This document shows positions 1-64,000 of a stretch of DNA of 64,000 nt, piece after piece. Position numbers and translations under genes: made by a program. The stretch lies in assembly GCA_016932575.1 (NCBI GenBank), contig JAFGCO010000018.1, forward strand, positions 1 through 64,000. The letters run 5' to 3'. The notes under the pieces were generated by a model, which saw only the letters and a list, made by a program, of their open reading frames with translations, was not told where the DNA came from and ran no database searches. The DNA is from a bacterium. GTDB taxonomy: Bacteria; Zhuqueibacterota; QNDG01; JAFGCO01. Position 1 is the first letter of the stretch, and each line of letters starts with the position of its first letter.

Positions 1-3000
1 AACCTGAACACGAACAGATTGCTGCTGATTGGGGATGCCGAATGTGATGTTTGTTATCGGATTAAAGGGATTGGGGTAATTCTGGGACAATTCATAGGTT
101 TCAGGAACAGCGGGTGTTTTTTTCTCAACAGAGGTAACCAGATTTGCAGGAATCTCATTCCCGGCACAATCCGTGAATATGATATTTTCCAGTACCAGAT
201 CGGATAATGTGATTCCATCTATTGTCATTTCCACAAGATCTCCATTGCCTGTCATCCCTTTTTCAGAACCAAAGCTGTACGCGCCAAAGGTCATACGCAT
301 ATTGTCTTCACTATAGAGCGGCGAAAGAGATTGAACACTGTTCTGAGTGGTTTCAGCCAATGCACCCAATTCAATCGATTTCAGTTCAATAGGATCACTT
401 TGAGAAACCAGATCGAACTGAAACGCACCCACATCACCGGCATTCTCAACATATAATGCAAACACGTTCGCGCCCGAATCGTCCTGACCCAGAGATTTCA
501 GCTGCAGCGTGATATCACCATTATTAGCTTTGCTTAATTTAGACATATTTTGGTTGTCAGGGATTTCCTTTCCCCACCAGCCGGCCACGAGCTGTATATC
601 CACGATATCAATTTTCCCGTCCCCCTGGCCCTCATTGTTTACGTCACATAGAGGATTATAATTGGCGTCACCCTCATCAGTCATCCATTTTCCGGCCACC
701 ATTTGGATATCCACGACATCCACATCCCCATCACAGTCGATATCTGCCCAGAAACAGGGAAGCACATCCGAAACAGTCATTTCAACACTCAACTCAAGAG
801 TACCTCCATTTGAGGTAATTTGAATGGTTCCTGAATAATCACCAGCATCCAGTCCTTCACGGGAAATTTGTACTTCAATACTTGCATTTCCTGTACTATT
901 GGAAGGCTTGACAGACCGTATCCATTCACTACCAGAAACCACAGAAACGTTCCAGATTAATGTACCATTCCCTGTATTTGTAATTTCAAAGGATTGGCTT
1001 GAATCAACCGTCCCAAATGATAAAAACAACGGATTGATACCCAGTTCCGGACTCTGTCCTGATGAGGCATTAATCAGGAGTGTCATAGTTCCTTCTTCAC
1101 GAGTATAATCATGATTCATGGTTGCTATGTCCACAAATCCATCATTGTTAAAATCAGAAGCGACCATAGCCCGGGGCCGACCAATTGTCGAATATAGGGC
1201 TGGATCATAAACATCGAATCTCCCATCCCCTCCATTGATATTCACAGTAATAGCACGGTTCCACGAAGTAATTCCAATGATGTCCAAGTCTCCATCATTA
1301 TCAATATCTGCGTCAACAACATAACTGGGTGATTGACCTGGAAAATACAAATAAGTGCCCCGGACGAATTCCTGAAAATGATTATTTAAATAGACATACC
1401 CTTTTTGAGATATCATCGAAGTTGTTCTATAAATAAAAGCAACATCTTTATCACCATCATTATCATAATCGCCAATCGAGAAATCGCCCCCTTCATCAGT
1501 CTCAAATGCATGGCAATCAAACGCACCATTACCGATATTTAAAAATATTTTCAGGCTGTCATAATAATGATAAATAATATCATTATAACCATCCTGATTA
1601 AAATCATCAATTTTAAATATTGCACTACAGCTTTCAGGCCATTTTGCAGTTTGGTTAAATTCCCCATCTCCATTGTTATAAAATATACACATATAATTCA
1701 GACCGGATTGATATGTGGCAATAATATCGATATCACCATCAGCATCAATATCACTTGAACCCAGATTTAAAATCTTACTCCCGTCAACTTGATAATTTTT
1801 ACTCTGCGCATTAAATACACCCGATCCATCATTATCAAAAATATTAAATGAGTTCGATTGAGATTGATAACGATTTGCAGCAACTATATCTATATCCCCA
1901 TCATTATCATAATCCCCAACAGTTATAGGATGGCGGTTTCCATAATCATGAGATAACGGCCATGAAGAAATTCCATAATATTGCGGATCAGAAAAATATC
2001 CGCATCCATCATTAAAAGAAACCCCCACATATTTTGAATAAATCGTGTAGCCATACAAATAAAAAACAATATCATTAAATCCATCCCCGTTAAAATCAGC
2101 AGCTTCAATCGCAAATGGCTCAGACCCAATATGATAATATCGATCTTGGGTTTCGAATGTACCATCTCCCTGATTCAGAATAGAGATAGCCCACAAATTA
2201 TTCGCGCATACAACAATGTCTTCATAACCATCATCATTCAAATCCGCTGAAAATAAATCGTGGGGTGTATCACCAATGAACCAATCGTCTAATTCTGAAA
2301 ATATCCCATTACCATACCCTTTATATATTGTAACCGTGCTCGTATCGTAATTGGCCACACAAAAGTCCAAATAACCATCTCCGGTAAAATCCGCGACAGC
2401 CACAGAATTTAACCAGTGCTCTGACTGATAGGTTTGACTGACAACAAACGAGCCGTTTCCCTGATTTGTCAGTACTTTAATTTTATTTGTTATACTGTTC
2501 ACCGTTATAAGATCATGGTCTCCATCGCCATCAACATCACCTCCATGAACATGCTGCAGTCCATTTTCCAGTGTGAGGGTTTCAGTATAAAATGTCCCAT
2601 CCTCCTGATTCAATAATATTTTCAGTAAATTGCCTGTTGTTAAAACAATTAAATCCATAAACCCGTCTCCGGAAATCTCAGCACAGTAAATCGACCACGA
2701 ATCTTGGACGACCGGATAATCCTGAAATGCAGTAAAAGTCGCGTCTCCCTGATTCAGCACTACAGATATGGCCGCTGTATCTCTGTGGGTTGCCGCAATA
2801 TCCATATCCCCGTCATTATCAAAATCCGCTGTAACCACTTCAGTGGTTCGATCCAGAACGGGTATCATATACGCTTCAGCAAATGTACCGTCTCCATTAT
2901 TTAAATTGACGGCTATTGATTTTTCATCACCAAAATCCCCGAAATATCCGTTCCATGTGGCTGCAATCAGATCCAGGTAACCATCACCATTTAAATCAGC

Positions 3001-3318
3001 CGTAGCCACACTTTGCACAAGATCTGCGGTTCCGGCTTTTTCATTCGCATACCAGGGCTGGCTGAAAGATGCAGCGCCATCATTATAGCAAACAGCCAAC
3101 TCCGGTCCCGCCGGATAGGCACAAATTAAATCCAGGTCTCCGTCATTATCCACGTCACCCGCACAGGCATCAGCAATACTCGCATCGATCGCAGAACCCG
3201 CCTGGCGAGGTCCAATAAACAGTTGCGGATATTGAGAATACGCATGACTGCTAATCAGAAATAGAATGAATATCATAAAGCAAACGGAACTCATTTTCAG
3301 ATAATCGTTAATGGTCAT
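1..3318 (-). CDS. Secreted FG-GAP/VCBS-repeat protein with dockerin-like segment and type IX-like sorting domain (3' end outside window)
   Basis: The frame is open from the ATG at 3318 (GGGAG ribosome binding site 8 bases upstream) to the left edge, giving 1106 codons in view. Residues 1-29 form a signal peptide (FILFLISSHAYS). About fourteen FG-GAP/VCBS calcium-binding repeats follow at roughly 150-base intervals between 3170 and 1120, each with a core such as DLNGDGYLDLIA or DFDNDGDMDIAA. Such repeats fold as an extracellular beta-propeller. Around 760-570 two EF-hand-like loops (DIDCDGDVDVVDIQ and DGKIDIVDIQ) resemble a type I dockerin pair. The last codons read LSQNYPNPFNPITNITFGIP, the start of a C-terminal sorting domain, so perhaps 60 residues lie outside. 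It is likely exported and surface-attached or released. The ligand is unknown. It lies downstream of the sigma/anti-sigma cluster on the same strand, 490 bases away. Confidence 0.9.
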   Translation of the reverse strand, partial: MTINDYLKMSSVCFMIFILFLISSHAYSQYPQLFIGPRQAGSAIDASIADACAGDVDNDGDLDLICAYPAGPELAVCYNDGAASFSQPWYANEKAGTADLVQSVATADLNGDGYLDLIAATWNGYFGDFGDEKSIAVNLNNGDGTFAEAYMIPVLDRTTEVVTADFDNDGDMDIAATHRDTAAISVVLNQGDATFTAFQDYPVVQDSWSIYCAEISGDGFMDLIVLTTGNLLKILLNQEDGTFYTETLTLENGLQHVHGGDVDGDGDHDLITVNSITNKIKVLTNQGNGSFVVSQTYQSEHWLNSVAVADFTGDGYLDFCVANYDTSTVTIYKGYGNGIFSELDDWFIGDTPHDLFSADLNDDGYEDIVVCANNLWAISILNQGDGTFETQDRYYHIGSEPFAIEAADFNGDGFNDIVFYLYGYTIYSKYVGVSFNDGCGYFSDPQYYGISSWPLSHDYGNRHPITVGDYDNDGDIDIVAANRYQSQSNSFNIFDNDGSGVFNAQSKNYQVDGSKILNLGSSDIDADGDIDIIATYQSGLNYMCIFYNNGDGEFNQTAKWPESCSAIFKIDDFNQDGYNDIIYHYYDSLKIFLNIGNGAFDCHAFETDEGGDFSIGDYDNDGDKDVAFIYRTTSMISQKGYVYLNNHFQEFVRGTYLYFPGQSPSYVVDADIDNDGDLDIIGITSWNRAITVNINGGDGRFDVYDPALYSTIGRPRAMVASDFNNDGFVDIATMNHDYTREEGTMTLLINASSGQSPELGINPLFLSFGTVDSSQSFEITNTGNGTLIWNVSVVSGSEWIRSVKPSNSTGNASIEVQISREGLDAGDYSGTIQITSNGGTLELSVEMTVSDVLPCFWADIDCDGDVDVVDIQMVAGKWMTDEGDANYNPLCDVNNEGQGDGKIDIVDIQLVAGWWGKEIPDNQNMSKLSKANNGDITLQLKSLGQDDSGANVFALYVENAGDVGAFQFDLVSQSDPIELKSIELGALAETTQNSVQSLSPLYSEDNMRMTFGAYSFGSEKGMTGNGDLVEMTIDGITLSDLVLENIIFTDCAGNEIPANLVTSVEKKTPAVPETYELSQNYPNPFNPITNITFGIPNQQQSVRVQV

Positions 3319-3412
3319 TTATATACTCCCTATTTTAATTTCTTATGATAAAATACACTCCAGCATTGACATGATTTTTCCAGACAATTCATCGTTCCTT
3401 CACCCTCCCCCC

Positions 3413-3507
3413 AAACACCCGGTGATGCGTCTTAAAAACGACGCAGCAACCGGGGTTTTACCACCCCCTTGACCAAACCCCGGGTGTCCGAAGGATCCCG
3501 GGTGTTT
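3413..3507. repeat. Nested palindromic element with a three-way-junction layout
   Basis: An outer perfect 10-bp inverted repeat (AAACACCCGG at 3413-3422, CCGGGTGTTT at 3498-3507) encloses two further perfect hairpins: TGCGTC/GACGCA (3426-3431, 3440-3445) and CCGGGGTTT/AAACCCCGG (3450-3458, 3475-3483). As RNA or single-stranded DNA this would fold as a three-way junction. It is much more GC-rich than its surroundings. Short open frames that cross it look like frames through a repeat, not genes. It could be a REP/MITE-like dispersed element or a structured RNA. The palindromes are directly visible; the role is unknown. Confidence 0.7.
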
Positions 3508-3808
3508 CTACCTAAAACCTTTTTTAAAAATCCCAGGTATTTCACTTCCGCCCATTGCTCCAAAATAGTATTTTCTTCGTCTATCCGGAATCCTAAGAAA
3601 AAGATAAAGTTATTTCCCAAAAAAATCCTTGTGCCATTCATGAAAGCGCTCCCAATGCCGTGAAATGTGGCACGGCCGGATTCCGGTTTTCGAAAAATTC
3701 GGATTGAAAATATACCAAGATTTTTACCTTATGATAACACATTTCAACGACAAAATCCATGACTTTTTCTCTATAATTTTCAAAAACTTAACAAGTGATT
3801 TATCATTC
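3508..3808. other. Intergenic stretch, nothing recognised
   Basis: AT-rich spacer between the palindromic element and the end of the beta-barrel gene. I see no convincing gene, terminator or RNA. Together with 3319-3412 it must hold the promoter of the FG-GAP protein gene unless that gene is read through from upstream. Confidence 0.4.
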
Positions 3809-4624
3809 TTAAAAAATATTGATAAGAAGACCCGCGCGAAACCCCACATTGGATCCCGGAAGCTGCCAGTTCTGCGACATCATCCCTTTATTTTCTCCGA
3901 AAGAAAGGGCGTTCTGGCTACCGGGTTTATCCGGATCGAGATCAATCTGATCCAATACATTTTCACCATCCCGAATAGCCGTATGAATTTTACACTGATC
4001 AATGCTGAGTTTGACTTTTTGAAAAGTCAGTTCACATGCTAACTGAAAACGGCCCTTCACAGGCACCTTAATTCCAATATGACCCGCAAAACCGGGCGCT
4101 GTCCGGAAATCATACTGACCATTCAGCAAATAGTCAGAGTCACCTTCCTGATTCGCAATTTGACAATCCACCTGCCTTTTGACCATGGCCCGAAAAATCC
4201 CCAGGCCGGCACCCGCATAAAAATGCATAAAGGAAACAGGCATCTGATAACTCAGCAGACATTTGCCAAACCAGACATGACCGGTATAATCACTCTTTTC
4301 ATCCACAAAACCGGTACATGAAGAGCTGGCTTCAAGAGTCGGAGTCACAGAATATCCGCCTGTCAATCGAACGTTCCAGTTTTGATAAACAGAGACATCA
4401 GCACCCAGCTCCATATGCCTTCCGACGCCGATACTGGGATATTTGACATGATTCTGACTGGGTACAAGGTCCGTTGACACACTGTTGGATCCCTTCAGAC
4501 CGCTCCCTTTTGAACCAAAAGCCAAACCATAAGACATATAGAGAGACAACTTACGTCCATACATGTGGCCCGATAATGTCAGCAGCAGGCAAATAAAGGA
4601 CATCATTTGATTAATAGGTTTCAT
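3809..4624 (-). CDS. Predicted outer-membrane beta-barrel protein, family not recognised
   Basis: A 271-residue exported protein. Residues 1-24 are a signal peptide (MMSFICLLLTLSGHMYG). The rest alternates hydrophobic and polar residues in strand-like stretches (LSLYMSYGLAFGS, NVRLTGGYSVTP, FMHFYAGAGLGIF, FQLACELTFQKVKL) and ends in hydrophobic-Phe (LLINIF), as usual for barrels recognised by the BAM machinery. The length fits an 8-10 strand OmpW/OmpX-like barrel, but no specific family signature is visible. The ATG overlaps the stop of the upstream TPR gene by four bases (ATGA) and an AGGGAGG ribosome binding site lies inside that gene, so the two are translationally coupled and probably act together at the envelope. 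Confidence 0.75.
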   Translation of the reverse strand: MKPINQMMSFICLLLTLSGHMYGRKLSLYMSYGLAFGSKGSGLKGSNSVSTDLVPSQNHVKYPSIGVGRHMELGADVSVYQNWNVRLTGGYSVTPTLEASSSCTGFVDEKSDYTGHVWFGKCLLSYQMPVSFMHFYAGAGLGIFRAMVKRQVDCQIANQEGDSDYLLNGQYDFRTAPGFAGHIGIKVPVKGRFQLACELTFQKVKLSIDQCKIHTAIRDGENVLDQIDLDPDKPGSQNALSFGENKGMMSQNWQLPGSNVGFRAGLLINIF

Positions 4625-5205
4625 TGGTTCCTCCCTGTAATAATAATCCTTCGTTCAATCTCATCCGCATCAATTGTTTCACTTCCCATGGCAATATTCA
4701 GCATATTGATATTTTCAAGACAATTCTTCGTATATTGGTGAGATGAACCGAGCATTTCCTGATAAATACAGAATGCCTGATTGTAATAAAATTGTGCTTT
4801 ATCAAATTGCTGCTGCTCATGATATATTGTTGCCAGGTTATTCAATGCCAATGCCTTATCAAGAAGACCGGATGGCAGGTCTGAATTCTGAAATTGAATA
4901 AACTGTTTATAAAACTCCTCTGCTTTATCATATCTTTCATCATATCGGTAAAGCTCAGCAAGCATTTGAAGACAGGTGATTCTCCATGGATGTTCAGGAC
5001 TTAATTCAGCCTTGCATATTGCATAAGCGTGTTCCGCGGCCATAACCGCCTCCTGAATGTGCCTTCGTTGGACGAGTGCGACAGCGCTTTCAGACAATAC
5101 GTAAACTTCCTGTAAATCAGCCGCTGAAAGCACAGAGGGTCTCAAAATGATAAAAACCAATGATAAAACAGTAAAAGACCGATGAAATAACCACTGACCT
5201 GACAT
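4621..5205 (-). CDS. Exported TPR protein
   Basis: A 194-residue protein with a signal peptide (about residues 1-28, ending SVLSAA) and several tetratricopeptide helices. The stretches ALALNNLATIYHEQQQFDKA and AQFYYNQAFCIYQEMLGSSH are typical TPR helices of the kinesin-light-chain subtype. TPR arrays bind peptides or proteins, so it is likely a periplasmic scaffold. The start is supported by AAAAGGAGG eight bases upstream. It overlaps the beta-barrel gene by ATGA. It follows the anti-sigma gene after 284 bases containing a strong palindrome, so it probably has its own promoter, possibly one served by the adjacent sigma factor. Confidence 0.8.
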   Translation of the reverse strand: MSGQWLFHRSFTVLSLVFIILRPSVLSAADLQEVYVLSESAVALVQRRHIQEAVMAAEHAYAICKAELSPEHPWRITCLQMLAELYRYDERYDKAEEFYKQFIQFQNSDLPSGLLDKALALNNLATIYHEQQQFDKAQFYYNQAFCIYQEMLGSSHQYTKNCLENINMLNIAMGSETIDADEIERRIIITGRNQ

Positions 5206-5266
5206 GATGCATCCTCCTTTTAACTTTATTAAATATCGCCCGACACTATCATTGTTTTGACAATTG

Positions 5267-5287
5267 AAAGAATCTTACAGATTCTTT
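5267..5287. promoter_or_regulatory. Perfect 9-bp inverted repeat upstream of the TPR/barrel operon
   Basis: AAAGAATCT (5267-5275) and AGATTCTTT (5279-5287) are separated by TAC. The repeat lies 62 bases upstream of the ATG at 5205, in the only long gap of the cluster. No T-run follows on either side as in a classical terminator. An operator is more likely, but a weak terminator for the sigma/anti-sigma transcript is possible. Confidence 0.45.
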
Positions 5288-5489
5288 AATCAAACAACAG
5301 AGTGCTATCAAAAATCATAAAGGATGGATATGCTATTTTGAAACAGGTGATAAAAGAAAAACACAGAAGGAATAATCAAGGATATAATAAATTGGGTTAA
5401 TTTTAAAAGAATGCGTGGAATTTGCCAATAAAGAATTGATAAAAATTATAATATTGAAGATAATATCTTATAAAGAATAAAAAATATTG

Positions 5490-6296
5490 TTATCCTTTTT
5501 TTATTTTTTCCAGCATTATTTGTAATATTGAAAGTCGGCGGACATGCTTAAGGTTGTTAAGTGTCATTTTTGAAATCCGCTGATAATCGCTGTCCTTTTC
5601 AGTCAATAACCTCAGCTCTGCTTTCGCTTCATCAATCGAATTTAATTTTAAATAGACATTGGCCAGAATCCATTGTCCCTCCGAAATCATCGATTCTGAA
5701 ACAGCAGCGCTGGAATGTTCGATTGTCCTTTCAAGATAAAAAACAGCTTTTTTCAGATCGCTGCTTTCCGGCATTATAGTATCTTTCAAAGCATATGAAA
5801 GACCGCAGTACAACAATGCATAGACATTTCCGGAATCTTGAGCGACAGACAATGTCAACGAATCAATCGCTGTTTTGTAATCCCCTCTCTCGAACGCAAT
5901 AATTCCATGGTCGAAAGCAGTCTTCTGATAATCGCCTTTAAGTCTAATCCCGCGATAAGGAACGGGATTAATTTCGCTTAAATATGCAATATTTTCACGA
6001 AAAGGTTTCGGAAGGATAAACAGACATAGAAGCATGGCGAATGCCAAGGCATAACGGGCAGGTTTATTAAAAAAATTAATCTTTTGAGATATCTTTTCGC
6101 TTTGAACAGATATCTGGAATTCCTTGCGATGCTTTCTTAAAACTTCAGCAGTGGGCAGGAGTTCATACACTTTTTGAAAACATGCCTCGCATTCCAATAA
6201 ATGGGCTTCAAATTTTTTTATCTCTTTTTTGGATAACTGCTGCAACTCATAAAGACCAATCAGCTTCCCAATTTCAGGATCGATGCACTTACTCAT
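5490..6296 (-). CDS. Membrane anti-sigma factor with zinc-binding ZAS motif and TPR domain
   Basis: A 268-residue protein. Residues 1-45 hold the zinc-finger anti-sigma (ZAS/zf-HC2) motif H-x3-C-x2-C (H32, C36, C39 in HLLECEACF), which in this family binds the partner ECF sigma factor in the cytoplasm. One transmembrane helix follows at about 78-97 (YALAFAMLLCLFILP). The outer part carries TPR helices (FDHGIIAFERGDYKTAIDSL, YALLYCGLSYALKD) and would be periplasmic. Its ATG overlaps the sigma-factor stop by four bases (ATGA), so the pair is co-translated. Expected role: hold the sigma factor at the membrane until a periplasmic signal read by the TPR domain releases it. The signal is not visible from sequence. 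Confidence 0.85.
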   Translation of the reverse strand: MSKCIDPEIGKLIGLYELQQLSKKEIKKFEAHLLECEACFQKVYELLPTAEVLRKHRKEFQISVQSEKISQKINFFNKPARYALAFAMLLCLFILPKPFRENIAYLSEINPVPYRGIRLKGDYQKTAFDHGIIAFERGDYKTAIDSLTLSVAQDSGNVYALLYCGLSYALKDTIMPESSDLKKAVFYLERTIEHSSAAVSESMISEGQWILANVYLKLNSIDEAKAELRLLTEKDSDYQRISKMTLNNLKHVRRLSILQIMLEKIKKG

Positions 6297-6844
6297 AGCA
6301 AGATTCCTTTCTGCTCTATGAGTATCTTCAGACGTTCAAGACATCGATGTATCCGGGTATAGACTGCACTCATCGATAACCCTAATTTTTTACTGATCCA
6401 TTTTCTTGAATGACCGGATAAAATATAAACAAGTATCTGCCGGCATAATTCGTGACCCATATCTTGAATAATTGATTTTATATCAAAGATCACATGCTCT
6501 TCAGGGTCTATAGACAAATCAATATCCTCCAGATTAACCTTTTTTAATATCTTTGTTTTCTTATATCTGTAGTAATTCCCGATAATATTTCTAAGCACAA
6601 GCATGGCATATTGTATCGGATATTTTGAACTATAAAATGCATGCCGTTTCTCAAGCAATATTGTAATCGCCTCCTGTGCAATATCTTCGGCATCCTTGGT
6701 GATTTCTTCTTTACCTCGTTTTGTGTCCCATATTCTTTGTTTTGCCAATTTTAAAAATCTTTCATATAAAAGGGCATATATTTGATCCTCAGCTCCTTTC
6801 ATACCCCGTTTGGCCTGTTTCATCAGTTTTTCAATTTCACTCAT
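6293..6844 (-). CDS. ECF-type RNA polymerase sigma factor
   Basis: A 183-residue sigma-70 family protein of extracytoplasmic-function size. Region 2 spans about residues 20-100 (DAEDIAQEAITILLEKRHAF, then a basic RYKKTKILKK stretch). Region 4 covers about 130-178, with a helix-turn-helix (HSRKWISKKLGLSMSAVYTR) for -35 recognition. Regions 1 and 3 are absent, as expected for ECF factors. An AAAGG ribosome binding site precedes the ATG. It is the first gene of the cluster and directly overlaps its predicted anti-sigma factor. Likely targets are its own operon and the TPR, barrel and secreted-protein genes downstream, but no shared promoter motif could be proved by eye. Confidence 0.9.
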   Translation of the reverse strand: MSEIEKLMKQAKRGMKGAEDQIYALLYERFLKLAKQRIWDTKRGKEEITKDAEDIAQEAITILLEKRHAFYSSKYPIQYAMLVLRNIIGNYYRYKKTKILKKVNLEDIDLSIDPEEHVIFDIKSIIQDMGHELCRQILVYILSGHSRKWISKKLGLSMSAVYTRIHRCLERLKILIEQKGILL

Positions 6845-7050
6845 ATGAATTGCCTTTAATCACTTTGTGTGAGAATACAGATCAAACATCCGTCACTCAA
6901 ATGATAAAATCATTCATTCTGCAGGGGATTAAACAAAGAGTATATTCGAAAATTTCAAATGATGATTCTCAGTACAAGATAATATATGATTTTTACATTG
7001 CAAAGTAAATTGTATAATTATTACTTTGAATTTGGAAATATATAAAAATA

Positions 7051-7072
7051 AGGCCCAATATCAATTGGGCCT
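7051..7072 (-). terminator. Rho-independent terminator of glnA
   Basis: AGGCCCAAT (7051-7059) and ATTGGGCCT (7064-7072) form a perfect 9-bp stem with a 4-base loop. Read on the minus strand it is followed by TATTTTTATA, a suitable U-run. It lies about 80 bases after the glnA stop. The rest of 6845-7149 holds the upstream region of the sigma-factor gene and shows nothing else. Confidence 0.85.
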
Positions 7073-7149
7073 CGTTTAAAATTCTCCACTTACATAACAA
7101 CTGTGGAATTATTTACACTTTGTCGGATTGTTACAGATGAATCTCCTGC

Positions 7150-8562
7150 TTAACTGTCATAATAAAGCTGAAATTCAAACGGATGGGGACGTAATGATAA
7201 GGGATCCAGCTCGAATTCTTTTTTATAATCGATCCAGTTTTCAATAAGATCATCCGTGAAAACACCGCCTTCTGTTAAAAATTTATGGTCGTTATGCAGC
7301 GCTTCAAGAGATTCTGATAAACTTCCCGGAACATGCGGCACATCAGCCAGCTCACCGGCTGTCATCTCATAGATATCCCGGTCCAGAGCCTTTCCCGGAT
7401 CAATTTTATTTTTGATGCCATCTATACATGCCATCAACATAGCGGTCCAGGCCAGATATCCATTGGCTGATGGATCCGGACAGCGAAATTCAAATCGTTT
7501 TGCTTTTGGATTATTGCTGTACATGGGAATACGAACCGCAGCGGACCGGTTCCGGGCAGACATTACCAGATTGACCGGAGCTTCAAATCCGGGCACCAAC
7601 CGGCGATAACTGTTGGTGGTCGGGGCACCGAACGCAAGAATCGCAGCCGCATGTTTTAATACGCCGCCAATGGCATGTATAGCGATTTCACTGAGTCCGG
7701 CATATCCGTTACCGGCAAACAACGGTTTCCCGGCTTTCCATAAAGACATATGAGAATGCATGCCGCTGCCATTATCTTCGAAAATCGGTTTTGGCATAAA
7801 AGTGACTGTCTTGCCATGCTTCCAGGCGACATTCTTGATAATATACTTGAACCACATGAACTGATCAGCCATCTTAAGCAGATCGGCAAACTGCATGTCG
7901 ATTTCTCCCTGCCCACCGGTTCCCACTTCATGATGATGGGCTTCAACCACAATCCCCACCTTCTGCATTTCAAACACCATTTCACTGCGAAGATTCTGAT
8001 ACGTATCGGAAGGACTCACAGGAAAATATCCGCCCTTGTAACTGGGTTTGTAACCAAGATTCGGCTCTTCAATGCGGTTGGTATTCCAGGCCCCTTCAAC
8101 CGAATCAATCTGATAGAAACCAGTATTCTGTTTTTGCTCGTATCGAACCTCATCAAAAATAAAAAATTCTGGTTCCGGTCCGACATAACACGTATCTGCA
8201 ATACCGGTGGATTTCATATATGCGATGCCCTTTCGAGCAACATGGCGCGGATCACGTGAATAATCTTCCTTTGTCACAGGATCTACAATATTGGCAACAA
8301 CACTGACTGTCGGTTTCTCAAAGAAGGGATCTACGGCAACTGTATCGGCATCGGGGACAGCAAGCATGTCTGACATATGAATACCCTGCCAGCCGCGGAT
8401 GGATGAACCATCAAAACCGACACCTTCTTCAAACGTGCTATCATCCCAGGTATCAATTGGAAAAGTACAATGCTGCCAGGTTCCCAGCAGATCCGTAAAT
8501 TTTAAGTCAACCATGGATGCGTTATTCTTTTTCGCAAATTCAAAAAATTCTTTAGCTGTCAT
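7150..8562 (-). CDS. glnA: Glutamine synthetase, type I
   Basis: A 470-residue GSI enzyme that makes glutamine from glutamate, ammonia and ATP; it is a cytoplasmic dodecamer. The family signatures are present in order: [16 protein letters not shown] near residue 50, the metal/ATP stretch [26 protein letters not shown], the glutamate-site segment [15 protein letters not shown] and [10 protein letters not shown]. The length and Tyr398 (in [11 protein letters not shown]) match the GSI-beta group, where the equivalent tyrosine (Tyr397 in E. coli) is adenylylated by GlnE. The surrounding residues differ from the classical NLYDLPPE, so adenylylation is plausible but not certain. A near-consensus sigma-54 promoter lies 90-105 bases upstream and a NifA-type activator gene is divergent, so expression is probably nitrogen-controlled. 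Confidence 0.97.
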
Positions 8563-8651
8563 TACACACCTCCTTTAAAGAAATATATGATTCATGTTTC
8601 ATCATTACAATTATCTGTCAGCACCCAAATAACACACCTGTATTGGGGACA

Positions 8652-8667
8652 GGCAAAAGCAATGCCA
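8652..8667 (-). promoter_or_regulatory. Sigma-54 (-24/-12) promoter of glnA
   Basis: On the minus strand 8667-8652 reads TGGCATTGCTTTTGCC. The -24 element TGGCA and the -12 element TTGC have exactly the consensus spacing (GG at 8666-8665, GC at 8654-8653). Transcription would start near 8641, leaving a leader of about 80 bases before the glnA ATG. Confidence 0.8.
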
Positions 8668-8824
8668 GATTAAAGGTTATTTTCATGAAGCACATGGAAC
8701 CATGCATCCCTATTATTTTGAAAATTATAGAGATTGGGTATTAAATAAATTTTTAAATGAAAGTGCGGCAACCTTGAATGGTTACAATATTATCTGACAT
8801 TTTTGTTTGTATTTATTTTTTATC

Positions 8825-8851
8825 TTACGTTTTTGTATTAACGAAACGTAA
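8825..8851. promoter_or_regulatory. Dyad (candidate upstream activator site) between glnA and the sigma-54 activator
   Basis: TTACGTTT (8825-8832) and AAACGTAA (8844-8851) form a perfect 8-bp inverted repeat with an 11-base spacer, so the half-site centres are about 19 bases (nearly two helical turns) apart. It lies about 160-170 bases upstream of the glnA -24 element and about 260 bases upstream of the other sigma-54 promoter, typical enhancer distances. It does not match the classical NifA (TGT-N10-ACA) or NtrC sites. A looser inverted repeat (ATGGTTAC at 8778, GTAACCAT at 8848) overlaps it. Confidence 0.5.
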
Positions 8852-9102
8852 CCATAGATAAACATCCATGCTTGTCACTCTCTTTTTTCTTTCTGCATTC
8901 GCCAGGATAGTTGAAAATAACCCTTTTTCAGAAATGGCCCCAATACATTGACGCTGAATAATATCCAAAAATAGTTATTAATACATAATTGTATCTATTA
9001 TATATTATAATTACAATATTGTTATTTTTAAATCACTAAAAAACACCCATGTCATCAATATTTGAGCTTACAGATTTGCAATTCTTATCTTAATAGAATA
9101 AA

Positions 9103-9118
9103 TGGCAAAGTAATTGCT
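9103..9118 (+). promoter_or_regulatory. Sigma-54 (-24/-12) promoter of the activator gene
   Basis: 9103-9118 reads TGGCAAAGTAATTGCT: TGGCA, then TTGCT at the exact sigma-54 spacing. Transcription would begin near 9129, about 107 bases before the ATG at 9236. The gene encodes a sigma-54 activator, so autoregulation is likely. The rest of 8563-9235 is AT-rich with no gene. Confidence 0.8.
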
Positions 9119-9235
9119 TCTCTGTTTAACAAATAATAAATCATAAAAAATGATGATTGCATTTATAATGACATTTTTGTAATTTCAAAAAGGCTTGATA
9201 CAGAATTGTTTTCATTATATCCAAAGGATCTGTTT

Positions 9236-10795
9236 ATGGCAACCTCAAAACAAAAAAAAAACAGTGAGGATTCTTCTAATCAGAAAAAAATATCTCTTCT
9301 GGTTGAAATCAATCATGCAATCAGCCGGACTCTGGATTTAAAAGAATCCCTGCAGGCGACACTTGCTATCCTGGAAAATGGATATCATATTAAATCCGGA
9401 GCAATTTTCCTGATCAATGAAGACAATCACTCGTTATCTATGGCAGCTTCAATCGGCTACCGAACGGATGTTGCAAAGACCGAATACAGATACGGAGAGG
9501 GGCTGACGGGACGTGTGGCTGAGACAGGAAAACCCATAATCATTCCCCAGGTGAGCAAGGAACCCCTGTTTTTAAATCGTATGAGCTCATGGGAACCCGA
9601 TAAAGACCGGGAACAAACGTTCATTGGAATTCCCATTGCACTGGATTACCGAACATTAGGGGTTTTGATTGTGAACCTCATTTATCGAAGTAATCGTGAC
9701 TATGAGGCAGATAAAAAATTTATGCTTTTAGTCGCTTCAGCTCTTCTGCAGCCCATTCGTGTCAAACATGTGATCGAACAAGAGCGACAAAAATTAATGG
9801 ATCAAAATGTACTGCTCAAGCAAAAACTGCATGAAGAATTCAGTTTTCACAATATCATTGGCAACAGCCACGAGATGCGTGATGTTTATGAACAGGTAGC
9901 TCAGGTCGCCCGAACCAATACAACAGTGTTGCTCCGTGGAGAATCCGGTACCGGAAAAGAGCTCATTGCAGAGGCCATTCATTATAATTCCACACGCAGC
10001 GAGGCGCCGTTTATCCGGGTGAATTGCGCAGCAATTCCGGAAAACCTGATTGAATCGGAATTTTTTGGATATGAAAAAGGGGCCTTTACCGGTGCGGTTG
10101 CCCGCAAAAAGGGTCGTTTTGAACTGTCGAATAACGGAACCATTTTTTTGGATGAAGTTGGTGATCTGAGTCCAATGACACAAATTAAACTGCTGCGTGT
10201 CTTACAGGAGCAGCAATTTGAACGGGTGGGGGGCACAGAAACAATTACTGTGGATATCCGGGTTATCGCGGCGACAAATTCGGATCTGGAATCATTAATG
10301 GATGCCGCTAAATTCAGGGAAGATCTTTATTACCGGTTGAATGTTTTTTCAATTTTTCTGCCACCCCTCCGGGAACGAAAAACAGATATCCTTTTATTGG
10401 CAGATCATTTCATGCTGAAGTACGGCCGCCAGCATGGAAAACCGGTCAAACGCATTTCCACACCTGCTATTGACATGTTGATGCGCTACCACTGGCCGGG
10501 CAATGTCCGAGAGCTTGAGAACTGTATAGAACGCGCTGTATTGGTATGTGACGATCAGGTTATTCACAGCTATCATCTGCCACCGACCTTACAAACAGCC
10601 GAAAGCAGCAATACATTAAACCGTATGTCTCTCACCAGTACGGTGGCTGCATATGAAAAAGAACTGATCCAGGACGCCCTGAAAACCACGAGAGGCAATC
10701 AGGCAAAAGCCGCCAGGTTACTGGATATAACAGAGCGAATTATCGGTTATAAAATTAAAAATTACGGCATTGACGTAAAACGGTTTAAAGAGTAA
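9236..10795 (+). CDS. Sigma-54-dependent transcriptional activator, GAF-AAA+-Fis HTH (NifA-like)
   Basis: A 519-residue regulator. I chose the ATG at 9236 because AAAGGA lies 7 bases upstream; an in-frame TTG at 9206 has no such site. Residues about 20-165 form a GAF sensor domain ([20 protein letters not shown]), as in NifA and related regulators, without a receiver domain. The central AAA+ domain has Walker A GESGTGKE (about 236-243), the sigma-54-contacting GAFTGA loop (about 282) and Walker [11 protein letters not shown]. The C-terminal Fis-type helix-turn-helix is [20 protein letters not shown]. It would hydrolyse ATP to open sigma-54 holoenzyme promoters, most simply those of glnA and itself. 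The GAF ligand is unknown. No nif genes are in view, so calling it nifA would be unsupported. Confidence 0.93.
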
Positions 10796-10798
10796 TCA

Positions 10799-10824
10799 AA
10801 CGGGGCGCTTTTAAGCGCCCCGTT
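10799..10824. terminator. Terminator hairpin between convergent genes
   Basis: AACGGGGCGCTT (10799-10810) and AAGCGCCCCGTT (10813-10824) form a perfect 12-bp stem immediately after the activator stop. There is only a short T-run, but the stem is very stable and lies between two convergent genes, so it can act in both directions. Confidence 0.8.
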
Positions 10825-10860
10825 AAGTGTGGAATGAGAGGGAAACGAAGTCTGTGCGGT

Positions 10861-11262
10861 CTAGTCCAGATTCATTGCGTATGTATTGGCGTAAATTGCC
10901 TGCTGCAGTCGCTGATAAAAATCAATGGATACTTCTCTTGGTATAACCTTTACCTTCTGATTCAGTTTCGTATCTTTAAGATACACCAGTGTCAATCCTG
11001 CATAAGCCCTCACAAGAGAGTTTTCATCTTTCCGAGCTGCTTTTTGCAGAATTTTTTCCACACCTTTTGTGGACATTTCAGGAAAACGGGATTTCATCTC
11101 CGCAATCCGGAAAATTGCATTGCATCGCAATCCGATATTGTCCGATTTGACACCCCGAATATACATGGCCTTTGCTGTCGAGAGCTTCGCCTGACTTATT
11201 TCAGATGCATTAATTGCCAATACTGAAATCAATACGGTTAAAATAATCATCAAACGTTTCAT
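10861..11262 (-). CDS. Small exported protein of unknown function
   Basis: A 133-residue protein with a signal peptide (MKRLMIILTVLISVLAINAS). The mature part is helical (LRCNAIFRIAEMKSRFPEM, VRAYAGLTLVYLKDTKLNQK) and resembles a pair of HEAT-like helical repeats, the kind used for protein contacts. No family was recognised. The ATG at 11262 has GGAGGTG at good spacing; the overlapping upstream GTG is less likely. It is a single-gene unit, convergent with the sigma-54 activator. Confidence 0.7.
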   Translation of the reverse strand: MKRLMIILTVLISVLAINASEISQAKLSTAKAMYIRGVKSDNIGLRCNAIFRIAEMKSRFPEMSTKGVEKILQKAARKDENSLVRAYAGLTLVYLKDTKLNQKVKVIPREVSIDFYQRLQQAIYANTYAMNLD

Positions 11263-11274
11263 CACTCACCTCCG

Positions 11275-11778
11275 TTTTGGTTGTTTTCTGTGTGTCTGAT
11301 TCTGTTTACTGGTTTAGACAGCCGGAGGTTGTCAAACGCTTGTTAAAGAATGTCAAATATTGTCAGCAGAAAGTCATGAAAATGATTATCCAGATTCACT
11401 GTGATATAACAACAAGGAAAAATCAGCAAAGTCCGTTGTATCAGGTTGATAAAAATACTTGCTTTTGATGAACCACTCAGATAAATTTAACAATTGGCTT
11501 CTATCTTCCAGGCACAATTACTTTTCATATTGGATTGATCGAGAATTTACTGTAAAGCACATGAGAACAGTCGTAAATTTTCTTTTATCGTTCTTAGAAA
11601 ACCAATATTAAAACCAGGGCTCCAGGTAAATTCAAAATCGTCTGATGCATGATTCAGTCAATTAAAAAAGTCAGTCAGATTAAAGAGAAGATTAATGAGA
11701 TTGGCAACTCGAAAAAAAGATTCAGCTATGGTGGATAATCCATGATGTTATTTTTATACTTAAAAACCGGAAATTTTC
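11275..11778. other. Intergenic region upstream of the CHAT gene, no gene seen
   Basis: About 500 AT-rich bases between divergent genes. TTGTCA-like hexamers recur at 11329-11365 (GTCAAA twice, then GTCAG). No sigma-54 site or palindrome stands out and no supportable small gene was found. Confidence 0.4.
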
Positions 11779-14700
11779 ATGTTAAAAACCAAGTTAAACA
11801 TAAGACAAGTACGGGACCAAATATATATATACCTGAATGGGTTTCTTAGACCATTTTTAACTGGATTTATACTTTACTTCGGTTTTTTCATCCCACTTTC
11901 TCTTAAATCATCAGAAGACCTTATCCCAAATATATATTACCAGGCTTTGCGATATATGGCTGCACAAAATTACGATGAAGCGATCAATCAATTAACGGCA
12001 CTGATTCAGACATCACCCGGATTTTTAAAAGCTTATATTAAAATTGCAGAAGCTTATCAAGGAAAAAATGAATTGGATCGGGGACTCAATTTCTTTACCA
12101 CATTGGCTGAAACAGCTCCCCATAATCCTTACGTTTACCAAGGATTGGGACTGATCTTCAAAGCAAAAAACAACTATCAGAAAGCCATCGAATATTACCA
12201 CCGTACAATTCAATTGGATCCAGAAAATTATTCAGCCTATAAAGAGTTGATAGATACCTATAACCAGATGGAAAAACTGGAAGATGGCGCAGATGACATC
12301 AAGAATATGATTCAATCCGATTCAAAGAATCCGACTGTTTATTACGCTCTGGGATATTACTATCAGGTAAAAAGGAATTTCATTAAAGGATTGGAGAATC
12401 TGAATAAGGCCATGGAACTTCATGGTAATCCCATGGAAATAAATCAAATAAAGGGAGCCATTCAATATTTCTGTGGAGAATATCAAAATCTTTTAAATCT
12501 GTCAGAAAAAAGCCTGCAATTGGCTATGATAAAAAATGATCTGGAATTCCAGTGCGTTTTTTCAGGATATCTGGGTCTTGCTTATCTTTATTTATCAGAC
12601 GATTCCACAGCAATTCAATATTGTACACAGTCACTCATATTGTCCAGGGAACTGGGAGACAGACCAAAAGAGGTCTCGAATCTGATCAATATCGGAATGG
12701 CCTATCAATCTCAGATGGCAACGCAATCTGCCCTGGACTATTTTCACGAGGCACTGCAAAAGTCGCTTCTGATCGGAGACATCAGAAAAGTGGGTGTCCT
12801 GTATTGTGACATCGGCTACGCCTATTCATTAATCGGTGATTATGCATGCGCATTGGAATTCTATAAGAAGCTACTGGATCTGTTAAAGGATACAGATGAT
12901 GTCTATCTGGAATGTATCGGATATAACAGCATTGGATATACCTATTGGGAATTGGGAGATTATACAAAGGCCATCGAGTATGGAGAACTCGGTATTCAGA
13001 GCGCTCAAAAAATGGGGAATAAGCTATTTCAGACAAGGAATATTGTCGTGGTGGGACTTGCATATTCCAATCTGGGTAAGTATATAGAATCTCTGAACTG
13101 TTTTCACAAAGGATTGGAATTGGCCAGAGATCAGGAAAATTTGTACTGGCAAGGAATCTGCCTAGGCAATATCGGGATGGTCTATGATATATTGGGAAAT
13201 CCTGTCAGATCACTGGAATGTTATCATCGGGCCATTGAAATTGCCAAAACCTTTGAGAATAAGAATGAAATCGGGAGGGCTCTGAACAACATCGGGAATC
13301 TCTATTATTATTCCATCTGTAACTACGATTCGGCTTATATTTATTATAAACAGGCACTTCAAATAGCAGAAGAAACAGACAACCTTCGATATCAAGTGGA
13401 TTTTCTAGGCAACATTGGATGTTATTTTATCTTAAAGGGTGAATATGAATCCGCTGAAAAATATCTGAACAAAGCTTTGAAGACTGCAGAGGAACTTCAC
13501 TATCATCGCGGAAAGGCCAATCAGCATTTGAATTTGGGAAATTTACATTTGGACATGAAGCGATTCACAACCGCCCACCAAGATTTTAGAACGGCGCTTG
13601 AAATCGGGCAACAAATCAGCGAGCAGGAAATTGTATGGCAAGCCCAGGAGGGAATCGCCTCTGTATATCAAAAACAGAGAAAATACAAGAATTCGGTTGA
13701 TCATTATCAACTGGCAATCACGGCCATTGAAAATATACGAACGACACTCATCATCGATGAATTACGGATTGGTTTTTTCAGAACCAAGATTCAGATTTAC
13801 GAGCACTTCATTCAATTGTTGGCAAAATTACACGAACAATACCCATCACAAGGGTACGATAAAAAGGCTTTCCACTATGCTGAAAGGGCAAAAGCAAGAT
13901 CATTTCTCGATATCGCAGCCCATGAGAAAGAATTTCATCATTTAAAGGAGATTCCGCCTGATTTCAGAGAGCATTTTCTTGTCAATCAAAAGGAACTCTT
14001 GATCAAACATACTGCCTTGTCAAAGGAGTTGCAAAAAACCAGGGATGCTCACGATAAAAACCGAATTTTCTTATTGGAAAATGAGATCGAGGCTCTAGAG
14101 AGAGAGAAAGCGGGTCTGATCAAAGAAATGAAAGAGAAATCCCCCGATTTCTACCAATGGTCACACCCGAAAATATTACACGTGGATGATGTACAAATTG
14201 ATGTGCTCGATAAAAAGCAATGTTTGATTGAATACTTTGTGGCTCAAGAAAATCTCTTTGTATGGTTAATAACAAAGGATTGTTTTATTTTTAAAACAGT
14301 TCATTTGACTAAAAACGAACTTAAGTCAAAACTGACACAAATCAGCCCCCTGTTTATTAAAGAAAAATCAGACGCTTTGGACAGTCAAATCGATCATCGA
14401 TGGGCCCATATCAGACCTGATATGCTTCATGCGCTGTACCAACTCCTGTTGGAAAAACCTGCAGGCGATTTTCTTCGGGCGGGTGTTGAATTAATTATTG
14501 TCCCAGACGACATGCTTTTTTATTTTCCATTTGAAATGCTCGTTCGAAAAATGAATACACAAAATATCCAATATCTTGCTGAAGTGTATCCTGTCTCTTA
14601 TACTTCATCAGCCAGTCTGCTTCATCCTGAACTTCGAAAAGCCACGCATGCTGAAAATGGTTTGCTGGCTTTCGGAAATCCCGATGTGACCAACGAACAG

Positions 14701-15330
14701 CCCAAAGGAATACTGGACTGGATTCGTTCACTGGCCAGCTACAAACCGATTCTAAGAGGCAATCGATTGGCACCTCTTCCCTACGCCGAAGCCGAGGTAA
14801 AAGAAATTGCCAATCTGTTCGAGGCGTCTGAAGTTTATACAGGTCAAAAGGCGACAGAGGCCAATTTTAAACAACAGGCAGATAAGTACCGTTTTATTCA
14901 TCTGGCCACCCACCATATAATTTCAGATCAGCAACCAATGTACTCAAAAATCATACTGGCGCAAACAGACGATGACAAAGAAGACGGCTATCTCCAGACG
15001 TATGAGATTTACAATCTGGACCTGAATGCTGATCTTGTTTCATTAAGCGGATGCAATACAGGATTGGGACAACTGGCTCGCGGTGAGGGATTAATTGGAA
15101 TGACCCGGGCGTTTCTCTACGCGGGAGTTCGCCACCTTGTCGTCAGCCTCTGGCCGGTTGAAGACGCGTCGACTTCCGTGTTCATGGTCCATTTCTACCA
15201 ATATCTGAAATCCGGATTGAAAACAAACGTAGCCCTGCAAAAGGCGAAAATCGATTTTATTGATTCAGAGGATACCGAAAGCAATCCATTTTACTGGGCT
15301 CCTTTTGTACTGATTGGAAATCCGGAGTAG
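11779..15330 (+). CDS. Exported or membrane-anchored TPR-CHAT protein (caspase-like peptidase)
   Basis: A 1183-residue protein. A hydrophobic segment at about 22-45 (FLTGFILYFGFFIPLSL) suggests export or an N-terminal anchor. Residues about 50-650 are a long TPR array: first canonical 34-residue repeats (YQKAIEYYHRTIQLDPENYS), then 40-residue kinesin-light-chain-like repeats. A coiled coil is likely near 730-790. The C-terminal about 320 residues are a CHAT domain of the caspase clan, with the catalytic pair intact: His1045 in HLATHH and Cys1092 in LSGCNTG. CHAT proteins such as separase relatives and Csx29 cleave specific protein partners. The usual Gly after the catalytic His is His here. 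The start has no strong ribosome binding site. Neighbours are secreted proteins and a sigma/anti-sigma pair 7-9 kb downstream. The substrate is unknown. Confidence 0.9.
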   Translation: MLKTKLNIRQVRDQIYIYLNGFLRPFLTGFILYFGFFIPLSLKSSEDLIPNIYYQALRYMAAQNYDEAINQLTALIQTSPGFLKAYIKIAEAYQGKNELDRGLNFFTTLAETAPHNPYVYQGLGLIFKAKNNYQKAIEYYHRTIQLDPENYSAYKELIDTYNQMEKLEDGADDIKNMIQSDSKNPTVYYALGYYYQVKRNFIKGLENLNKAMELHGNPMEINQIKGAIQYFCGEYQNLLNLSEKSLQLAMIKNDLEFQCVFSGYLGLAYLYLSDDSTAIQYCTQSLILSRELGDRPKEVSNLINIGMAYQSQMATQSALDYFHEALQKSLLIGDIRKVGVLYCDIGYAYSLIGDYACALEFYKKLLDLLKDTDDVYLECIGYNSIGYTYWELGDYTKAIEYGELGIQSAQKMGNKLFQTRNIVVVGLAYSNLGKYIESLNCFHKGLELARDQENLYWQGICLGNIGMVYDILGNPVRSLECYHRAIEIAKTFENKNEIGRALNNIGNLYYYSICNYDSAYIYYKQALQIAEETDNLRYQVDFLGNIGCYFILKGEYESAEKYLNKALKTAEELHYHRGKANQHLNLGNLHLDMKRFTTAHQDFRTALEIGQQISEQEIVWQAQEGIASVYQKQRKYKNSVDHYQLAITAIENIRTTLIIDELRIGFFRTKIQIYEHFIQLLAKLHEQYPSQGYDKKAFHYAERAKARSFLDIAAHEKEFHHLKEIPPDFREHFLVNQKELLIKHTALSKELQKTRDAHDKNRIFLLENEIEALEREKAGLIKEMKEKSPDFYQWSHPKILHVDDVQIDVLDKKQCLIEYFVAQENLFVWLITKDCFIFKTVHLTKNELKSKLTQISPLFIKEKSDALDSQIDHRWAHIRPDMLHALYQLLLEKPAGDFLRAGVELIIVPDDMLFYFPFEMLVRKMNTQNIQYLAEVYPVSYTSSASLLHPELRKATHAENGLLAFGNPDVTNEQPKGILDWIRSLASYKPILRGNRLAPLPYAEAEVKEIANLFEASEVYTGQKATEANFKQQADKYRFIHLATHHIISDQQPMYSKIILAQTDDDKEDGYLQTYEIYNLDLNADLVSLSGCNTGLGQLARGEGLIGMTRAFLYAGVRHLVVSLWPVEDASTSVFMVHFYQYLKSGLKTNVALQKAKIDFIDSEDTESNPFYWAPFVLIGNPE

Positions 15331-15936
15331 CATGAACCGAGATATACTGCATTTTTCCGAACATCCTATGGGAGGAACATCAAAGAAGCAAAAATCCGCC
15401 TTCATTGATACCACCGGCACACGAACAAGCATCCGCATTTCTGTGGTAGGATGACCACAAATCCCACCCTTAAAAAAACCATCGTGTATTGTCATCCATG
15501 AAATATTTCTTATGTAATCTTTTGAATCTGTTCGTAATCCTATTGGGAAGATTCTCTCAATATTTCGTTCGATAAAGTCGGACAATTCGATCAACTGGGC
15601 ATTTCAGCATCAACATGACAATGGCATAAAAATAGGATTGTGGTTTTGTATATTCCTAGCTTTCAGTTGGCGTCTTCGTTCTTTGGTTCTGGCTCAGGAA
15701 TTCAACTTTGATGACAGAGCACTCCGGAATGCATCCTATCTGTTCAATTTTATACATGAAGAGATCAGATCGGCAAACCATTCCACGCCGGAGAATTCAC
15801 TGCTAGGATAAAACAATTCTGATGAAATAGACATGGAGGATGTTTATATTCCCATTCTTCTCCTTAATTCACAATTTTTGATCTCGTAACATGCGCGTTC
15901 CGGTTTGTCATTGTACTATCTTGTGAGGGATAAATC
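15331..15936. other. Intergenic region, possible remnant or tiny membrane ORF
   Basis: 606 bases with no confident gene. One plus-strand frame is open to a stop at 15809-15811. From a TTG at 15638 it would encode 57 residues with a hydrophobic start (WFCIFLAFSW) and a polar tail (EFNFDDRALRNASYLFNF). There is no ATG or ribosome binding site, so it may be a decayed gene end. A minus-strand frame reaching into the CHAT gene looks spurious. GAGGGA before 15937 serves the next gene. Confidence 0.35.
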
Positions 15937-18900
15937 ATGCAAGCAAGAAATCCGTTTTTCAGGGCTGTTGGAACGATCCTGTTCTGTATGGCCATCGCAA
16001 CACATCTCTTTTCACAATCATACAATTTGACCGGCAAAGTCTACTGCGGAGATCCGGGTGTGGAACCGCCCGGATCCACACCCATTCAAGAGGTAACTGT
16101 CAAACTACACGGAGCCAACGATTCGGGTTTACCGGTGCAACTGATTGACCAAAAGAAAACCGACAGCAACGGCTGGTATTCACTGACTGTGAATACCCAG
16201 ACATATGCCTATGATTTTTACATCATCGAGGAGGTTAACAAAAGCGGATACACTTCCATGGACGCGTCGTCCGTGGGCGGAAGCAAACTCACGAATGACC
16301 GGATCGAATACACCTACTTGCAGCTGGTGAACGGAGACAAATCGGGGAACAAGTTCTGGGACAAGATGAATGCTCCGGACATGAAGGTATCCTGGAAGGG
16401 CCACGTGATCAGCGACGGAAGTACCACACCCTCTTCGTCCAACGGCACGCATTTCGGGTCAATAAATATCTCAGCGGGACACGTCAACAGAACCTACACC
16501 ATTCAAAACAGCGGCACCTCGGCACTGACACTCGGCAGCGTGACAATTTCCGGCTCCGGCGATTTCACAGTTCCCTCACAGCCGATATCCCCGGTGGCGC
16601 CGGGCGCCTCCACGACTTTCATTGTTCGTTTCAATCCCAGCGCATCTGGCACACGGTCGGCCACCATCAACATTCCCAACAACTCTTCAAAAAATCCCTA
16701 CGATTTTACTGTTCGAGGGGCAGGCACCACGACATCTGTTTCCGCCCCGGAGATCGACGTCAGGGGAAACGACATCTCCATCCCCAACGGGGATGCCACG
16801 CCTGAACTTGCCGACGGAACCGACATGGGCGTTTGTGTGATCGGATCCGGACCCGTTTCCGTTTCATCGGCGTTCTCCATTCACAACGTGGGCTCGGACA
16901 CCCTTCTCTTCATTGGTTTAGAATTCTCCCAGACTGGTTGGCCCAAACCGGGCGGGCTATACAATGCCAATGTGGGCGCCACATATCATCCCGCGACTTC
17001 TACACCGATCCTTCCCGGCGATTCTGTCCATATCGTAATCGTTTTTACAGTTTACGCCGCAGGCACGTACATCTCGGAACTGATCCTCCTGAACAGCGAT
17101 GCGGATGAAAATCCTTACTACTTCAGTTTCCAGGTCACAGGAATCGAAGAAGAGGTGCAGGCCGAATTCGATTTCGGCGATGCGCCCGAGGATGCGGGAA
17201 GGGGATATTTTTATCCCACAACACTGGCCAGCAACGGCGCCCGCCACCGGATTGTGCGGAACGGCCCCTGGCTGGGTTCTGTTTCCTTTAATTTTCAGAA
17301 ACCGGATGCCGAGACAGACGGTCAGCCGGATTTGGATGCACAGGGTGATGATAAAACCGATCGCTGTGATGAGTGCAGTTGTTGTGGCGGCTATCTGATC
17401 CGTGGTGTTCCGCATGATATTCAGGTGGATGTCGGTTCCGGAGGAATTGTGGAGGTTTGGCTGGATATCGACTGTGACGGGAACTGGCAGCATCCTGCCG
17501 AGCAAATCTACTCGGGATACCTGTCCGCAGGCTATTATAAAGTGAATGTCGCTTTGCCAAATTCTGTGGAGCCGGGAGTGACTTATTTACGTGCTCGCAT
17601 CAGCACAGCCGGCGGTCTGACACCCGAAGGACCGGCCGAGGATGGTGAGGTTGTGGATGAAAAAATTACAATTTATGAAGCGGATTTCGGAGACGCACCC
17701 GATTCCTATGGAACACGACTACCCGGTTTCAATTATTTTATCATTGACAAGGATTTGGTGATGTTCGGCAACAGCATCGATGGAGAACCGGACGGACAGC
17801 CGGGCCCCCTCGCAGATGGCGACGATACAAACGGAATCAGCGATGAAGACGGCATCAAGTTTCTGACACCGCTTGTGCCCGGTCAAACCGCACTGGTCGA
17901 AATCACCTGTACCACAAAGCCCAAGTTCCCCTGTCATTTTGATGGTTATCTTGACTTTCATGCAGACGGGCATTTTGATATATATGACCATCTCTTCAGC
18001 TTTGGACATTTTACACCGAGCGCACAGACTGTGTATATCAAAAGTTTCACAGTGCCGGACATCCCGATGGAAGGGAAGTCAACCGTGGACGGGCCGACCT
18101 ATGCCCGCTTTCGTATTCGGGGAGGTGCCTGGGATTGGGGTGAAATCGAGGATTACAGGGTCATCATCGGCGAAAGTGCAATGCGCGACTATGGCGATGC
18201 GCCCCTATCATATGGCGATGCCTGGCATACACCGGGTCTGGTCTGGCTGGGAGATCAGACCGACATACCCGACACGGAAACGGGGACACAGGACAAACCC
18301 CCTGGACTGGGTGATGACAATGACGGTAACGACGACGAGGAGGGCCTATCGATCTCCGGCGGGGCGCTGGTGAAGCACAGCACCAATTACGATATCATTA
18401 CACAGAAAATCACATTAGCTCCCAATGCACCATCAAGTAATCTATACCTCTATTTTTGGATTGATTACAATCAGGATGGAGACTTTATGGATACCGACGA
18501 ATTGTTAGCAGGTCTAGATTTAACTGTATTATATCCAAGTTTGCCAAAATTGACAACGATTAATGTGAATCTTTACATGAATATTCCTTCTCATGCCATG
18601 ACTGGAAAAACATTCATGCGTATTCGGCTTTATCAGGACTACATGGGGATGGCTTCACCAACAGGAGATGGCGGGGTCGGAGAAGTAAGTGACCAAGAAG
18701 TCGAAATAGTCGATGAAGGCAAGACCCTGCCGCCGGGTTGCATCATACGCGGATACAAGTGGAACGATCTCAATGGCAATGGCCAGTGGGACAATCTGGG
18801 CACTCCTGTCGAACCGCCCATAGAAAACTGGACGATCTGGCTGGATACGAATCAGGATGGCAAAGCGGATATCACAACTCAGACAAACAGTCAAGGCCTC

Positions 18901-20517
18901 TTCGAATTTACAGGCCTGCAGGATGGCATCTATACCGTTGGTGAGGAGCCGCGGGCCGGCTGGATACAGACCAGGCCGTCTGGATCCGAAACCTATACCG
19001 ACACGGTGGAGTCCGATAAGCCGTACAGTATAGGAATCCTGTTCGGCAATCAGGAGACTGTACCGGACACGGGACTGGGCGCAGTCAAATGGTCGCAGCC
19101 GCCACTGTTCGATCTCATGATTGACGATACCACCTGTTACCAGGGCTGGAACGAAGCGTCCGTTTATTCGCAGGCTTTTCTTGCGGATGACTGGTTCTGC
19201 CATGATCCACGGCCGGTCACATGCATCCGGTGGTGGGGTTCGTATGCGGAATGGGATTCGCTTTTTCCGCCTCCGGAAATACCTGACTATTTCCATCTCG
19301 GTGTCTGGACCGATATTCCCAAAGATACTGTCACAGGTTTCAGTCATCCCGGAAAACTGATTCAGGAATGGTTTGTGGATGGTACTGATATTCATGAAAC
19401 GACAGATAAATCGCATGTGCATCAGGAGTACATGGAAAAACCGATCACCTGTTTCCGGTATACGTTTTATATGCTGCAGCAGGACTGGTTCTATCAGGAA
19501 GGGGATTCGACCGTCTACTGGCTGTCTGTCGAGGCGGTTTATGATAACATTCCGGAAGCCTATCAGTGGGGGTGGCTGACCCGGCCGCGTTATTTCAATG
19601 GCGATGTATTTCGTATTGCACAGCCGCTGTCGCCCTATACAGGTGCAGTGACAGAATCAGGTGAACCCGTTGCCGAATATTGGGATCTTGCCTTCGAACT
19701 GGGAACCGATGTATCTCAAAGCCGATACGATTTCGGGGATGCGCCCGACACCGGTTTTGGAACCACCCTCGCAAGAAATGGCGCTCATCATCTGTTCAAT
19801 GCCGGTATTTATCTGGGGGCATTGATCGACACCGAGCCAGACGGTCAGCCCCATGCCGACGCGCAAGGCGATGACGGAAACGGCATTGCTGATGAGGACG
19901 GCATTGTCTTTCTGAATGATCTGATCCCGGGAGAAATGGCCGGACTTCAGGCAACCGCATCCGCAGCAGGTTATTTGAATGTCTGGATAAAGGCGGAATC
20001 GGCTGTCTCGACGGCTGACAAACCAGAGCATGTGATTCAGAACCTGAAAATGACAGCCGGGACACAACTTACTGAGTTTGTGGTTCCGGAGAATATACCT
20101 TCTGGAAATGGATTGATGCGTTTCCGTTTCTGTACGCGGCCCGGTCTATGGTATCAGGGCATGGCTGTTAACGGCGAGGTTGAGGATTATGCAGTCCTGA
20201 TCGGATCATCTGCTGCAGCCGGAGACAAGGGAATACCAGCGGTTTTTGATCTAACACAAAACTTCCCGAATCCGTTTAATCCCAGTACCACCATTAGGTA
20301 CGACCTGCCGGAGAAAACCAGGGTCGACCTGATCATTTATAATGTGAAGGGTTCAAGAATCCGGACGCTCATTTCCGGTACCGGGGAACCCGGGACCCAC
20401 GCCGTAACCTGGGACGGCAGAGACAGCGGCGGCAGACACGCCCCGTCAGGTCTCTATTTTTGCAGAATCGAGGCAAAAGGGATTCAAAAAACCATCAAGA
20501 TGCTCTTTTTAAAGTAG
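15937..20517 (+). CDS. Large secreted multidomain protein (choice-of-anchor D, GEVED, SdrD-B-like, sorting domain)
   Basis: A 1526-residue exported protein with a signal peptide at about 1-27. In order: an SdrD-B/carboxypeptidase-regulatory-like beta domain (about 30-145); two choice-of-anchor-D immunoglobulin-like domains (about 165-265 and 275-405; TYTIQNSGTSALTLGSV); GEVED-type domains opening with FDFGDAP, ADFGDAP and DYGDAP (about 410, 582, 750); an SdrD-B domain (GYKWNDLNGNGQWD, about 940); a Trp-rich segment (about 1045-1255) resembling the poorly characterised DUF7901; a fourth GEVED domain (about 1263); and a C-terminal sorting domain (NFPNPFNPSTTIRYDLP, about 1438-1526). The first GEVED domain holds a Cys cluster (CDECSCCGG). 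It looks like a large surface adhesin or structural protein. GC content is visibly higher than in the CHAT gene before it. Confidence 0.88.
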   Translation: MQARNPFFRAVGTILFCMAIATHLFSQSYNLTGKVYCGDPGVEPPGSTPIQEVTVKLHGANDSGLPVQLIDQKKTDSNGWYSLTVNTQTYAYDFYIIEEVNKSGYTSMDASSVGGSKLTNDRIEYTYLQLVNGDKSGNKFWDKMNAPDMKVSWKGHVISDGSTTPSSSNGTHFGSINISAGHVNRTYTIQNSGTSALTLGSVTISGSGDFTVPSQPISPVAPGASTTFIVRFNPSASGTRSATINIPNNSSKNPYDFTVRGAGTTTSVSAPEIDVRGNDISIPNGDATPELADGTDMGVCVIGSGPVSVSSAFSIHNVGSDTLLFIGLEFSQTGWPKPGGLYNANVGATYHPATSTPILPGDSVHIVIVFTVYAAGTYISELILLNSDADENPYYFSFQVTGIEEEVQAEFDFGDAPEDAGRGYFYPTTLASNGARHRIVRNGPWLGSVSFNFQKPDAETDGQPDLDAQGDDKTDRCDECSCCGGYLIRGVPHDIQVDVGSGGIVEVWLDIDCDGNWQHPAEQIYSGYLSAGYYKVNVALPNSVEPGVTYLRARISTAGGLTPEGPAEDGEVVDEKITIYEADFGDAPDSYGTRLPGFNYFIIDKDLVMFGNSIDGEPDGQPGPLADGDDTNGISDEDGIKFLTPLVPGQTALVEITCTTKPKFPCHFDGYLDFHADGHFDIYDHLFSFGHFTPSAQTVYIKSFTVPDIPMEGKSTVDGPTYARFRIRGGAWDWGEIEDYRVIIGESAMRDYGDAPLSYGDAWHTPGLVWLGDQTDIPDTETGTQDKPPGLGDDNDGNDDEEGLSISGGALVKHSTNYDIITQKITLAPNAPSSNLYLYFWIDYNQDGDFMDTDELLAGLDLTVLYPSLPKLTTINVNLYMNIPSHAMTGKTFMRIRLYQDYMGMASPTGDGGVGEVSDQEVEIVDEGKTLPPGCIIRGYKWNDLNGNGQWDNLGTPVEPPIENWTIWLDTNQDGKADITTQTNSQGLFEFTGLQDGIYTVGEEPRAGWIQTRPSGSETYTDTVESDKPYSIGILFGNQETVPDTGLGAVKWSQPPLFDLMIDDTTCYQGWNEASVYSQAFLADDWFCHDPRPVTCIRWWGSYAEWDSLFPPPEIPDYFHLGVWTDIPKDTVTGFSHPGKLIQEWFVDGTDIHETTDKSHVHQEYMEKPITCFRYTFYMLQQDWFYQEGDSTVYWLSVEAVYDNIPEAYQWGWLTRPRYFNGDVFRIAQPLSPYTGAVTESGEPVAEYWDLAFELGTDVSQSRYDFGDAPDTGFGTTLARNGAHHLFNAGIYLGALIDTEPDGQPHADAQGDDGNGIADEDGIVFLNDLIPGEMAGLQATASAAGYLNVWIKAESAVSTADKPEHVIQNLKMTAGTQLTEFVVPENIPSGNGLMRFRFCTRPGLWYQGMAVNGEVEDYAVLIGSSAAAGDKGIPAVFDLTQNFPNPFNPSTTIRYDLPEKTRVDLIIYNVKGSRIRTLISGTGEPGTHAVTWDGRDSGGRHAPSGLYFCRIEAKGIQKTIKMLFLK

Positions 20518-20666
20518 CGAAAGCATGATCGTTGCCGGATTTCTTCCAGGGATCACAATACGGGATTCTGTAATGCCTGAGTATGATCACCGGAACATCC
20601 CTCAAATTCTGAAAATCAATTGAATAACAGTCGGAAAAATGGGGTGATAAAATGGGAGCAAATACC

Positions 20667-22307
20667 ATGAAGACCATCAACATTCCTGCCGGTTTGATCC
20701 GTTTAACAGTTGCCGTGATGATGACCACCGGCATGCCCGGAGCGCAAACCTATTATGTGGATAAGAACCATTCTTCAGCGAGCGATTTGAATCCCGGAAC
20801 ACCGGCCCAGCCCTGGGCCACGATCGGGTATGCAGCGGAAACGCTGGTGGCCGGGGATACTGTCCTGATCCGGGCCGGAGTGTACCATGAAAGCATCCGT
20901 ATCGGGAACCATGGCAATGCAACCAACGGATTCATCGTCTTTTCCGGTTATCCGGGTGAAATGCCGATCATTGACGGCACCGATGTTACAGACACCGGAA
21001 ACGGCGTTATCATCGACAAATCGTATATCCGGTTCGATCATATCGAGATACGCCACTGGAATGATAACGGCATGTGGATCGAGAAGGCAGCGCACATTGA
21101 AATATCGGATTGCGAGGTTCATGATGTGTTTTGCGGCATCGGATTCTCTGAAGGAACGCACGATTTTGAACTCAACCGTATTGCCGCTCATCATTTCACG
21201 CTGTACGGATTTGACGCCTCCCCGAACGGTTCCGATTGTTACAACGGCACCTTTAACGATTGTGTGGCGCACACGGCCCGCGATCCCGAGCAGAATGTGG
21301 ATGGTTTTGCCCTGGGACACGGCACGCAGCACGATTTTACACTGAACCGCTGTATCGCCTATGAGGTATACGACGGATTTGATATCAGTGCCCGGAAATC
21401 GATCCTCAACAGCTGTCTGGCCCATGATTGCTGGAACGGCGCCTATAAGTTGTGGCAGGATCAGGTGAGTCTGGTGAATTGTATCGGTTACAACTGTACA
21501 GGTTCCGTCGTGGAACTGGATTGGGACGGAAGTCCGGGGACAACGACCCTGACGAACTGTACGTTTTACAACGGCCAAACCTACACGGTCTGGATAGAAA
21601 ATTCCATGGACATCCTCCATATGGTGAACTGCATCCTTGCTGGCGGGGACAATATCGGACTGGCGTTCGAGCAAATGGGAGCTGAAAACTATCAGGGCGA
21701 TTACAATCTGTTCCAGAACGACAATCCGGCACGAGGAATCGCTGTCGGGTATGAGGACGAATTCTCGACAACTCAGATCCAATCCGGCAATTGGACGGCC
21801 TACAGCGGTCAGGATACCCATTCGCTGGTGACACAATCCGATATCGGTCTCTTCGTAAATCCCTGCCAGGCCGATCTGCATCTTTTATCCGGCTGTAAGG
21901 CTGTTGATCACGGAACCGGGACCGGCGCGCCAGATGAAGACTTTGAGGGGAATCCCCGCCCCTCAGGCAGCGGGTACGACATCGGTGCCTATGAATATGC
22001 AGGTACGGATATCATACAAACGAACCATGGCGCTGAACTGCCCCGGAATCCACAATTGCATCAGAACTGTCCCAATCCGTTTAATCCCTGTACAACGATT
22101 TCGTTTGAGTTGCCGCGAAATGTTTTTGTATCCTTGAAAATATACAATAGCCTGGGAGAAACAGTGACGACCCTGGTGTCTGAAGAATTGCAGCCGGGAA
22201 CACACCAATATCTGTGGCAGGCGGGCGAATTGCCCGGCGGATTGCATTTTTACCGGTTGGAGGCGGATCATGTCATGCAAACAGGGAAAATGTTATTATT
22301 AAAATAA
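20667..22307 (+). CDS. Secreted right-handed parallel beta-helix protein with sorting domain
   Basis: A 546-residue exported protein. The ATG at 20667 has GGGAG 9 bases upstream and gives a clean signal peptide (PAGLIRLTVAVMMTTG); an ATG 15 bases earlier is possible. After YYVDKNHSSASDLNPGTPAQ the DUF1565/pectate-lyase-like N-cap motif appears (PWATIGYAAETLVAGDTVLI), followed by short repeated coils (LNSCLAHDCWNGAYKL, LVNCIGYNCTG) typical of a right-handed beta-helix. Such folds bind or cleave polysaccharides, but no catalytic residues could be assigned. A GYDIGAYEY segment of the choice-of-anchor-Q type is followed by the sorting domain (NCPNPFNPCTTISFELPR, ending KMLLLK). It lies 150 bases after the large secreted protein, has similar GC-rich composition, and may be co-regulated with it. 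Confidence 0.87.
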   Translation: MKTINIPAGLIRLTVAVMMTTGMPGAQTYYVDKNHSSASDLNPGTPAQPWATIGYAAETLVAGDTVLIRAGVYHESIRIGNHGNATNGFIVFSGYPGEMPIIDGTDVTDTGNGVIIDKSYIRFDHIEIRHWNDNGMWIEKAAHIEISDCEVHDVFCGIGFSEGTHDFELNRIAAHHFTLYGFDASPNGSDCYNGTFNDCVAHTARDPEQNVDGFALGHGTQHDFTLNRCIAYEVYDGFDISARKSILNSCLAHDCWNGAYKLWQDQVSLVNCIGYNCTGSVVELDWDGSPGTTTLTNCTFYNGQTYTVWIENSMDILHMVNCILAGGDNIGLAFEQMGAENYQGDYNLFQNDNPARGIAVGYEDEFSTTQIQSGNWTAYSGQDTHSLVTQSDIGLFVNPCQADLHLLSGCKAVDHGTGTGAPDEDFEGNPRPSGSGYDIGAYEYAGTDIIQTNHGAELPRNPQLHQNCPNPFNPCTTISFELPRNVFVSLKIYNSLGETVTTLVSEELQPGTHQYLWQAGELPGGLHFYRLEADHVMQTGKMLLLK

Positions 22308-22464
22308 ATTGACCTTCCGTCAAATCTGTCGGGTGCGTATTTCAGGGATTGATGCGGGAATTGAGATAAAAAATCGGAAAACGATCGGTTCAATACAAAG
22401 CCCTTCAACTGAACGGAGAATGATTAGGAAGCAAACAGTCTGTGTGAAAACTCAATGAGCGCGC

Positions 22465-23409
22465 TCACATGATTTCTTCCAAATTCTGCATCATCACAGC
22501 AGCGTCTTTTCTCCTGACCAGACCGGGCTGATCCGTCTCTGCAATCCGCCTGAATTGTTCATAAGCCTTTCCAAAATCGCCTTTCATCAGATAGGCCTTG
22601 CCCAGATACCAGCGACAATCTTCCACATAATACCTATTTTCCTGACAGAGCATAAGGGCTTTTTCAAGAGCCGAAACAGCGCTGTCGGCTTTTTCATGAT
22701 CGAATGCGTATCCCATGCCCAGCCAGCGGACAGTGGCATCAAGGAGATGGGAAAGCCCGACAAAATACTGTGCTTGAAAATGATCCGGATAGACAGCAAG
22801 GTGCTGTTCGAATTTGACAATGGCCTGCTTGTACTGCTGATGAGTCAATAAATCAAGGCCCTCCAAAAACCCGGTTGAAGGGCGAATGGAGGATCGCATT
22901 GTGAATGCAGTGTAGGGATCCAGTTCAGCCAGATAATAATAGGCAGGGCGCCGGATAAGGGCCACACCATAGGTCATACACAGAACCACCAGAGAAACAA
23001 GACCCGCTATAATGATCCTTCTGGGTTTGAATAATCCTTCCAGAATCCACCCTGCCGACCTTGATAGACGCTTGTCAGCAGGAGAGTGATCTGTTTCATT
23101 CCCTGTATCAGTGAATTCACTCTGATAAACACTTAAAAAATCGTATACTTTTTGATCCGTATGTGGTTCAGCCGTTACCTTATCGGAGGTGCAATCAGGT
23201 TCATTTTGTCCTTTTCCCAAAATTATCAATTGTTCATAAGCTGCAAGACAGGCTGGGCAGACGTCCAGATGATCTTCCATTCTTATCCGGTCTTTTTTTG
23301 AAAGCCGGCGGCGGGCATACCTCTGCAGCAGATCCGAAGAGAGGCATTGATTCATGTCATCATTCTGAAGCATCAAAAAATTTATTTTCTTCATGTGTAT
23401 GGTATTCAT
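22465..23409 (-). CDS. Membrane anti-sigma factor with zinc-binding ZAS motif and TPR domain
   Basis: A 314-residue protein built like the anti-sigma factor at 5490-6296. H-x3-C-x2-C lies in the N-terminal region (HLDVCPACLAAYEQL), one transmembrane helix at about residue 134-152 (IIIAGLVSLVVLCMTYGVAL), and a TPR-type C-terminal part (YKQAIVKFEQHLAVYPDHFQ, ALMLCQENRYYVEDCRWYLG), predicted periplasmic. It starts 21 bases after the sigma-factor stop, so the two form an operon. The exact start is uncertain: several in-frame ATGs occur in the first 20 codons and none has a strong ribosome binding site. It should sequester the adjacent sigma factor and release it on an envelope signal. Confidence 0.83.
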   Translation of the reverse strand: MNTIHMKKINFLMLQNDDMNQCLSSDLLQRYARRRLSKKDRIRMEDHLDVCPACLAAYEQLIILGKGQNEPDCTSDKVTAEPHTDQKVYDFLSVYQSEFTDTGNETDHSPADKRLSRSAGWILEGLFKPRRIIIAGLVSLVVLCMTYGVALIRRPAYYYLAELDPYTAFTMRSSIRPSTGFLEGLDLLTHQQYKQAIVKFEQHLAVYPDHFQAQYFVGLSHLLDATVRWLGMGYAFDHEKADSAVSALEKALMLCQENRYYVEDCRWYLGKAYLMKGDFGKAYEQFRRIAETDQPGLVRRKDAAVMMQNLEEIM

Positions 23410-23430
23410 GGATTTGCCTGTCTATTGCTA

Positions 23431-24012
23431 CTAAAATTCAATATCATGCTTTCCATACAGACGTTTGAAATTGCGCCGTCCGTTCTGGATGGCTGACCGG
23501 ACCTTTGGATATGTGTACCCGGTGATCTGAACAATCTCTTTGTATGATTTTCCCTGAATATAGAAAAGACTGAAACAACGGCGTTGTGGCCGTTTTAAAA
23601 GAGAGATCGCCTGATGAATCCGGGGTTTCAGCTCACAAGCCTCTTCAAAATCAAAGGGATCATTTATATTTGAATCCACTATATTATTCGGATCTTTCAA
23701 TTCCACAAATTTCCTTCTTCGTATATAATCAATACATAAATTCGTGGCAATTTGGCGCAGCCAGGGGAAAAAAGGACGGCGACGATCAAATGTGGCAATA
23801 TTTTTAAATGCGGCAATAAAGGTATCGCTCGCCAGGTCCCGGGCATCCTCTGCATGGCGAACCATTCTCCAGCAATGTGAAATGATGGGTTTCTTGAAAG
23901 TTTCATAGATCTTTCCCAGATAATCCTTATCACCTGTCTCAGAAAATATGTGTAACCACTTTATGATCTGGGATTCCCTATGTTTCATCGACTTGATGTT
24001 CAAGCCACTCAT
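23431..24012 (-). CDS. ECF-type RNA polymerase sigma factor
   Basis: A 193-residue ECF sigma factor. Region 2 is clear (about 28-100): HAEDARDLASDTFIAAFKNI and the -10-contacting PFFPWLRQIATNLCIDYIRR. Region 4 (about 135-185) has the helix-turn-helix YKEIVQITGYTYPKVRSAI. It is not closely similar to the first sigma factor at 6293-6844, so the two modules are probably separate systems. Start: ATG at 24012 overlaps an AAGGA motif too closely; the ATG eight codons later (MKHRESQ) is an alternative. It is followed by its anti-sigma factor and faces away from the secreted-protein remnants. Confidence 0.88.
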   Translation of the reverse strand: MSGLNIKSMKHRESQIIKWLHIFSETGDKDYLGKIYETFKKPIISHCWRMVRHAEDARDLASDTFIAAFKNIATFDRRRPFFPWLRQIATNLCIDYIRRRKFVELKDPNNIVDSNINDPFDFEEACELKPRIHQAISLLKRPQRRCFSLFYIQGKSYKEIVQITGYTYPKVRSAIQNGRRNFKRLYGKHDIEF

Positions 24013-24357
24013 CCTTCATTAATAGTACGGATATGAATTCAAAATAGCATAAAAAATTTTATTGAATCATCTCTGACCGCATGAAAATATATTTTTTATT
24101 TAATTCCGGAAAATCTGTTCGCAGTGTTATAATAAGCTTTCCCCCACACCCGAATGATGAAACTAAGCAATGATAGGAATGTGATGGCTAAATATCAAGT
24201 GAAAAAACACCTCGGTGCAAAATATTCAGACAACTTACCTATTGAAACAGAAAATGCATGCGCTTCCAATCAAAGTCCTTTGATCAGAATTGAACAATTG
24301 AGGAAGATTCAAGTAATTTTACAGAGTCATGTCATAATGGAATGAATTAAAATAAAC
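24013..24357. other. Intergenic region, no supported gene
   Basis: AT-rich region upstream of the sigma factor. A 63-codon frame on the plus strand (24154-24345) has no ribosome binding site or recognisable protein. The promoter of the sigma/anti-sigma operon must lie in the first part. Confidence 0.35.
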
Positions 24358-24817
24358 GGGTGGCCTCGGTACGCAAATCAACAGCGCCACGAACAATCAG
24401 ACCGGATATTATGGTTTAAAAATTTCAGACAGTTACAAATTTTATAACATCGTGGAAGTTGATCCCTCCGGCACCATATCGGATGATGCAAAAAATGTGT
24501 CAGACAACGTGGTCAATACCGACCATATCTGTTTTTCCATGCCTCTTACTGGTCAAATTCTGATCGGCAATAAATTCTGGGACAAAAAGCAGGAAAATAA
24601 AAACAAGCCGCCGGTTGTCGATCCGGGCGGCGCCTATTCCTACCATTTCACCGAGCCCATGATTCTTGATAATTTCGGTTATTACGATCCAGATCGCTAC
24701 ACAGTTATCTGGAATGAAATGGATAAAAATAATCAGAAAGTGTCAACCGGAATTTACCTGTTTCATATTCAGGCCGGTTCTTTCAGAAAGACAGTGAAAA
24801 TAATGAATATCAAATGA
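24358..24817 (+). pseudogene. Remnant of a secreted-protein gene: N-terminal domain piece joined to a sorting-domain tail
   Basis: The frame is open from just after a TAA at 24355 to 24817 but lacks an ATG and signal peptide. Its first half (NNQTGYYGLKISDSYKFYN ... IGNKFWDKK) resembles residues 80-145 of the large secreted protein at 15937 (SNGWYSLTVNTQTYAYDFY ... SGNKFWDKM). Its last 40 residues (VIWNEMDKNNQKVSTGIYLF, ending KTVKIMNIK) are the end of a type IX-like sorting domain. The middle of such a protein is missing. It is most easily read as an internally deleted and truncated paralogue, probably silent. Confidence 0.65.
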
Positions 24818-24930
24818 CAAATATAATTCAAAGGCAGCCCAGTAACATGCATCTCATTATATTCATTCAAACACTGAACCAATCTCAAAAAAAATAAATT
24901 AGACCGTTTCAGCATTCCAAAGAATATTAA

Positions 24931-25074
24931 TCATGTAAAAAACAACCGGAATTTTTCATCCCGGATGGTTCCACCAGCCTTATCCTGGATTTTTCAGATG
25001 CATACAATTTTTCTGGAACGCTGGGATTTTACGACAAATACAGTGGTGAGCTGACGATTGTGTTGAATCTGTAA
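24931..25074 (+). pseudogene. Possible C-terminal fragment of another secreted protein
   Basis: A 47-codon open stretch without a start ends in GTLGFYDKYSGELTIVLNL and stop. The composition (DGSTSLILDFSDAYNFSG) looks like a beta-rich extracellular domain. No full-length relative is in the window. Together with 24358-24817 it suggests a decayed gene cluster. Confidence 0.35.
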
Positions 25075-25122
25075 ATATGCTTACAGATTAGACATGTATA
25101 AAATCTGTCACCTTTTATAAAT

Positions 25123-25149
25123 CCTGCCAGGTTTCTTTAACCTTGCAGG
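25123..25149 (-). terminator. Hairpin downstream of the esterase gene
   Basis: CCTGCCAGGTT (25123-25133) and AACCTTGCAGG (25139-25149) pair over 11 bp with one mismatch. It lies 46 bases beyond the esterase stop. On the minus strand an ATTTATAAAAGG stretch follows, not a clean T-run, so it may be a weak terminator. Confidence 0.5.
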
Positions 25150-25194
25150 GTGCTGCCAATGTCAAGCTGATTTCTTTCGCATCAAACGAAAGCG

Positions 25195-26340
25195 CTATTT
25201 CAGCAGCAGCAGTTTACAATATTGATCCGTGTAGGGGATTCTCATCACAACATAGTAAACTCCGCTGGGCAGCCCTGAACCATCAAATAAAACATGATGC
25301 GCTCCTGCCGGTTTATTCTCATGAACCAGTTCACAAATCACTTGCCCCAAACTATTATATACATACAGCTCAACCGGACTTTCCTGATCCAGATAATATT
25401 GAATTGATGTCACAGGATTAAACGGGTTCGGAAAACTGGACAAAACCATATACTTTTCAAGATGGCTGCATTGGCACACTTCAATCGGCACAGCAGAACT
25501 GGCGTCTTCTTTGAAATGTTCGTTAAAAAATTCCCATATCAATTTTGTAGCCGCTGTGGGTGTATTGGAACCGGGCCAGGAATGACCGCCTGTGGGTCTT
25601 GTATATTGGACAATATCTGCATGGGTATTGCCCGCACACCAGTGCAAACCGACGGCACCGTCCAGATTTAAAATCGTATCAGGATCTGTGTCACAGCCGT
25701 TGATCTCAATCCATTGATGGATCACTGACCCGACAGAAGGAAACATGTAGCCTGACCCTGCGCCCCCTTCAAAGGGCACGCCGGTATCATCCAGCGCATG
25801 AAAATAAATAATAGGAACCGGTTTTTCAGGATGGATATCATCGAGCATCATGGGGCCCGCGACAGCGCCGATAGCCGCAATCTTTTGTGAAAGTTCAGCG
25901 GCCAGCCGAAAAGTAAAAATAGATCCATTCGAAAAACCGGCGGCATAAATACGGTTGATATCAATATGATAGTTCTCAAGAAGTGTATCAATCAAAACAG
26001 AAATAAAACCCACGTCATCAATCTGATTTTCTATTGCAGAACCGCAACAGCCACCGGCATTCCAAAACTGGGGGCGACCCGTTCCATTGGGATAAACAAC
26101 AATAAATCCTGATGAATCCGCCTCTGCACTAAAGCCTGTCATTGACTGAAAGCCTGCCGCAGAGCCATACGCATTATGCAAAGCGATCACGAGAGGCACA
26201 GACGTGCTGCCGTCATATTGTGAAGACACATGACAAAGATACGTTCGATCAAGCCCGTCATAATACAAGGTGTCCAACTGGGCATGAAGAGCGGCAAACG
26301 CCGCAAGCAAGACAAAAATACAACAACTCTTTTTACGCAT
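25195..26340 (-). CDS. Secreted LpqC-type esterase (PHB depolymerase/feruloyl esterase family) with sorting domain
   Basis: A 381-residue exported alpha/beta hydrolase. The start is the ATG at 26340, preceded by AGGAGG at 9 bases; an ATG seven codons earlier lacks such a site. Signal peptide about 1-21 (IFVLLAAFAALHAQ). The nucleophile is Ser137 in GFSNGS; the other triad members are likely the Asp in HALDDTGVPFEGG and the His in GGHSWPGSN, all standard for the LpqC/PHB-depolymerase-like esterases that hydrolyse short polyesters or feruloyl and acetyl esters of plant polysaccharides. The last 80 residues are a sorting domain (SFPNPFNPVTSIQYYL, ending KLLLLK). The substrate is not determined. 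It is adjacent to, and transcribed after, a membrane AraC-type regulator. Confidence 0.9.
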   Translation of the reverse strand: MRKKSCCIFVLLAAFAALHAQLDTLYYDGLDRTYLCHVSSQYDGSTSVPLVIALHNAYGSAAGFQSMTGFSAEADSSGFIVVYPNGTGRPQFWNAGGCCGSAIENQIDDVGFISVLIDTLLENYHIDINRIYAAGFSNGSIFTFRLAAELSQKIAAIGAVAGPMMLDDIHPEKPVPIIYFHALDDTGVPFEGGAGSGYMFPSVGSVIHQWIEINGCDTDPDTILNLDGAVGLHWCAGNTHADIVQYTRPTGGHSWPGSNTPTAATKLIWEFFNEHFKEDASSAVPIEVCQCSHLEKYMVLSSFPNPFNPVTSIQYYLDQESPVELYVYNSLGQVICELVHENKPAGAHHVLFDGSGLPSGVYYVVMRIPYTDQYCKLLLLK

Positions 26341-26458
26341 ACCTGATTTCCTCCTGGTCATTGGTTCAGTAAAATTGCGGTATAATATATCATTTTTACA
26401 GCGCCAATTCGTTCAGGTGCATGTTTTAATACTATTTTTAATTTTTTATGTAAGAATT

Positions 26459-27580
26459 TTAATTGACAGATGTATTGATGGAACGACGATAATGGGTGGG
26501 TGTCATACCTGTATATCTTTTAAAAGCCGTATTAAAAGAAGCTTTACTGTTAAATCCGACTTCATACAGAATTTCGAGTATGGTCATATCTTTCTTTTCA
26601 GGATCCTGAAAATATTTTTGAGAAGTCTGTATGCGGTATCGGTTAACAAAATCATAAAAATTCCGGTTTAATGATTCATTAATTATTCGAGAAAGAAAAC
26701 GTGGCGGGATATCAGTTATTTTGGAAAGATCGTTCAGGCTCAATTCCGGAACCAGATAAGGCTTTTGCTCTTTCATAATTCGTAAAAGCCTTTGATAGTA
26801 GTCATTCTTTTGAGACTCACTCATTGTATATTTATCGTTGCTCTCTTTAAACAAGAATTGTTCAGGGTGAATGAGCGCTTTAAATACCATGACCGTTGCC
26901 AGAACAAATACCATCGGATGCCCGATATGAATTATAAAACTGTGTTCACCCCGCCACCAATCATAATAGTAATCAATAATATCGGTCATCCATACCAGGA
27001 TGAATGCTGCATCAACAAAAATTAACCAATTCAGTCCGGCTCGTATAGTGGAAGAATAATACTCTTTTATTTTCCGTCTGTACCTGATAAGCTGGCGAAT
27101 AATAAAAACGCTGAAAATCAAAAGTAAAAAGAAAAAAACGTTATCAACAATTCTGGATTCAAGAGGTGTAAGCACTTCGTTCATATCAAGTAACAGTCGC
27201 TTGGTTTCAGTGCTGAACCGATGAAATCTAAAAAAGAAAAAGATAAAATGAACAGCAAAGGGCGATATATAAATCAGATGCCGTTTTTTCAACCTGAATC
27301 CAGGCCGGGTCATAGAGAGAGTAAAAAGGTAAAGACCCGGGCCTAGAAGAGTGAGAGGGCTTAAATGGATATAGAATAAATACGGACAATGGAGATGTGT
27401 CCATTCATAATACCGCCACAAAAAACCATATATGACACAATTGGACTGAATCAGAAAAAAAAGAGCAAGAATATGATTGCTGATACGACGCCCCCTTTTC
27501 GTTATCACCAGAACAACCGAAAGCATAAGAAGTTGAAACAGGGTTAAGATATCAATGATGTCGGTGACGGTAAACAGCAT
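26459..27580 (-). CDS. AraC-family regulator with N-terminal multi-helix membrane domain
   Basis: A 373-residue protein. The first about 250 residues contain seven or so hydrophobic helices (IIDILTLFQLLMLSVVLVIT, ILALFFLIQSNCVIYGFLW, HLIYISPFAVHFIFFFF, NVFFFLLLIFSVFII). The C-terminal about 100 residues are an AraC/XylS DNA-binding domain (LSLNDLSKITDIPPRFLSRI; then MTILEILYEVGFNSKASFNT, FKRYTGMTPTHYRR). Membrane-bound AraC regulators of this architecture are common in Bacteroidota relatives and respond to unknown ligands. It precedes the esterase gene on the same strand with a 118-base gap and may control it. The ribosome binding site is weak. Confidence 0.88.
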   Translation of the reverse strand: MLFTVTDIIDILTLFQLLMLSVVLVITKRGRRISNHILALFFLIQSNCVIYGFLWRYYEWTHLHCPYLFYIHLSPLTLLGPGLYLFTLSMTRPGFRLKKRHLIYISPFAVHFIFFFFRFHRFSTETKRLLLDMNEVLTPLESRIVDNVFFFLLLIFSVFIIRQLIRYRRKIKEYYSSTIRAGLNWLIFVDAAFILVWMTDIIDYYYDWWRGEHSFIIHIGHPMVFVLATVMVFKALIHPEQFLFKESNDKYTMSESQKNDYYQRLLRIMKEQKPYLVPELSLNDLSKITDIPPRFLSRIINESLNRNFYDFVNRYRIQTSQKYFQDPEKKDMTILEILYEVGFNSKASFNTAFKRYTGMTPTHYRRSINTSVN

Positions 27581-27797
27581 CTTTATACCAAAATTCTCAA
27601 ATTTAAAAGTATATCAGGGCAAAGACCGTAAAAACATTGAACCTTCGATTTCATACTAAATGCAAATCATGATTATTATATTAATAAAAAAAACCGGACA
27701 ACATCCGAAGGACGTTAAAAATTCTTCATTCAAATCAAATATCATTTTTTGTATTCTATTCTTTGTTTCGTTTAATCCTTTTCAGGAGGATATATAT

Positions 27798-28424
27798 TTA
27801 ATCCTTGACCTTAAACCCGACACAGCAATGAAAAGTACGATATTTATCCTGATGTGTTTCACACCAGATCTTCTGAAATCCTGTTTCAGACAGCCTCTGC
27901 CTCATTGAGCCGATGCTGAATAAATGCAATTCTGCCATATGAAATCGATTCCGCAGACAACTGTCTGAAGTGAATGTAATAACAAATTGCCCTTCCGTTT
28001 GCAAAACGCGATATACTTCAGACAATCCTTTTTCAACATCATTCCAGTAAAAAACGGAATTCACGCTGCATACTTTACCATAACTTTTTGAAGGAAAAGG
28101 CAGTTTTTCCACAGGGGCGCGAAGAACCTCCATCCTGTCGGATTGTATCTGTTTCTGGAACCGGCTCTGTAAACGATTGACCATCAATTTTGAAACATCC
28201 ACACCCACAACATACCCATCCGTAACTTCCCGTATCATTTGCTGCAATAAGTATCCTCCGCCAAATCCCACTTCCAATACCCGGTCTTCGGGTCGGAGTC
28301 TAAGTGCACATAGCGTAATATCATTCAATACCTTGTTACGCCGATTCCAGAATCGCGGCAAGACAAATCGCTCAATACATCCGCTCGGAGATTCCAACTG
28401 GTTTTGAATCCATCGTTTAAACAT
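27798..28424 (-). CDS. Class I SAM-dependent methyltransferase
   Basis: A 208-residue soluble protein. Motif I is clear (VLEVGFGGGYLLQQM, about 49-63), followed by the acidic end of the second strand (VVGVDVSKLMV) and the methyltransf_11 motif VLQTEGQFVITFTSD. It is of the UbiE/MenG-like general type. The N-terminal part (FVLPRFWNRRNKVLNDI) is often seen in small methyltransferases acting on lipids or small molecules. The substrate cannot be inferred. It is a single-gene unit, with the octamer-repeat region directly upstream. Confidence 0.87.
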   Translation of the reverse strand: MFKRWIQNQLESPSGCIERFVLPRFWNRRNKVLNDITLCALRLRPEDRVLEVGFGGGYLLQQMIREVTDGYVVGVDVSKLMVNRLQSRFQKQIQSDRMEVLRAPVEKLPFPSKSYGKVCSVNSVFYWNDVEKGLSEVYRVLQTEGQFVITFTSDSCLRNRFHMAELHLFSIGSMRQRLSETGFQKIWCETHQDKYRTFHCCVGFKVKD

Positions 28425-28510
28425 TATAATAATTGATAGAGGTAAATTTTTTTATCCTGATACCACCAAATTAAGCAACTGACAGCAAACCACAGGAAAT
28501 CCATAAAAAC

Positions 28511-28775
28511 GTAAATGGGTAAATGAGTTGATGCCTTGATGCGGACACCCCATACCCCGCCAAATATACATATAGGATTTATTACTCAAGTGAGGGGACG
28601 AAGGGAACACTTCTACTCATATACTCATTTACTCACTCACTCTCAGGTGGCGGGGATGACGAGAACACTTCTACCCATATACACATTTACCCATCTACTC
28701 AAACACTCTATGACTCAAAGACCCAATGACTCTACGACTCTATCACTCATATTCCCCTTATTTCCCCTATATCCC
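28511..28775. repeat. Degenerate 8-nt tandem repeat region (array A)
   Basis: Between the methyltransferase and chemoreceptor genes the DNA has a clear 8-base period. On the plus strand, 28672-28751 is ten consecutive octamers in register: TACCCATA, TACACATT, TACCCATC, TACTCAAA, CACTCTAT, GACTCAAA, GACCCAAT, GACTCTAC, GACTCTAT, CACTCATA. Another block is 28614-28645 (TACTCATA, TACTCATT, TACTCACT, CACTCTCA). A block in the opposite orientation is 28511-28542 (GTAAATGG, GTAAATGA, GTTGATGC, CTTGATGC). A pyrimidine-rich tail (TTCTTATTTCTTG) continues to about 28850. Part of the region is an imperfect direct duplication (28592-28640 and 28648-28695). There is no coding potential. Confidence 0.8.
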
Positions 28776-28847
28776 CACTTATTTCCTTTTCTTATTTCTT
28801 GATTGCTTATTTTTTGTTTCTTGTCCCTTGTCGCTTGATACTTGATC

Positions 28848-30845
28848 TCACTCCACCTTGAACGCATCGGCGGATTTCTGTAATGCCTGCATATGTTCAT
28901 GCACAATGCGAATCTGTTCGCTGGAATGTGAAATGGATTCGGCTACCTGTTGAGCGGCTTCTGATATGTGTTGAATGCTGTCATTGATTAATTGCAGCGA
29001 TTCTACCTGCTGCTGATTTTCAATATGCATCTGAACAGCCGCTTTATCTGTATGGTGCGCCTGATCAGCTAAAAATAAAAACATTTCTGAAATCGCAATA
29101 AATGAATGCCGTTCCTGAACCATGGTTTCTTTCATTTTTTGTAAATCTTTTTTAAATTGATCCATAGATTCGCTGAATGTCTGGATCACAGCCAGTGTCT
29201 GTCGATTGGCATTGGATGTATTCATGCTTAAAGTTTCAATTTCCTTGGCGACGACTGAAAATCCGGCTCCCTGCTCTCCGGCCTTCACAGCTTCAATAGA
29301 AGCATTAATGGCAAGCATTGCAACTCGCTCATTAATATCATCGATGACTTTCACCATATTGATAAGCGCATCGGATTCTTTATGCAGTCTCTGCATATCA
29401 TTATATAAGCTGACGGTCTCTTTGGCCATATTCCCCATACTTTGCATACTTTCACGAACGAGCGCTTTCCCTTTATCAACTACATCCAAAAATTGTTTTG
29501 AGAGCCTCGTCACTTCTTTCACACCAAGCATCACTTCTTCAACATGCTGAACCATCTGACCGGAAGTATTTGCTACCTTACCAATCTTATCTGACATCTC
29601 TTTTCCGCTCTCAGTAATGATCTGATGATCTTCGTGAAGATGATTGATCTTATCAGCAACATCCTTTGTATGATGAATCATTGAAGAAACCAGTTGACGA
29701 ATTTGTCCTAAAAACAGATTGAAATTCTTCGCCGTCTGACCAATTGCATCTTTGGTGAATACTGGCAATTCTTGGGTAAGATCGCTTTTTTCATTGGCAA
29801 TAGTATGCAAACGCGAGGCCAGGGCATCTAAAGGGCGCAATACTTTTAATGTTCTCCATGTGCCGTATGCAATAATTAAAATGCCCGCCAAAAATATCCA
29901 CTGCATGATCGCCCACGTTCTCTGCCGTACAGGTTCATTGACCAATTTTTCCGGAACCATAAAAGCCAGCTGCCACCGAAAATACGGCTGGTTTGATTGA
30001 ATCGTGTGAAAAAACACGATATAATGTGTTCCATTCCAGTGTACAAATTTAAAAGTGTTCTTTTGGTATTGCATCATTTCCCTGGCCAGTTCCCGAAATC
30101 CCTGTGCAGAAAACACATCATCCAGTCTTCTCAATGGACGCATGTAATAAAGGTCGGGATGATATCCGGGAAACACGAAAACATCACCCGATTCATTAAT
30201 CATAAATGCCTGACCTTGCCCGTGATATTTCAGTTCGGCAACCAATTCACCAATGGTCTTTATTTCTATATCAATGCCTCCAATTCCCAGGAAGCGACCC
30301 GATTGCATATAAACAGGCATTTGAAGCGAAGCCGCCATCGTACTGTCTTCATAATCATATCCGCCAAGTTCGCAATACAATCGATTGATACGAACCGCTT
30401 TATGCCACCAGGGTCTGTCTTTGACAAAATATCCATCCTGTTCATAACGGCCTTCTTCATCAAAATACTCCTCCGTATTATCAGTAGCGAAATATACAGA
30501 ATTCAGAGTAGAATCGGATGCCAGCAGTTCCCGGCAAAGAGCCGTGAACCGGTAATAACCCGGATCATTCTGAATGGGAGCCCTAAATCGATTGTAATGG
30601 GAAAACCAGTCCAGGATAAACGGATCTTTAAAAAGAGTTAATGGAATCCGGCCGCGTTCGACCAAAAAACCACGGATTTCTGATGCATCCCACTCCAGGA
30701 GTCTCTGTGCTTCACCTGTCACGGCATCCCGCACAAGATCGCGAATTGTCATAAAAGTAATAAGAGAAAAAAGAGAGAATAAAAGCAGGATAGAACCGAG
30801 ATAAGGGATCAACAACTTTTTCTGAATACGAAAGCGTTTTTGCAT
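28848..30845 (-). CDS. Methyl-accepting chemotaxis protein with dCache-type sensor domain
   Basis: A 665-residue chemoreceptor. The ATG at 30845 has AGGA 8 bases upstream; a TTG six bases earlier is less likely. Transmembrane helix 1 is at about 12-35 (LLIPYLGSILLLFSLFSLI) and helix 2 near 315-335 (WIFLAGILIIAYGT), enclosing a periplasmic dCache-like domain (RPWWHKAVRINRLY). A HAMP linker follows, then the signalling domain with the conserved hairpin tip (MLAINASIEAVKAGEQGAGF). It would bind a small molecule outside and control CheA. No NWETF-type tether for CheR/CheB is visible at the C-terminus. No other che genes are in the window. Confidence 0.93.
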   Translation of the reverse strand: MQKRFRIQKKLLIPYLGSILLLFSLFSLITFMTIRDLVRDAVTGEAQRLLEWDASEIRGFLVERGRIPLTLFKDPFILDWFSHYNRFRAPIQNDPGYYRFTALCRELLASDSTLNSVYFATDNTEEYFDEEGRYEQDGYFVKDRPWWHKAVRINRLYCELGGYDYEDSTMAASLQMPVYMQSGRFLGIGGIDIEIKTIGELVAELKYHGQGQAFMINESGDVFVFPGYHPDLYYMRPLRRLDDVFSAQGFRELAREMMQYQKNTFKFVHWNGTHYIVFFHTIQSNQPYFRWQLAFMVPEKLVNEPVRQRTWAIMQWIFLAGILIIAYGTWRTLKVLRPLDALASRLHTIANEKSDLTQELPVFTKDAIGQTAKNFNLFLGQIRQLVSSMIHHTKDVADKINHLHEDHQIITESGKEMSDKIGKVANTSGQMVQHVEEVMLGVKEVTRLSKQFLDVVDKGKALVRESMQSMGNMAKETVSLYNDMQRLHKESDALINMVKVIDDINERVAMLAINASIEAVKAGEQGAGFSVVAKEIETLSMNTSNANRQTLAVIQTFSESMDQFKKDLQKMKETMVQERHSFIAISEMFLFLADQAHHTDKAAVQMHIENQQQVESLQLINDSIQHISEAAQQVAESISHSSEQIRIVHEHMQALQKSADAFKVE

Positions 30846-30924
30846 AATCAATCCTGAAATTCATTTATGTGAAATTTAACAGGTTTACCCTATTCCATGC
30901 AAGCAGTTTTTAAAAAAATAATAC

Positions 30925-30952
30925 TTGATTTATTGATTGAAAATATTATACT
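30925..30952 (+). promoter_or_regulatory. Sigma-70-like promoter of the OmpA-like gene
   Basis: TTGATT (30925-30930), a 16-base spacer and TATACT (30947-30952). Transcription would start near 30959, leaving a short leader with GAGGAGG before the ATG at 31000. Confidence 0.6.
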
Positions 30953-30999
30953 TTAATTGGTTTGTGGCCAAAATATCCAAAAAATACAGAGGAGGCCTT

Positions 31000-31680
31000 A
31001 TGAAAATCGCAATCTCATTGTTATCAGTCATTTTAATCGTTTCTCTGGCAGCCGGTGGATATCTGTATCTTAATCAAGTACAGCCGCTTCAAAAAGCACA
31101 AAACCAACTTCAGGCAATAAATTCAGAACTGACGAATGATATTCAGGCTCTGGAAAATGAGCTGAATCAAACGGTGAAACAATTAAATCGTACTCAGCAG
31201 GAAAAGGAAGATGAAATCACCCTTGTCAAATCGACAAAAGACTCGCTTATTGCTGAAATGCAGTCTGAAATTCAGGACAATCAAATTCAAATCACACAGC
31301 TGGCAGACAAACTAAAAGTCAGTATCGTCGATAAAATTCTGTTTCCATCCGGTGAAGCGGATATCTCCCCTGAGGGTCTGGCGGTTTTAAAACGGGTTGG
31401 AGAAATTCTCAAGAAATCAGAAAATAAAATTATCCGGGTTGAAGGTCATACAGACAATATGCCCATAAAGCGAAAAAAGGATCAATTTCCAACCAATTGG
31501 GAACTATCAACAGCAAGAGCAACCAATGTTGTGCGTTTCCTCCAGGATGAAGTAAATATGGATCCGACACGCCTCGAAGCTGTGGGATTGGGTGAATATC
31601 ATCCCGTTGCCGGCAATGACACAAAAGAAAATCGCGCAAAAAATCGAAGGATTGAGATTGCCCTGCTTCCTGTAAAATAG
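31000..31680 (+). CDS. OmpA/MotB C-terminal domain protein, membrane-anchored
   Basis: A 226-residue protein; the ATG at 31000 follows GAGGAGG at 5 bases. An N-terminal helix (ISLLSVILIVSLAAGGYLYL) is a membrane anchor or signal. A coiled coil covers about 30-110. The C-terminal about 115 residues are an OmpA-like peptidoglycan-binding domain (ILFPSGEADISPEGLAVLKR; VEGHTDNMPI; RAKNRRIEIALLP). The domain matches MotB-type OmpA domains, but the MotB plug and proton-channel Asp are not seen, so I do not call it a stator. It likely ties the envelope to peptidoglycan. It is divergent from the chemoreceptor gene. Confidence 0.87.
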   Translation: MKIAISLLSVILIVSLAAGGYLYLNQVQPLQKAQNQLQAINSELTNDIQALENELNQTVKQLNRTQQEKEDEITLVKSTKDSLIAEMQSEIQDNQIQITQLADKLKVSIVDKILFPSGEADISPEGLAVLKRVGEILKKSENKIIRVEGHTDNMPIKRKKDQFPTNWELSTARATNVVRFLQDEVNMDPTRLEAVGLGEYHPVAGNDTKENRAKNRRIEIALLPVK

Positions 31681-31725
31681 AACCTGAGAATATTTTTATC
31701 TGTCGTACGATTTAAGGAGCTTGAT

Positions 31726-32601
31726 TTGAAAGAACGACTCGGTTTTATCGGATTGGGAATCATGGGACAACCCATGTGTTTAAATCTTCTCAAAGCCGGT
31801 TTTAAAGTCATTGTTTATAATCGGACTGCTTCGAAAATGGACAATACAATCAAGGCCGGAGCCATTCCCGCTGAATCGCCCAAAGCAGTCGCTAAAGAAT
31901 CTGATGTCATCATCACTATGGTCACCGACTCTCCGGATGTAATGGAAGTTGTGCTCGGTGAAAACGGCGTTATCCAAGGTATTCGAGAAGATTCTGTACT
32001 GATCGACATGAGTACAATCTCTCCAAAAGTCACTCAGGAAATTGCAGCAGAGTTGCAGAATAAAAATGCGCATATGCTGGATGCGCCGGTCAGCGGCGGT
32101 GATACCGGCGCAATCAACGGTACTTTGGCCATTATGGTTGGGGGCAATAAAAAAATATTTCAGAGATGTCTGCCGATATTGAATATCATTGGCAAAACAG
32201 TGACATATGTCGGGAATCAGGGGACGGGTCAGATTGTGAAATTATGCAACCAGATTCTGGTAAGCGTCACCAATATGGCCGTATGTGAAGCCATTCTTTT
32301 CGCTCAAAAGGCCGGTGTCGATCCTGAAGTGATGATTCGAGCCACATCACAGGGCGCCGGAGGATCCTGGCAATTATCCAATCTCGGCCCCAAAATGATC
32401 AAACAGGACTTTTCACCCGGATTCTCAGTTGAACTGCAATTAAAGGATCTTCGGCTGGCCCTGGAATCTGCCGGAAAAATGGAACAGCCTTTGCCTGCAT
32501 TAACCCTGGTGAATGAATTGTTTCTGCTGAATAAAGACCACCGTGAAGAAAAAGAAGGAACTCAGGCTTTAATTAAATCAATTGCCCGGTTATCCAAATA
32601 A
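31726..32601 (+). CDS. 3-hydroxyisobutyrate dehydrogenase-family NAD(P)-dependent reductase
   Basis: A 291-residue beta-hydroxyacid dehydrogenase. The start is TTG at 31726, supported by AAGGAGC 6-7 bases upstream; there is no nearby in-frame ATG. The Rossmann motif GFIGLGIMGQPMCLNLL is at residues 5-21, the substrate-binding DAPVSGGDTGAINGTLA at about 122, and the catalytic Lys region GQIVKLCNQ near 173. The family includes GarR (tartronate semialdehyde reductase), 3-hydroxyisobutyrate dehydrogenase and glyoxylate/succinic semialdehyde reductases, which cannot be told apart here. It is followed after 23 bases by a metallopeptidase gene with no evident metabolic link. Confidence 0.92.
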   Translation: MKERLGFIGLGIMGQPMCLNLLKAGFKVIVYNRTASKMDNTIKAGAIPAESPKAVAKESDVIITMVTDSPDVMEVVLGENGVIQGIREDSVLIDMSTISPKVTQEIAAELQNKNAHMLDAPVSGGDTGAINGTLAIMVGGNKKIFQRCLPILNIIGKTVTYVGNQGTGQIVKLCNQILVSVTNMAVCEAILFAQKAGVDPEVMIRATSQGAGGSWQLSNLGPKMIKQDFSPGFSVELQLKDLRLALESAGKMEQPLPALTLVNELFLLNKDHREEKEGTQALIKSIARLSK

Positions 32602-32624
32602 TTCCTTTAAAAAAGGAGAATCCA

Positions 32625-34304
32625 ATGTACAAGAAACAATTGCTTTTCATATTGTCTTTCAGTTTAATTATTATCATCGGTTGCGGTTCTAATCCAAAGG
32701 AGACTGCTTTGAAGGAATTTATCAATATCCATGTTGAGAGAGTAAAACCTCTATTTGAGAAAGCCAATGTGACTTATTGGGATGCAGCCATAACAGGAGA
32801 AGATTCTCTTTATCATAAATACAGCCAGATGGAATTGAAAATCCGAAAAATCTACAGTGACAGCACAGATTTTCATTTTTTAAAAAATTTGAAGTCAAGC
32901 GGACAAATTAAAGATCCCGTACTGGCCCGTCAACTGAATTTGCTGCTGAATGAATATCTGAGAAATCAGATCGAGCCCGTATTACTGGAAAAAATCGTGA
33001 CCTTAAGTGCGGAAATTGAAAAGAAGTTCAGCACATTTCGTGGAACCATCAATGGTGAGGCAGTCACCGTCAATGAGATAAATCATATTTTAAAAAATGA
33101 AACCGATTCAAAAATTCGAAAAAAAGCCTGGCTGGCCAGCAAGCAAATAGGTCCGGTCGTAGCAGAGGACATGATCCGGCTTGTCAAGCTGCGTAATAAG
33201 GCGGCTAAGAATCTTGGATTCGACACCTATCATACGATGGCCCTTCATACCAGTGAACTGAAGATTGATGAAATCAACCGGTTATTCGATGAGTTATATG
33301 GTTTGACATTTCAATCTTTCGAAACATTAAAATCTGAGCTTGATAAAAAACTCGCTGCAATGGCCGACATAGATCAGAATAATTTAAAACCATGGCATTA
33401 TCATGATTCCTTTTTTCAGGAAACACCTCTGGTATATGATATCGATCTGGACACATATTACCGAAATGCAGACATACCGGTTCTGGCCGAAAAATTCTAT
33501 GCAGGCATCGGTCTGCCGATTGCTGATATACTTGAAAACAGTGATTTATATGAAAAGGAAGGGAAAAATCCGCATGCGTTTTGTACGGATATTGACAGAG
33601 AGGGCGATGTCCGCATTCTCTGCAACATCAAACCTACAGAGCGATGGATGGAAACCATGCTTCATGAATCGGGTCATGGAATCTATGATAAATATCAGGA
33701 TCCGGATTTACCTTTTCTGCTGAGAGAACCCGCTCATATATTTACAACCGAAGCCATTGCAATGATGTTCGGCAGACTGAGCCGAAACGGCGCATGGATG
33801 CAGGACATGCTGGATTTATCTGATACAGAACGGGAGACGATAGATACTGTCAGCAAAAAATATTCCCGGCTCAAACAGCTGATCTTCGCACGCTGGGCCA
33901 TGGTGATGTTTAAATTTGAACAGGAGCTTTATGATAATCCGGATCAGGATTTGAATGCACTCTGGTGGAATCTGAAAGGAAAATACCAGCTGCTGCGAAA
34001 ACCTGAAAACCGGAATGAACCGGACTGGGCTTCTAAAATACATTTTGCCATTGCGCCCTGTTATTATCATAATTATCTTCTCGGAGAATTGCTGGCATCC
34101 CAACTTCATCATTGTATTGTCCATGACGTGCTGAAACTCGAGGATGATAAAAATCTGAGTTATGCGGGACAGGAAGAAATTGGTCAGTTTCTGAAAACCA
34201 AAGTCTTTCAAAAAGGCGCTCTCTATCCCTGGAATGAAATGATTCGTCAGGCAACGGGCGAGCCTCTCAATCCCAAATATTTTGTGGATCAGTTTGTGAA
34301 ATAA
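32625..34304 (+). CDS. M2/M3-like zinc metallopeptidase lipoprotein
   Basis: A 559-residue protein with a lipoprotein signal (LSFSLIIIIGC, Cys about 20), so it is anchored in the envelope. The catalytic motif is HESGH (His347, Glu348, His351) and the third zinc ligand is probably Glu376 in FTTEAIAMMFG; the spacing and the preceding helical domain (RNKAAKNLGFDTYHTMAL) resemble peptidyl-dipeptidase A (M2) and bacterial M3-type relatives. It would trim dipeptides or short peptides outside the inner membrane. AAGGAG precedes the ATG. It lies 23 bases after the dehydrogenase gene and 12 bases before the first small lipoprotein gene, suggesting one transcript. Confidence 0.88.
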   Translation: MYKKQLLFILSFSLIIIIGCGSNPKETALKEFINIHVERVKPLFEKANVTYWDAAITGEDSLYHKYSQMELKIRKIYSDSTDFHFLKNLKSSGQIKDPVLARQLNLLLNEYLRNQIEPVLLEKIVTLSAEIEKKFSTFRGTINGEAVTVNEINHILKNETDSKIRKKAWLASKQIGPVVAEDMIRLVKLRNKAAKNLGFDTYHTMALHTSELKIDEINRLFDELYGLTFQSFETLKSELDKKLAAMADIDQNNLKPWHYHDSFFQETPLVYDIDLDTYYRNADIPVLAEKFYAGIGLPIADILENSDLYEKEGKNPHAFCTDIDREGDVRILCNIKPTERWMETMLHESGHGIYDKYQDPDLPFLLREPAHIFTTEAIAMMFGRLSRNGAWMQDMLDLSDTERETIDTVSKKYSRLKQLIFARWAMVMFKFEQELYDNPDQDLNALWWNLKGKYQLLRKPENRNEPDWASKIHFAIAPCYYHNYLLGELLASQLHHCIVHDVLKLEDDKNLSYAGQEEIGQFLKTKVFQKGALYPWNEMIRQATGEPLNPKYFVDQFVK

Positions 34305-34316
34305 CAGGCAGATCGA

Positions 34317-34766
34317 GTGAATACCACCAGAAGAATAAATGGTATTTTGATACTGTGGATCGTATTATATGTTTGCTTCGGATGCCAGAAAAATCCGGTT
34401 TTTAACGACTTTGATGACATTGTGGGAGAATGGATTTTAGAAAAATTAACATGGACCCAGAACAACATTGAAATATCCGTTTCACCCGAAATGAAAGGAT
34501 ACAGACAAAACATTGATTTTAAATCAAATAGTTTGTACATTAAAAACACATTTTATATATGGAGTGATACAACGATTGTCGAAACAGGGATCTGGTCGAT
34601 TAAAAAACATACTTTTACACTGAAACCGGAAAACGGAGATACGGAAACAGGAGATTATGAATTACACTATAAAACACTAAGCATCGCCATGATTAAAGAG
34701 ATGATCATCGATGAATCGGGTATCGCAAAAAAAATTCCAGTAACGATGACATACAAAAAACTTTAA
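34317..34766 (+). CDS. Small lipocalin-like lipoprotein
   Basis: A 149-residue protein starting with GTG 12 bases after the peptidase stop. The hydrophobic start ends in VCFGC, a lipobox, giving a lipid-anchored protein. The mature part has IVGEWILEKLTWTQ followed by strand-rich segments (ETGIWSIKKHTFTLKPENGD), the layout of lipocalin-like DUF4923/DUF5004 lipoproteins common in FCB bacteria. Ligand and role are unknown. It shares fold hallmarks, not close identity, with the next three genes. Confidence 0.72.
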   Translation: MNTTRRINGILILWIVLYVCFGCQKNPVFNDFDDIVGEWILEKLTWTQNNIEISVSPEMKGYRQNIDFKSNSLYIKNTFYIWSDTTIVETGIWSIKKHTFTLKPENGDTETGDYELHYKTLSIAMIKEMIIDESGIAKKIPVTMTYKKL

Positions 34767-34793
34767 TTCTATAAAAAATAAGGAGCCTTATTT

Positions 34794-35288
34794 ATGAAAT
34801 CTCTTCAACGAATCATTTTCATGACAATCTTAACAACTCTGCCAGTGATATTCATCATGAACTGCAGCAAGGACAGCAGTACCAGCTCAAAAGACGATTT
34901 GATTGGCACATGGGAACTTATTGAACTCATTGTCAACTACGAAGGCATTCCAGCGGATTTGATTCAATACCTTGGACTCGATATTACTTTGACTGTCCGG
35001 GAGGATGAGACGTATACATTGTCCACAACCCGAGACGGCGACACACAGGTTGAACACGGAACCTGGAAAGCCGGCAGTAAAACCATTACCATCAATCCGG
35101 ATGACGGCGATCCGAAAACCATGGATTATTCAATTGACGGCAATACAGCCACATTGAAAACAACGCTTCCCAATGTGGTGGATCCGAATGACGAAGATCT
35201 AATGAGCAATATTCCGGCAGATATGTTCAACACTGATGGCACACTTAAAGACACGGCTGTAAAATTAATCTACCAGAAAATAGGTTAA
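34794..35288 (+). CDS. Small lipocalin-like lipoprotein
   Basis: A 164-residue lipoprotein (lipobox near VIFIMNC) with an AAGGAG ribosome binding site. The core begins LIGTWELIELIVNYEG and continues with beta-strand pairs (TYTLSTTRDGD, HGTWKAGSKTITINPDDGDP, MDYSIDGNTATLKTTL). The pattern GTWEL ... GTW ... ITINPDDGD is the usual signature of lipocalin-like proteins that may bind small hydrophobic ligands. It is the second of four tandem lipoprotein genes. Function unknown. Confidence 0.75.
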   Translation: MKSLQRIIFMTILTTLPVIFIMNCSKDSSTSSKDDLIGTWELIELIVNYEGIPADLIQYLGLDITLTVREDETYTLSTTRDGDTQVEHGTWKAGSKTITINPDDGDPKTMDYSIDGNTATLKTTLPNVVDPNDEDLMSNIPADMFNTDGTLKDTAVKLIYQKIG

Positions 35289-35326
35289 TTGATAACAACA
35301 CCATAATTCAAACGAAGGAGAGAACT

Positions 35327-35803
35327 ATGAAGAAAATCATCCACATCGGAATGACTGTTTTGATCGCCATTGGTCTAATCATGTTGCTTGGATGTGATGG
35401 TGACAATGGATCTGAGTCCAATGAAGGTTCGTTGGTCGGAACATGGGAAGCCGTCAAAGAAATCATCAGTATTCCCGGCACAGGCGATGCAACGCTTACA
35501 CCTCAAAGCGAAATGTTCATGCATTTAATTGTTTCAATTGCAGAAAATAACACATTTACGTATGAAACCTGGAGTGGTTCGGATAAAACGGCTGAAACTG
35601 CCGGCTATGAATCAGGATCAGGATCCTGGGAAGTGGACGGATCTGTTTTCTCCATGGAATTCGAGGGAGATACTCAAATGATCCTTGAAGGCACTTACAA
35701 AGTGTCCAAAAACAAATTGGAGATCAGCACGTCTCTGGTTGTTGATATCTTCGGAACAGATCCCGTACCCGTCGAGATCACCATGGACCGAATTGCAGAA
35801 TAA
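35327..35803 (+). CDS. Small lipocalin-like lipoprotein, paralogue of the next gene
   Basis: A 158-residue lipoprotein (lipobox LIMLLGC) with GAAGGAG before the ATG. The core LVGTWEAVKEIISIPGTGDA is followed by segments almost repeated in the gene at 35889: TLTPQSEMFMHLIVS, WSGSDKTAETAGYESGSGSW, and a final IFGTDPVPVEITM. A recent duplication is clear. It ends before a strong terminator, so the following gene may be expressed separately. Confidence 0.78.
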   Translation: MKKIIHIGMTVLIAIGLIMLLGCDGDNGSESNEGSLVGTWEAVKEIISIPGTGDATLTPQSEMFMHLIVSIAENNTFTYETWSGSDKTAETAGYESGSGSWEVDGSVFSMEFEGDTQMILEGTYKVSKNKLEISTSLVVDIFGTDPVPVEITMDRIAE

Positions 35804-35830
35804 ATTTCCAAAAGAAATAACATTTTTAAA

Positions 35831-35865
35831 AATGGCCTCCTGTGAACAGACGGGGGCCATTTTTT
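35831..35865 (+). terminator. Rho-independent terminator inside the lipoprotein cluster
   Basis: AATGGCCTCC (35831-35840) pairs with GGGGGCCATT (35852-35861) through a 10-bp stem with one wobble pair, followed by a T-run to 35865. It ends the transcript of the third lipoprotein gene. Confidence 0.85.
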
Positions 35866-35888
35866 ATATTTCAAGGGGGTGCTTTGAA

Positions 35889-36683
35889 ATGAAAAATGTG
35901 TCTCATTATTACCGGCCGTTCCTGACAATATTCTTTTTTATACTTATTCATGGATGCGATTGGAAAAACGGATCGGAATCTGAATCACCAAATCCGGTAA
36001 TTCAGCTGACAAAATATACGAATAGCGTCAACAATGTTACTCCACCGGGACAAAAAATACAGGCCGGGCAGCATGTCAAATGGACCTATGAAATTACCAA
36101 TACAGGGAATACGCAGCTTCAAAATATACATATCACAGATGACAGGGAAGGATATATCGGGGCAATTGATACACTTTCAATTGGTGAAACAAAAATACTC
36201 GCGGATTCAGGATATGCCATCATTGGAACATACACCAATATTGGCAGGGCCGTATGTGCATATGATGAAAACGATACTCTGAAGGCTGAAGATCCGGATT
36301 TCTATAACGGATATTTTGGCGGAACCTGGAAAGCGAGCAAGGAAGTGATCATCCTTACAGGCTTCGGACAAATAACCCTTACACCTCAGAGTGAAATGTT
36401 TTTACATATGATATTCTCTTTCGAAGAAAACGGCACATTGACCTATGAATCATGGACAGGTTCGGATAAAACCGCGGAAGAAGCTGGTTATGAATCCGGT
36501 TCAGGAACCTGGTCCATGGGTGTGCCTGATTTTTCCATGTCATTGGAAGAGGACGATCAGATCATTGAAGGTCCTTACAGCCTTATTGAGAATACATTGG
36601 TCATCAATACCACCTTGATTATTGACAGCTTTGGATCGGATCCGATACCCTTCGAAATGACCCTGACAAAGGTTGAGGATTAA
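35889..36683 (+). CDS. Lipoprotein with DUF11-like domain fused to a lipocalin-like domain
   Basis: A 264-residue lipoprotein. The ATG at 35889 follows AAGGGGG; a frame extending upstream into the previous gene is unlikely to be used. The lipobox is IHGC. Residues about 35-130 form a DUF11/DUF7507-like beta domain (YEITNTGNTQLQNIHITDD), usually repeated in surface proteins. Residues about 140-264 repeat the lipocalin-like protein of the preceding gene (LTPQSEMFLHMIFSFEENGT, WTGSDKTAEEAGYESGSGTW, SFGSDPIPFEMTL). It looks like a duplication followed by domain insertion. It sits just after a terminator and so needs its own promoter. Function unknown. Confidence 0.78.
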   Translation: MKNVSHYYRPFLTIFFFILIHGCDWKNGSESESPNPVIQLTKYTNSVNNVTPPGQKIQAGQHVKWTYEITNTGNTQLQNIHITDDREGYIGAIDTLSIGETKILADSGYAIIGTYTNIGRAVCAYDENDTLKAEDPDFYNGYFGGTWKASKEVIILTGFGQITLTPQSEMFLHMIFSFEENGTLTYESWTGSDKTAEEAGYESGSGTWSMGVPDFSMSLEEDDQIIEGPYSLIENTLVINTTLIIDSFGSDPIPFEMTLTKVED

Positions 36684-36823
36684 TTTAAATTCAGCATTGC
36701 TTGAATATAAACGACCTTCCTCTATAAGATTAAACAAGAAGTGATTTTTACTACAAAATGGGAGGGTGTGGGTATTTGCGAAAATTTATTATATTCATAC
36801 AGGCCGGTATTTTTTTATATGCT

Positions 36824-36946
36824 TGTCATCTCGATCCGCCTCTGGCGGAGAGAGATCTTAAATGATTTCATTTTTATCATGCCCTGAATCAATAAAGATT
36901 TCTCGCGGAGTTTATCCTGAGCTTGCCGAAGGACTCGAAATGACAA
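36824..36946. repeat. MITE-like dispersed element with terminal inverted repeats
   Basis: TGTCATCTCGA (36824-36834) and TCGAAATGACA (36936-36946) form an 11-bp terminal inverted repeat with one mismatch. Inside are the hairpin TCCGCC/GGCGGA (36835-36840, 36845-36850) and segments such as GCTTGCCGAAGGACTCG. Repeats opening TGTCATTTCGA are widespread in intergenic DNA of FCB bacteria. It has no coding capacity and sits between the lipoprotein and apt genes, which converge here. A related element is at 57921-58075. Confidence 0.6.
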
Positions 36947-36970
36947 ATCCATGGTCAAGCATCACTTAAC

Positions 36971-37492
36971 TCATTCAGACTCACAGGCAATCAGCGTATG
37001 AACAGGCACATCTCCCAGTTTTTCCCGTCCGTTTAAAAAACAGAGTTCGATCAGAAATGCAGCGCCAATCACGCTGCCTCCCAGCTTTTTCACCAAACGA
37101 ATCGAAGCAGCTGCAGTGCCGCCCGTGGCCAGAAGATCATCCACGACCAGGATTTTAACTTCGGGCTGTATGGCGTCCCGGTGAACTTCAATTGCATCTG
37201 TTCCATATTCCAGTGCATATTCTTCTTTTTCTGTTTCTGCAGGTAATTTACCCGGTTTGCGCATGGGAATAAATCCGGTATCCAGTTCCATGGCCATCGC
37301 ACCGCCAAATATAAAACCGCGCGATTCAATACCAACAACCTGATCGATATTCTGTTTCCTGTATGGCTGACAGAGCTGGTGAACCGCCTCTTTAAAAGCA
37401 TCGGGATCTTTGAGTAAGGTGGTGATATCCTTAAAAATAATCCCGGGTTTCGGAAAATCCGGCACATCCCGGATAAAATCGTTCAACTCCAT
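36971..37492 (-). CDS. apt: Adenine phosphoribosyltransferase
   Basis: A 173-residue enzyme converting adenine and PRPP to AMP (purine salvage). The start ATG at 37492 has AAGGAGC at 7 bases; an in-frame start 18 codons earlier is not supported. The N-terminal APT signature IRDVPDFPKPGIIFKDIT is complete and the PRPP-binding loop is ILVVDDLLATGGTAAA. The length is typical (170-185). It is convergent with the lipoprotein cluster. No regulator was seen. Confidence 0.97.
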   Translation of the reverse strand: MELNDFIRDVPDFPKPGIIFKDITTLLKDPDAFKEAVHQLCQPYRKQNIDQVVGIESRGFIFGGAMAMELDTGFIPMRKPGKLPAETEKEEYALEYGTDAIEVHRDAIQPEVKILVVDDLLATGGTAAASIRLVKKLGGSVIGAAFLIELCFLNGREKLGDVPVHTLIACESE

Positions 37493-37734
37493 AAATGCTC
37501 CTTCTTTTATTACATGATAAAAATTCTTTTCTGCAAAATTAACCATATTTTATTAAGAAATGAGAGGGTTTAACTCAATGAGGTACTTAACTTTGATATA
37601 TTTTAACTTAATGAACCTCCCGGAGGTTTAAAAACCGTTGATAATGATTTTTTGACAGTCTCATTGAGACGCTTCACTTGAAATTTTCTCTTTCATCCTA
37701 CAATAAATGCAGTCGTTCACCGACAGCAAATCAT

Positions 37735-38010
37735 TCAAAACGTAATATCAAAACCCGTAAATTTTCCCTGATACTCGCTCCAGTTGACCTGGATATTCCG
37801 GACCGCTGCGTAAGGATTTCCTGTACGCAGGGACTTTACAAGTATCTCAATTCTGGATTTATCTCCTTCTGCGAGAATTTCTACTTCACCGGAAGGTAAA
37901 TTTTTTACCCATCCGCCAAGTCCCAGATGCCTGGCATGCTTCTGTACAAAAAACCGGTACCCGACACCCTGTACCATACCGGATACGATAATATGTGCTT
38001 TTGCATCCAT
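37735..38010 (-). CDS. acyP: Acylphosphatase
   Basis: A 91-residue enzyme hydrolysing carboxyl-phosphate bonds of acyl phosphates. The signature GMVQGVGYRFFVQKHA contains the catalytic Arg and phosphate loop, and GWVKNLPSGEVEILAEG contains the conserved Asn. The length is exactly that of the family. AGGTG precedes the ATG. In the gap below (37493-37734) two short hairpins occur (AACCTCC/GGAGGTT near 37615, GTCTC/GAGAC near 37660), neither with a T-run. Confidence 0.95.
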   Translation of the reverse strand: MDAKAHIIVSGMVQGVGYRFFVQKHARHLGLGGWVKNLPSGEVEILAEGDKSRIEILVKSLRTGNPYAAVRNIQVNWSEYQGKFTGFDITF

Positions 38011-38097
38011 GAATTCACCTGAATTTAACCTTTGGTATTCTTACCGGATAACCGGGCGATATACACCTGTATGGATCTGTTATTTTTACAATGAATA

Positions 38098-38607
38098 TTA
38101 AAACCATGTTTTCCTTTTATATTCCCGATACTCACTGTATTGCTTCTCCAAATCTTTTTCTTCCAATAATTTCCAGTAGAGTATGAAGGATATCCATACA
38201 ACAGAGGATATCAATGTGGCAAAGCTTCTCATAAATACCGGAAAACCGATGATCCAGATAATGAATCCAAAATACATCGGATTTCTTATTTTTGAATAAA
38301 TCCCTCCTTTGACAAGCGTCCCCTTACCGGTAAACCCCTTCAGATTGATATGTGAATAAATGAAAAGAAAAACACCCACGATGAACAGCACCAATCCGGA
38401 AATCCTGGCCCATACAGGAATATTGATTTTCATTGGATCAAAAAAACACATTTGAAACCATGAGAACCATAAAACAGCCATGACAATATAAACAATATTT
38501 AGCATGATTTTCCTGTCTGCCATCGGATTCTTCTGATACTTAAGAACATTGAACACGGTACGCAAAAAATAAGAGACAAAACATACCCCGGACCAGAGGA
38601 AAAACAT
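38098..38607 (-). CDS. Isoprenylcysteine carboxyl methyltransferase-like membrane protein
   Basis: A 169-residue integral membrane protein with four to five helices (IVYIVMAVLWFSWFQMCFF, ISGLVLFIVGVFLFIYSH, FGFIIWIIGFPVFM, TLISSVVWISFILYW). The C-terminal signature GGIYSKIRNPMYFGF followed by LLEEKDLEKQYSEYREYKR is that of the ICMT/phospholipid methyltransferase superfamily, which binds SAM at the membrane face. ATG at 38607 has AGGAGG at 7 bases; an overlapping GTG is less likely. The bacterial substrate is unknown. Confidence 0.87.
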   Translation of the reverse strand: MFFLWSGVCFVSYFLRTVFNVLKYQKNPMADRKIMLNIVYIVMAVLWFSWFQMCFFDPMKINIPVWARISGLVLFIVGVFLFIYSHINLKGFTGKGTLVKGGIYSKIRNPMYFGFIIWIIGFPVFMRSFATLISSVVWISFILYWKLLEEKDLEKQYSEYREYKRKTWF

Positions 38608-38804
38608 ATTCACCCCTCCTTTAAACAGATACGATCAAATAATGATTTGAATGAACAGTTAAAATCCATCCAAATGAAAAGTATCATATCAATTTTAATA
38701 ATAACAGGACAAAATGCAAATCGGTTAGAAATGCCCGTCATGAAAAACAATCCTGGGTTATCTAATTTAAGATTCATGTTCTTGAAATGAATGGTAATGT
38801 TGTT

Positions 38805-39284
38805 TTACGGCAGCAAATTCAGCTTATTCAATTGATTGAATAATTCTGTAACAGCTTCTTCAGATGTTTTTGCCACCAGAACCGCCGGATCAATTTCCCA
38901 GCTGTATAACGATACAATTGGAATCTCTCGCTGAAGCGCAAACGCCATTTCAGATAAGGTTCCGAATTTACCGCCTATGGCAATCACGCCATCGCAAGCA
39001 TTAATAATCACGGCGTTACGTGCTACACCAAGACCTGTGGGGATCACAATATCCACGTATGGATTGGCCAGCTGACTTTGTTCCATAGGAAGAATGCCGA
39101 CAGTCAAGCCGAATGCCTCTTTCGCACCTTTGCAGGCAGCTGCCATAACACCACCAAGCCCCCCGCAAAACAGAACAGCACCTTTTTGCGCGATCAGATA
39201 GCCGACTTCGCATGCCGCTTGCAAAACTTCAGGAGTTTCTTCCCTTCCCCCAATCACACCGATCTGTATTTTTCTCTGCTTCAT
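38805..39284 (-). CDS. TIGR00725-type SLOG-fold protein
   Basis: A 159-residue Rossmann-like protein of the LOG/SLOG superfamily. The N-terminal IGVIGGREETPEVLQAACEV and the central GGLGGVMAAACKGAKEA and IGGKFGTLSEMAFALQ match the TIGR00725 family (putative nucleotide- or nucleotide-sugar-binding proteins related to lysine decarboxylase-like LOG). The LOG catalytic motif PGGxGTxxE appears as IGGKFGTLSE. The start is the ATG at 39284; a TTG 12 bases upstream is possible. Function is not established for the family. Confidence 0.85.
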   Translation of the reverse strand: MKQRKIQIGVIGGREETPEVLQAACEVGYLIAQKGAVLFCGGLGGVMAAACKGAKEAFGLTVGILPMEQSQLANPYVDIVIPTGLGVARNAVIINACDGVIAIGGKFGTLSEMAFALQREIPIVSLYSWEIDPAVLVAKTSEEAVTELFNQLNKLNLLP

Positions 39285-39512
39285 GTCTATCACCAAATTT
39301 TAATAAAAATATTTGCGGAATGAACGGCCCTTGATAATCGTCTCAAAATTATGGTAGTGAGGATTAAAAATGATCGTATCGCTCCGAAACAGTTATCATC
39401 GAAACTGAGGAAATCAGCATTTCTGCAAATCTGAGAATAAATAAGATATTCTGAATATTTTTCTTTTACCTAAAAATCGAAAATCTGTGAAAGCCGGATT
39501 ATTCATTTAAAT

Positions 39513-40904
39513 TTAAAATGCAGCCTGATTCGGTGTCCTTGGAAAGGGAATTACGTCCCGGATATTCTTCATGCCGGTAATATACATCAACACCCGTTCA
39601 AATCCCAGTCCGAATCCTGCATGCGGAAACGACCCATATCTCCTGACATCAAGATACCATCCGTACACATCTTCCGACATGCCCTCTTCCTTCATACGCT
39701 GTAACAGAACATCCTCTCGATCCTCACGCTGACTGCCGCCAATGATTTCTCCCACCCCCGGCACCAGAAGATCCATTGCCCGGACCGTCTTGCCATCCTC
39801 ATTATGAAACATATAAAATGCTTTAATCCCGACTGGATAATCGATGACAAAAACAGGTTTTTTAAATATCTTTTCCGATAAAAACCGCTCATGCTCGGTC
39901 TGCAGGTTTGCACCCCAATTTGTGTCATATTCGAATTTTTGATCCGCTTTGTTCAATAATTCAATGGCTTCTGTATATGTGGTAACGCCAAAATCAGAAT
40001 GAATGACTTTTTCCAGACGTTCGATCACACCCTTATCTATAAACTGGTTAAAAAAGGCCATTTCCTGGGATGCATTTTCCAAGACATAAGTAAAAATAAA
40101 TTTCATCATTTCTTCAGCTAACTTCATATCATCTTCCAGATCAGCAAAAGCAATTTCAGGCTCGATCATCCAAAACTCAGTGGCGTGTCGAGGCGTATTG
40201 GAATTTTCCGCCCTGAATGTGGGCCCGAATGTGTACACATTTCTGAATCCCATGCAAAACGCTTCAACCGGCAGCTGACCGCTGACTGTAAGAAAGGTTT
40301 TTCGGCCAAGCAATTCTTTGGCGTAATCAATCGGATGTTTAATTTTATCCAGTTCCAATGTGGTCACCTGAAACATTTCTCCGGCACCTTCCGCGTCCAC
40401 ACTGGTGATAATAGGCGTGTGAACATATACAAATCCGCGCTCATTAAAAAATTTATGAATGGCGTAGGCCAGAATCGAACGTACCCGAAACACCGCATTA
40501 AAGGTATTGGTTCTGGATCGCAAATGGGCGATCGTACGCAAATACTCGAATGTATGTCGTTTTTTCTGGATGGGATTACTCTGACTCGAGACAGCAAGAA
40601 TGACTATCTCGCCGGCCTGTATTTCAAACGGCTGTTTGGCCTGTGGCGTTTTGACCAGTTTCCCCTGAATTTTCAGTGATGATCCGATGGTGAGCTTTGT
40701 AATTTCTTTGAAATTCGACAGTTTCTCATCAAACACAATTTGAATATTTTTAAAACAGGTGCCATCATGCAATTCAATGAATCCGAATGTTTTGGAGTCG
40801 CGTAAAGTACGTACCCATCCGGAGACTGCAACTGTGCGATTGTCATAAGCGTTGGGATCTTCAAAAAAATCCCGAATATGATTTACCTGACCGATCAAAC
40901 CCAT
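39513..40904 (-). CDS. asnS: Asparaginyl-tRNA synthetase
   Basis: A class IIb synthetase of about 463 residues that charges tRNA-Asn. The N-terminal OB-fold anticodon domain contains [20 protein letters not shown]. Motif 2 is [20 protein letters not shown] and motif 3 is [26 protein letters not shown] also fits AsnRS. The start is unsettled: the ATG at 40904 overlaps AAGGAG completely, while the TTG at 40898 has that AAGGAG at 6 bases and may be the true start; a GTG at 40934 has no site. It has a 229-base gap to the next gene and no T-box-like leader. The 39285-39512 spacer shows nothing. Confidence 0.96.
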
Positions 40905-41043
40905 CTCCTTATTTAGTTTTTCTTGAAATTTCACAAATGGTCATTATACGTCTATTAAATATCAATCGGTATTTACCTTTCATTGACTTAAAGCCTGTTT
41001 TCTTTTACCTGTAAATTGTTTAATCTTTCATTTTAAGTAACAG

Positions 41044-42054
41044 TCATCCCCAATCCTCGGCCTTGGCAGTCCGTGTCATTAAATCACTGACAGCCTGACG
41101 CGGGGACTTATCTTCAAAAAGAACGTGGAATACTTCGGTGGTAATAGGCATATCAATCTTATGGTGTAACGAAAGATCCAGCGCCGATTGTGTGGTTCGC
41201 ACCCCTTCTGCCACCATAACCATCTCTTTTAATATTTGTCTGAGACCTTTGCCTCTTGCAATTTCCTCCCCAACAAACCGGTTGCGGCTGTGGCGGCTGG
41301 TGCACGTGACAATCAAATCTCCCATTCCGGATAAACCTGCAAATGTCATGGAATTTGCATTCAGTGCCGTACCCAAACGGGTAATTTCCACCAGTCCGCG
41401 ATTGATCAACGCTGCTTTTAAATTGTCTCCCAGCTCAAGACCGTCTATAATACCAGCGGCAATAGCAATGACATTTTTCAAAGCCCCCCCCAACTCCACG
41501 CCAATCACATCATCACTTGTATAAATTCTAAAAAACGGACTCATGAACAGCTTTTGTACTTCACGGGAACTTATATCCCCCTCGGAAGCCGCGACAATAA
41601 CCGTCGGACGTTTCCGGGCCAGCTCTTCTGCATGGCTTGGTCCGGACAGTACCACGACACGGTCCGGAGTTAAATTTGGCAGACTTTCTAAAAGAATTTC
41701 CGATATCCTTTTCCATGTCATATTTTCAAGACCTTTGCTTCCGCTGACCAGGATACACTGATCGGATAAAATAGGCTGGCATTTTTCTGCCACGGAACGA
41801 ATCACATGCGACGGCAGAGCAATAACAACAAATGCCTTATCCTGAACAGCAACAGTCAGATCTTGTGTAATTTTTATATCTTCCGGAATAGAAATCCCCG
41901 GAAGAAACACAGAATTTTCCCGTGTGGCTTCCAATTGCGCTTTGATTTTCGGATTAAATTCCCATAAGGTCACATCATGATGATTATGGGCAAGCGCAAT
42001 GGCCAGGGCAGTTCCCCATCCTCCGGCACCCAATATGCCAACTTCTGAATTCAA
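41044..42054 (-). CDS. gpsA: Glycerol-3-phosphate dehydrogenase [NAD(P)+]
   Basis: A 336-residue cytoplasmic enzyme reducing dihydroxyacetone phosphate to sn-glycerol 3-phosphate for phospholipid synthesis. The nucleotide-binding motif GILGAGGWGTALAIALAHN is at the N-terminus, VLSGPSHAEELARKRPT in the middle, and the catalytic Lys lies in ELGGALKNVIAIAAG. The C-terminal NRFVGEEIARG is typical. The start is TTG at 42054, overlapping the plsY stop as TTGA, with GAGGAT about 9 bases upstream. The plsY-gpsA pair supplies and uses the same metabolite. Confidence 0.97.
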   Translation of the reverse strand: MNSEVGILGAGGWGTALAIALAHNHHDVTLWEFNPKIKAQLEATRENSVFLPGISIPEDIKITQDLTVAVQDKAFVVIALPSHVIRSVAEKCQPILSDQCILVSGSKGLENMTWKRISEILLESLPNLTPDRVVVLSGPSHAEELARKRPTVIVAASEGDISSREVQKLFMSPFFRIYTSDDVIGVELGGALKNVIAIAAGIIDGLELGDNLKAALINRGLVEITRLGTALNANSMTFAGLSGMGDLIVTCTSRHSRNRFVGEEIARGKGLRQILKEMVMVAEGVRTTQSALDLSLHHKIDMPITTEVFHVLFEDKSPRQAVSDLMTRTAKAEDWG

Positions 42055-42701
42055 ATGTCATTATCCTCATTTGTCGATCTGCTTCCGAACCGGTTCTCTT
42101 CCCCTCGAATCAGACGCCCGATATTGCTTCGATGCGTAAATACAATTAAAGCAGCAACAATCAGAGCAATACATAACAACACATTGGGAACCGTGACTCC
42201 CAGCGCCCGCTGAACCAGAATTGAAACCGGAAGCGATACTGCTGCAATCATGGAACTGACAGAGACAATGCGTGTAAGCCAAACCAGAACAATCCAAAGT
42301 CCCAATGCAATCAATGCCGGAACAGGAATCAGCGCGACCAGCACACCGAACGCCGTGCCCACGCCTTTGCCACCCTTGAATCCGGCAAAAACTGTCCAGA
42401 TATGTCCAAAAATGGCCGCGATGCCTGCTAAAATCTGAATGAATGATGCATTATTCAGCGGAACTGAATCCAGACGGATTTTTGCAATAAGCAGGACAGC
42501 CAGCACACCTTTGGCCATATCAACCAGTACCACAATCAAGGCCGGTTTCCACCCCATAACCCGAAATACATTGGTGGCTCCTGCATTCTTGCTGCCGTGA
42601 TTACGGACATCATCCTTCATCACAATCCGGCTCGTCCAAATCGCCGTGGGAATTGATCCCACCAGATAGCTGCAAAGTATGATTAAAACAAGAGAGATCA
42701 T
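42051..42701 (-). CDS. plsY: Glycerol-3-phosphate acyltransferase PlsY
   Basis: A 216-residue membrane enzyme with about five helices that acylates glycerol 3-phosphate from acyl-phosphate. The three conserved loops are visible: GSIPTAIW, SKNAGATNVFRVMGWKPALI and FGHIWTVFAGFKGGKGVGTA, plus the C-terminal FTHRSNIGRLIRGEENRF. The length is standard. It is co-translated with gpsA, which makes its substrate. Confidence 0.96.
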   Translation of the reverse strand: MISLVLIILCSYLVGSIPTAIWTSRIVMKDDVRNHGSKNAGATNVFRVMGWKPALIVVLVDMAKGVLAVLLIAKIRLDSVPLNNASFIQILAGIAAIFGHIWTVFAGFKGGKGVGTAFGVLVALIPVPALIALGLWIVLVWLTRIVSVSSMIAAVSLPVSILVQRALGVTVPNVLLCIALIVAALIVFTHRSNIGRLIRGEENRFGSRSTNEDNDI

Positions 42702-42809
42702 ATCTTAATTATCCTATATTTAACACCGTATTAAAGTTTGTTAACATAAAAAAAAGCGATACCAATTCAAATATGACACAATCATATTTCAAGCGATCGT
42801 CGAACAATT

Positions 42810-43817
42810 TTAAACGACTTCTCCCACCCGAATGGGCGTTTCGCCCTGCATTTCCAGAATTTCCATACATCTGGATTCCTCATCAGGCGGCACAATAAAA
42901 ATATATCCCACTCCCATATTAAATGTCCGATGCATATCTTGCTCCGGTACATGGCCCTCTTCTTGAATAAGACGGAATATAGAGGGGAGTTTCCAGCTTT
43001 CCCACTGAATGGAAAGAGACAATCCATCCGGTAAAATCCGTCGGGTGTTTCCTTCAATACCCCCGCCGGTAATATGAGACATGCCATGAATATCAATCGA
43101 ACCATAAAGCGCTTCGAAAACCGGCTTATAGCAGCGATGCACCGCGATCAAGGCTTCGCCCACACTGCATTCCAATCCAGGAACTCTCGTATTCACATCA
43201 TATCCTGCATGATCGAACAGAACTTTCCGTGCCAGGCTGTAGCCATTGGTATGCAATCCTGTGGAAGGAAGCCCAATAAGAACGTCGTTTTTTTGGATTC
43301 GGCTTCCGTCAATCACATGGTCTTTTTCCACGATCCCGACAATGCATCCAGCCACATCATATTCGCCTGCCTGGTAAAAACCGGGCATTTCTGCCATTTC
43401 ACCGCCAATTAAAGCACATTCAGCAGCCTTGCATCCCCGAACCATCCCCGATACGAGTGATTCAACGTCCTTGGATCTAAGAATTCCTGTGCCGATATAA
43501 TCAAGAAAAAAGAGAGGACAGGCACCACCCACGAGAATATCATTAATACAATGATTGACCAGATCTTCTCCCACTGTGTCATGCCTTTTCATCATAAAGG
43601 CGACTTTTAATTTTGTTCCGACGCCATCAATGGAAGACACCAGAACCGGATTTTTGTATTTGGATAAATCCAGCGCAAAAAAACCGCCGAATTTTCCAAT
43701 ATCCGTTAACACCCCGGATGTAAAAGTCGATCTTACGGCTGCCTTGATATTTTTAACCGCATTTTCTCCTGCTTCAATATCGACACCTGCAGATTTATAA
43801 TCGAATGATTGGGTCAT
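42810..43817 (-). CDS. purM: Phosphoribosylformylglycinamidine cyclo-ligase (AIR synthetase)
   Basis: A 335-residue purine-biosynthesis enzyme closing FGAM to AIR with ATP. The signatures SFDYKSAGVDIEAGE, VSSIDGVGTKLKVAF, LVNHCINDILVGGACPLFFL, GGEMAEMPGFY and GLPSTGLHTNGYSLARKV are all present. The start ATG at 43817 has AGGAAAG about 8 bases upstream and lies within the end of the DUF4416 gene (23-base overlap); an ATG 12 codons earlier is possible but unlikely. Other pur genes are not in view. The order DUF4416-purM suggests co-expression only. Confidence 0.97.
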   Translation of the reverse strand: MTQSFDYKSAGVDIEAGENAVKNIKAAVRSTFTSGVLTDIGKFGGFFALDLSKYKNPVLVSSIDGVGTKLKVAFMMKRHDTVGEDLVNHCINDILVGGACPLFFLDYIGTGILRSKDVESLVSGMVRGCKAAECALIGGEMAEMPGFYQAGEYDVAGCIVGIVEKDHVIDGSRIQKNDVLIGLPSTGLHTNGYSLARKVLFDHAGYDVNTRVPGLECSVGEALIAVHRCYKPVFEALYGSIDIHGMSHITGGGIEGNTRRILPDGLSLSIQWESWKLPSIFRLIQEEGHVPEQDMHRTFNMGVGYIFIVPPDEESRCMEILEMQGETPIRVGEVV

Positions 43818-44343
43818 TTTCTCTTTCCTGTTGAATAAATCGTTGTCGGACATTTTGAAAAAATGTCACAGCAAGATCTGTCTCGTAATCGGGATATGTC
43901 CACTTGCTCGGTTCAAATCTGCCATTCCGAAAACGATATTGGACATCTCCGTAAATCCCCTGTCCGACATAGATCCGATGAGCAAAATCCTTGGTTGTTG
44001 CCAGAACCAGTTTTGCCGCTGTAATATAACCGGGATCGAGGTTCACCCGACGCCTGCCTTTGCCTGACCATTTGTCCTCAATTTCATTTGTTTTCACTTT
44101 GCTCTTTCCCAGGACGACCGGATCATACAATCCCTGGAAACAAATAAACAGCTTGCTCAGATCCGATCCCATTTCATCCTGATAATAAGAGGTAAAAGAC
44201 GAAAAATCGAAAACTGCACTCTTGATTTCGACCGGAGAAAATGTTTGTTCCAGTCTTTGGACAACTTTTTCCATAGAAATGTCTGGAGCATAAGTGACTC
44301 CGCAAATCAATTTCACCGGAATCGGCTTTCGAATGGGTGCCAC
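43795..44343 (-). CDS. DUF4416 family protein
   Basis: A 182-residue protein of the uncharacterised DUF4416 family. The features KLICGVTYAPDISMEKVVQR, YYQDEMGSDLSKLFICFQGL and RRRVNLDPGYITAAKLVLAT are characteristic and the length is usual. The GTG start at 44343 is supported by GGAG 6 bases upstream. The family is common in Thermodesulfobacteriota, FCB bacteria and other anaerobes, and no activity is known. It overlaps purM by 23 bases, so translation is coupled. Confidence 0.88.
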   Translation of the reverse strand: MAPIRKPIPVKLICGVTYAPDISMEKVVQRLEQTFSPVEIKSAVFDFSSFTSYYQDEMGSDLSKLFICFQGLYDPVVLGKSKVKTNEIEDKWSGKGRRRVNLDPGYITAAKLVLATTKDFAHRIYVGQGIYGDVQYRFRNGRFEPSKWTYPDYETDLAVTFFQNVRQRFIQQERENDPIIRL

Positions 44344-44599
44344 ATTATTCTCCGGATTTTACAAAAGGCTGTCACTTTTACTGGATTGATACTGACGAGA
44401 AAATCCCGATTCAGGAGCGCGTTCGTCTTTGGAAATACCTTTCCAATGATTTTAGGATCAGACGGTCTTCAATATCGAAAAAATCATCCGGAAAGTCAAG
44501 ATAAATTCCTGAATATAATCAATCCTCCATATAAAAATTGAAAAAGTCCGGAAAAACATCAGCTGTGAAAATTTAGGTCTGGTATTTCTCTGTTAATAA

Positions 44600-44878
44600 T
44601 CAAATAAATCCGAAACAAATAGCGATAAAGCTTGGGTCATTTAATCCTCGGTGCATAATCACACCGATCCATGAATTTTTTGTTTTTTGGACAGCATAGG
44701 ATTGAATGAAAATTAACGGAGTAAATATCCCCAGTCCGGCGACAATAAACCAGATCAGAATGGTTTCGCAGCGGGTTGCTCTGCTTAGAAACGGAATCAA
44801 ATACTTCGTTAAACAGACCATTAATATTGCGGCCGGTATATAAACCGCAAACGAGCTGAAACAGCCTAATTTTTTCAT
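44600..44878 (-). CDS. Small membrane protein, possibly a truncated CPBP-family N-terminus
   Basis: A 92-residue protein with two hydrophobic helices (FAVYIPAAILMVCLTKYLI, ILIWFIVAGLGIFTPLIFI). It resembles the first two helices of CPBP-family (Abi/CAAX-protease-like) membrane proteins, but the catalytic EExxxR part is absent and the frame ends at ICFGFI. No continuing frame was found downstream. The ribosome binding site is weak. It may be a decayed gene or an independent small membrane protein. The 256 bases below (44344-44599) hold the upstream region of the DUF4416 gene. Confidence 0.5.
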   Translation of the reverse strand: MKKLGCFSSFAVYIPAAILMVCLTKYLIPFLSRATRCETILIWFIVAGLGIFTPLIFIQSYAVQKTKNSWIGVIMHRGLNDPSFIAICFGFI

Positions 44879-44937
44879 TTCCAATGTCGTTTCCTTATCA
44901 TGTCAGTGAACTTATCAACCATTTTCCGGTTTTCAGA

Positions 44938-45690
44938 TTAATACCCCGTCGGCAAATCGATAAATATTGTCTCGAGCTTGAACTTTTCTTCAAGATGTCT
45001 GCCTACGGCTTTGACACCCAGTGTTTCTGTGGCATAATGCCCGGCCAGAACCACATTCATTCCGGCTTCGCGGGCTTCCCAGTAGGCACTGTGCTTGGGT
45101 TCGCCTGTAACCAGTGTATCCAGTCCGGCATCCAAAGCCTGATCCATAAAACCGATACCGCTTCCACTGATAAATCCAAGCTTTTTTACAGAAGCAGGCC
45201 CGAAATTCCAAACCTGCGGCTCAACTTTCAAGCTTCTCCGCAGATCATCAACAATTTTATTCAATGCTCTCGGGGGATCGAATGTTACTGCTGTTCCAAG
45301 AGGCATGCCCTGAAATTCACCAAAATTGACTGTGGCCGGCCATTTGGTGATTTCCCGGATCTGCACATTATTTCCAAACTCAGGATGCACATCCAATGGC
45401 AAATGAGCGGCATATAACGCGATGTCATTAACAATCATCAAGCGAATCCGCTGATACATGGCACCTGTGATGGCCTCTGATTTTCCCCAGAACAGCCCAT
45501 GATGCACGATTAAGAAATCCACATGCATATCACAGGCCTTGCGAATGACATCCTGAGAAATATCCACAGCCAGACCCACAATTTTGACATCACGTGTATT
45601 CTCCACCTGTAAACCATTCAGGCTGGCATCCTCAATACCGGAAACATTCAGCAATTCATCTAAATATTCTGCCAATTCTCTGGATTCCAT
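44938..45690 (-). CDS. Nif3-like dinuclear metal centre protein (DUF34/YbgI)
   Basis: A 250-residue NIF3/YbgI protein, a hexameric toroid with a two-metal centre. The metal-binding segments DFLIVHHGLFWGKSEAI (HH pair), AAHLPLDVHPEFGNN and the C-terminal NVVLAGHYATETLGVKAVG are intact. AGGAAG precedes the ATG. The family has been proposed to act as GTP cyclohydrolase I type 2-like or as a metal chaperone, but its function is unsettled. The octamer array B lies directly upstream. Confidence 0.95.
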   Translation of the reverse strand: MESRELAEYLDELLNVSGIEDASLNGLQVENTRDVKIVGLAVDISQDVIRKACDMHVDFLIVHHGLFWGKSEAITGAMYQRIRLMIVNDIALYAAHLPLDVHPEFGNNVQIREITKWPATVNFGEFQGMPLGTAVTFDPPRALNKIVDDLRRSLKVEPQVWNFGPASVKKLGFISGSGIGFMDQALDAGLDTLVTGEPKHSAYWEAREAGMNVVLAGHYATETLGVKAVGRHLEEKFKLETIFIDLPTGY

Positions 45691-45850
45691 ATCTTCCTCG
45701 ATTCTCCTGATTTATGATTCTTGTTTTTTGTTGCTGGCTGCTGGTTTCTCTTCTCAGGCACCTAATTTATTGTTTATTACTTCTTGTTTTTCTTTGATTC
45801 TTGATTCTTTCTCTCTCCGTCTCCCCCATGCTCCGTTTCTGTTTCTGTTA

Positions 45851-45960
45851 TTACCATATTACCCAATTACCCTATTACCATCTTTGTCTTTTTTCTTATT
45901 TCTTGTTTCTTGTTTCTTCTGACCTGATGACTCAACGACCCTAAGACTCTATGACCCTGC
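45851..45960. repeat. Degenerate 8-nt tandem repeat region (array B)
   Basis: Four octamers are in register at 45851-45882 (TTACCATA, TTACCCAA, TTACCCTA, TTACCATC) and five at 45921-45960 (GACCTGAT, GACTCAAC, GACCCTAA, GACTCTAT, GACCCTGC). Between and before them (from about 45715) lie pyrimidine-rich runs with TTCTTATTTCTTG, also found in array A. It is intergenic between Nif3 and rluD, and purine-rich on the transcribed strand. It is the same family as 28511-28775 and 52226-52342. Confidence 0.8.
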
Positions 45961-45969
45961 GAAATTTCT

Positions 45970-46941
45970 TCAATCTTTACTCTTCCTTAATTCTGACAAA
46001 ACCCGCTGCATATCTTCCGGCAGATGGGATGTAAATGACAAATTTTCTTTCGTCACAGGATGGACAAATCCCAGCGTCATGGCATGCAGAGCCTGCCTGG
46101 GCATTAAATCGAGCAAATGCCGTGCAAGGGCTGTTCGTTCATGATTGAGTCCACCCATGGGCCGGCTACGGCCACCGTAGGTCTGATCCCCGAACACAGG
46201 ATGCCCGATATGTGCCATATGTACGCGAATCTGATGGGTACGCCCGGTTTCCAGATGCAAAGATATCAATGATAGAAAATCAAATAATTCATCTGCTTCA
46301 TAATGAGTAACCGCCCTTTTCCCGGAACTGGCAACAGCAAACACTTTCCGGTCCCTGGTGCTTCGATTCAGCAGGGTTTCCACAGTGCCGGTTCTCTTTC
46401 GCATCGGCTTCCAGACAATAGCCTTGTACATACGATCCACCTGTTTTTCGGAAAATTGATTAGCGAGCATACGATGTGTATAATCATCCTTTACAGCCAA
46501 AAGCAGACCGGAAGTATCTTTATCAAGTCTGTGAACAATGCCCGGCCGCGGGGCTTCATTCACTTTTGAAAGTTGGTCGCAATGATAAAGCAGGGCATTC
46601 ACCAAAGTGCCGCTGCGATGACCGTGGGCCGGATGCACAACCATACCCGGAGGTTTATTAATAATGATTAAATACTCATCTTCAAAAACAATATCCAGTG
46701 GAATGTCTTCAGGCATCAAATCAGAAGGTTTGGATCTGGGGAGTGCGACAGTCACACTGTCTCCGGGGCGAATGGAATAATTTGATTTGACTGACTTTCC
46801 ATCAACCCGAATAAGTTCCTCTTTGACCATCGCTTGAATCTGGCTGCGTGAAAATCGCGGCAACTCTCTGGTCAGAAACGTATCAATGCGTTCTTTTGCT
46901 TTATTGGAAGGGATTAAAATGGTCAGTATTTGTGATTCCAT
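45970..46941 (-). CDS. rluD: Ribosomal large subunit pseudouridine synthase, RluD family
   Basis: A 323-residue RluA/RluD enzyme isomerising uridines of 23S rRNA. The N-terminal S4 RNA-binding domain (RIDTFLTRELPRFSRSQIQA) is followed by the catalytic domain with HRLDKDTSGLLLAVKD (catalytic Asp in HRLDKDTSG), INKPPGMVVHPA and LETGRTHQIRVHMAHIGHPV. The domain order and length are those of RluD. The ATG at 46941 lacks an obvious ribosome binding site; a TTG 12 bases upstream is possible. It is next to lspA, a frequent arrangement in bacteria. Confidence 0.95.
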   Translation of the reverse strand: MESQILTILIPSNKAKERIDTFLTRELPRFSRSQIQAMVKEELIRVDGKSVKSNYSIRPGDSVTVALPRSKPSDLMPEDIPLDIVFEDEYLIIINKPPGMVVHPAHGHRSGTLVNALLYHCDQLSKVNEAPRPGIVHRLDKDTSGLLLAVKDDYTHRMLANQFSEKQVDRMYKAIVWKPMRKRTGTVETLLNRSTRDRKVFAVASSGKRAVTHYEADELFDFLSLISLHLETGRTHQIRVHMAHIGHPVFGDQTYGGRSRPMGGLNHERTALARHLLDLMPRQALHAMTLGFVHPVTKENLSFTSHLPEDMQRVLSELRKSKD

Positions 46942-47058
46942 GGAATCAAACAATTCATTTTTTTTCAGATCGGCATATAAAACTCATATTTGAAACATAG
47001 GCAAGGAGTTAATTTTTTCAAACCAAATAATGATAGCAAAAAACGATTTTGGCATGTT

Positions 47059-47550
47059 TTATATGCAAGCAGACTCTTCCTCTGTAACTTTCTTGGGTGG
47101 TCGCTTTTTTTCCTGCATATACATTGTAATAAACAACATAAACATACCAATGACAACCGCCGAATCCGCGACGTTAAATACAGGCCAGCGAAGCGTACCA
47201 ATACCGATATCCACAAAATCTGCAACTCTGGAAAATGCGATACGATCAATGAGATTTCCGACAGCACCGCCTAAAATCAACGCCAGTGACGATTTGATCC
47301 AGCCACTCTCCTTCCATTGTGTAATCAAATAAACGATAATACCAATTGACGCTAATATAGACAGCACTGTAAAAATCCATCCATGAGAAACGCGGATTCC
47401 AAAGGCGATACCGGGATTTTCTACATATGTCAATCGAACAACATCCCCCAATACAGGAATTGACTGACCCGGAACCATCGTATCCCGCACCAGATGTTTT
47501 GTTAGCTGGTCAGCAATAAGCACAAATGAAATAAAAATAAATACAATCAA
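47059..47550 (-). CDS. lspA: Lipoprotein signal peptidase (signal peptidase II)
   Basis: A 163-residue membrane aspartyl peptidase with four helices that removes lipoprotein signal peptides. The conserved blocks ADQLTKHLVRD, VENPGIAFGI, GGAVGNLIDRI (catalytic Asp) and VFNVADSAVVIG (second catalytic Asp) are present. The start is TTG at 47550, overlapping the stop of the upstream DksA-like gene as TTGA, with GGAG 7-8 bases upstream. The window itself encodes many lipoprotein substrates. Confidence 0.96.
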   Translation of the reverse strand: MIVFIFISFVLIADQLTKHLVRDTMVPGQSIPVLGDVVRLTYVENPGIAFGIRVSHGWIFTVLSILASIGIIVYLITQWKESGWIKSSLALILGGAVGNLIDRIAFSRVADFVDIGIGTLRWPVFNVADSAVVIGMFMLFITMYMQEKKRPPKKVTEEESACI

Positions 47551-47954
47551 AAAGCATCTCCAGTCATAAAATGATTATTACGTGTAATTTTTTCCAGATC
47601 CGATTTACATTGAACGCAGAAAATGGCATAGGGCATCGCTTCGAGACGATCACGATTAATTTTTTGACCGCACTCTACACACATACCGAATGTTCCTGCT
47701 TCAATCCGCTCAAGAGCTTCAATTATATCCTGCATGGTATGATTGTCCCGCTGCACATAGAAAAAATTTTTTTCCCTCTCCATATTATCCGTACCCTGAT
47801 CTGCCATATGATAAGAATAGGCAGAATGATCACCCGCCGCATCTCTAAGTGTTGAATTCAAATCGTTTTCTTTCACCTGATCGATTTGCCCCATCAAGTC
47901 TTGTCTGAATTTCAATAATACCGACTTGAAATAATCACGGTCCTTTTTGTTCAT
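47547..47954 (-). CDS. TraR/DksA-family C4 zinc-finger protein
   Basis: A 135-residue DksA/TraR-like protein. An N-terminal coiled coil (about 1-85) is followed by the zinc finger CVECGQKINRDRLEAMPYAI then FCVQC, with all four cysteines (C-x2-C-x17-C-x2-C). Such proteins enter the RNA polymerase secondary channel and modulate transcription with ppGpp. The DksA coiled-coil-tip Asp residues cannot be placed with certainty. It is co-translated with lspA and follows ileS; the ileS-dksA-like-lspA-rluD order is common in many phyla. Confidence 0.9.
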   Translation of the reverse strand: MNKKDRDYFKSVLLKFRQDLMGQIDQVKENDLNSTLRDAAGDHSAYSYHMADQGTDNMEREKNFFYVQRDNHTMQDIIEALERIEAGTFGMCVECGQKINRDRLEAMPYAIFCVQCKSDLEKITRNNHFMTGDAF

Positions 47955-47993
47955 CCATCGTCTCCCGGAGAATTTTCAATCATCAGTCGAAGT

Positions 47994-50900
47994 TTACCGA
48001 TCACGTTCAATTCCAATTTTAAAAGTATCTTTATCCACCTGCCAGGTCTTTTGATATTCGCCAGATTGAAATCCTTCCTGGAGATCGACGGCCAACACTT
48101 CCTGACATATTAAATCATGCTTGCTCCGAATCGCCCTTCGGGCAGCAGGCGACGCATTATAAAAAACTCGGATACGGTCAGAAACATCAAAATCAGCGCT
48201 TTTCCGCATATTTTGAATCCGATTAATGAATTCCCGAGCCAATCCTTCTGCTACAAGGGCTTCATTAAGGTGTGTATCCAGCGCTATTGTGCAATTGCCA
48301 TTGGTTTGAACTTCAAGGCCATGCGCGGCTTCATGACAAATTTCAATATCGTCCAAAACGATATCTCCGTGTTTGCCTTTATCCACACTGATATGGATAG
48401 ATTCACCGTTTTCCAGGCGTTGAATTTCATCTGATTGAAATCCTCGAATAATTTCTGCCACCTGATTGACCTGGGAACCGAATTTTGGTCCTAATTTTTT
48501 AAACACAGGCCTTGCCTGTTTGGTCATTAATTTTGCAGCATCATCCACAAATTCCAATTTATGCACGTTGATTTCTTCGAGTATTAAATCCTGAAATGCC
48601 TCAATCCCTGTCTTCATGCGTTCACCCGAAACCGCAATGAGTGCTTTGTTTAAAGGTTGTCGCACCTTGATTCCAGCTTCATTGCGTGCAGCCCGGCAAA
48701 GCTGTACCACATTTCGGGCTGCATCCATCTGGATCTCCAATGTTGTATCTCTGAATTGATATTGATCATTCTTAGGATCCGGATAATTCGCCAGATGCAC
48801 ACTTTCATACGGTTCTTTCTGAACGCTGTTCAGGTTCAGATAAATATCTTCTGATAAAAAAGGTGAAATCGGCGCGATCAATTTGGATACGGTAAAAAGT
48901 GTTTCATATAATGTCTGATATGCCGAAATCTTGTCTGGCCCCATCTCCGACTTCCAGAAACGGCGGCGGTTCCTGCGTATATACCAGTTTGACAAATCAT
49001 CAATGACAAAGGTTTGAATGGCACGTGAAGCTTTGGTGACATCATACCGCTGAAGACTGGTCCATACTTTTTGAACCATATGATTCAAGGTAGAAATCAG
49101 CCAGCGATCAATCTCTTGTCGATTCGGGACAGGAATAAGTGCTTCCTGGCAGTCAAAACCATCTATATTGGCGTAAAGAACGAAAAAGGTATATGTATTG
49201 GCGAGTGTACCAAAAAATTTACGTTTTACCTCACGAACGCCTTCTCTATCAAAACGTGTGGGCACCCATGGCGGGCTCACCGTGAAAAGATACCAACGCA
49301 AGGGATCCGCTCCCTCTTCGTTGAGAATCCGAAATGGATCTACAGCATTGCCTCTGGATTTGGACATCTTCTGCCCATCTTTATCCAGAATCATTTCAAT
49401 GGAAATACATTGTCGATAGCTGGGTTTTCCCGAAATAATGGTCGAAATTGCCAGCAGCGAATAAAACCAACCGCGGGTTTGATCTACACCTTCAGCAATA
49501 AAATCAGCAGGAAAATTATTTTCAAAATTTTCATCTTTCGCAAAGGGATAATGAAATTGAGCGTACGGCATGGCCCCGGAGTCAAACCAGCAATCAATCA
49601 CTTCGGAAGTGCGTTTCATGACGCCATGGCATTCGACGCAGGGGAATGTCACCTCATCAATGTATGGTTTGTGAAGATCTTCAATGATTTCAAGTCCGGA
49701 ACGCTGTTTAAGCACAGCGATACTACCGACTGATTCTCTTTTACCGCACTTTTCACAAATCCAGATATTGAGCGGTGTCCCCCAGTATCGATCCCTCGAA
49801 ATGGCCCAGTCTATATTATTTTCAAGCCATTGTCCGAATCTTCCTTCACCAACTTCCCGAGGGAACCATTGGATTGCCTGATTGTTGGCAATCATCCGGT
49901 CCTTAATTTCAGTTGTTTTGATATACCAGGATTTTTTTGCATAATAAAGCAAAGGTGAATCACAACGCCAACAATGCGGATATGAATGACGATATTTATC
50001 TGAACGATAAAGACGAGAATTCTTTTTCAAATCGAGAAGTATCGCTTTTTCAGTTTCCGGATCTTTGACATGCATGCCCTGCCATTTAGAAACCAGATCA
50101 GTAAATTTTCCCTGTTCATCAACCGTATGCTTTGTGGGCAGCCCCAGTTGCATACCCAGCCGATAATCATCTTCCCCATACATAACAGCTGTATGTACCA
50201 CTCCGGTACCTTCTTCTGTGGTTACAAAATCGGCTGCAGCGATATAATAAGCCGGATGATCTTTGCTGGAAAGATTAATAAAATCAAACAGAGGATGATA
50301 TTTCCATCCGATTAAATCCTTCCCTGACAATTTACGGATAACTTGATACTCTCCCTTCAGCATTTCCATACGGTTTTCAGCGAGATAATAAATTTCCCTG
50401 CCTTGATCAGTAATCTGTTGCACCTCAACGTAAACAATTTCTTCTCCAACTGCCAGAGCGACATTACCGGGCAACGTCCAGGGGGTGGTTGTCCAGGCCA
50501 GAATATAACGGCTGTCTCCTTCAATCAGAGGAAATTTGGCCACAATGGCCTGGTCAGTCACTTCCCTGTATCCCAAAGATGTTTCATGGCTGGACAGGGC
50601 AGTTTCACAACGGGAACAATAGGGCAAAATTTTAAATCCCTGATAAAGCAAATCTTTCTCAAACATCTGGGACAGCAACCACCAGACACTTTCGATATAA
50701 TCATTGGTATAGGTGATATACGGATTATCCAGATCAACCCAGTAAGCGATACGCCTGGTGAGTTCATTCCATTCTTTTACATATTTAAACACAGAATCCC
50801 GGCATTTTTTATTAAATTTGTCCACACCGTAAGATTCAATCTGCTCCTTATGTTCAATGCCCAGCATCTTTTCCACTTCAATTTCAACAGGAAGTCCATG

Positions 50901-51164
50901 GGTATCCCAACCTGCTTTACGATGCACCTGGTAACCCAGCATGGTTTTATATCGGCAGACAAAGTCCTTAACACTGCGTGAAATGACATGATGAATACCG
51001 GGCTTCCCATTGGCTGTGGGCGGACCTTCATAAAAAATGAAAGATTTTTCATTTGGTCGGGATGAAATAGACTTTTCGAAAATTTTATGATCATCCCAGA
51101 ATTTTAAAATATTCTTTTCGAGTTCGGAAAACTGAACCGGATTTTTCACTTCTTTAAACGGCAC
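47994..51164 (-). CDS. ileS: Isoleucyl-tRNA synthetase, IleS2 type
   Basis: A 1056-residue class I synthetase. The start is GTG at 51164, with AAGGAG 5 bases upstream. The first signature is PPTANGKPGIHHVISR: residues 56-59 read GIHH, where ordinary IleRS has HIGH, so this is the swapped GXHH form reported in some IleS2 enzymes. KMSKS is QKMSKSRGN. The CP1 editing domain (about 190-420; TTWTLPGNVALAVGEE) is intact. The anticodon-binding C-terminal domain lacks the zinc-finger tail of IleS1, as expected for IleS2. IleS2 enzymes tolerate pseudomonic acid (mupirocin). It heads the minus-strand run ileS-dksA-like-lspA. Confidence 0.96.
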   Translation of the reverse strand: MPFKEVKNPVQFSELEKNILKFWDDHKIFEKSISSRPNEKSFIFYEGPPTANGKPGIHHVISRSVKDFVCRYKTMLGYQVHRKAGWDTHGLPVEIEVEKMLGIEHKEQIESYGVDKFNKKCRDSVFKYVKEWNELTRRIAYWVDLDNPYITYTNDYIESVWWLLSQMFEKDLLYQGFKILPYCSRCETALSSHETSLGYREVTDQAIVAKFPLIEGDSRYILAWTTTPWTLPGNVALAVGEEIVYVEVQQITDQGREIYYLAENRMEMLKGEYQVIRKLSGKDLIGWKYHPLFDFINLSSKDHPAYYIAAADFVTTEEGTGVVHTAVMYGEDDYRLGMQLGLPTKHTVDEQGKFTDLVSKWQGMHVKDPETEKAILLDLKKNSRLYRSDKYRHSYPHCWRCDSPLLYYAKKSWYIKTTEIKDRMIANNQAIQWFPREVGEGRFGQWLENNIDWAISRDRYWGTPLNIWICEKCGKRESVGSIAVLKQRSGLEIIEDLHKPYIDEVTFPCVECHGVMKRTSEVIDCWFDSGAMPYAQFHYPFAKDENFENNFPADFIAEGVDQTRGWFYSLLAISTIISGKPSYRQCISIEMILDKDGQKMSKSRGNAVDPFRILNEEGADPLRWYLFTVSPPWVPTRFDREGVREVKRKFFGTLANTYTFFVLYANIDGFDCQEALIPVPNRQEIDRWLISTLNHMVQKVWTSLQRYDVTKASRAIQTFVIDDLSNWYIRRNRRRFWKSEMGPDKISAYQTLYETLFTVSKLIAPISPFLSEDIYLNLNSVQKEPYESVHLANYPDPKNDQYQFRDTTLEIQMDAARNVVQLCRAARNEAGIKVRQPLNKALIAVSGERMKTGIEAFQDLILEEINVHKLEFVDDAAKLMTKQARPVFKKLGPKFGSQVNQVAEIIRGFQSDEIQRLENGESIHISVDKGKHGDIVLDDIEICHEAAHGLEVQTNGNCTIALDTHLNEALVAEGLAREFINRIQNMRKSADFDVSDRIRVFYNASPAARRAIRSKHDLICQEVLAVDLQEGFQSGEYQKTWQVDKDTFKIGIERDR

Positions 51165-51193
51165 TCATACTCCTTTTTATACTATCTGAAAAC

Positions 51194-51225
51194 CCCCGGC
51201 TGATATTGAAAATTTAAGGCCGGGG
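51194..51225 (-). terminator. Terminator between mtnP and ileS
   Basis: CCCCGGC (51194-51200) pairs with GCCGGGG (51219-51225) around an 18-base AT-rich loop; on the minus strand GGGGGTTTTC follows. It ends the mtnP transcript, so ileS probably has its own promoter in 51165-51193 or within the hairpin flank. Confidence 0.6.
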
Positions 51226-51316
51226 ATCAAAAATAAAACTTAAGACACAAATATGATTTCAACAACTGTGATGAACACTTCAAGATTTTTTAAGCAGCGA
51301 ATGCCCCCCAATTGAA

Positions 51317-52198
51317 TTATTTCTTAATGTACCTTCCTAAAATGGGTTCAAGCTTATCCAATGTGAGCTGGGGTGCAAGATGCAGAGGGGTGACCAGCGC
51401 TGTTTTTAGTGCGTTTTTACACTCACATTGACGTGTTTTTGAAATATTCGGAATCGCTGTTTTAATTATTTTCTGCGCGGTTATAACATTCAATTTTAAA
51501 TTCTTCAAAACCATCTCAACATTCACATCGCCTTCTGGAGCATCGTCTTTCCAACAGTCATAATCCGACACCAGGGCTACAGTGGCATAACAAATTTCTG
51601 CTTCCCGGGCCAGTTTTGCCTCAACCAAATTTGTCATCCCAATCACATCCATTCCCCATGAACGATAGAGATTGGATTCTGCCTTTGTGGAAAATGCCGG
51701 CCCTTCAATATTTAAATAGGTACCGCCCCAATGAATTCGAGCGCCCTCGCCAATTTCCTGACCGGCTTCATAAAGTACACGACTAAGTTCTTCACAAATT
51801 GGCCGGGCGAACATAATGTGTGCCACAATACCATTCCCAAAAAACGTGGCATCCGATCCTCTTTTTGTACGGTCCACAAATTGATCCACAAGCACAATAT
51901 CAAGAGGATGAATTTCTTTTTTCAATGACCCAACAGCAGATACTGAAATGATCCATTCGACACCCAGTTTTTTCATTGCCCAGATATTGGCTTTGGCATT
52001 GACTTCAGAAGGAAGAATACGATGCCCTCTGCCGTGACGAGGCAAAAAAACAATTTCCCGCCCGCTCAGTTCACATATGTCAAACTCATCAGAAGGTTGA
52101 CCAAACGGGGTCTGCATCTTGATACGCTCGATGGATTGAATACCCTCGATATCATAAAGACCACTTCCTCCGATAATGCCGACTCGCGAATCTGCCAT
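51317..52198 (-). CDS. mtnP: S-methyl-5'-thioadenosine phosphorylase
   Basis: A 293-residue trimeric phosphorylase cleaving methylthioadenosine to adenine and methylthioribose 1-phosphate. The signatures IGIIGGSGLYDIEGI-like start (VGIIGGSGLYDI), FLPRHGRGHRILPSEVN, VSAVGSLKKEIHPLDIV, YLNIEGPAFSTKAES and GMTNLVEAKLAREAEICYAT are present. The EICYA and SDYDCWKDD segments favour MTA phosphorylase over purine nucleoside phosphorylase. The adenine made can be salvaged by Apt at 36971-37492. AGAGGGA precedes the ATG. Octamer array C lies directly upstream. Confidence 0.95.
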   Translation of the reverse strand: MADSRVGIIGGSGLYDIEGIQSIERIKMQTPFGQPSDEFDICELSGREIVFLPRHGRGHRILPSEVNAKANIWAMKKLGVEWIISVSAVGSLKKEIHPLDIVLVDQFVDRTKRGSDATFFGNGIVAHIMFARPICEELSRVLYEAGQEIGEGARIHWGGTYLNIEGPAFSTKAESNLYRSWGMDVIGMTNLVEAKLAREAEICYATVALVSDYDCWKDDAPEGDVNVEMVLKNLKLNVITAQKIIKTAIPNISKTRQCECKNALKTALVTPLHLAPQLTLDKLEPILGRYIKK

Positions 52199-52225
52199 AT
52201 TTTAAATATCCCTCTTCACCTTTTT

Positions 52226-52342
52226 AATGATTCAATAACTCAACAACATTTCCTCTATTTCCCGTATATTCCCTGTACTTATTTCCTTATTCTTGATTCT
52301 TATTTCTTATAATCCAACGACTCTATGACCCAATGACTCTCT
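52226..52342. repeat. Degenerate 8-nt tandem repeat region (array C)
   Basis: Octamers in register occur at 52229-52244 (GATTCAAT, AACTCAAC) and 52319-52342 (GACTCTAT, GACCCAAT, GACTCTCT). Between them are pyrimidine-rich runs (TTCTTGATTCTTATTTCTTA). GACCCAATGACTCT is identical in array A. It is intergenic between mtnP and a lipoprotein gene, in the same orientation relative to transcription as arrays A and B. Confidence 0.75.
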
Positions 52343-52353
52343 TTTTTTTCTCT

Positions 52354-53016
52354 TTATTCTTTCCTCTTGGTCTCTTCCAGTTCTCTTAATAATTTCTCAT
52401 GCTGCCGGCGTAACTCTTCCAGCTTTTTTGATTCTTCTTTTCGTTTCTCATCAGCCGTTTTCTGTTGACTCCTGGGTCTGATTTGCTTGGATTGACGACT
52501 TGCGCGGATTTTCCGTACAGCTTCTTTTCTGTCCTGCTTCTTCCCGGCCTGAATAAAAAGAATAGTTCCCAATATCCCTCCTGCACCTGTCGTTGCTGCC
52601 AGCACAGTTCCGCCGTCCTCTGCATTTTGTGAAATCATCGATCCGATAAAAAAACTGGTGCCAAAACTTAAAAGACCTCCTCCAATTCCATAAATCGTTG
52701 TATTTTTATTGGACTGTTTTTCCTTAATTTCTCGTTCAGAGATTGCATTGCCAAAATCATCGTATTCCGGAGGAATACGTTTCACCTGCTGAATACGGGA
52801 TACTTCTACTGCCAGATTCCTTCCCTCACGATTACGAATAGCAATTAAATGCGGTTCTGCCCGTAAAACATGCCCCTCTACCTGATCCCCTGAATTCAGT
52901 GTGATCGTTACCCAATTATTTTTTTCAACATCCTGATAGGGAACCAGTACCTGTTTTGAACACCCACTGAATATAAGAACACCAATAGTTATTAAAATCG
53001 CAATTCTTTGAATCAT
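52354..53016 (-). CDS. Lipoprotein with Sm-like strand segment, glycine-rich helix and charged tail
   Basis: A 220-residue predicted lipoprotein (lipobox LIFSGC). The start ATG at 53016 has GGAGG at 5-6 bases; an upstream in-frame ATG is not supported. Residues about 25-70 have an Sm-like alternation (NWVTITLNSGDQVEGHVLRA), then a hydrophobic Gly-rich segment (GIGGGLLSFGTSFFIG, GAGGILGTILFIQAG) that could insert in a membrane, and a highly charged C-terminal coiled coil (about 175-220). It starts 27 bases after the divIVA stop, so the two may be co-transcribed. Function unknown. Confidence 0.75.
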   Translation of the reverse strand: MIQRIAILITIGVLIFSGCSKQVLVPYQDVEKNNWVTITLNSGDQVEGHVLRAEPHLIAIRNREGRNLAVEVSRIQQVKRIPPEYDDFGNAISEREIKEKQSNKNTTIYGIGGGLLSFGTSFFIGSMISQNAEDGGTVLAATTGAGGILGTILFIQAGKKQDRKEAVRKIRASRQSKQIRPRSQQKTADEKRKEESKKLEELRRQHEKLLRELEETKRKE

Positions 53017-53043
53017 AAAGCCTCCGACTGCCAAAAAATATAC

Positions 53044-53583
53044 TTATTTTACTTCTTTCACTGAGGGAGTAGCTTTGGTTTCTTCACCAATACCGGACTG
53101 AGCCTTTTCATCAATCGCTTTCACGAATCCCACATCATCCATCTCCAGAACGCGTATAAGTTCCATTTGTGACTGGAGCAGATGCTTCAAACGTTTGGCA
53201 AAAGATTCTTTCTGAGCTTTAAGAATTGAATACTCATTTTTCATTTTATCCAGTTTCTCACGGGCATCATCAAGAATGCGTTCTGATTTCAATTCGGCTT
53301 CACGAATTACAATCTGCGCTTCACGTTTTGAATTCTCACGAGCCTGATTCACATTTTCCTGCGCATTCATCAGTGTCTCTTGCAATGTCTTTTCAACCTG
53401 CTGATAATCTCGCAATTGTGTTTTCAATTTGGACAGTTCTTCTGACAACCGGTTTCTCTCATTCAAGACAGTTTCATATTCATCTGCCAGCATTTCAAGA
53501 AATGCTTCAACCTCCATGGGATCAAAACCACGGACTTTTGTTTTGAACCGCTGCTTTTTAATTTCCAGAGGCGTTAATCTCAA
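53044..53583 (-). CDS. divIVA: DivIVA-domain protein
   Basis: A 179-residue protein with the DivIVA N-terminal domain (LTPLEIKKQRFKTKVRGFDP followed by MEVEAFLEMLADEYE) and a long coiled coil up to about residue 130. DivIVA proteins bind curved or polar membrane and organise division or growth. The start is TTG at 53583, supported by GGGGGTGA 7 bases upstream. Length and architecture are standard. The symbol is given by family; the role in this lineage is unproved. It is upstream of the lipoprotein gene at 52354-53016. Confidence 0.88.
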   Translation of the reverse strand: MRLTPLEIKKQRFKTKVRGFDPMEVEAFLEMLADEYETVLNERNRLSEELSKLKTQLRDYQQVEKTLQETLMNAQENVNQARENSKREAQIVIREAELKSERILDDAREKLDKMKNEYSILKAQKESFAKRLKHLLQSQMELIRVLEMDDVGFVKAIDEKAQSGIGEETKATPSVKEVK

Positions 53584-53716
53584 AAATAATCACCCCCTGA
53601 TTCTTTAGAAAATAATTGTTAAAATACATTAAACGATATCGTAATCCCCTGAAACCAGGTAAACCCCGATCAATTAATATAGCTGTTTATCAAAACAAAA
53701 TCAACCCTTTTCAGGA

Positions 53717-55747
53717 TCAGCGCGCCAAGATCATTTTTCGTGTTTCATTATATTCACGAGTTGTCAGCAAGCATAAATAAAGACCGGACGGAACAGGCAA
53801 TCCGTCATCATCATACCCATACCAGACAATCGAATGCTCGCCAGCCGGTAAAAATTCTTTAAGAAGAAGATCGATCCTTTGTCCCGTAATATTAAAAATA
53901 TGAATTTCAACATTCTCAGCTTCAGGCAACCGGAATACGATTTTTGTCGTATTGTTAAACGGATTCGGAAAATTCTGTAAAAGTGCATAGGATTCAGGCA
54001 GTCTGAGACGAACGGGAATGCGCTCCTTTCCCTCTGCGGAAAATTGGTAAAGAATATCCGGAGCCCCTTTTGGAATTGTGTATATTCTCTCTTCACAATC
54101 ATTCAATGATACATAAAATGCAAATTGATCCAGATCAGGCATGAACGGCATAGAAACCGAATATTGACCGCTCAATCCGGAAACAATCGTGGCAACAGAC
54201 AGTGTTTGCAATTCACTGCCATCGGGTGTATAATAGAATCGGACGGAAGATTCTGAAACCTGTTTTGCTGCCTGGATTTTAAATTCCAGTTGAAAACTTG
54301 AGGTCATCAGATCATGAGAAAAATGTAAATCACTTAAAAACGGTCCATGATAAAAAACAGCCTGATAGGCATCCACCAATCCCCAGCCATATTGATTATC
54401 AGGAATATCCGCCCTGTCAGCGGTTTCCCGCAATGCGTTGCGAACCTGCATTGGAGTTAATTCTGGATGAGCTTCCAGGATAAGCGCACAAACACCAGCT
54501 GCCAGTGGGCAGGAAAATGAAGTGCCGCTTCCATAAACATAATGAATCGAGCCATCCGGATCCGGTTTTGCTGAATAAATCCCCATGCCCATAGCGACAA
54601 CATCCGGTTTAATCCTTCCGTCCGAAGTCGGACCTCCTGAACTGAAACTGGCAATTTCACCGTTCCAATCCACTGCACCAACTGCAATGACACTGTCTCC
54701 GTCTGCCGGAGATAAAATGTAGTGCCATGAATCCATTGCTTCATTACCCGCAGATGTCAGCACAGTCACACCTTTTTTTGCTGCGATATCAGCGGCTACT
54801 GTTGTTACGCAAACATCACCATTTAAATCCTCATAGCTGTATGAAAACCCATTATCAAAATAGCCATATCCGAGCGAGCTGGATACAATATCCACGCCCA
54901 ATCCTTCCATCCATTCCAGAGCTGCAACCCACAAATCTTCTTCCAGTTGTGTTTCAGATGAAATCCACTCGGATTTTGCCAGCGCATAAGAAGCGCCATA
55001 AGCTGAACCAATCAATACACCCTCCTGATATCCCCCGATAACAGAAAGTGTCATTGTGCCATGATTGTGCTGCGTCGTACTGTCCCCTATTTCATTTGCA
55101 GGATTCTCATCATCCCAATAAAAATCATAAGTATTCATGATTTTGGTCTGCGAAAAAATTCGATAACCTTCAGTATCAAAACCGGAATCGATCATCCCAA
55201 TAAACACACCCTCACCTGATAATCCAAGATCGTGCGTTTCAGGCACATTAATTTGATCCAGTTGGGAAAAGCTGCCGCCGTATTCCAATGTGTGAGAATC
55301 CTGCTGCTGATGTGAATATTTCATGAGATCTGGCAGTGGCAAAGGAATCTGAATATGATGTCGATGAACCGGCTGAACAGATTTCACGAAATATAGATCC
55401 GAGATATCCGTGATTTTTTCTTTTGAGATGCGTACGCTCACAGCATTTAACCAGCGTGAGCGAACGATAATGATAGCGCCCATGTCTTCGAGTGTTTTTA
55501 TATAATCTGCAGAGAGCGGTAAATCGTATATGTCGGGGCATTCAGAAGAAGATAAGACTTTGGCGCGTCGACGCATCGCCCTTCCGGATATTTCCGGATA
55601 CGTTGGATTTGACTTTGATCCTTTATGTAACTGATCGTTCAATTGTTTATCCTGAAAGAAAATCCAGTACCGCGAAGAATCAGCAGAATAACCTGAAAAG
55701 GCCGAAAAAATACAAAAAATAATAATGAGTCTGATTTTGATATTCAT
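53717..55747 (-). CDS. Secreted subtilisin-like serine protease (S8) with sorting domain
   Basis: A 676-residue exported protease. The ATG at 55747 has CGGA 7 bases upstream and gives a signal peptide (LIIIFCIFSAFSGYS). A propeptide runs to about 140. The S8 triad is complete: Asp187 in GMIDSGFD, His229 in HNHGTM, Ser410 in GSGTSFSCP, with the oxyanion Asn in TSAGNEAMD. A beta-rich segment follows, then a C-terminal sorting domain (NFPNPFNNTTKIVFRLPE, ending KMILAR). It is a single gene with 70-130-base gaps on both sides. Likely substrates are extracellular proteins. Confidence 0.95.
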   Translation of the reverse strand: MNIKIRLIIIFCIFSAFSGYSADSSRYWIFFQDKQLNDQLHKGSKSNPTYPEISGRAMRRRAKVLSSSECPDIYDLPLSADYIKTLEDMGAIIIVRSRWLNAVSVRISKEKITDISDLYFVKSVQPVHRHHIQIPLPLPDLMKYSHQQQDSHTLEYGGSFSQLDQINVPETHDLGLSGEGVFIGMIDSGFDTEGYRIFSQTKIMNTYDFYWDDENPANEIGDSTTQHNHGTMTLSVIGGYQEGVLIGSAYGASYALAKSEWISSETQLEEDLWVAALEWMEGLGVDIVSSSLGYGYFDNGFSYSYEDLNGDVCVTTVAADIAAKKGVTVLTSAGNEAMDSWHYILSPADGDSVIAVGAVDWNGEIASFSSGGPTSDGRIKPDVVAMGMGIYSAKPDPDGSIHYVYGSGTSFSCPLAAGVCALILEAHPELTPMQVRNALRETADRADIPDNQYGWGLVDAYQAVFYHGPFLSDLHFSHDLMTSSFQLEFKIQAAKQVSESSVRFYYTPDGSELQTLSVATIVSGLSGQYSVSMPFMPDLDQFAFYVSLNDCEERIYTIPKGAPDILYQFSAEGKERIPVRLRLPESYALLQNFPNPFNNTTKIVFRLPEAENVEIHIFNITGQRIDLLLKEFLPAGEHSIVWYGYDDDGLPVPSGLYLCLLTTREYNETRKMILAR

Positions 55748-55841
55748 TGTTTTGTCCGAAAAAATGAAGATCAACTCTATCGGGAATTAAATTTCATACC
55801 CAGGTATATACAAGTAAAAATGAAGATTTTGTATCCTGATA

Positions 55842-56276
55842 TCATTTAACAATCTCAATTTTATCAATTCTTCTCTGGTGACGCCCGCCCTCAAATTCAG
55901 AAGTCATCCAGATATCGACAATCTTACATGCCAGATCGATGGAAATGGTTCGCTCACCAATGGCAATCATATTGGCATCATTATGCGTTTTGGCCCATTC
56001 AGCGGTCTCTGGACTCCAGCATACAGCACAGCGAATCCCTTTGACTTTGTTGGCGGCTATTGCTTCACCGTTACCCGATCCTCCGAATACGATTCCCAAA
56101 TCTGCGGTCTGGCTTGCCACTGCTTCAGCCGCCGGCCGGATAAAATCTGGATAATCACAAGATTCATCGGAATCCGTACCAAAATCGAGCACCTCAATAC
56201 CCTTATTTTCAAGATGGCTTTTTACAGCCGTTTTATATTTAAATCCAGCATGATCCGATCCGACAGCGACTTTCAT
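55842..56276 (-). CDS. rpiB: Ribose-5-phosphate isomerase B
   Basis: A 144-residue RpiB/LacAB-type isomerase of the pentose phosphate pathway. The signatures MKVAVGSDHAGFKYK, DYPDFIRPAAEAV, FGGSGNGEAIAANKVKGIRC and HNDANMIAIGER are present. The catalytic base appears to be Glu71 in GNGEAIAANK, as in the mycobacterial-type enzymes, where E. coli RpiB uses a Cys at the neighbouring position. An AAGGGG ribosome binding site precedes the ATG. Confidence 0.95.
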   Translation of the reverse strand: MKVAVGSDHAGFKYKTAVKSHLENKGIEVLDFGTDSDESCDYPDFIRPAAEAVASQTADLGIVFGGSGNGEAIAANKVKGIRCAVCWSPETAEWAKTHNDANMIAIGERTISIDLACKIVDIWMTSEFEGGRHQRRIDKIEIVK

Positions 56277-56408
56277 TCAGCAGACCCCTTTTTTTCTTAA
56301 AATACATACAGAATCAATGTACACAATCTCCGGAAAAAATTCAAGATATTCGGAGAATTATTTTCCACTGAATTCAGACATTTCTTTTCGTATAATGAAA
56401 CACGTGAA

Positions 56409-57824
56409 TCACGAACGTCTGGGTCTAAAAATATGCGTGCTCGTCCCGTAGAATACATCGGCTGCTTCCATAATCGTCTCAGACAGTGTGGGATGCGGAT
56501 GGATGGTGAAACTGATATCCGAAGCGAGTGCGGCCATCTCGACAGCGAGGGCACCTTCCGAAATTAATTCTCCCGCTCCCGTACCGGCCAGGCCCACACC
56601 CAGTATCCGTTCGGTGTCAGGATCGATAACAAGTTTGGTGATTCCGTTTGTCACACCCATGGTTAAAGCACGCCCGGAAGCCGCCCAGGGAAATTTTGCA
56701 ACTTTAAACTTGTCCCCGGCTGCTTTGGCTTCGGTTTCTGTCAGACCGCACCAGGCAATTTCAGGATTGGTATATACAATCCCGGGAATCACTGTCGGCT
56801 CAAATGCTGCCTTCTTTCCGGCAATGGATTCTGCAGCCGTTTTTCCTTCATGCGCGGCTTTATGGGCCAGTAATGGTCCTCCTGTGATATCCCCAATCGC
56901 AAAAATAGAAGGATCATCGGTTTGACGATTGGGATTGACCCGGACAAATCCATTATCATTCAGCCGGACCTTTGTTTTTTCCAAACCAACGCTATCTGTA
57001 TTTGGTTTTCGGCCGATTGAAACCAATACCTGATTGAACACTTTATCGTTTAAGTTTTGCCTTTGACTGGAAAACCGGACCTTATACTTTCTTTCACAGA
57101 ATTGAATGTTATCAACTTTGGTTTGTGTATAAATGGCTTCAAACATTCCCTCTGCTTTTTTTAAAAATACCGAAACCAGATCACGATCCGCTCCGGTCAT
57201 CACCTGAGGCAGCATCTCTACCACAGTAACCCGGCTTCCCAAATTGGCATACACAGATCCCAGTTCAAGGCCGATATACCCCCCACCAACGATCAGCAAT
57301 GTTTCGGGGACTTCCTCCAACGCCAGCGCTTTCGTCGAATCCCATAAATCATCAGGAGCGCCGGTCAACCGGATGCTCCGGCTCCCGACGGCCAGAATGG
57401 CATGATCGAATTTGAATATTTCTTTACTTCTATCCGGTTTTGTTACTTTCACAGAATTTGAACTTTCAAAAACAGCCGTTCCCTGGACAAACATCACCTT
57501 CCTTTGTTTGGCAAGAACACCCAATCCACCGGTCAGTCTTTCAACAACTGAAGTTTTCCATGTTCGCAACTGATTCAGATTGATTTTTGGTTTTCCAAAA
57601 GAAAGGCCGATCGAAGCAGCCTGCTTGGTGTCTTCTATGATCTTTGCAGCATGCAGCAGCGCTTTGGAAGGAATACATCCCCTGTACAGGCAGACCCCTC
57701 CCGGATTTGGGCTTTGATCAATTAATGTCACATGCATTCCGAAGTCTGCAGCACGAAAAGCAGCTGCATAACCGCCCGGTCCTGCGCCAATCACAATAAC
57801 TTTTCGACTCTCCAAATCTGACAT
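56409..57824 (-). CDS. lpdA: Dihydrolipoyl dehydrogenase
   Basis: A 471-residue FAD flavoprotein, the E3 component of 2-oxoacid dehydrogenase or glycine cleavage systems. FAD motif VIGAGPGGYAAAFRA is at about 11-25; the redox-active disulfide is Cys45-Cys50 (GGVCLYRGCIPSK); the NAD motif is LLIVGGGYIGLELGSVYAN; the dimer-interface His-Glu is in ISFTIHPHPTLSETI. GAAGGAG precedes the ATG. No E1 or E2 genes are near, so the complex it serves is unknown. Confidence 0.96.
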   Translation of the reverse strand: MSDLESRKVIVIGAGPGGYAAAFRAADFGMHVTLIDQSPNPGGVCLYRGCIPSKALLHAAKIIEDTKQAASIGLSFGKPKINLNQLRTWKTSVVERLTGGLGVLAKQRKVMFVQGTAVFESSNSVKVTKPDRSKEIFKFDHAILAVGSRSIRLTGAPDDLWDSTKALALEEVPETLLIVGGGYIGLELGSVYANLGSRVTVVEMLPQVMTGADRDLVSVFLKKAEGMFEAIYTQTKVDNIQFCERKYKVRFSSQRQNLNDKVFNQVLVSIGRKPNTDSVGLEKTKVRLNDNGFVRVNPNRQTDDPSIFAIGDITGGPLLAHKAAHEGKTAAESIAGKKAAFEPTVIPGIVYTNPEIAWCGLTETEAKAAGDKFKVAKFPWAASGRALTMGVTNGITKLVIDPDTERILGVGLAGTGAGELISEGALAVEMAALASDISFTIHPHPTLSETIMEAADVFYGTSTHIFRPRRS

Positions 57825-57920
57825 TACAATTCTCCTTCATAAAAATCCAGGTTGCATTGTTCCCGAATGCATCGCCAGTTCAGATTCTTTGCCTCGTGCA
57901 AAGAACGCCTGAGACTCAGA

Positions 57921-58075
57921 CTTGCCCTGAGCAAAAGCGAAGGGATGACAGGCGTCTTAGAGAAGCCTTTTGTCATCCTGAAGGAGCGAAGTGACTGAAG
58001 GATCTGCTGCTGCCCAAGGCTCTTAAATACAATAACCCATGTTTCAGCAGTACAATCCACCCTGTCTGTCATCCC
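57921..58075. repeat. Palindromic dispersed element of the TGTCATCC type
   Basis: GGGATGACA (57942-57950) is a perfect inverted copy of TGTCATCCC (58067-58075) and nearly of TGTCATCC (57971-57978). Between them is GGAGCGAAGTGACTGAAGGA, typical of intergenic repeats found in many bacterial phyla. It lies in the 420-base gap between divergent lpdA and glnS, which contains no gene. The remainder (58076-58244) is AT-rich leader with AAAGGA before glnS. Confidence 0.55.
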
Positions 58076-58244
58076 TTTTTCAGGCATAGTGCGAGCTCTG
58101 GATCCCGATAATATTTATTAAATAAATTCTATGATATTCTTATGAAAAAATCAAGCTTGTTTATTCTCCATTTCCATTTGTAAAAACGTTTCATTTTGCT
58201 TATTTTATATTTAATTTCGATGAAACCCATAAAGGATTCCGAAA

Positions 58245-59921
58245 ATGCCGGATGACAGCATAAAAAAAGCGCCGAACTTTATCCGCAATATCATTAGAAA
58301 AGATCTTGAAACGAATAAGTGGGACGGGCGGGTGCAGACACGTTTTCCCCCCGAACCCAACGGATATCTGCACATTGGTCATGCGAAAGCCATCTGTCTG
58401 AACTTCGGGCTGGCCAGGGAATTCAACGGATCATGCAATCTTCGGTTTGATGATACCAATCCTTTAAAAGAAGAAGAGGAATACATACATTCAATTATTG
58501 AGGATGTAAAATGGCTGGGATTTGATATAGAAGGCCATGTGTTTTATGCCTCTGACTACTTTCAACAAATGTATGATTACGCTGTAGAATTAATTCAAAA
58601 GGGACTGGCTTATGTAGACGACCTGACTGCAGATGAAATTCGTGAATACCGGGGGACACTTACAGAACCCGGCAAAGAAAGTCCCTTCCGCAATCGCTCT
58701 GCGGAAGAGAATCTGGACCTGTTCATACGAATGAAAAACGGGGAATTTCCGGACGGTTCAAAAGTACTCCGGGCGAAGATTGATATGTCTTCTGGAAACA
58801 TCAATATGAGAGACCCGGTCATGTACCGGGTCCTTCATGCCAGCCATCATCGCTCCGGGGACCAATGGTGTGTGTATCCAATGTATGACTGGGCACATGG
58901 TCTGGAAGATTCTATTGAGCATATCACACATTCCATTTGTACGCTTGAATTCGAAGACCATCGTCCGCTTTATGACTGGTATCTGGACGCTCTGAAAATT
59001 CATCATCCCCAGCAAATCGAATTTGCAAGGCTGAATCTGACTTATACAATCATGAGCAAGCGAAAACTGCTTCAACTCGTTCGTGAAGGTCATGTGAACG
59101 GATGGGATGATCCGAGAATGCCTACAATCTCCGGTATGCGAAGGCGGGGATACACACCGGAAGCCATCCGGAGTCTCGCGGAACGCATTGGTGTGGCCAA
59201 GCGGGACAGCATGGTGGATATGGCGCTGCTGGAATTCTGTGTCCGGGAAGATCTGAATAAGAATGCGCCGAGATATATGGGCGTTCTGAATCCCTTAAAA
59301 GTGATCATTATCAATTATCCAGATCACTGTGAACATCTTGATTGTGTAAACAATCCGGAAAATCCCGAATCCGGCACACGAAAGGTGCCTTTCAGCCGAG
59401 AAATCTATATTGAGCGGGAGGATTTTCGGGAAGATCCTCCAAAAAAATTCTTCCGCCTGGCACCCGGCCGTGAAGTCCGATTAAGATATGCATACTTCAT
59501 TAAATGCGTTGAAGTAATCAAAGACAAGAAAACAGGAGAAATCCAACAGATTCACTGCACATATGATCCGGCCACACGTGGCGGCGATGCACCTGATGGG
59601 CGGAAAGTTAAAGCCACCCTTCACTGGGTTTCCGTTCATCACGCCCTGTCTGCCAAGATCCGGCTCTACGATCGTCTCTTCACCATCCCCGATCCGGGAA
59701 ATGCCGAAAAGGATTATCTCGAATATCTGAATCCGGGATCTCTTAAAACCGTTGAGGCCAGGATTGAACCTTCTCTGCAGGGAATTGAGCCTGGCACCCG
59801 TATTCAGTTTGAAAGAAAAGGCTATTTTTGTGTTGATTCGGATTCAAAAGATCACCGTCTGATTTTTAACCAGACGGTAACACTGCGCGATACCTGGGCA
59901 AAACTCGAGCAAAAAAAATAA
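58245..59921 (+). CDS. glnS: Glutaminyl-tRNA synthetase
   Basis: A 558-residue class Ic synthetase charging tRNA-Gln directly. The HIGH motif is residues 43-46 ([15 protein letters not shown]) and the KMSKS motif is the MSKRK form ([13 protein letters not shown]), typical for GlnRS. The C-terminal anticodon-binding beta-barrels are complete ([20 protein letters not shown]). AAAGGA precedes the ATG. Presence of GlnRS means tRNA-Gln does not depend on GatCAB here. It also links to the glutamine supply from glnA, with no sequence evidence of shared control. Confidence 0.97.
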
Positions 59922-60096
59922 TGCCATAAAAATAATACTATTTAGCTGTAAACGCAGGGTTTTCGTGTGAACCATTTTATTAATGATATTTTTTTCGTCT
60001 AACTTCTGTAAAGTCAAGTTTTTTCAAAAATATCATTTTAATTCGGCATAATATTCAGAATTTATATTGATTTACAGAAAATATGACGATTTTTTC

Positions 60097-60146
60097 TTGA
60101 CTTTTAGGGCTGCCTTGTCTATGTTGTTTTTACATATTGTGCACAA
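60097..60146 (+). promoter_or_regulatory. Promoter and adjacent palindrome upstream of the porin operon
   Basis: TTGACT (60097-60102), a 17-base spacer and TATGTT (60120-60125) form a sigma-70-like promoter. Twelve bases further is the perfect palindrome TTGTGCACAA (60137-60146), overlapping the expected start of transcription, so it could be an operator. The rest of 59922-60232 is AT-rich without a gene. Confidence 0.55.
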
Positions 60147-60232
60147 CAATAATATCACGATAATGAATCACTGTAAATGACCTGTTGACTTACTGATAGC
60201 CTTGTTGCATATGATTAAAATAGGAGATCGCA

Positions 60233-61507
60233 ATGAAGCATAAACGAAAAATCATCGGTTTCATTGCCATGATGACCGGTTTGATTGCATCAGCACAGTC
60301 TATTCTGGACCGGATTGACATTCATGGATTCATCAGCCAGGGATATATTATTAGCAGCAATAACAACTATCTGAATTTGAAAACCTCCAGAGGCAGCTAT
60401 GAAATGAATGAATCCGCCATCAATTTTTCCACAAATATTACCGACAATCTCCGGGGAGGATTACAGCTGCTGTCCCGTGATCTGGGTAAAGTGGGTAATA
60501 ATGTGGTGATGCTGGATTGGGCTTATGCCGATTATCGCATTCGGGATTACCTGGGGATTCGTCTGGGTAAAATTAAAACACCTCTGGCTCTGTATGACGA
60601 AATAAGGGATGTCGATGCATTACGTACATTTATTTTACTGCCGCAGTCCGTTTATGATGAAAATGTCCGCGATTTTTCGTTCGCATTTCAGGGCGCAGCA
60701 TTATACGGCAATTATCAAATGGGTATCATGGGAGATTTGGATTATAATTTGTATATGGGTACTTTCAATATTCCCGATCCGAATACCGGATTTTGGCATG
60801 ACTCATTTTCAAATCTTGCCAATGAAGTGAAACCTGTCATTGCCAAGCCCTCGTCTCATATTAATGAAGTATCAATCTGCAATGCGGATATCTCAGCCGA
60901 ATATATTTGGGGCTTTTCAGGTTACTGGAACTCCCCTTTTACAGGACTGAAAATCGGTGGATGCTATTTAATCGGATCCATCGATATGAGCGTAGATATT
61001 GAAGCATTTTCTGAAAAGACGTTAAAATCCGGAGATTCTGTCGAAGAAATATCCAGAATACCGATGACATCCAAGGTCAAAATCAAGGATTATTATACAC
61101 TGTCCGGTGAGTATGCCATCCAGAACCTGACACTGACCGGTGAATATCATTCCCGTATTTACCGTGTCCACGTAAATTTACCGGAAAATGGATTCATGAC
61201 GGATCTGAGCTATCAATTAATCGGCTATTATGGCCAGGCCACCTACCGGCTTACGGAATGGCTTGAAGCCGGGACCTATTATTCATTTTATGACGATGTC
61301 GACAGTCATATCAAGGGAATTTCTGATTGGTATTTTACGCAAAAAGATATATGCGGAGCCATCCGTTTTGACATCACTCCCAATTTTCTGATCAAGCTGG
61401 AGGGACACAAAATAAACGGAGTGGGTCTGGCTCTGGCCTGTGAGAATCCATCAGAAAGAACACGAAACTGGAACCTGTTTACTGTTAAAAGTTCACTTAA
61501 CCTTTAA
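60233..61507 (+). CDS. Predicted outer-membrane porin
   Basis: A 424-residue exported beta-barrel protein. Signal peptide about 1-21 (IIGFIAMMTGLIASAQ). The mature part starts DRIDIHGFISQGYIISSNNN and has many amphipathic strands ending in aromatic residues (WAYADYRIRDYLGIRLGKIK, ATYRLTEWLEAGTYYSFYDD); RLGKIKTPLALYDE is reminiscent of the third-strand region of phosphate-selective (OprO/P-like) and general porins. AGGAG precedes the ATG. It is followed after 113 bases by a small PstS-like protein, a pair seen elsewhere near chemosensory or GGDEF proteins. Substrate unknown. Confidence 0.82.
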   Translation: MKHKRKIIGFIAMMTGLIASAQSILDRIDIHGFISQGYIISSNNNYLNLKTSRGSYEMNESAINFSTNITDNLRGGLQLLSRDLGKVGNNVVMLDWAYADYRIRDYLGIRLGKIKTPLALYDEIRDVDALRTFILLPQSVYDENVRDFSFAFQGAALYGNYQMGIMGDLDYNLYMGTFNIPDPNTGFWHDSFSNLANEVKPVIAKPSSHINEVSICNADISAEYIWGFSGYWNSPFTGLKIGGCYLIGSIDMSVDIEAFSEKTLKSGDSVEEISRIPMTSKVKIKDYYTLSGEYAIQNLTLTGEYHSRIYRVHVNLPENGFMTDLSYQLIGYYGQATYRLTEWLEAGTYYSFYDDVDSHIKGISDWYFTQKDICGAIRFDITPNFLIKLEGHKINGVGLALACENPSERTRNWNLFTVKSSLNL

Positions 61508-61620
61508 CAGGTTTGAAAATATGATATTTTTAAACGGGTTTTTATTGATGAATAGTTAATTTAAAATTCAGGCATTATACTCGATATAAAAAAGTATAAT
61601 CATACCGGAAGGAGAGAACT

Positions 61621-62055
61621 ATGAGACAGCGTATTTTTATGGTGATTGTCATTGGATTCATACTCATTCTCCCCCTTGCAGCGCAAAATGATTATATCAT
61701 TATTGTGAATAACAGCATACAGGATGAAACGCTGAATCAGGCAAATATTAAAAATATTTTTCTTGGTAAAAAAAGCCGTTGGACCGACGGTACTAAAATC
61801 GTTCCGGTTAATCTTAAACAGGGTAAAATTCACGAATCATTCATTAAAGAAATGGTTCAGAAAAGTACCAATGCCTATATGAACTATTGGAGGAAAATGA
61901 TATTTACAGGGAAAGGAGTCATGCCCATTTCTTTTGAGAACGAGGCCGAAGTTGTCAGATATATCAGCCGCACAAAAGGAGCGATTGGATATGTTTCTTC
62001 ATCTGCACAATTGGAAGAAAGTGAACAAGTAAAAGTTGTATCATTAACGGATTGA
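61621..62055 (+). CDS. Small PstS-like periplasmic binding protein
   Basis: A 144-residue exported protein (signal about 1-21, IVIGFILILPLAAQ). The motif LNQANIKNIFLGKKSRWTDG, the NAYMNYWRKMIFTGKG stretch and AIGYVSSS are the conserved parts of the short single-domain proteins related to phosphate-binding PstS. A full PstS is about 320 residues, so this is the reduced form lacking a second lobe. GGAAGGAG precedes the ATG. It probably acts as a ligand-binding partner of the porin or of a membrane sensor not in this window, not of an ABC transporter. Confidence 0.83.
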   Translation: MRQRIFMVIVIGFILILPLAAQNDYIIIVNNSIQDETLNQANIKNIFLGKKSRWTDGTKIVPVNLKQGKIHESFIKEMVQKSTNAYMNYWRKMIFTGKGVMPISFENEAEVVRYISRTKGAIGYVSSSAQLEESEQVKVVSLTD

Positions 62056-62231
62056 TTGTTTATTGTATTGTCTATTTATCTGCTTATTATCCTGAGTAAT
62101 ACTGGATGCTCGGCACATTGTATTTTTGGTTTTTATAAGAGCAATATTCAGAATGAATACTTCGCAACTCCATCCACCCCTGGGATTCAATTTCCGGCCT
62201 TATGTTTATTTTCGAATAAACGGACAACTCA

Positions 62232-62663
62232 ATGAAAAATCATGATAAACCTGAGAAGAAAAAAAAACGGCTCGAGCTGTTTGAATTATTTTACCCGCTT
62301 GAAAGAAAAATGGAACGCCGATGGGCGAAAATATTCAAATCGCATTTTATAATTATTGCTCAAAAATTTAAAGAATTATCCTTTGAAAAAGGATACGAGC
62401 AGGAAAACATCGATGAACAGTTGATCCTGTGGCGTGATCCTGAAGACTCTTTTGTGGAATGCATGTTTTATTTTGTGCCGGATGTCACTGATTTAAGTTC
62501 GATTCATCATTGTTTCGAACACATCAAACAATATGATGTCTACTTGACGTACATCATCGTGAATCAGAAAAAAGACGGTAAAAATGTGTTTGATATATTC
62601 AGATCATCTCAGTTCAGCTATCTGGAACATTGTAACCGGGTTAAATATCCGGAAAAAACCTGA
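62232..62663 (+). CDS. Soluble protein of unknown function
   Basis: A 143-residue cytoplasmic-looking protein with a very basic N-terminus (KPEKKKKRLELFELFYPLER) and no signal or membrane helix. Later segments (SFVECMFYFVPDVTDLSSIH; VYLTYIIVNQKKDGKNVF) could form a small alpha/beta domain. No family was recognised. It follows the PstS-like gene by 176 bases on the same strand and may be part of the same unit. The ribosome binding site is weak. Confidence 0.6.
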   Translation: MKNHDKPEKKKKRLELFELFYPLERKMERRWAKIFKSHFIIIAQKFKELSFEKGYEQENIDEQLILWRDPEDSFVECMFYFVPDVTDLSSIHHCFEHIKQYDVYLTYIIVNQKKDGKNVFDIFRSSQFSYLEHCNRVKYPEKT

Positions 62664-62930
62664 CACATAAGGCCGGCAGGTTTAACCGATCTTCTGCACA
62701 TGCGGCCTGTTCTCAGAAAATAAGATGTGTTCTATGAAACAGATATCCACGGAAAAATGCATCTGAAAACAAAAAGAATAAACCATAATACAACAGGACA
62801 GTTTCATCACTGATAATAATGAAACATTCGCGCAATTTTTACAACAGGCAGAATACACAACCGGTATTTTTTCATGTTAGACTTGAAGATTAAATCTATA
62901 TTTATTATATTAATATAATTAATCATACGA

Positions 62931-63332
62931 ATGAATCATCAAATGAAAATGATAAAAAACAAACACCAGAAAATATTGATTTGGGCCGTTTTATTATTAA
63001 TTTTTTGGTCAGTCTTTAATATCGACTTTAACCTCCATTGCCATATCGGGGATAATGGAAATCTCATCTTTCATTCCCATCCCTATCAAAAAAATAATAA
63101 TAAAAATCAGCATACAGCAAATCATACCCACACACAAATTGAGTTCATATTCCTTAATGTTATTTTAAATATATTTTCTTCTGTTGCAATTCTTGTTTTA
63201 TTATTGTTTTCTATGTTAAAACGAAGGCAATTATTTCATAAAGATGAGCAAAGCTTCAGTTTCAAATCTTTAATCAGATACAATATAACGAGTCGGGGCC
63301 CTCCGTATTACACTGCTGTAAATACCGCATAA
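62931..63332 (+). CDS. His-rich small membrane protein next to a TonB-dependent receptor
   Basis: A 133-residue protein with two membrane helices (ILIWAVLLLIFWSVFNI at about 15-31; FIFLNVILNIFSSVAILVLL at about 72-91) separated by a His-rich loop (CHIGDNGNLIFHSHPYQ, then HTANHTHTQ) of the kind that binds copper, zinc or similar metals. The tail has ITSRGPPYY, a Pro-rich end common to small proteins placed before metal-linked TonB receptors in Bacteroidota. It lies 147 bases upstream of the receptor gene. A 16-bp AT palindrome (62904-62919, ATTATATTAATATAAT) sits just before the ATG and may be an operator. No ribosome binding site is evident. Confidence 0.68.
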   Translation: MNHQMKMIKNKHQKILIWAVLLLIFWSVFNIDFNLHCHIGDNGNLIFHSHPYQKNNNKNQHTANHTHTQIEFIFLNVILNIFSSVAILVLLLFSMLKRRQLFHKDEQSFSFKSLIRYNITSRGPPYYTAVNTA

Positions 63333-63479
63333 AAATTCTCCTTTAAAAAAAGAATTAATAAATCTCTCTTTTTTTCTGTACTGCAGAAAAAAGTTTTGGT
63401 TTCACCTTTCCCAATGGGCGTTTGCTGAAATATTTCCATTGAAAGGGGTACTATTTGATTTTCATGAAAGGATAGAAAC

Positions 63480-64000
63480 ATGAAACATTTCTTTAAATTT
63501 TATATTCCTTTAATATTTTTTATTTTTCTGCTTTTCAACTCAGGATTGTCCGGCAGTGACGCAAATGCGACAATTCAAGGACAGATCACCGATACCGGGA
63601 CAAAAGAGCCCTTGCCTTCAGTCAATGTGATGGTTGTTCATACAAATATAGGCGTAGCAACTGATATCAACGGGCATTACTGTTTAACGAATATATCTCC
63701 AGGAAGAATTCACCTTGTCGCTTCCATGATAGGATACAAAAAGAAGAATAAAACCATCACTCTGGAACCGGAACAGAATATATCAGTTAACTTTGAACTT
63801 GAATCCACCATTCTGGAAATGGGAGCCGTAGTCGTAACCGGTACGGCCACACCGCATCTGATAGAAGATATGCCCGTACGCACAGAAGTAATCCCCAGAA
63901 AATTGATTGAACGCAAGCAAGCCGCAAATCTTGCCGAAGCGCTCAGCTTTCATACAGGGATACGTGTAGAGAACAACTGCCAGAATTGTAATTTTTCACA
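63480..64000 (+). CDS. TonB-dependent receptor, N-terminal part (continues past window)
   Basis: The ATG at 63480 follows AAAGGA. 173 codons are in view. A signal peptide (LIFFIFLLFNSGLSGS) is followed by a CarboxypepD-regulatory-like domain (about 30-115; GQITDTGTKEPLPSVNVMVV; SMIGYKKKNKTITL) and the beginning of the plug domain (VVVTGTATPHLIED; AEALSFHTGIRVENNCQNC). The NCQNC motif at the edge marks a subgroup of outer-membrane receptors often found near metal-handling genes. The substrate is inferred, not shown. A weak TTTTTTCTG/CAGAAAAAA hairpin lies at 63370-63392 upstream. Confidence 0.88.
   Translation, partial: MKHFFKFYIPLIFFIFLLFNSGLSGSDANATIQGQITDTGTKEPLPSVNVMVVHTNIGVATDINGHYCLTNISPGRIHLVASMIGYKKKNKTITLEPEQNISVNFELESTILEMGAVVVTGTATPHLIEDMPVRTEVIPRKLIERKQAANLAEALSFHTGIRVENNCQNCNFS

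Follow-up and report, generated by a model that had tools for sequence, protein, structure and literature searches.

Short-period intergenic repeats in a Zhuqueibacterota genome as probable arms and remains of small PF05635 elements

The window is a stretch of 64,000 nucleotides from a bacterium of the Zhuqueibacterota, and it contains three arrays of short-period repeats. The spacer of the first (array A, 28511-28850) lies between two minus-strand genes with Pfam assignments, a class I methyltransferase (27798-28424) and a methyl-accepting chemotaxis protein with dCache, HAMP and MCPsignal domains (28848-30851). The original prediction placed a single array of at least ten in-register octamers at 28511-28775. 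The octamer run is real and comprises 11 consecutive nAC.C units, but the stretch is not one uniform array and is instead a composite of several element remnants. In order, it consists of a 125-bp element, a half-copy of that element, the octamer run, a TATTCCCC/TTTCCCC block, and TTTCTTG heptamers that extend to about 28850. A PF05635 ORF is absent from array A itself, and an Rfam search of the window gave no match.

Positions 28511-28610 contain no octamer array, and form most of the dispersed, ORF-less 125-bp element (the miniature, 28511-28633), which is given on the minus strand after the sense of the related PF05635 element. Its inverted ends are built of octamers, with the words GTAAATGG/GTAAATGA at one end and TACTCATA/TTTACTCA at the other. 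It is recognised by BLAST (86% identity to the family consensus over 124 columns, E 1.7e-35), by its inverted arms (28511-28533 and 28618-28640), and by its modest RNA fold. The fold z against mononucleotide shuffles is -2.3 for the minus strand of the miniature, compared with -6.4 (strong) for the locus L331 and -1.4 (modest) for L339. Folding of the whole of array A as one RNA hairpin is unsupported (z 0.2). A second, partial copy of the miniature on the minus strand (28642-28690, 84% over 49 columns) has one end only, and is a direct repeat of 28594-28642 at a distance of 58 nt.

The octamer run nAC.Cnnn (28665-28752, minus strand) passes from the word TACYCATN into GACYCWAN and is purine-rich (NTWGRGTC) on the transcribed minus strand. 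It is the longest nAC.C run of array A, and a second one of 5 units starts at 28607. The longest strict ACYC run has 8 units, against a maximum of 3 in 100 first-order Markov shuffles of the window, 96 of which have a longest run of 2. The minus-strand TATTCCCC/TTATTTCCCC/TATATCCCC word block (28752-28790) is seen in up to 10 sampled array spacers. The minus-strand heptamer array (28778-28850) has TTTCTTG/ATTCTTG words (sense AAGAATC/AAGAAAC), which are of the same family as the arms of the Mucilaginibacter PF05635 elements L236 and L249.

Two similar arrays with shared words had been reported at 45851-45960 and 52226-52342, and both are found as described. Like array A, they have minus-strand genes as neighbours, and all their parts are assigned to the minus strand. 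Array B contains a heptamer part with CTTGATT/TTCTTGT words (45692-45820), CTCCGTTTC and ATTACCCA (octamer) parts (45821-45885), and TTTCTTG heptamers followed by GACYCWAN octamers, 4 of them in register (45887-45960). Its ATTACCATATTACCCAATTACC is a dispersed word block present in up to 8 sampled spacers. Array C (52226-52342) comprises ATAACTCAACAAC, TTTCCTCTATTTCCC, TTCTTGATTCTTATTTCTTA, and GACYCWAN octamers with 3 units in register. The block GGTAATATGGTAATTGGGTAATATGGTAATAAAATGTTGAATGCGTTGTTGAATGAGTC is nearly unchanged across several spacers (window 45849-45885; L038, L041, L223), and its recurrence suggests that composite remnants are copied as units.

The original prediction depended on further arrays elsewhere in the genome, and these are numerous. 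Allowing up to 2 mismatches, GACYCWAYGACYCWAYGACYC occurs at 197 places in the 4.41-Mb genome, compared with 1 for the reversed control. In about 0.7 Mb of sampled contigs, a non-random set of the array-bearing contigs and a few long ones with gene calls from a simple hexamer model, periods 7 and 8 exceed other short periods in intergenic DNA. They are found in 22 and 16 intergenic segments, and in 1 and 0 in shuffles. Among 59 relatives, none closer than the same order, the array pattern is absent except for one stray match. The array word is present in unrelated genomes of Mucilaginibacter, Stahlbacteria, Saprospiraceae, Anaerolineales, Armatimonadetes, Aerophobetes and others, and 12 of these array-bearing genomes have no reversed-control match. 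About 15 chance matches are estimated in the collection, so that genomes with a single match mean little. An assembly artefact is disfavoured because the same word occurs in unrelated, separately assembled genomes. Contigs C30 (71574-71692) and C23 (39080-39150) share one 32-bp higher-order octamer array at their ends (L014, L212), and they may be joined there, with the assembly broken at that array.

In Desulfobacterales/Deltaproteobacteria (L064, L119, L128), the array words are the ends of an ORF-less element of 100-190 bp with the outer ends AGACCTCGTTAAGT. An Armatimonadetes genome (G063) has pairs of inverted GACCCAAC arrays 60-150 bp apart, such as C484:32459/32608 and C53:7779/7905. 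AbiEii/HicA-type and minimal nucleotidyltransferase genes lie near arrays in G062 and in an Aerophobetes MAG (L126, L100), and could represent another type of cargo. Where a genome has arrays but no PF05635, the genes near the arrays include those of the nucleotidyltransferase/HicA type and ordinary metabolic genes, with no single family among them.

Across 281 octamer units of 54 arrays, the core GAC-C is fixed, with positions 1, 2, 3 and 5 at least 90% fixed and positions 4, 6 and 8 variable. The arrays were chosen by GAC spacing and the spacers by words, so the conservation of the core is partly ascertained, while the comparison of neighbours should be little affected. Neighbouring units match at 2.67/5 and random pairs at 2.66/5, which upholds the earlier claim that the period is kept while the bases vary, unlike in slippage microsatellites. 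Adjacent units therefore lack a slippage-type likeness. Adenine-specific mutagenesis of the DGR type fits the GACYC word, in which the A positions of the purine strand vary and the others are fixed. It was dropped as an explanation because the words of L228 and L241, judged by eye, vary at C and G.

A clue to the origin of the arrays comes from Mucilaginibacter, where four-helix-bundle genes adjoin them. Full elements encode a PF05635/TIGR02436 protein; PF05635 is Pfam's 23S rRNA IVP family, a four-helix-bundle protein. The genome of the window (G000) has six PF05635 genes, of which five are surrounded by inverted short-period repeats with element-specific words, and one, L224, is not. Two of the five have words of the window, with GACYCWAN at C30:71167 and GTARATGR at C23:35105. 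On the window's own contig, outside the window, a PF05635 gene (C32:98090-98401) has different flanking words, GAGCACAAGAGCATAAG / CACTTGTGCACTTAT.

The bracketing was measured at 61 PF05635 loci in 39 genomes by an arm score, which compares the upstream 200 nt with the reverse complement of the downstream 200 nt. The upstream and downstream arms of the same locus average 19.7, compared with 9.4 for cross-pairs. The score is above the cross-pair 95th percentile in 46/61 loci and above the 99th in 36/61. Complementary ends thus bracket the ORF in 46/61 loci, against 1/30 for control cold-shock (CSD) genes of the same relatives, which were treated identically and show no period. The bracketed IVP loci amount to 22/33 in the CSD-control genomes and 24/28 in the other genomes, and about a quarter of IVP loci, including L224, have no clear arms. 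Lag-7 identity is 0.39/0.42 within 60 nt of the ORF and 0.25 at 300-600 nt. The IVP ORF runs in the same direction as the genes on either side in 40 loci, and against both of them in 5. Its dN/dS in non-saturated pairs is 0.03-0.08, and it is under strong purifying selection. Many genomes of unrelated bacteria show this element architecture. Across genomes, the more similar two proteins are, the more similar are their arms (Mantel r 0.11, p 0.01), in a test that leaves out pairs within Mucilaginibacter and has only 3 pairs in its top bin. The elements examined by flank sit between protein genes, with no insertion in a 23S rRNA helix among them, and they are therefore termed IVS-like and are not classed as rRNA IVSs. 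A search of this genome detected no 23S rRNA gene.

The miniature of array A resembles one of these elements. It matches the C23:35105 IVP element at 81% over 47 nt (E 6e-9), and the ends of that element are similar to its own, with no target duplication identified. The miniature has some characters of a MITE, being short, ORF-less, dispersed and bounded by inverted ends, with about 16 full-length copies as well as partial ones in the sampled DNA. IVP is not a known transposase. The Y1 transposase family (PF01797) has 9 matches in the genome, including C24:143879 and C65:57713.

PF05635-like genes are matched in 60/61 Mucilaginibacter genomes, and the argC-argD spacer of this genus was read in 30 cases. 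Full elements of 420-443 nt are present in 7/30, an ORF-less two-armed form of 143-144 nt in 2/30, a solo 3' arm in 3/30 (spacers of 24-83 nt), and a near-empty spacer of 12 nt in 1/30, a series that is not polarised by a species tree. The remaining spacers contain other sequence, including REP-like palindromes. Unrelated palindromes (GTCATTGCGAGG, GTCATGCTGAACTTGTTTCAGCA) are hosted by the spacers L320, L324, L326, L330, L338 and L341, and the site therefore looks insertion-tolerant. Comparison of 21 full elements from argC-argD, argG and one other site shows that the letter after AAAG is identical in both arms in 20/21, and is T, C or G as a block. Mapped onto the IVP tree, the word takes 3 changes, the fewest possible with four states, and the site takes 6. 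The arm word fits the phylogeny of the protein better than the insertion site does.

The arrays probably represent the terminal repeats (arms) of small elements that carry a PF05635 gene, and what is left of these after decay. From 5' to 3', such an element would consist of purine-rich 7/8-nt repeats, a PF05635 IVP gene of about 115-140 codons, and the same repeats inverted. On read-through transcription, the two arms would anneal to give a long hairpin whose loop contains the ORF. RNase III may trim this hairpin, as reported for 23S rRNA intervening sequences (Coxiella IVS), and trimming would make insertion in operons tolerable. The IVP may bind its own word and serve copying or insertion, and solo arrays would remain once the ORF and one arm are lost; we infer both the transposition mechanism and the RNase III processing. 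The left part of array A is formed by an ORF-less miniature related to an IVP element with window words. Among the points in favour of this reading, one orthologous spacer is found in different species with the full element, with two arms and no ORF, with a solo arm, or nearly empty. The original prediction knew of no described function, which still holds for solo arrays, but a candidate origin is now available in the arms of PF05635/IVP elements.

Several observations stand against the arms reading. Only one arm is present in most arrays of this genome (for example 13:2, 9:0 and 18:1 words per spacer), and in the named genomes an inverted unit of the same word lies within 700 bp for only 30/169 array matches. 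The solo arms of Mucilaginibacter are 3' arms, and those of this genome look like 5' arms. The array-bearing genomes G062, G065 and G068 have no PF05635 match. PF05635 is common anyway, with 52/59 relatives carrying it, so that the joint presence of arrays and PF05635 in a genome carries no information. For the spacers of the window, the available comparison is with relatives from other families.

The arrays also share with STRRs and LSSRs the presence of intergenic tandem units of 5-11 nt in excess of chance. They could be ordinary heptanucleotide or octanucleotide repeats that arose by slippage and then drifted, with IVP genes merely among them. Such repeats are known from scattered bacteria (PMC4679880), and this origin would suit the three array-bearing genomes without PF05635, the nearly monotonous GACCCAAT arrays of Mucilaginibacter, and the 32-bp higher-order duplication at the C30 end, where some tandem duplication does happen. 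The account is nevertheless unlikely, since adjacent units are no more alike than random ones and vary only at set positions. Slippage also does not yield inverted arms with matching words, such as those of IVP genes, and the word switches jointly in both arms.

The orientation of the arrays bears on the remaining explanations. The purine-rich transcribed strand noted for the three arrays of the window is general, being seen in 34/39 clear array-bearing spacers between co-directional genes; the set holds 50 array-bearing spacers, 39 of them co-directional with clear orientation. Where the neighbouring genes converge or diverge, all 10 spacers agree with the local GC skew, and array orientation matches the GC-skew sign on 19/19 array contigs with an absolute 4-fold-site skew >0.02. 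Transcription alone is rejected as a full account, given that the convergent and divergent spacers follow the contig in 10/10 cases, as do three spacers whose genes oppose the contig polarity. At spacer level, C7:98021, C63:166402 and the C30-end/C23-end array depart from the pattern. Of these, the C30-end case is expected under the element model, since it forms the downstream arm of the IVP gene C30:71167. Full-length 125-bp copies have the contig-skew polarity in all clear cases, the exception being one partial copy (C7:98532). The leading-strand polarity of the arrays goes beyond what the element model explains.

The sense-strand bias of the arrays is in line with a role as post-transcriptional sites. 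The in-register units would be bound, in the leaders and spacers of operon mRNAs, by an RNA-binding protein of the S1, Csp or CsrA type or by IVP, and the arrays would be kept for this function. A fixed core, free positions and the lack of likeness between neighbours resemble repeated binding sites, and a role of this kind was proposed for TAACTGA repeats (PMC4679880). This is improbable, as the neighbouring genes (MCP, methyltransferase, NIF3, pseudouridine-synthase, PNP-family) have no common theme and the relatives lack arrays. Polar chromosome-organisation or recombination signals (KOPS- or Chi-like) on the leading strand would agree with the GC skew on all 19 contigs, the 10 convergent and divergent spacers included, and with the G-rich units of that strand, but are the least credible explanation because one orientation is common to several different words, 59 relatives have no arrays beyond one stray match, and the arrays cluster in intergenic spacers and are not evenly spread singletons.

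The PF05635 elements and the arrays share features with several known systems. The 23S rRNA IVS of Coxiella is an element of 428-444 nt with a 28-bp stem, an S23p ORF and RNase III cleavage (PMC4990558). The present elements resemble the IVSs of Coxiella and Leptospira in their same-family ORF, size of about 0.43 kb, inverted ends and sense orientation (PMC4990558). They differ in lying between protein genes and in having ends of degenerate 7/8-nt repeats, and RNase III is assigned to them only by analogy. The TAACTGA repeats of Beggiatoaceae, cyanobacteria and Bacteroidetes are likewise intergenic 7-nt direct repeats with a patchy distribution across phyla, and are mixed with other heptamers in some genomes (PMC4679880). 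In contrast to the present arrays, their words are uniform, and they are described without an IVP gene or an inverted partner (PMC4679880). STRRs of heterocystous cyanobacteria and LSSRs are also short-period intergenic repeats, of which heptanucleotides are reported as the commonest class (PMC4679880). Bracketing of a gene family and paired-arm evolution are not known to have been described for them.

MITEs and REP/RAYT elements likewise include short ORF-less derivatives with inverted ends that are dispersed in spacers. The present elements differ from these in their periodic ends and in their candidate partner gene, PF05635, which is not a known transposase. Avd, an accessory protein of diversity-generating retroelements, is a distant match of IVP proteins (E 4e-7), far below the cut-off of the Avd model. 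Set against KOPS- or Chi-like motifs, which consist of one conserved word skewed to the leading strand throughout the genome, coding DNA included, the arrays show the skew, more than one word and a concentration in spacers.

The PF05635 protein family, rRNA IVSs and bacterial heptamer repeats are each already known. A search outside subscription journals and preprints found no paper that joins IVP/IVS with heptamer repeats, which is therefore weak evidence. A broader and rather doubtful extension is that PF05635 elements could be widespread autonomous bacterial mobile elements, in which a four-helix-bundle protein would recognise its own arm word, word and protein would co-evolve, and both arms would be rewritten together. 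The 23S rRNA IVSs and many unexplained 7/8-nt intergenic repeats would then be special cases and remains of them.

A single phenomenon may underlie both the origin and mobility of 23S rRNA IVSs and the 7/8-nt intergenic repeats scattered patchily among unrelated bacteria. The link between IVP and repeats makes both puzzles testable, as the binding protein to be expected can be predicted from the repeat word. In Mucilaginibacter, which includes cultured species, one orthologous site occurs in the full, ORF-less, solo-arm and near-empty states.
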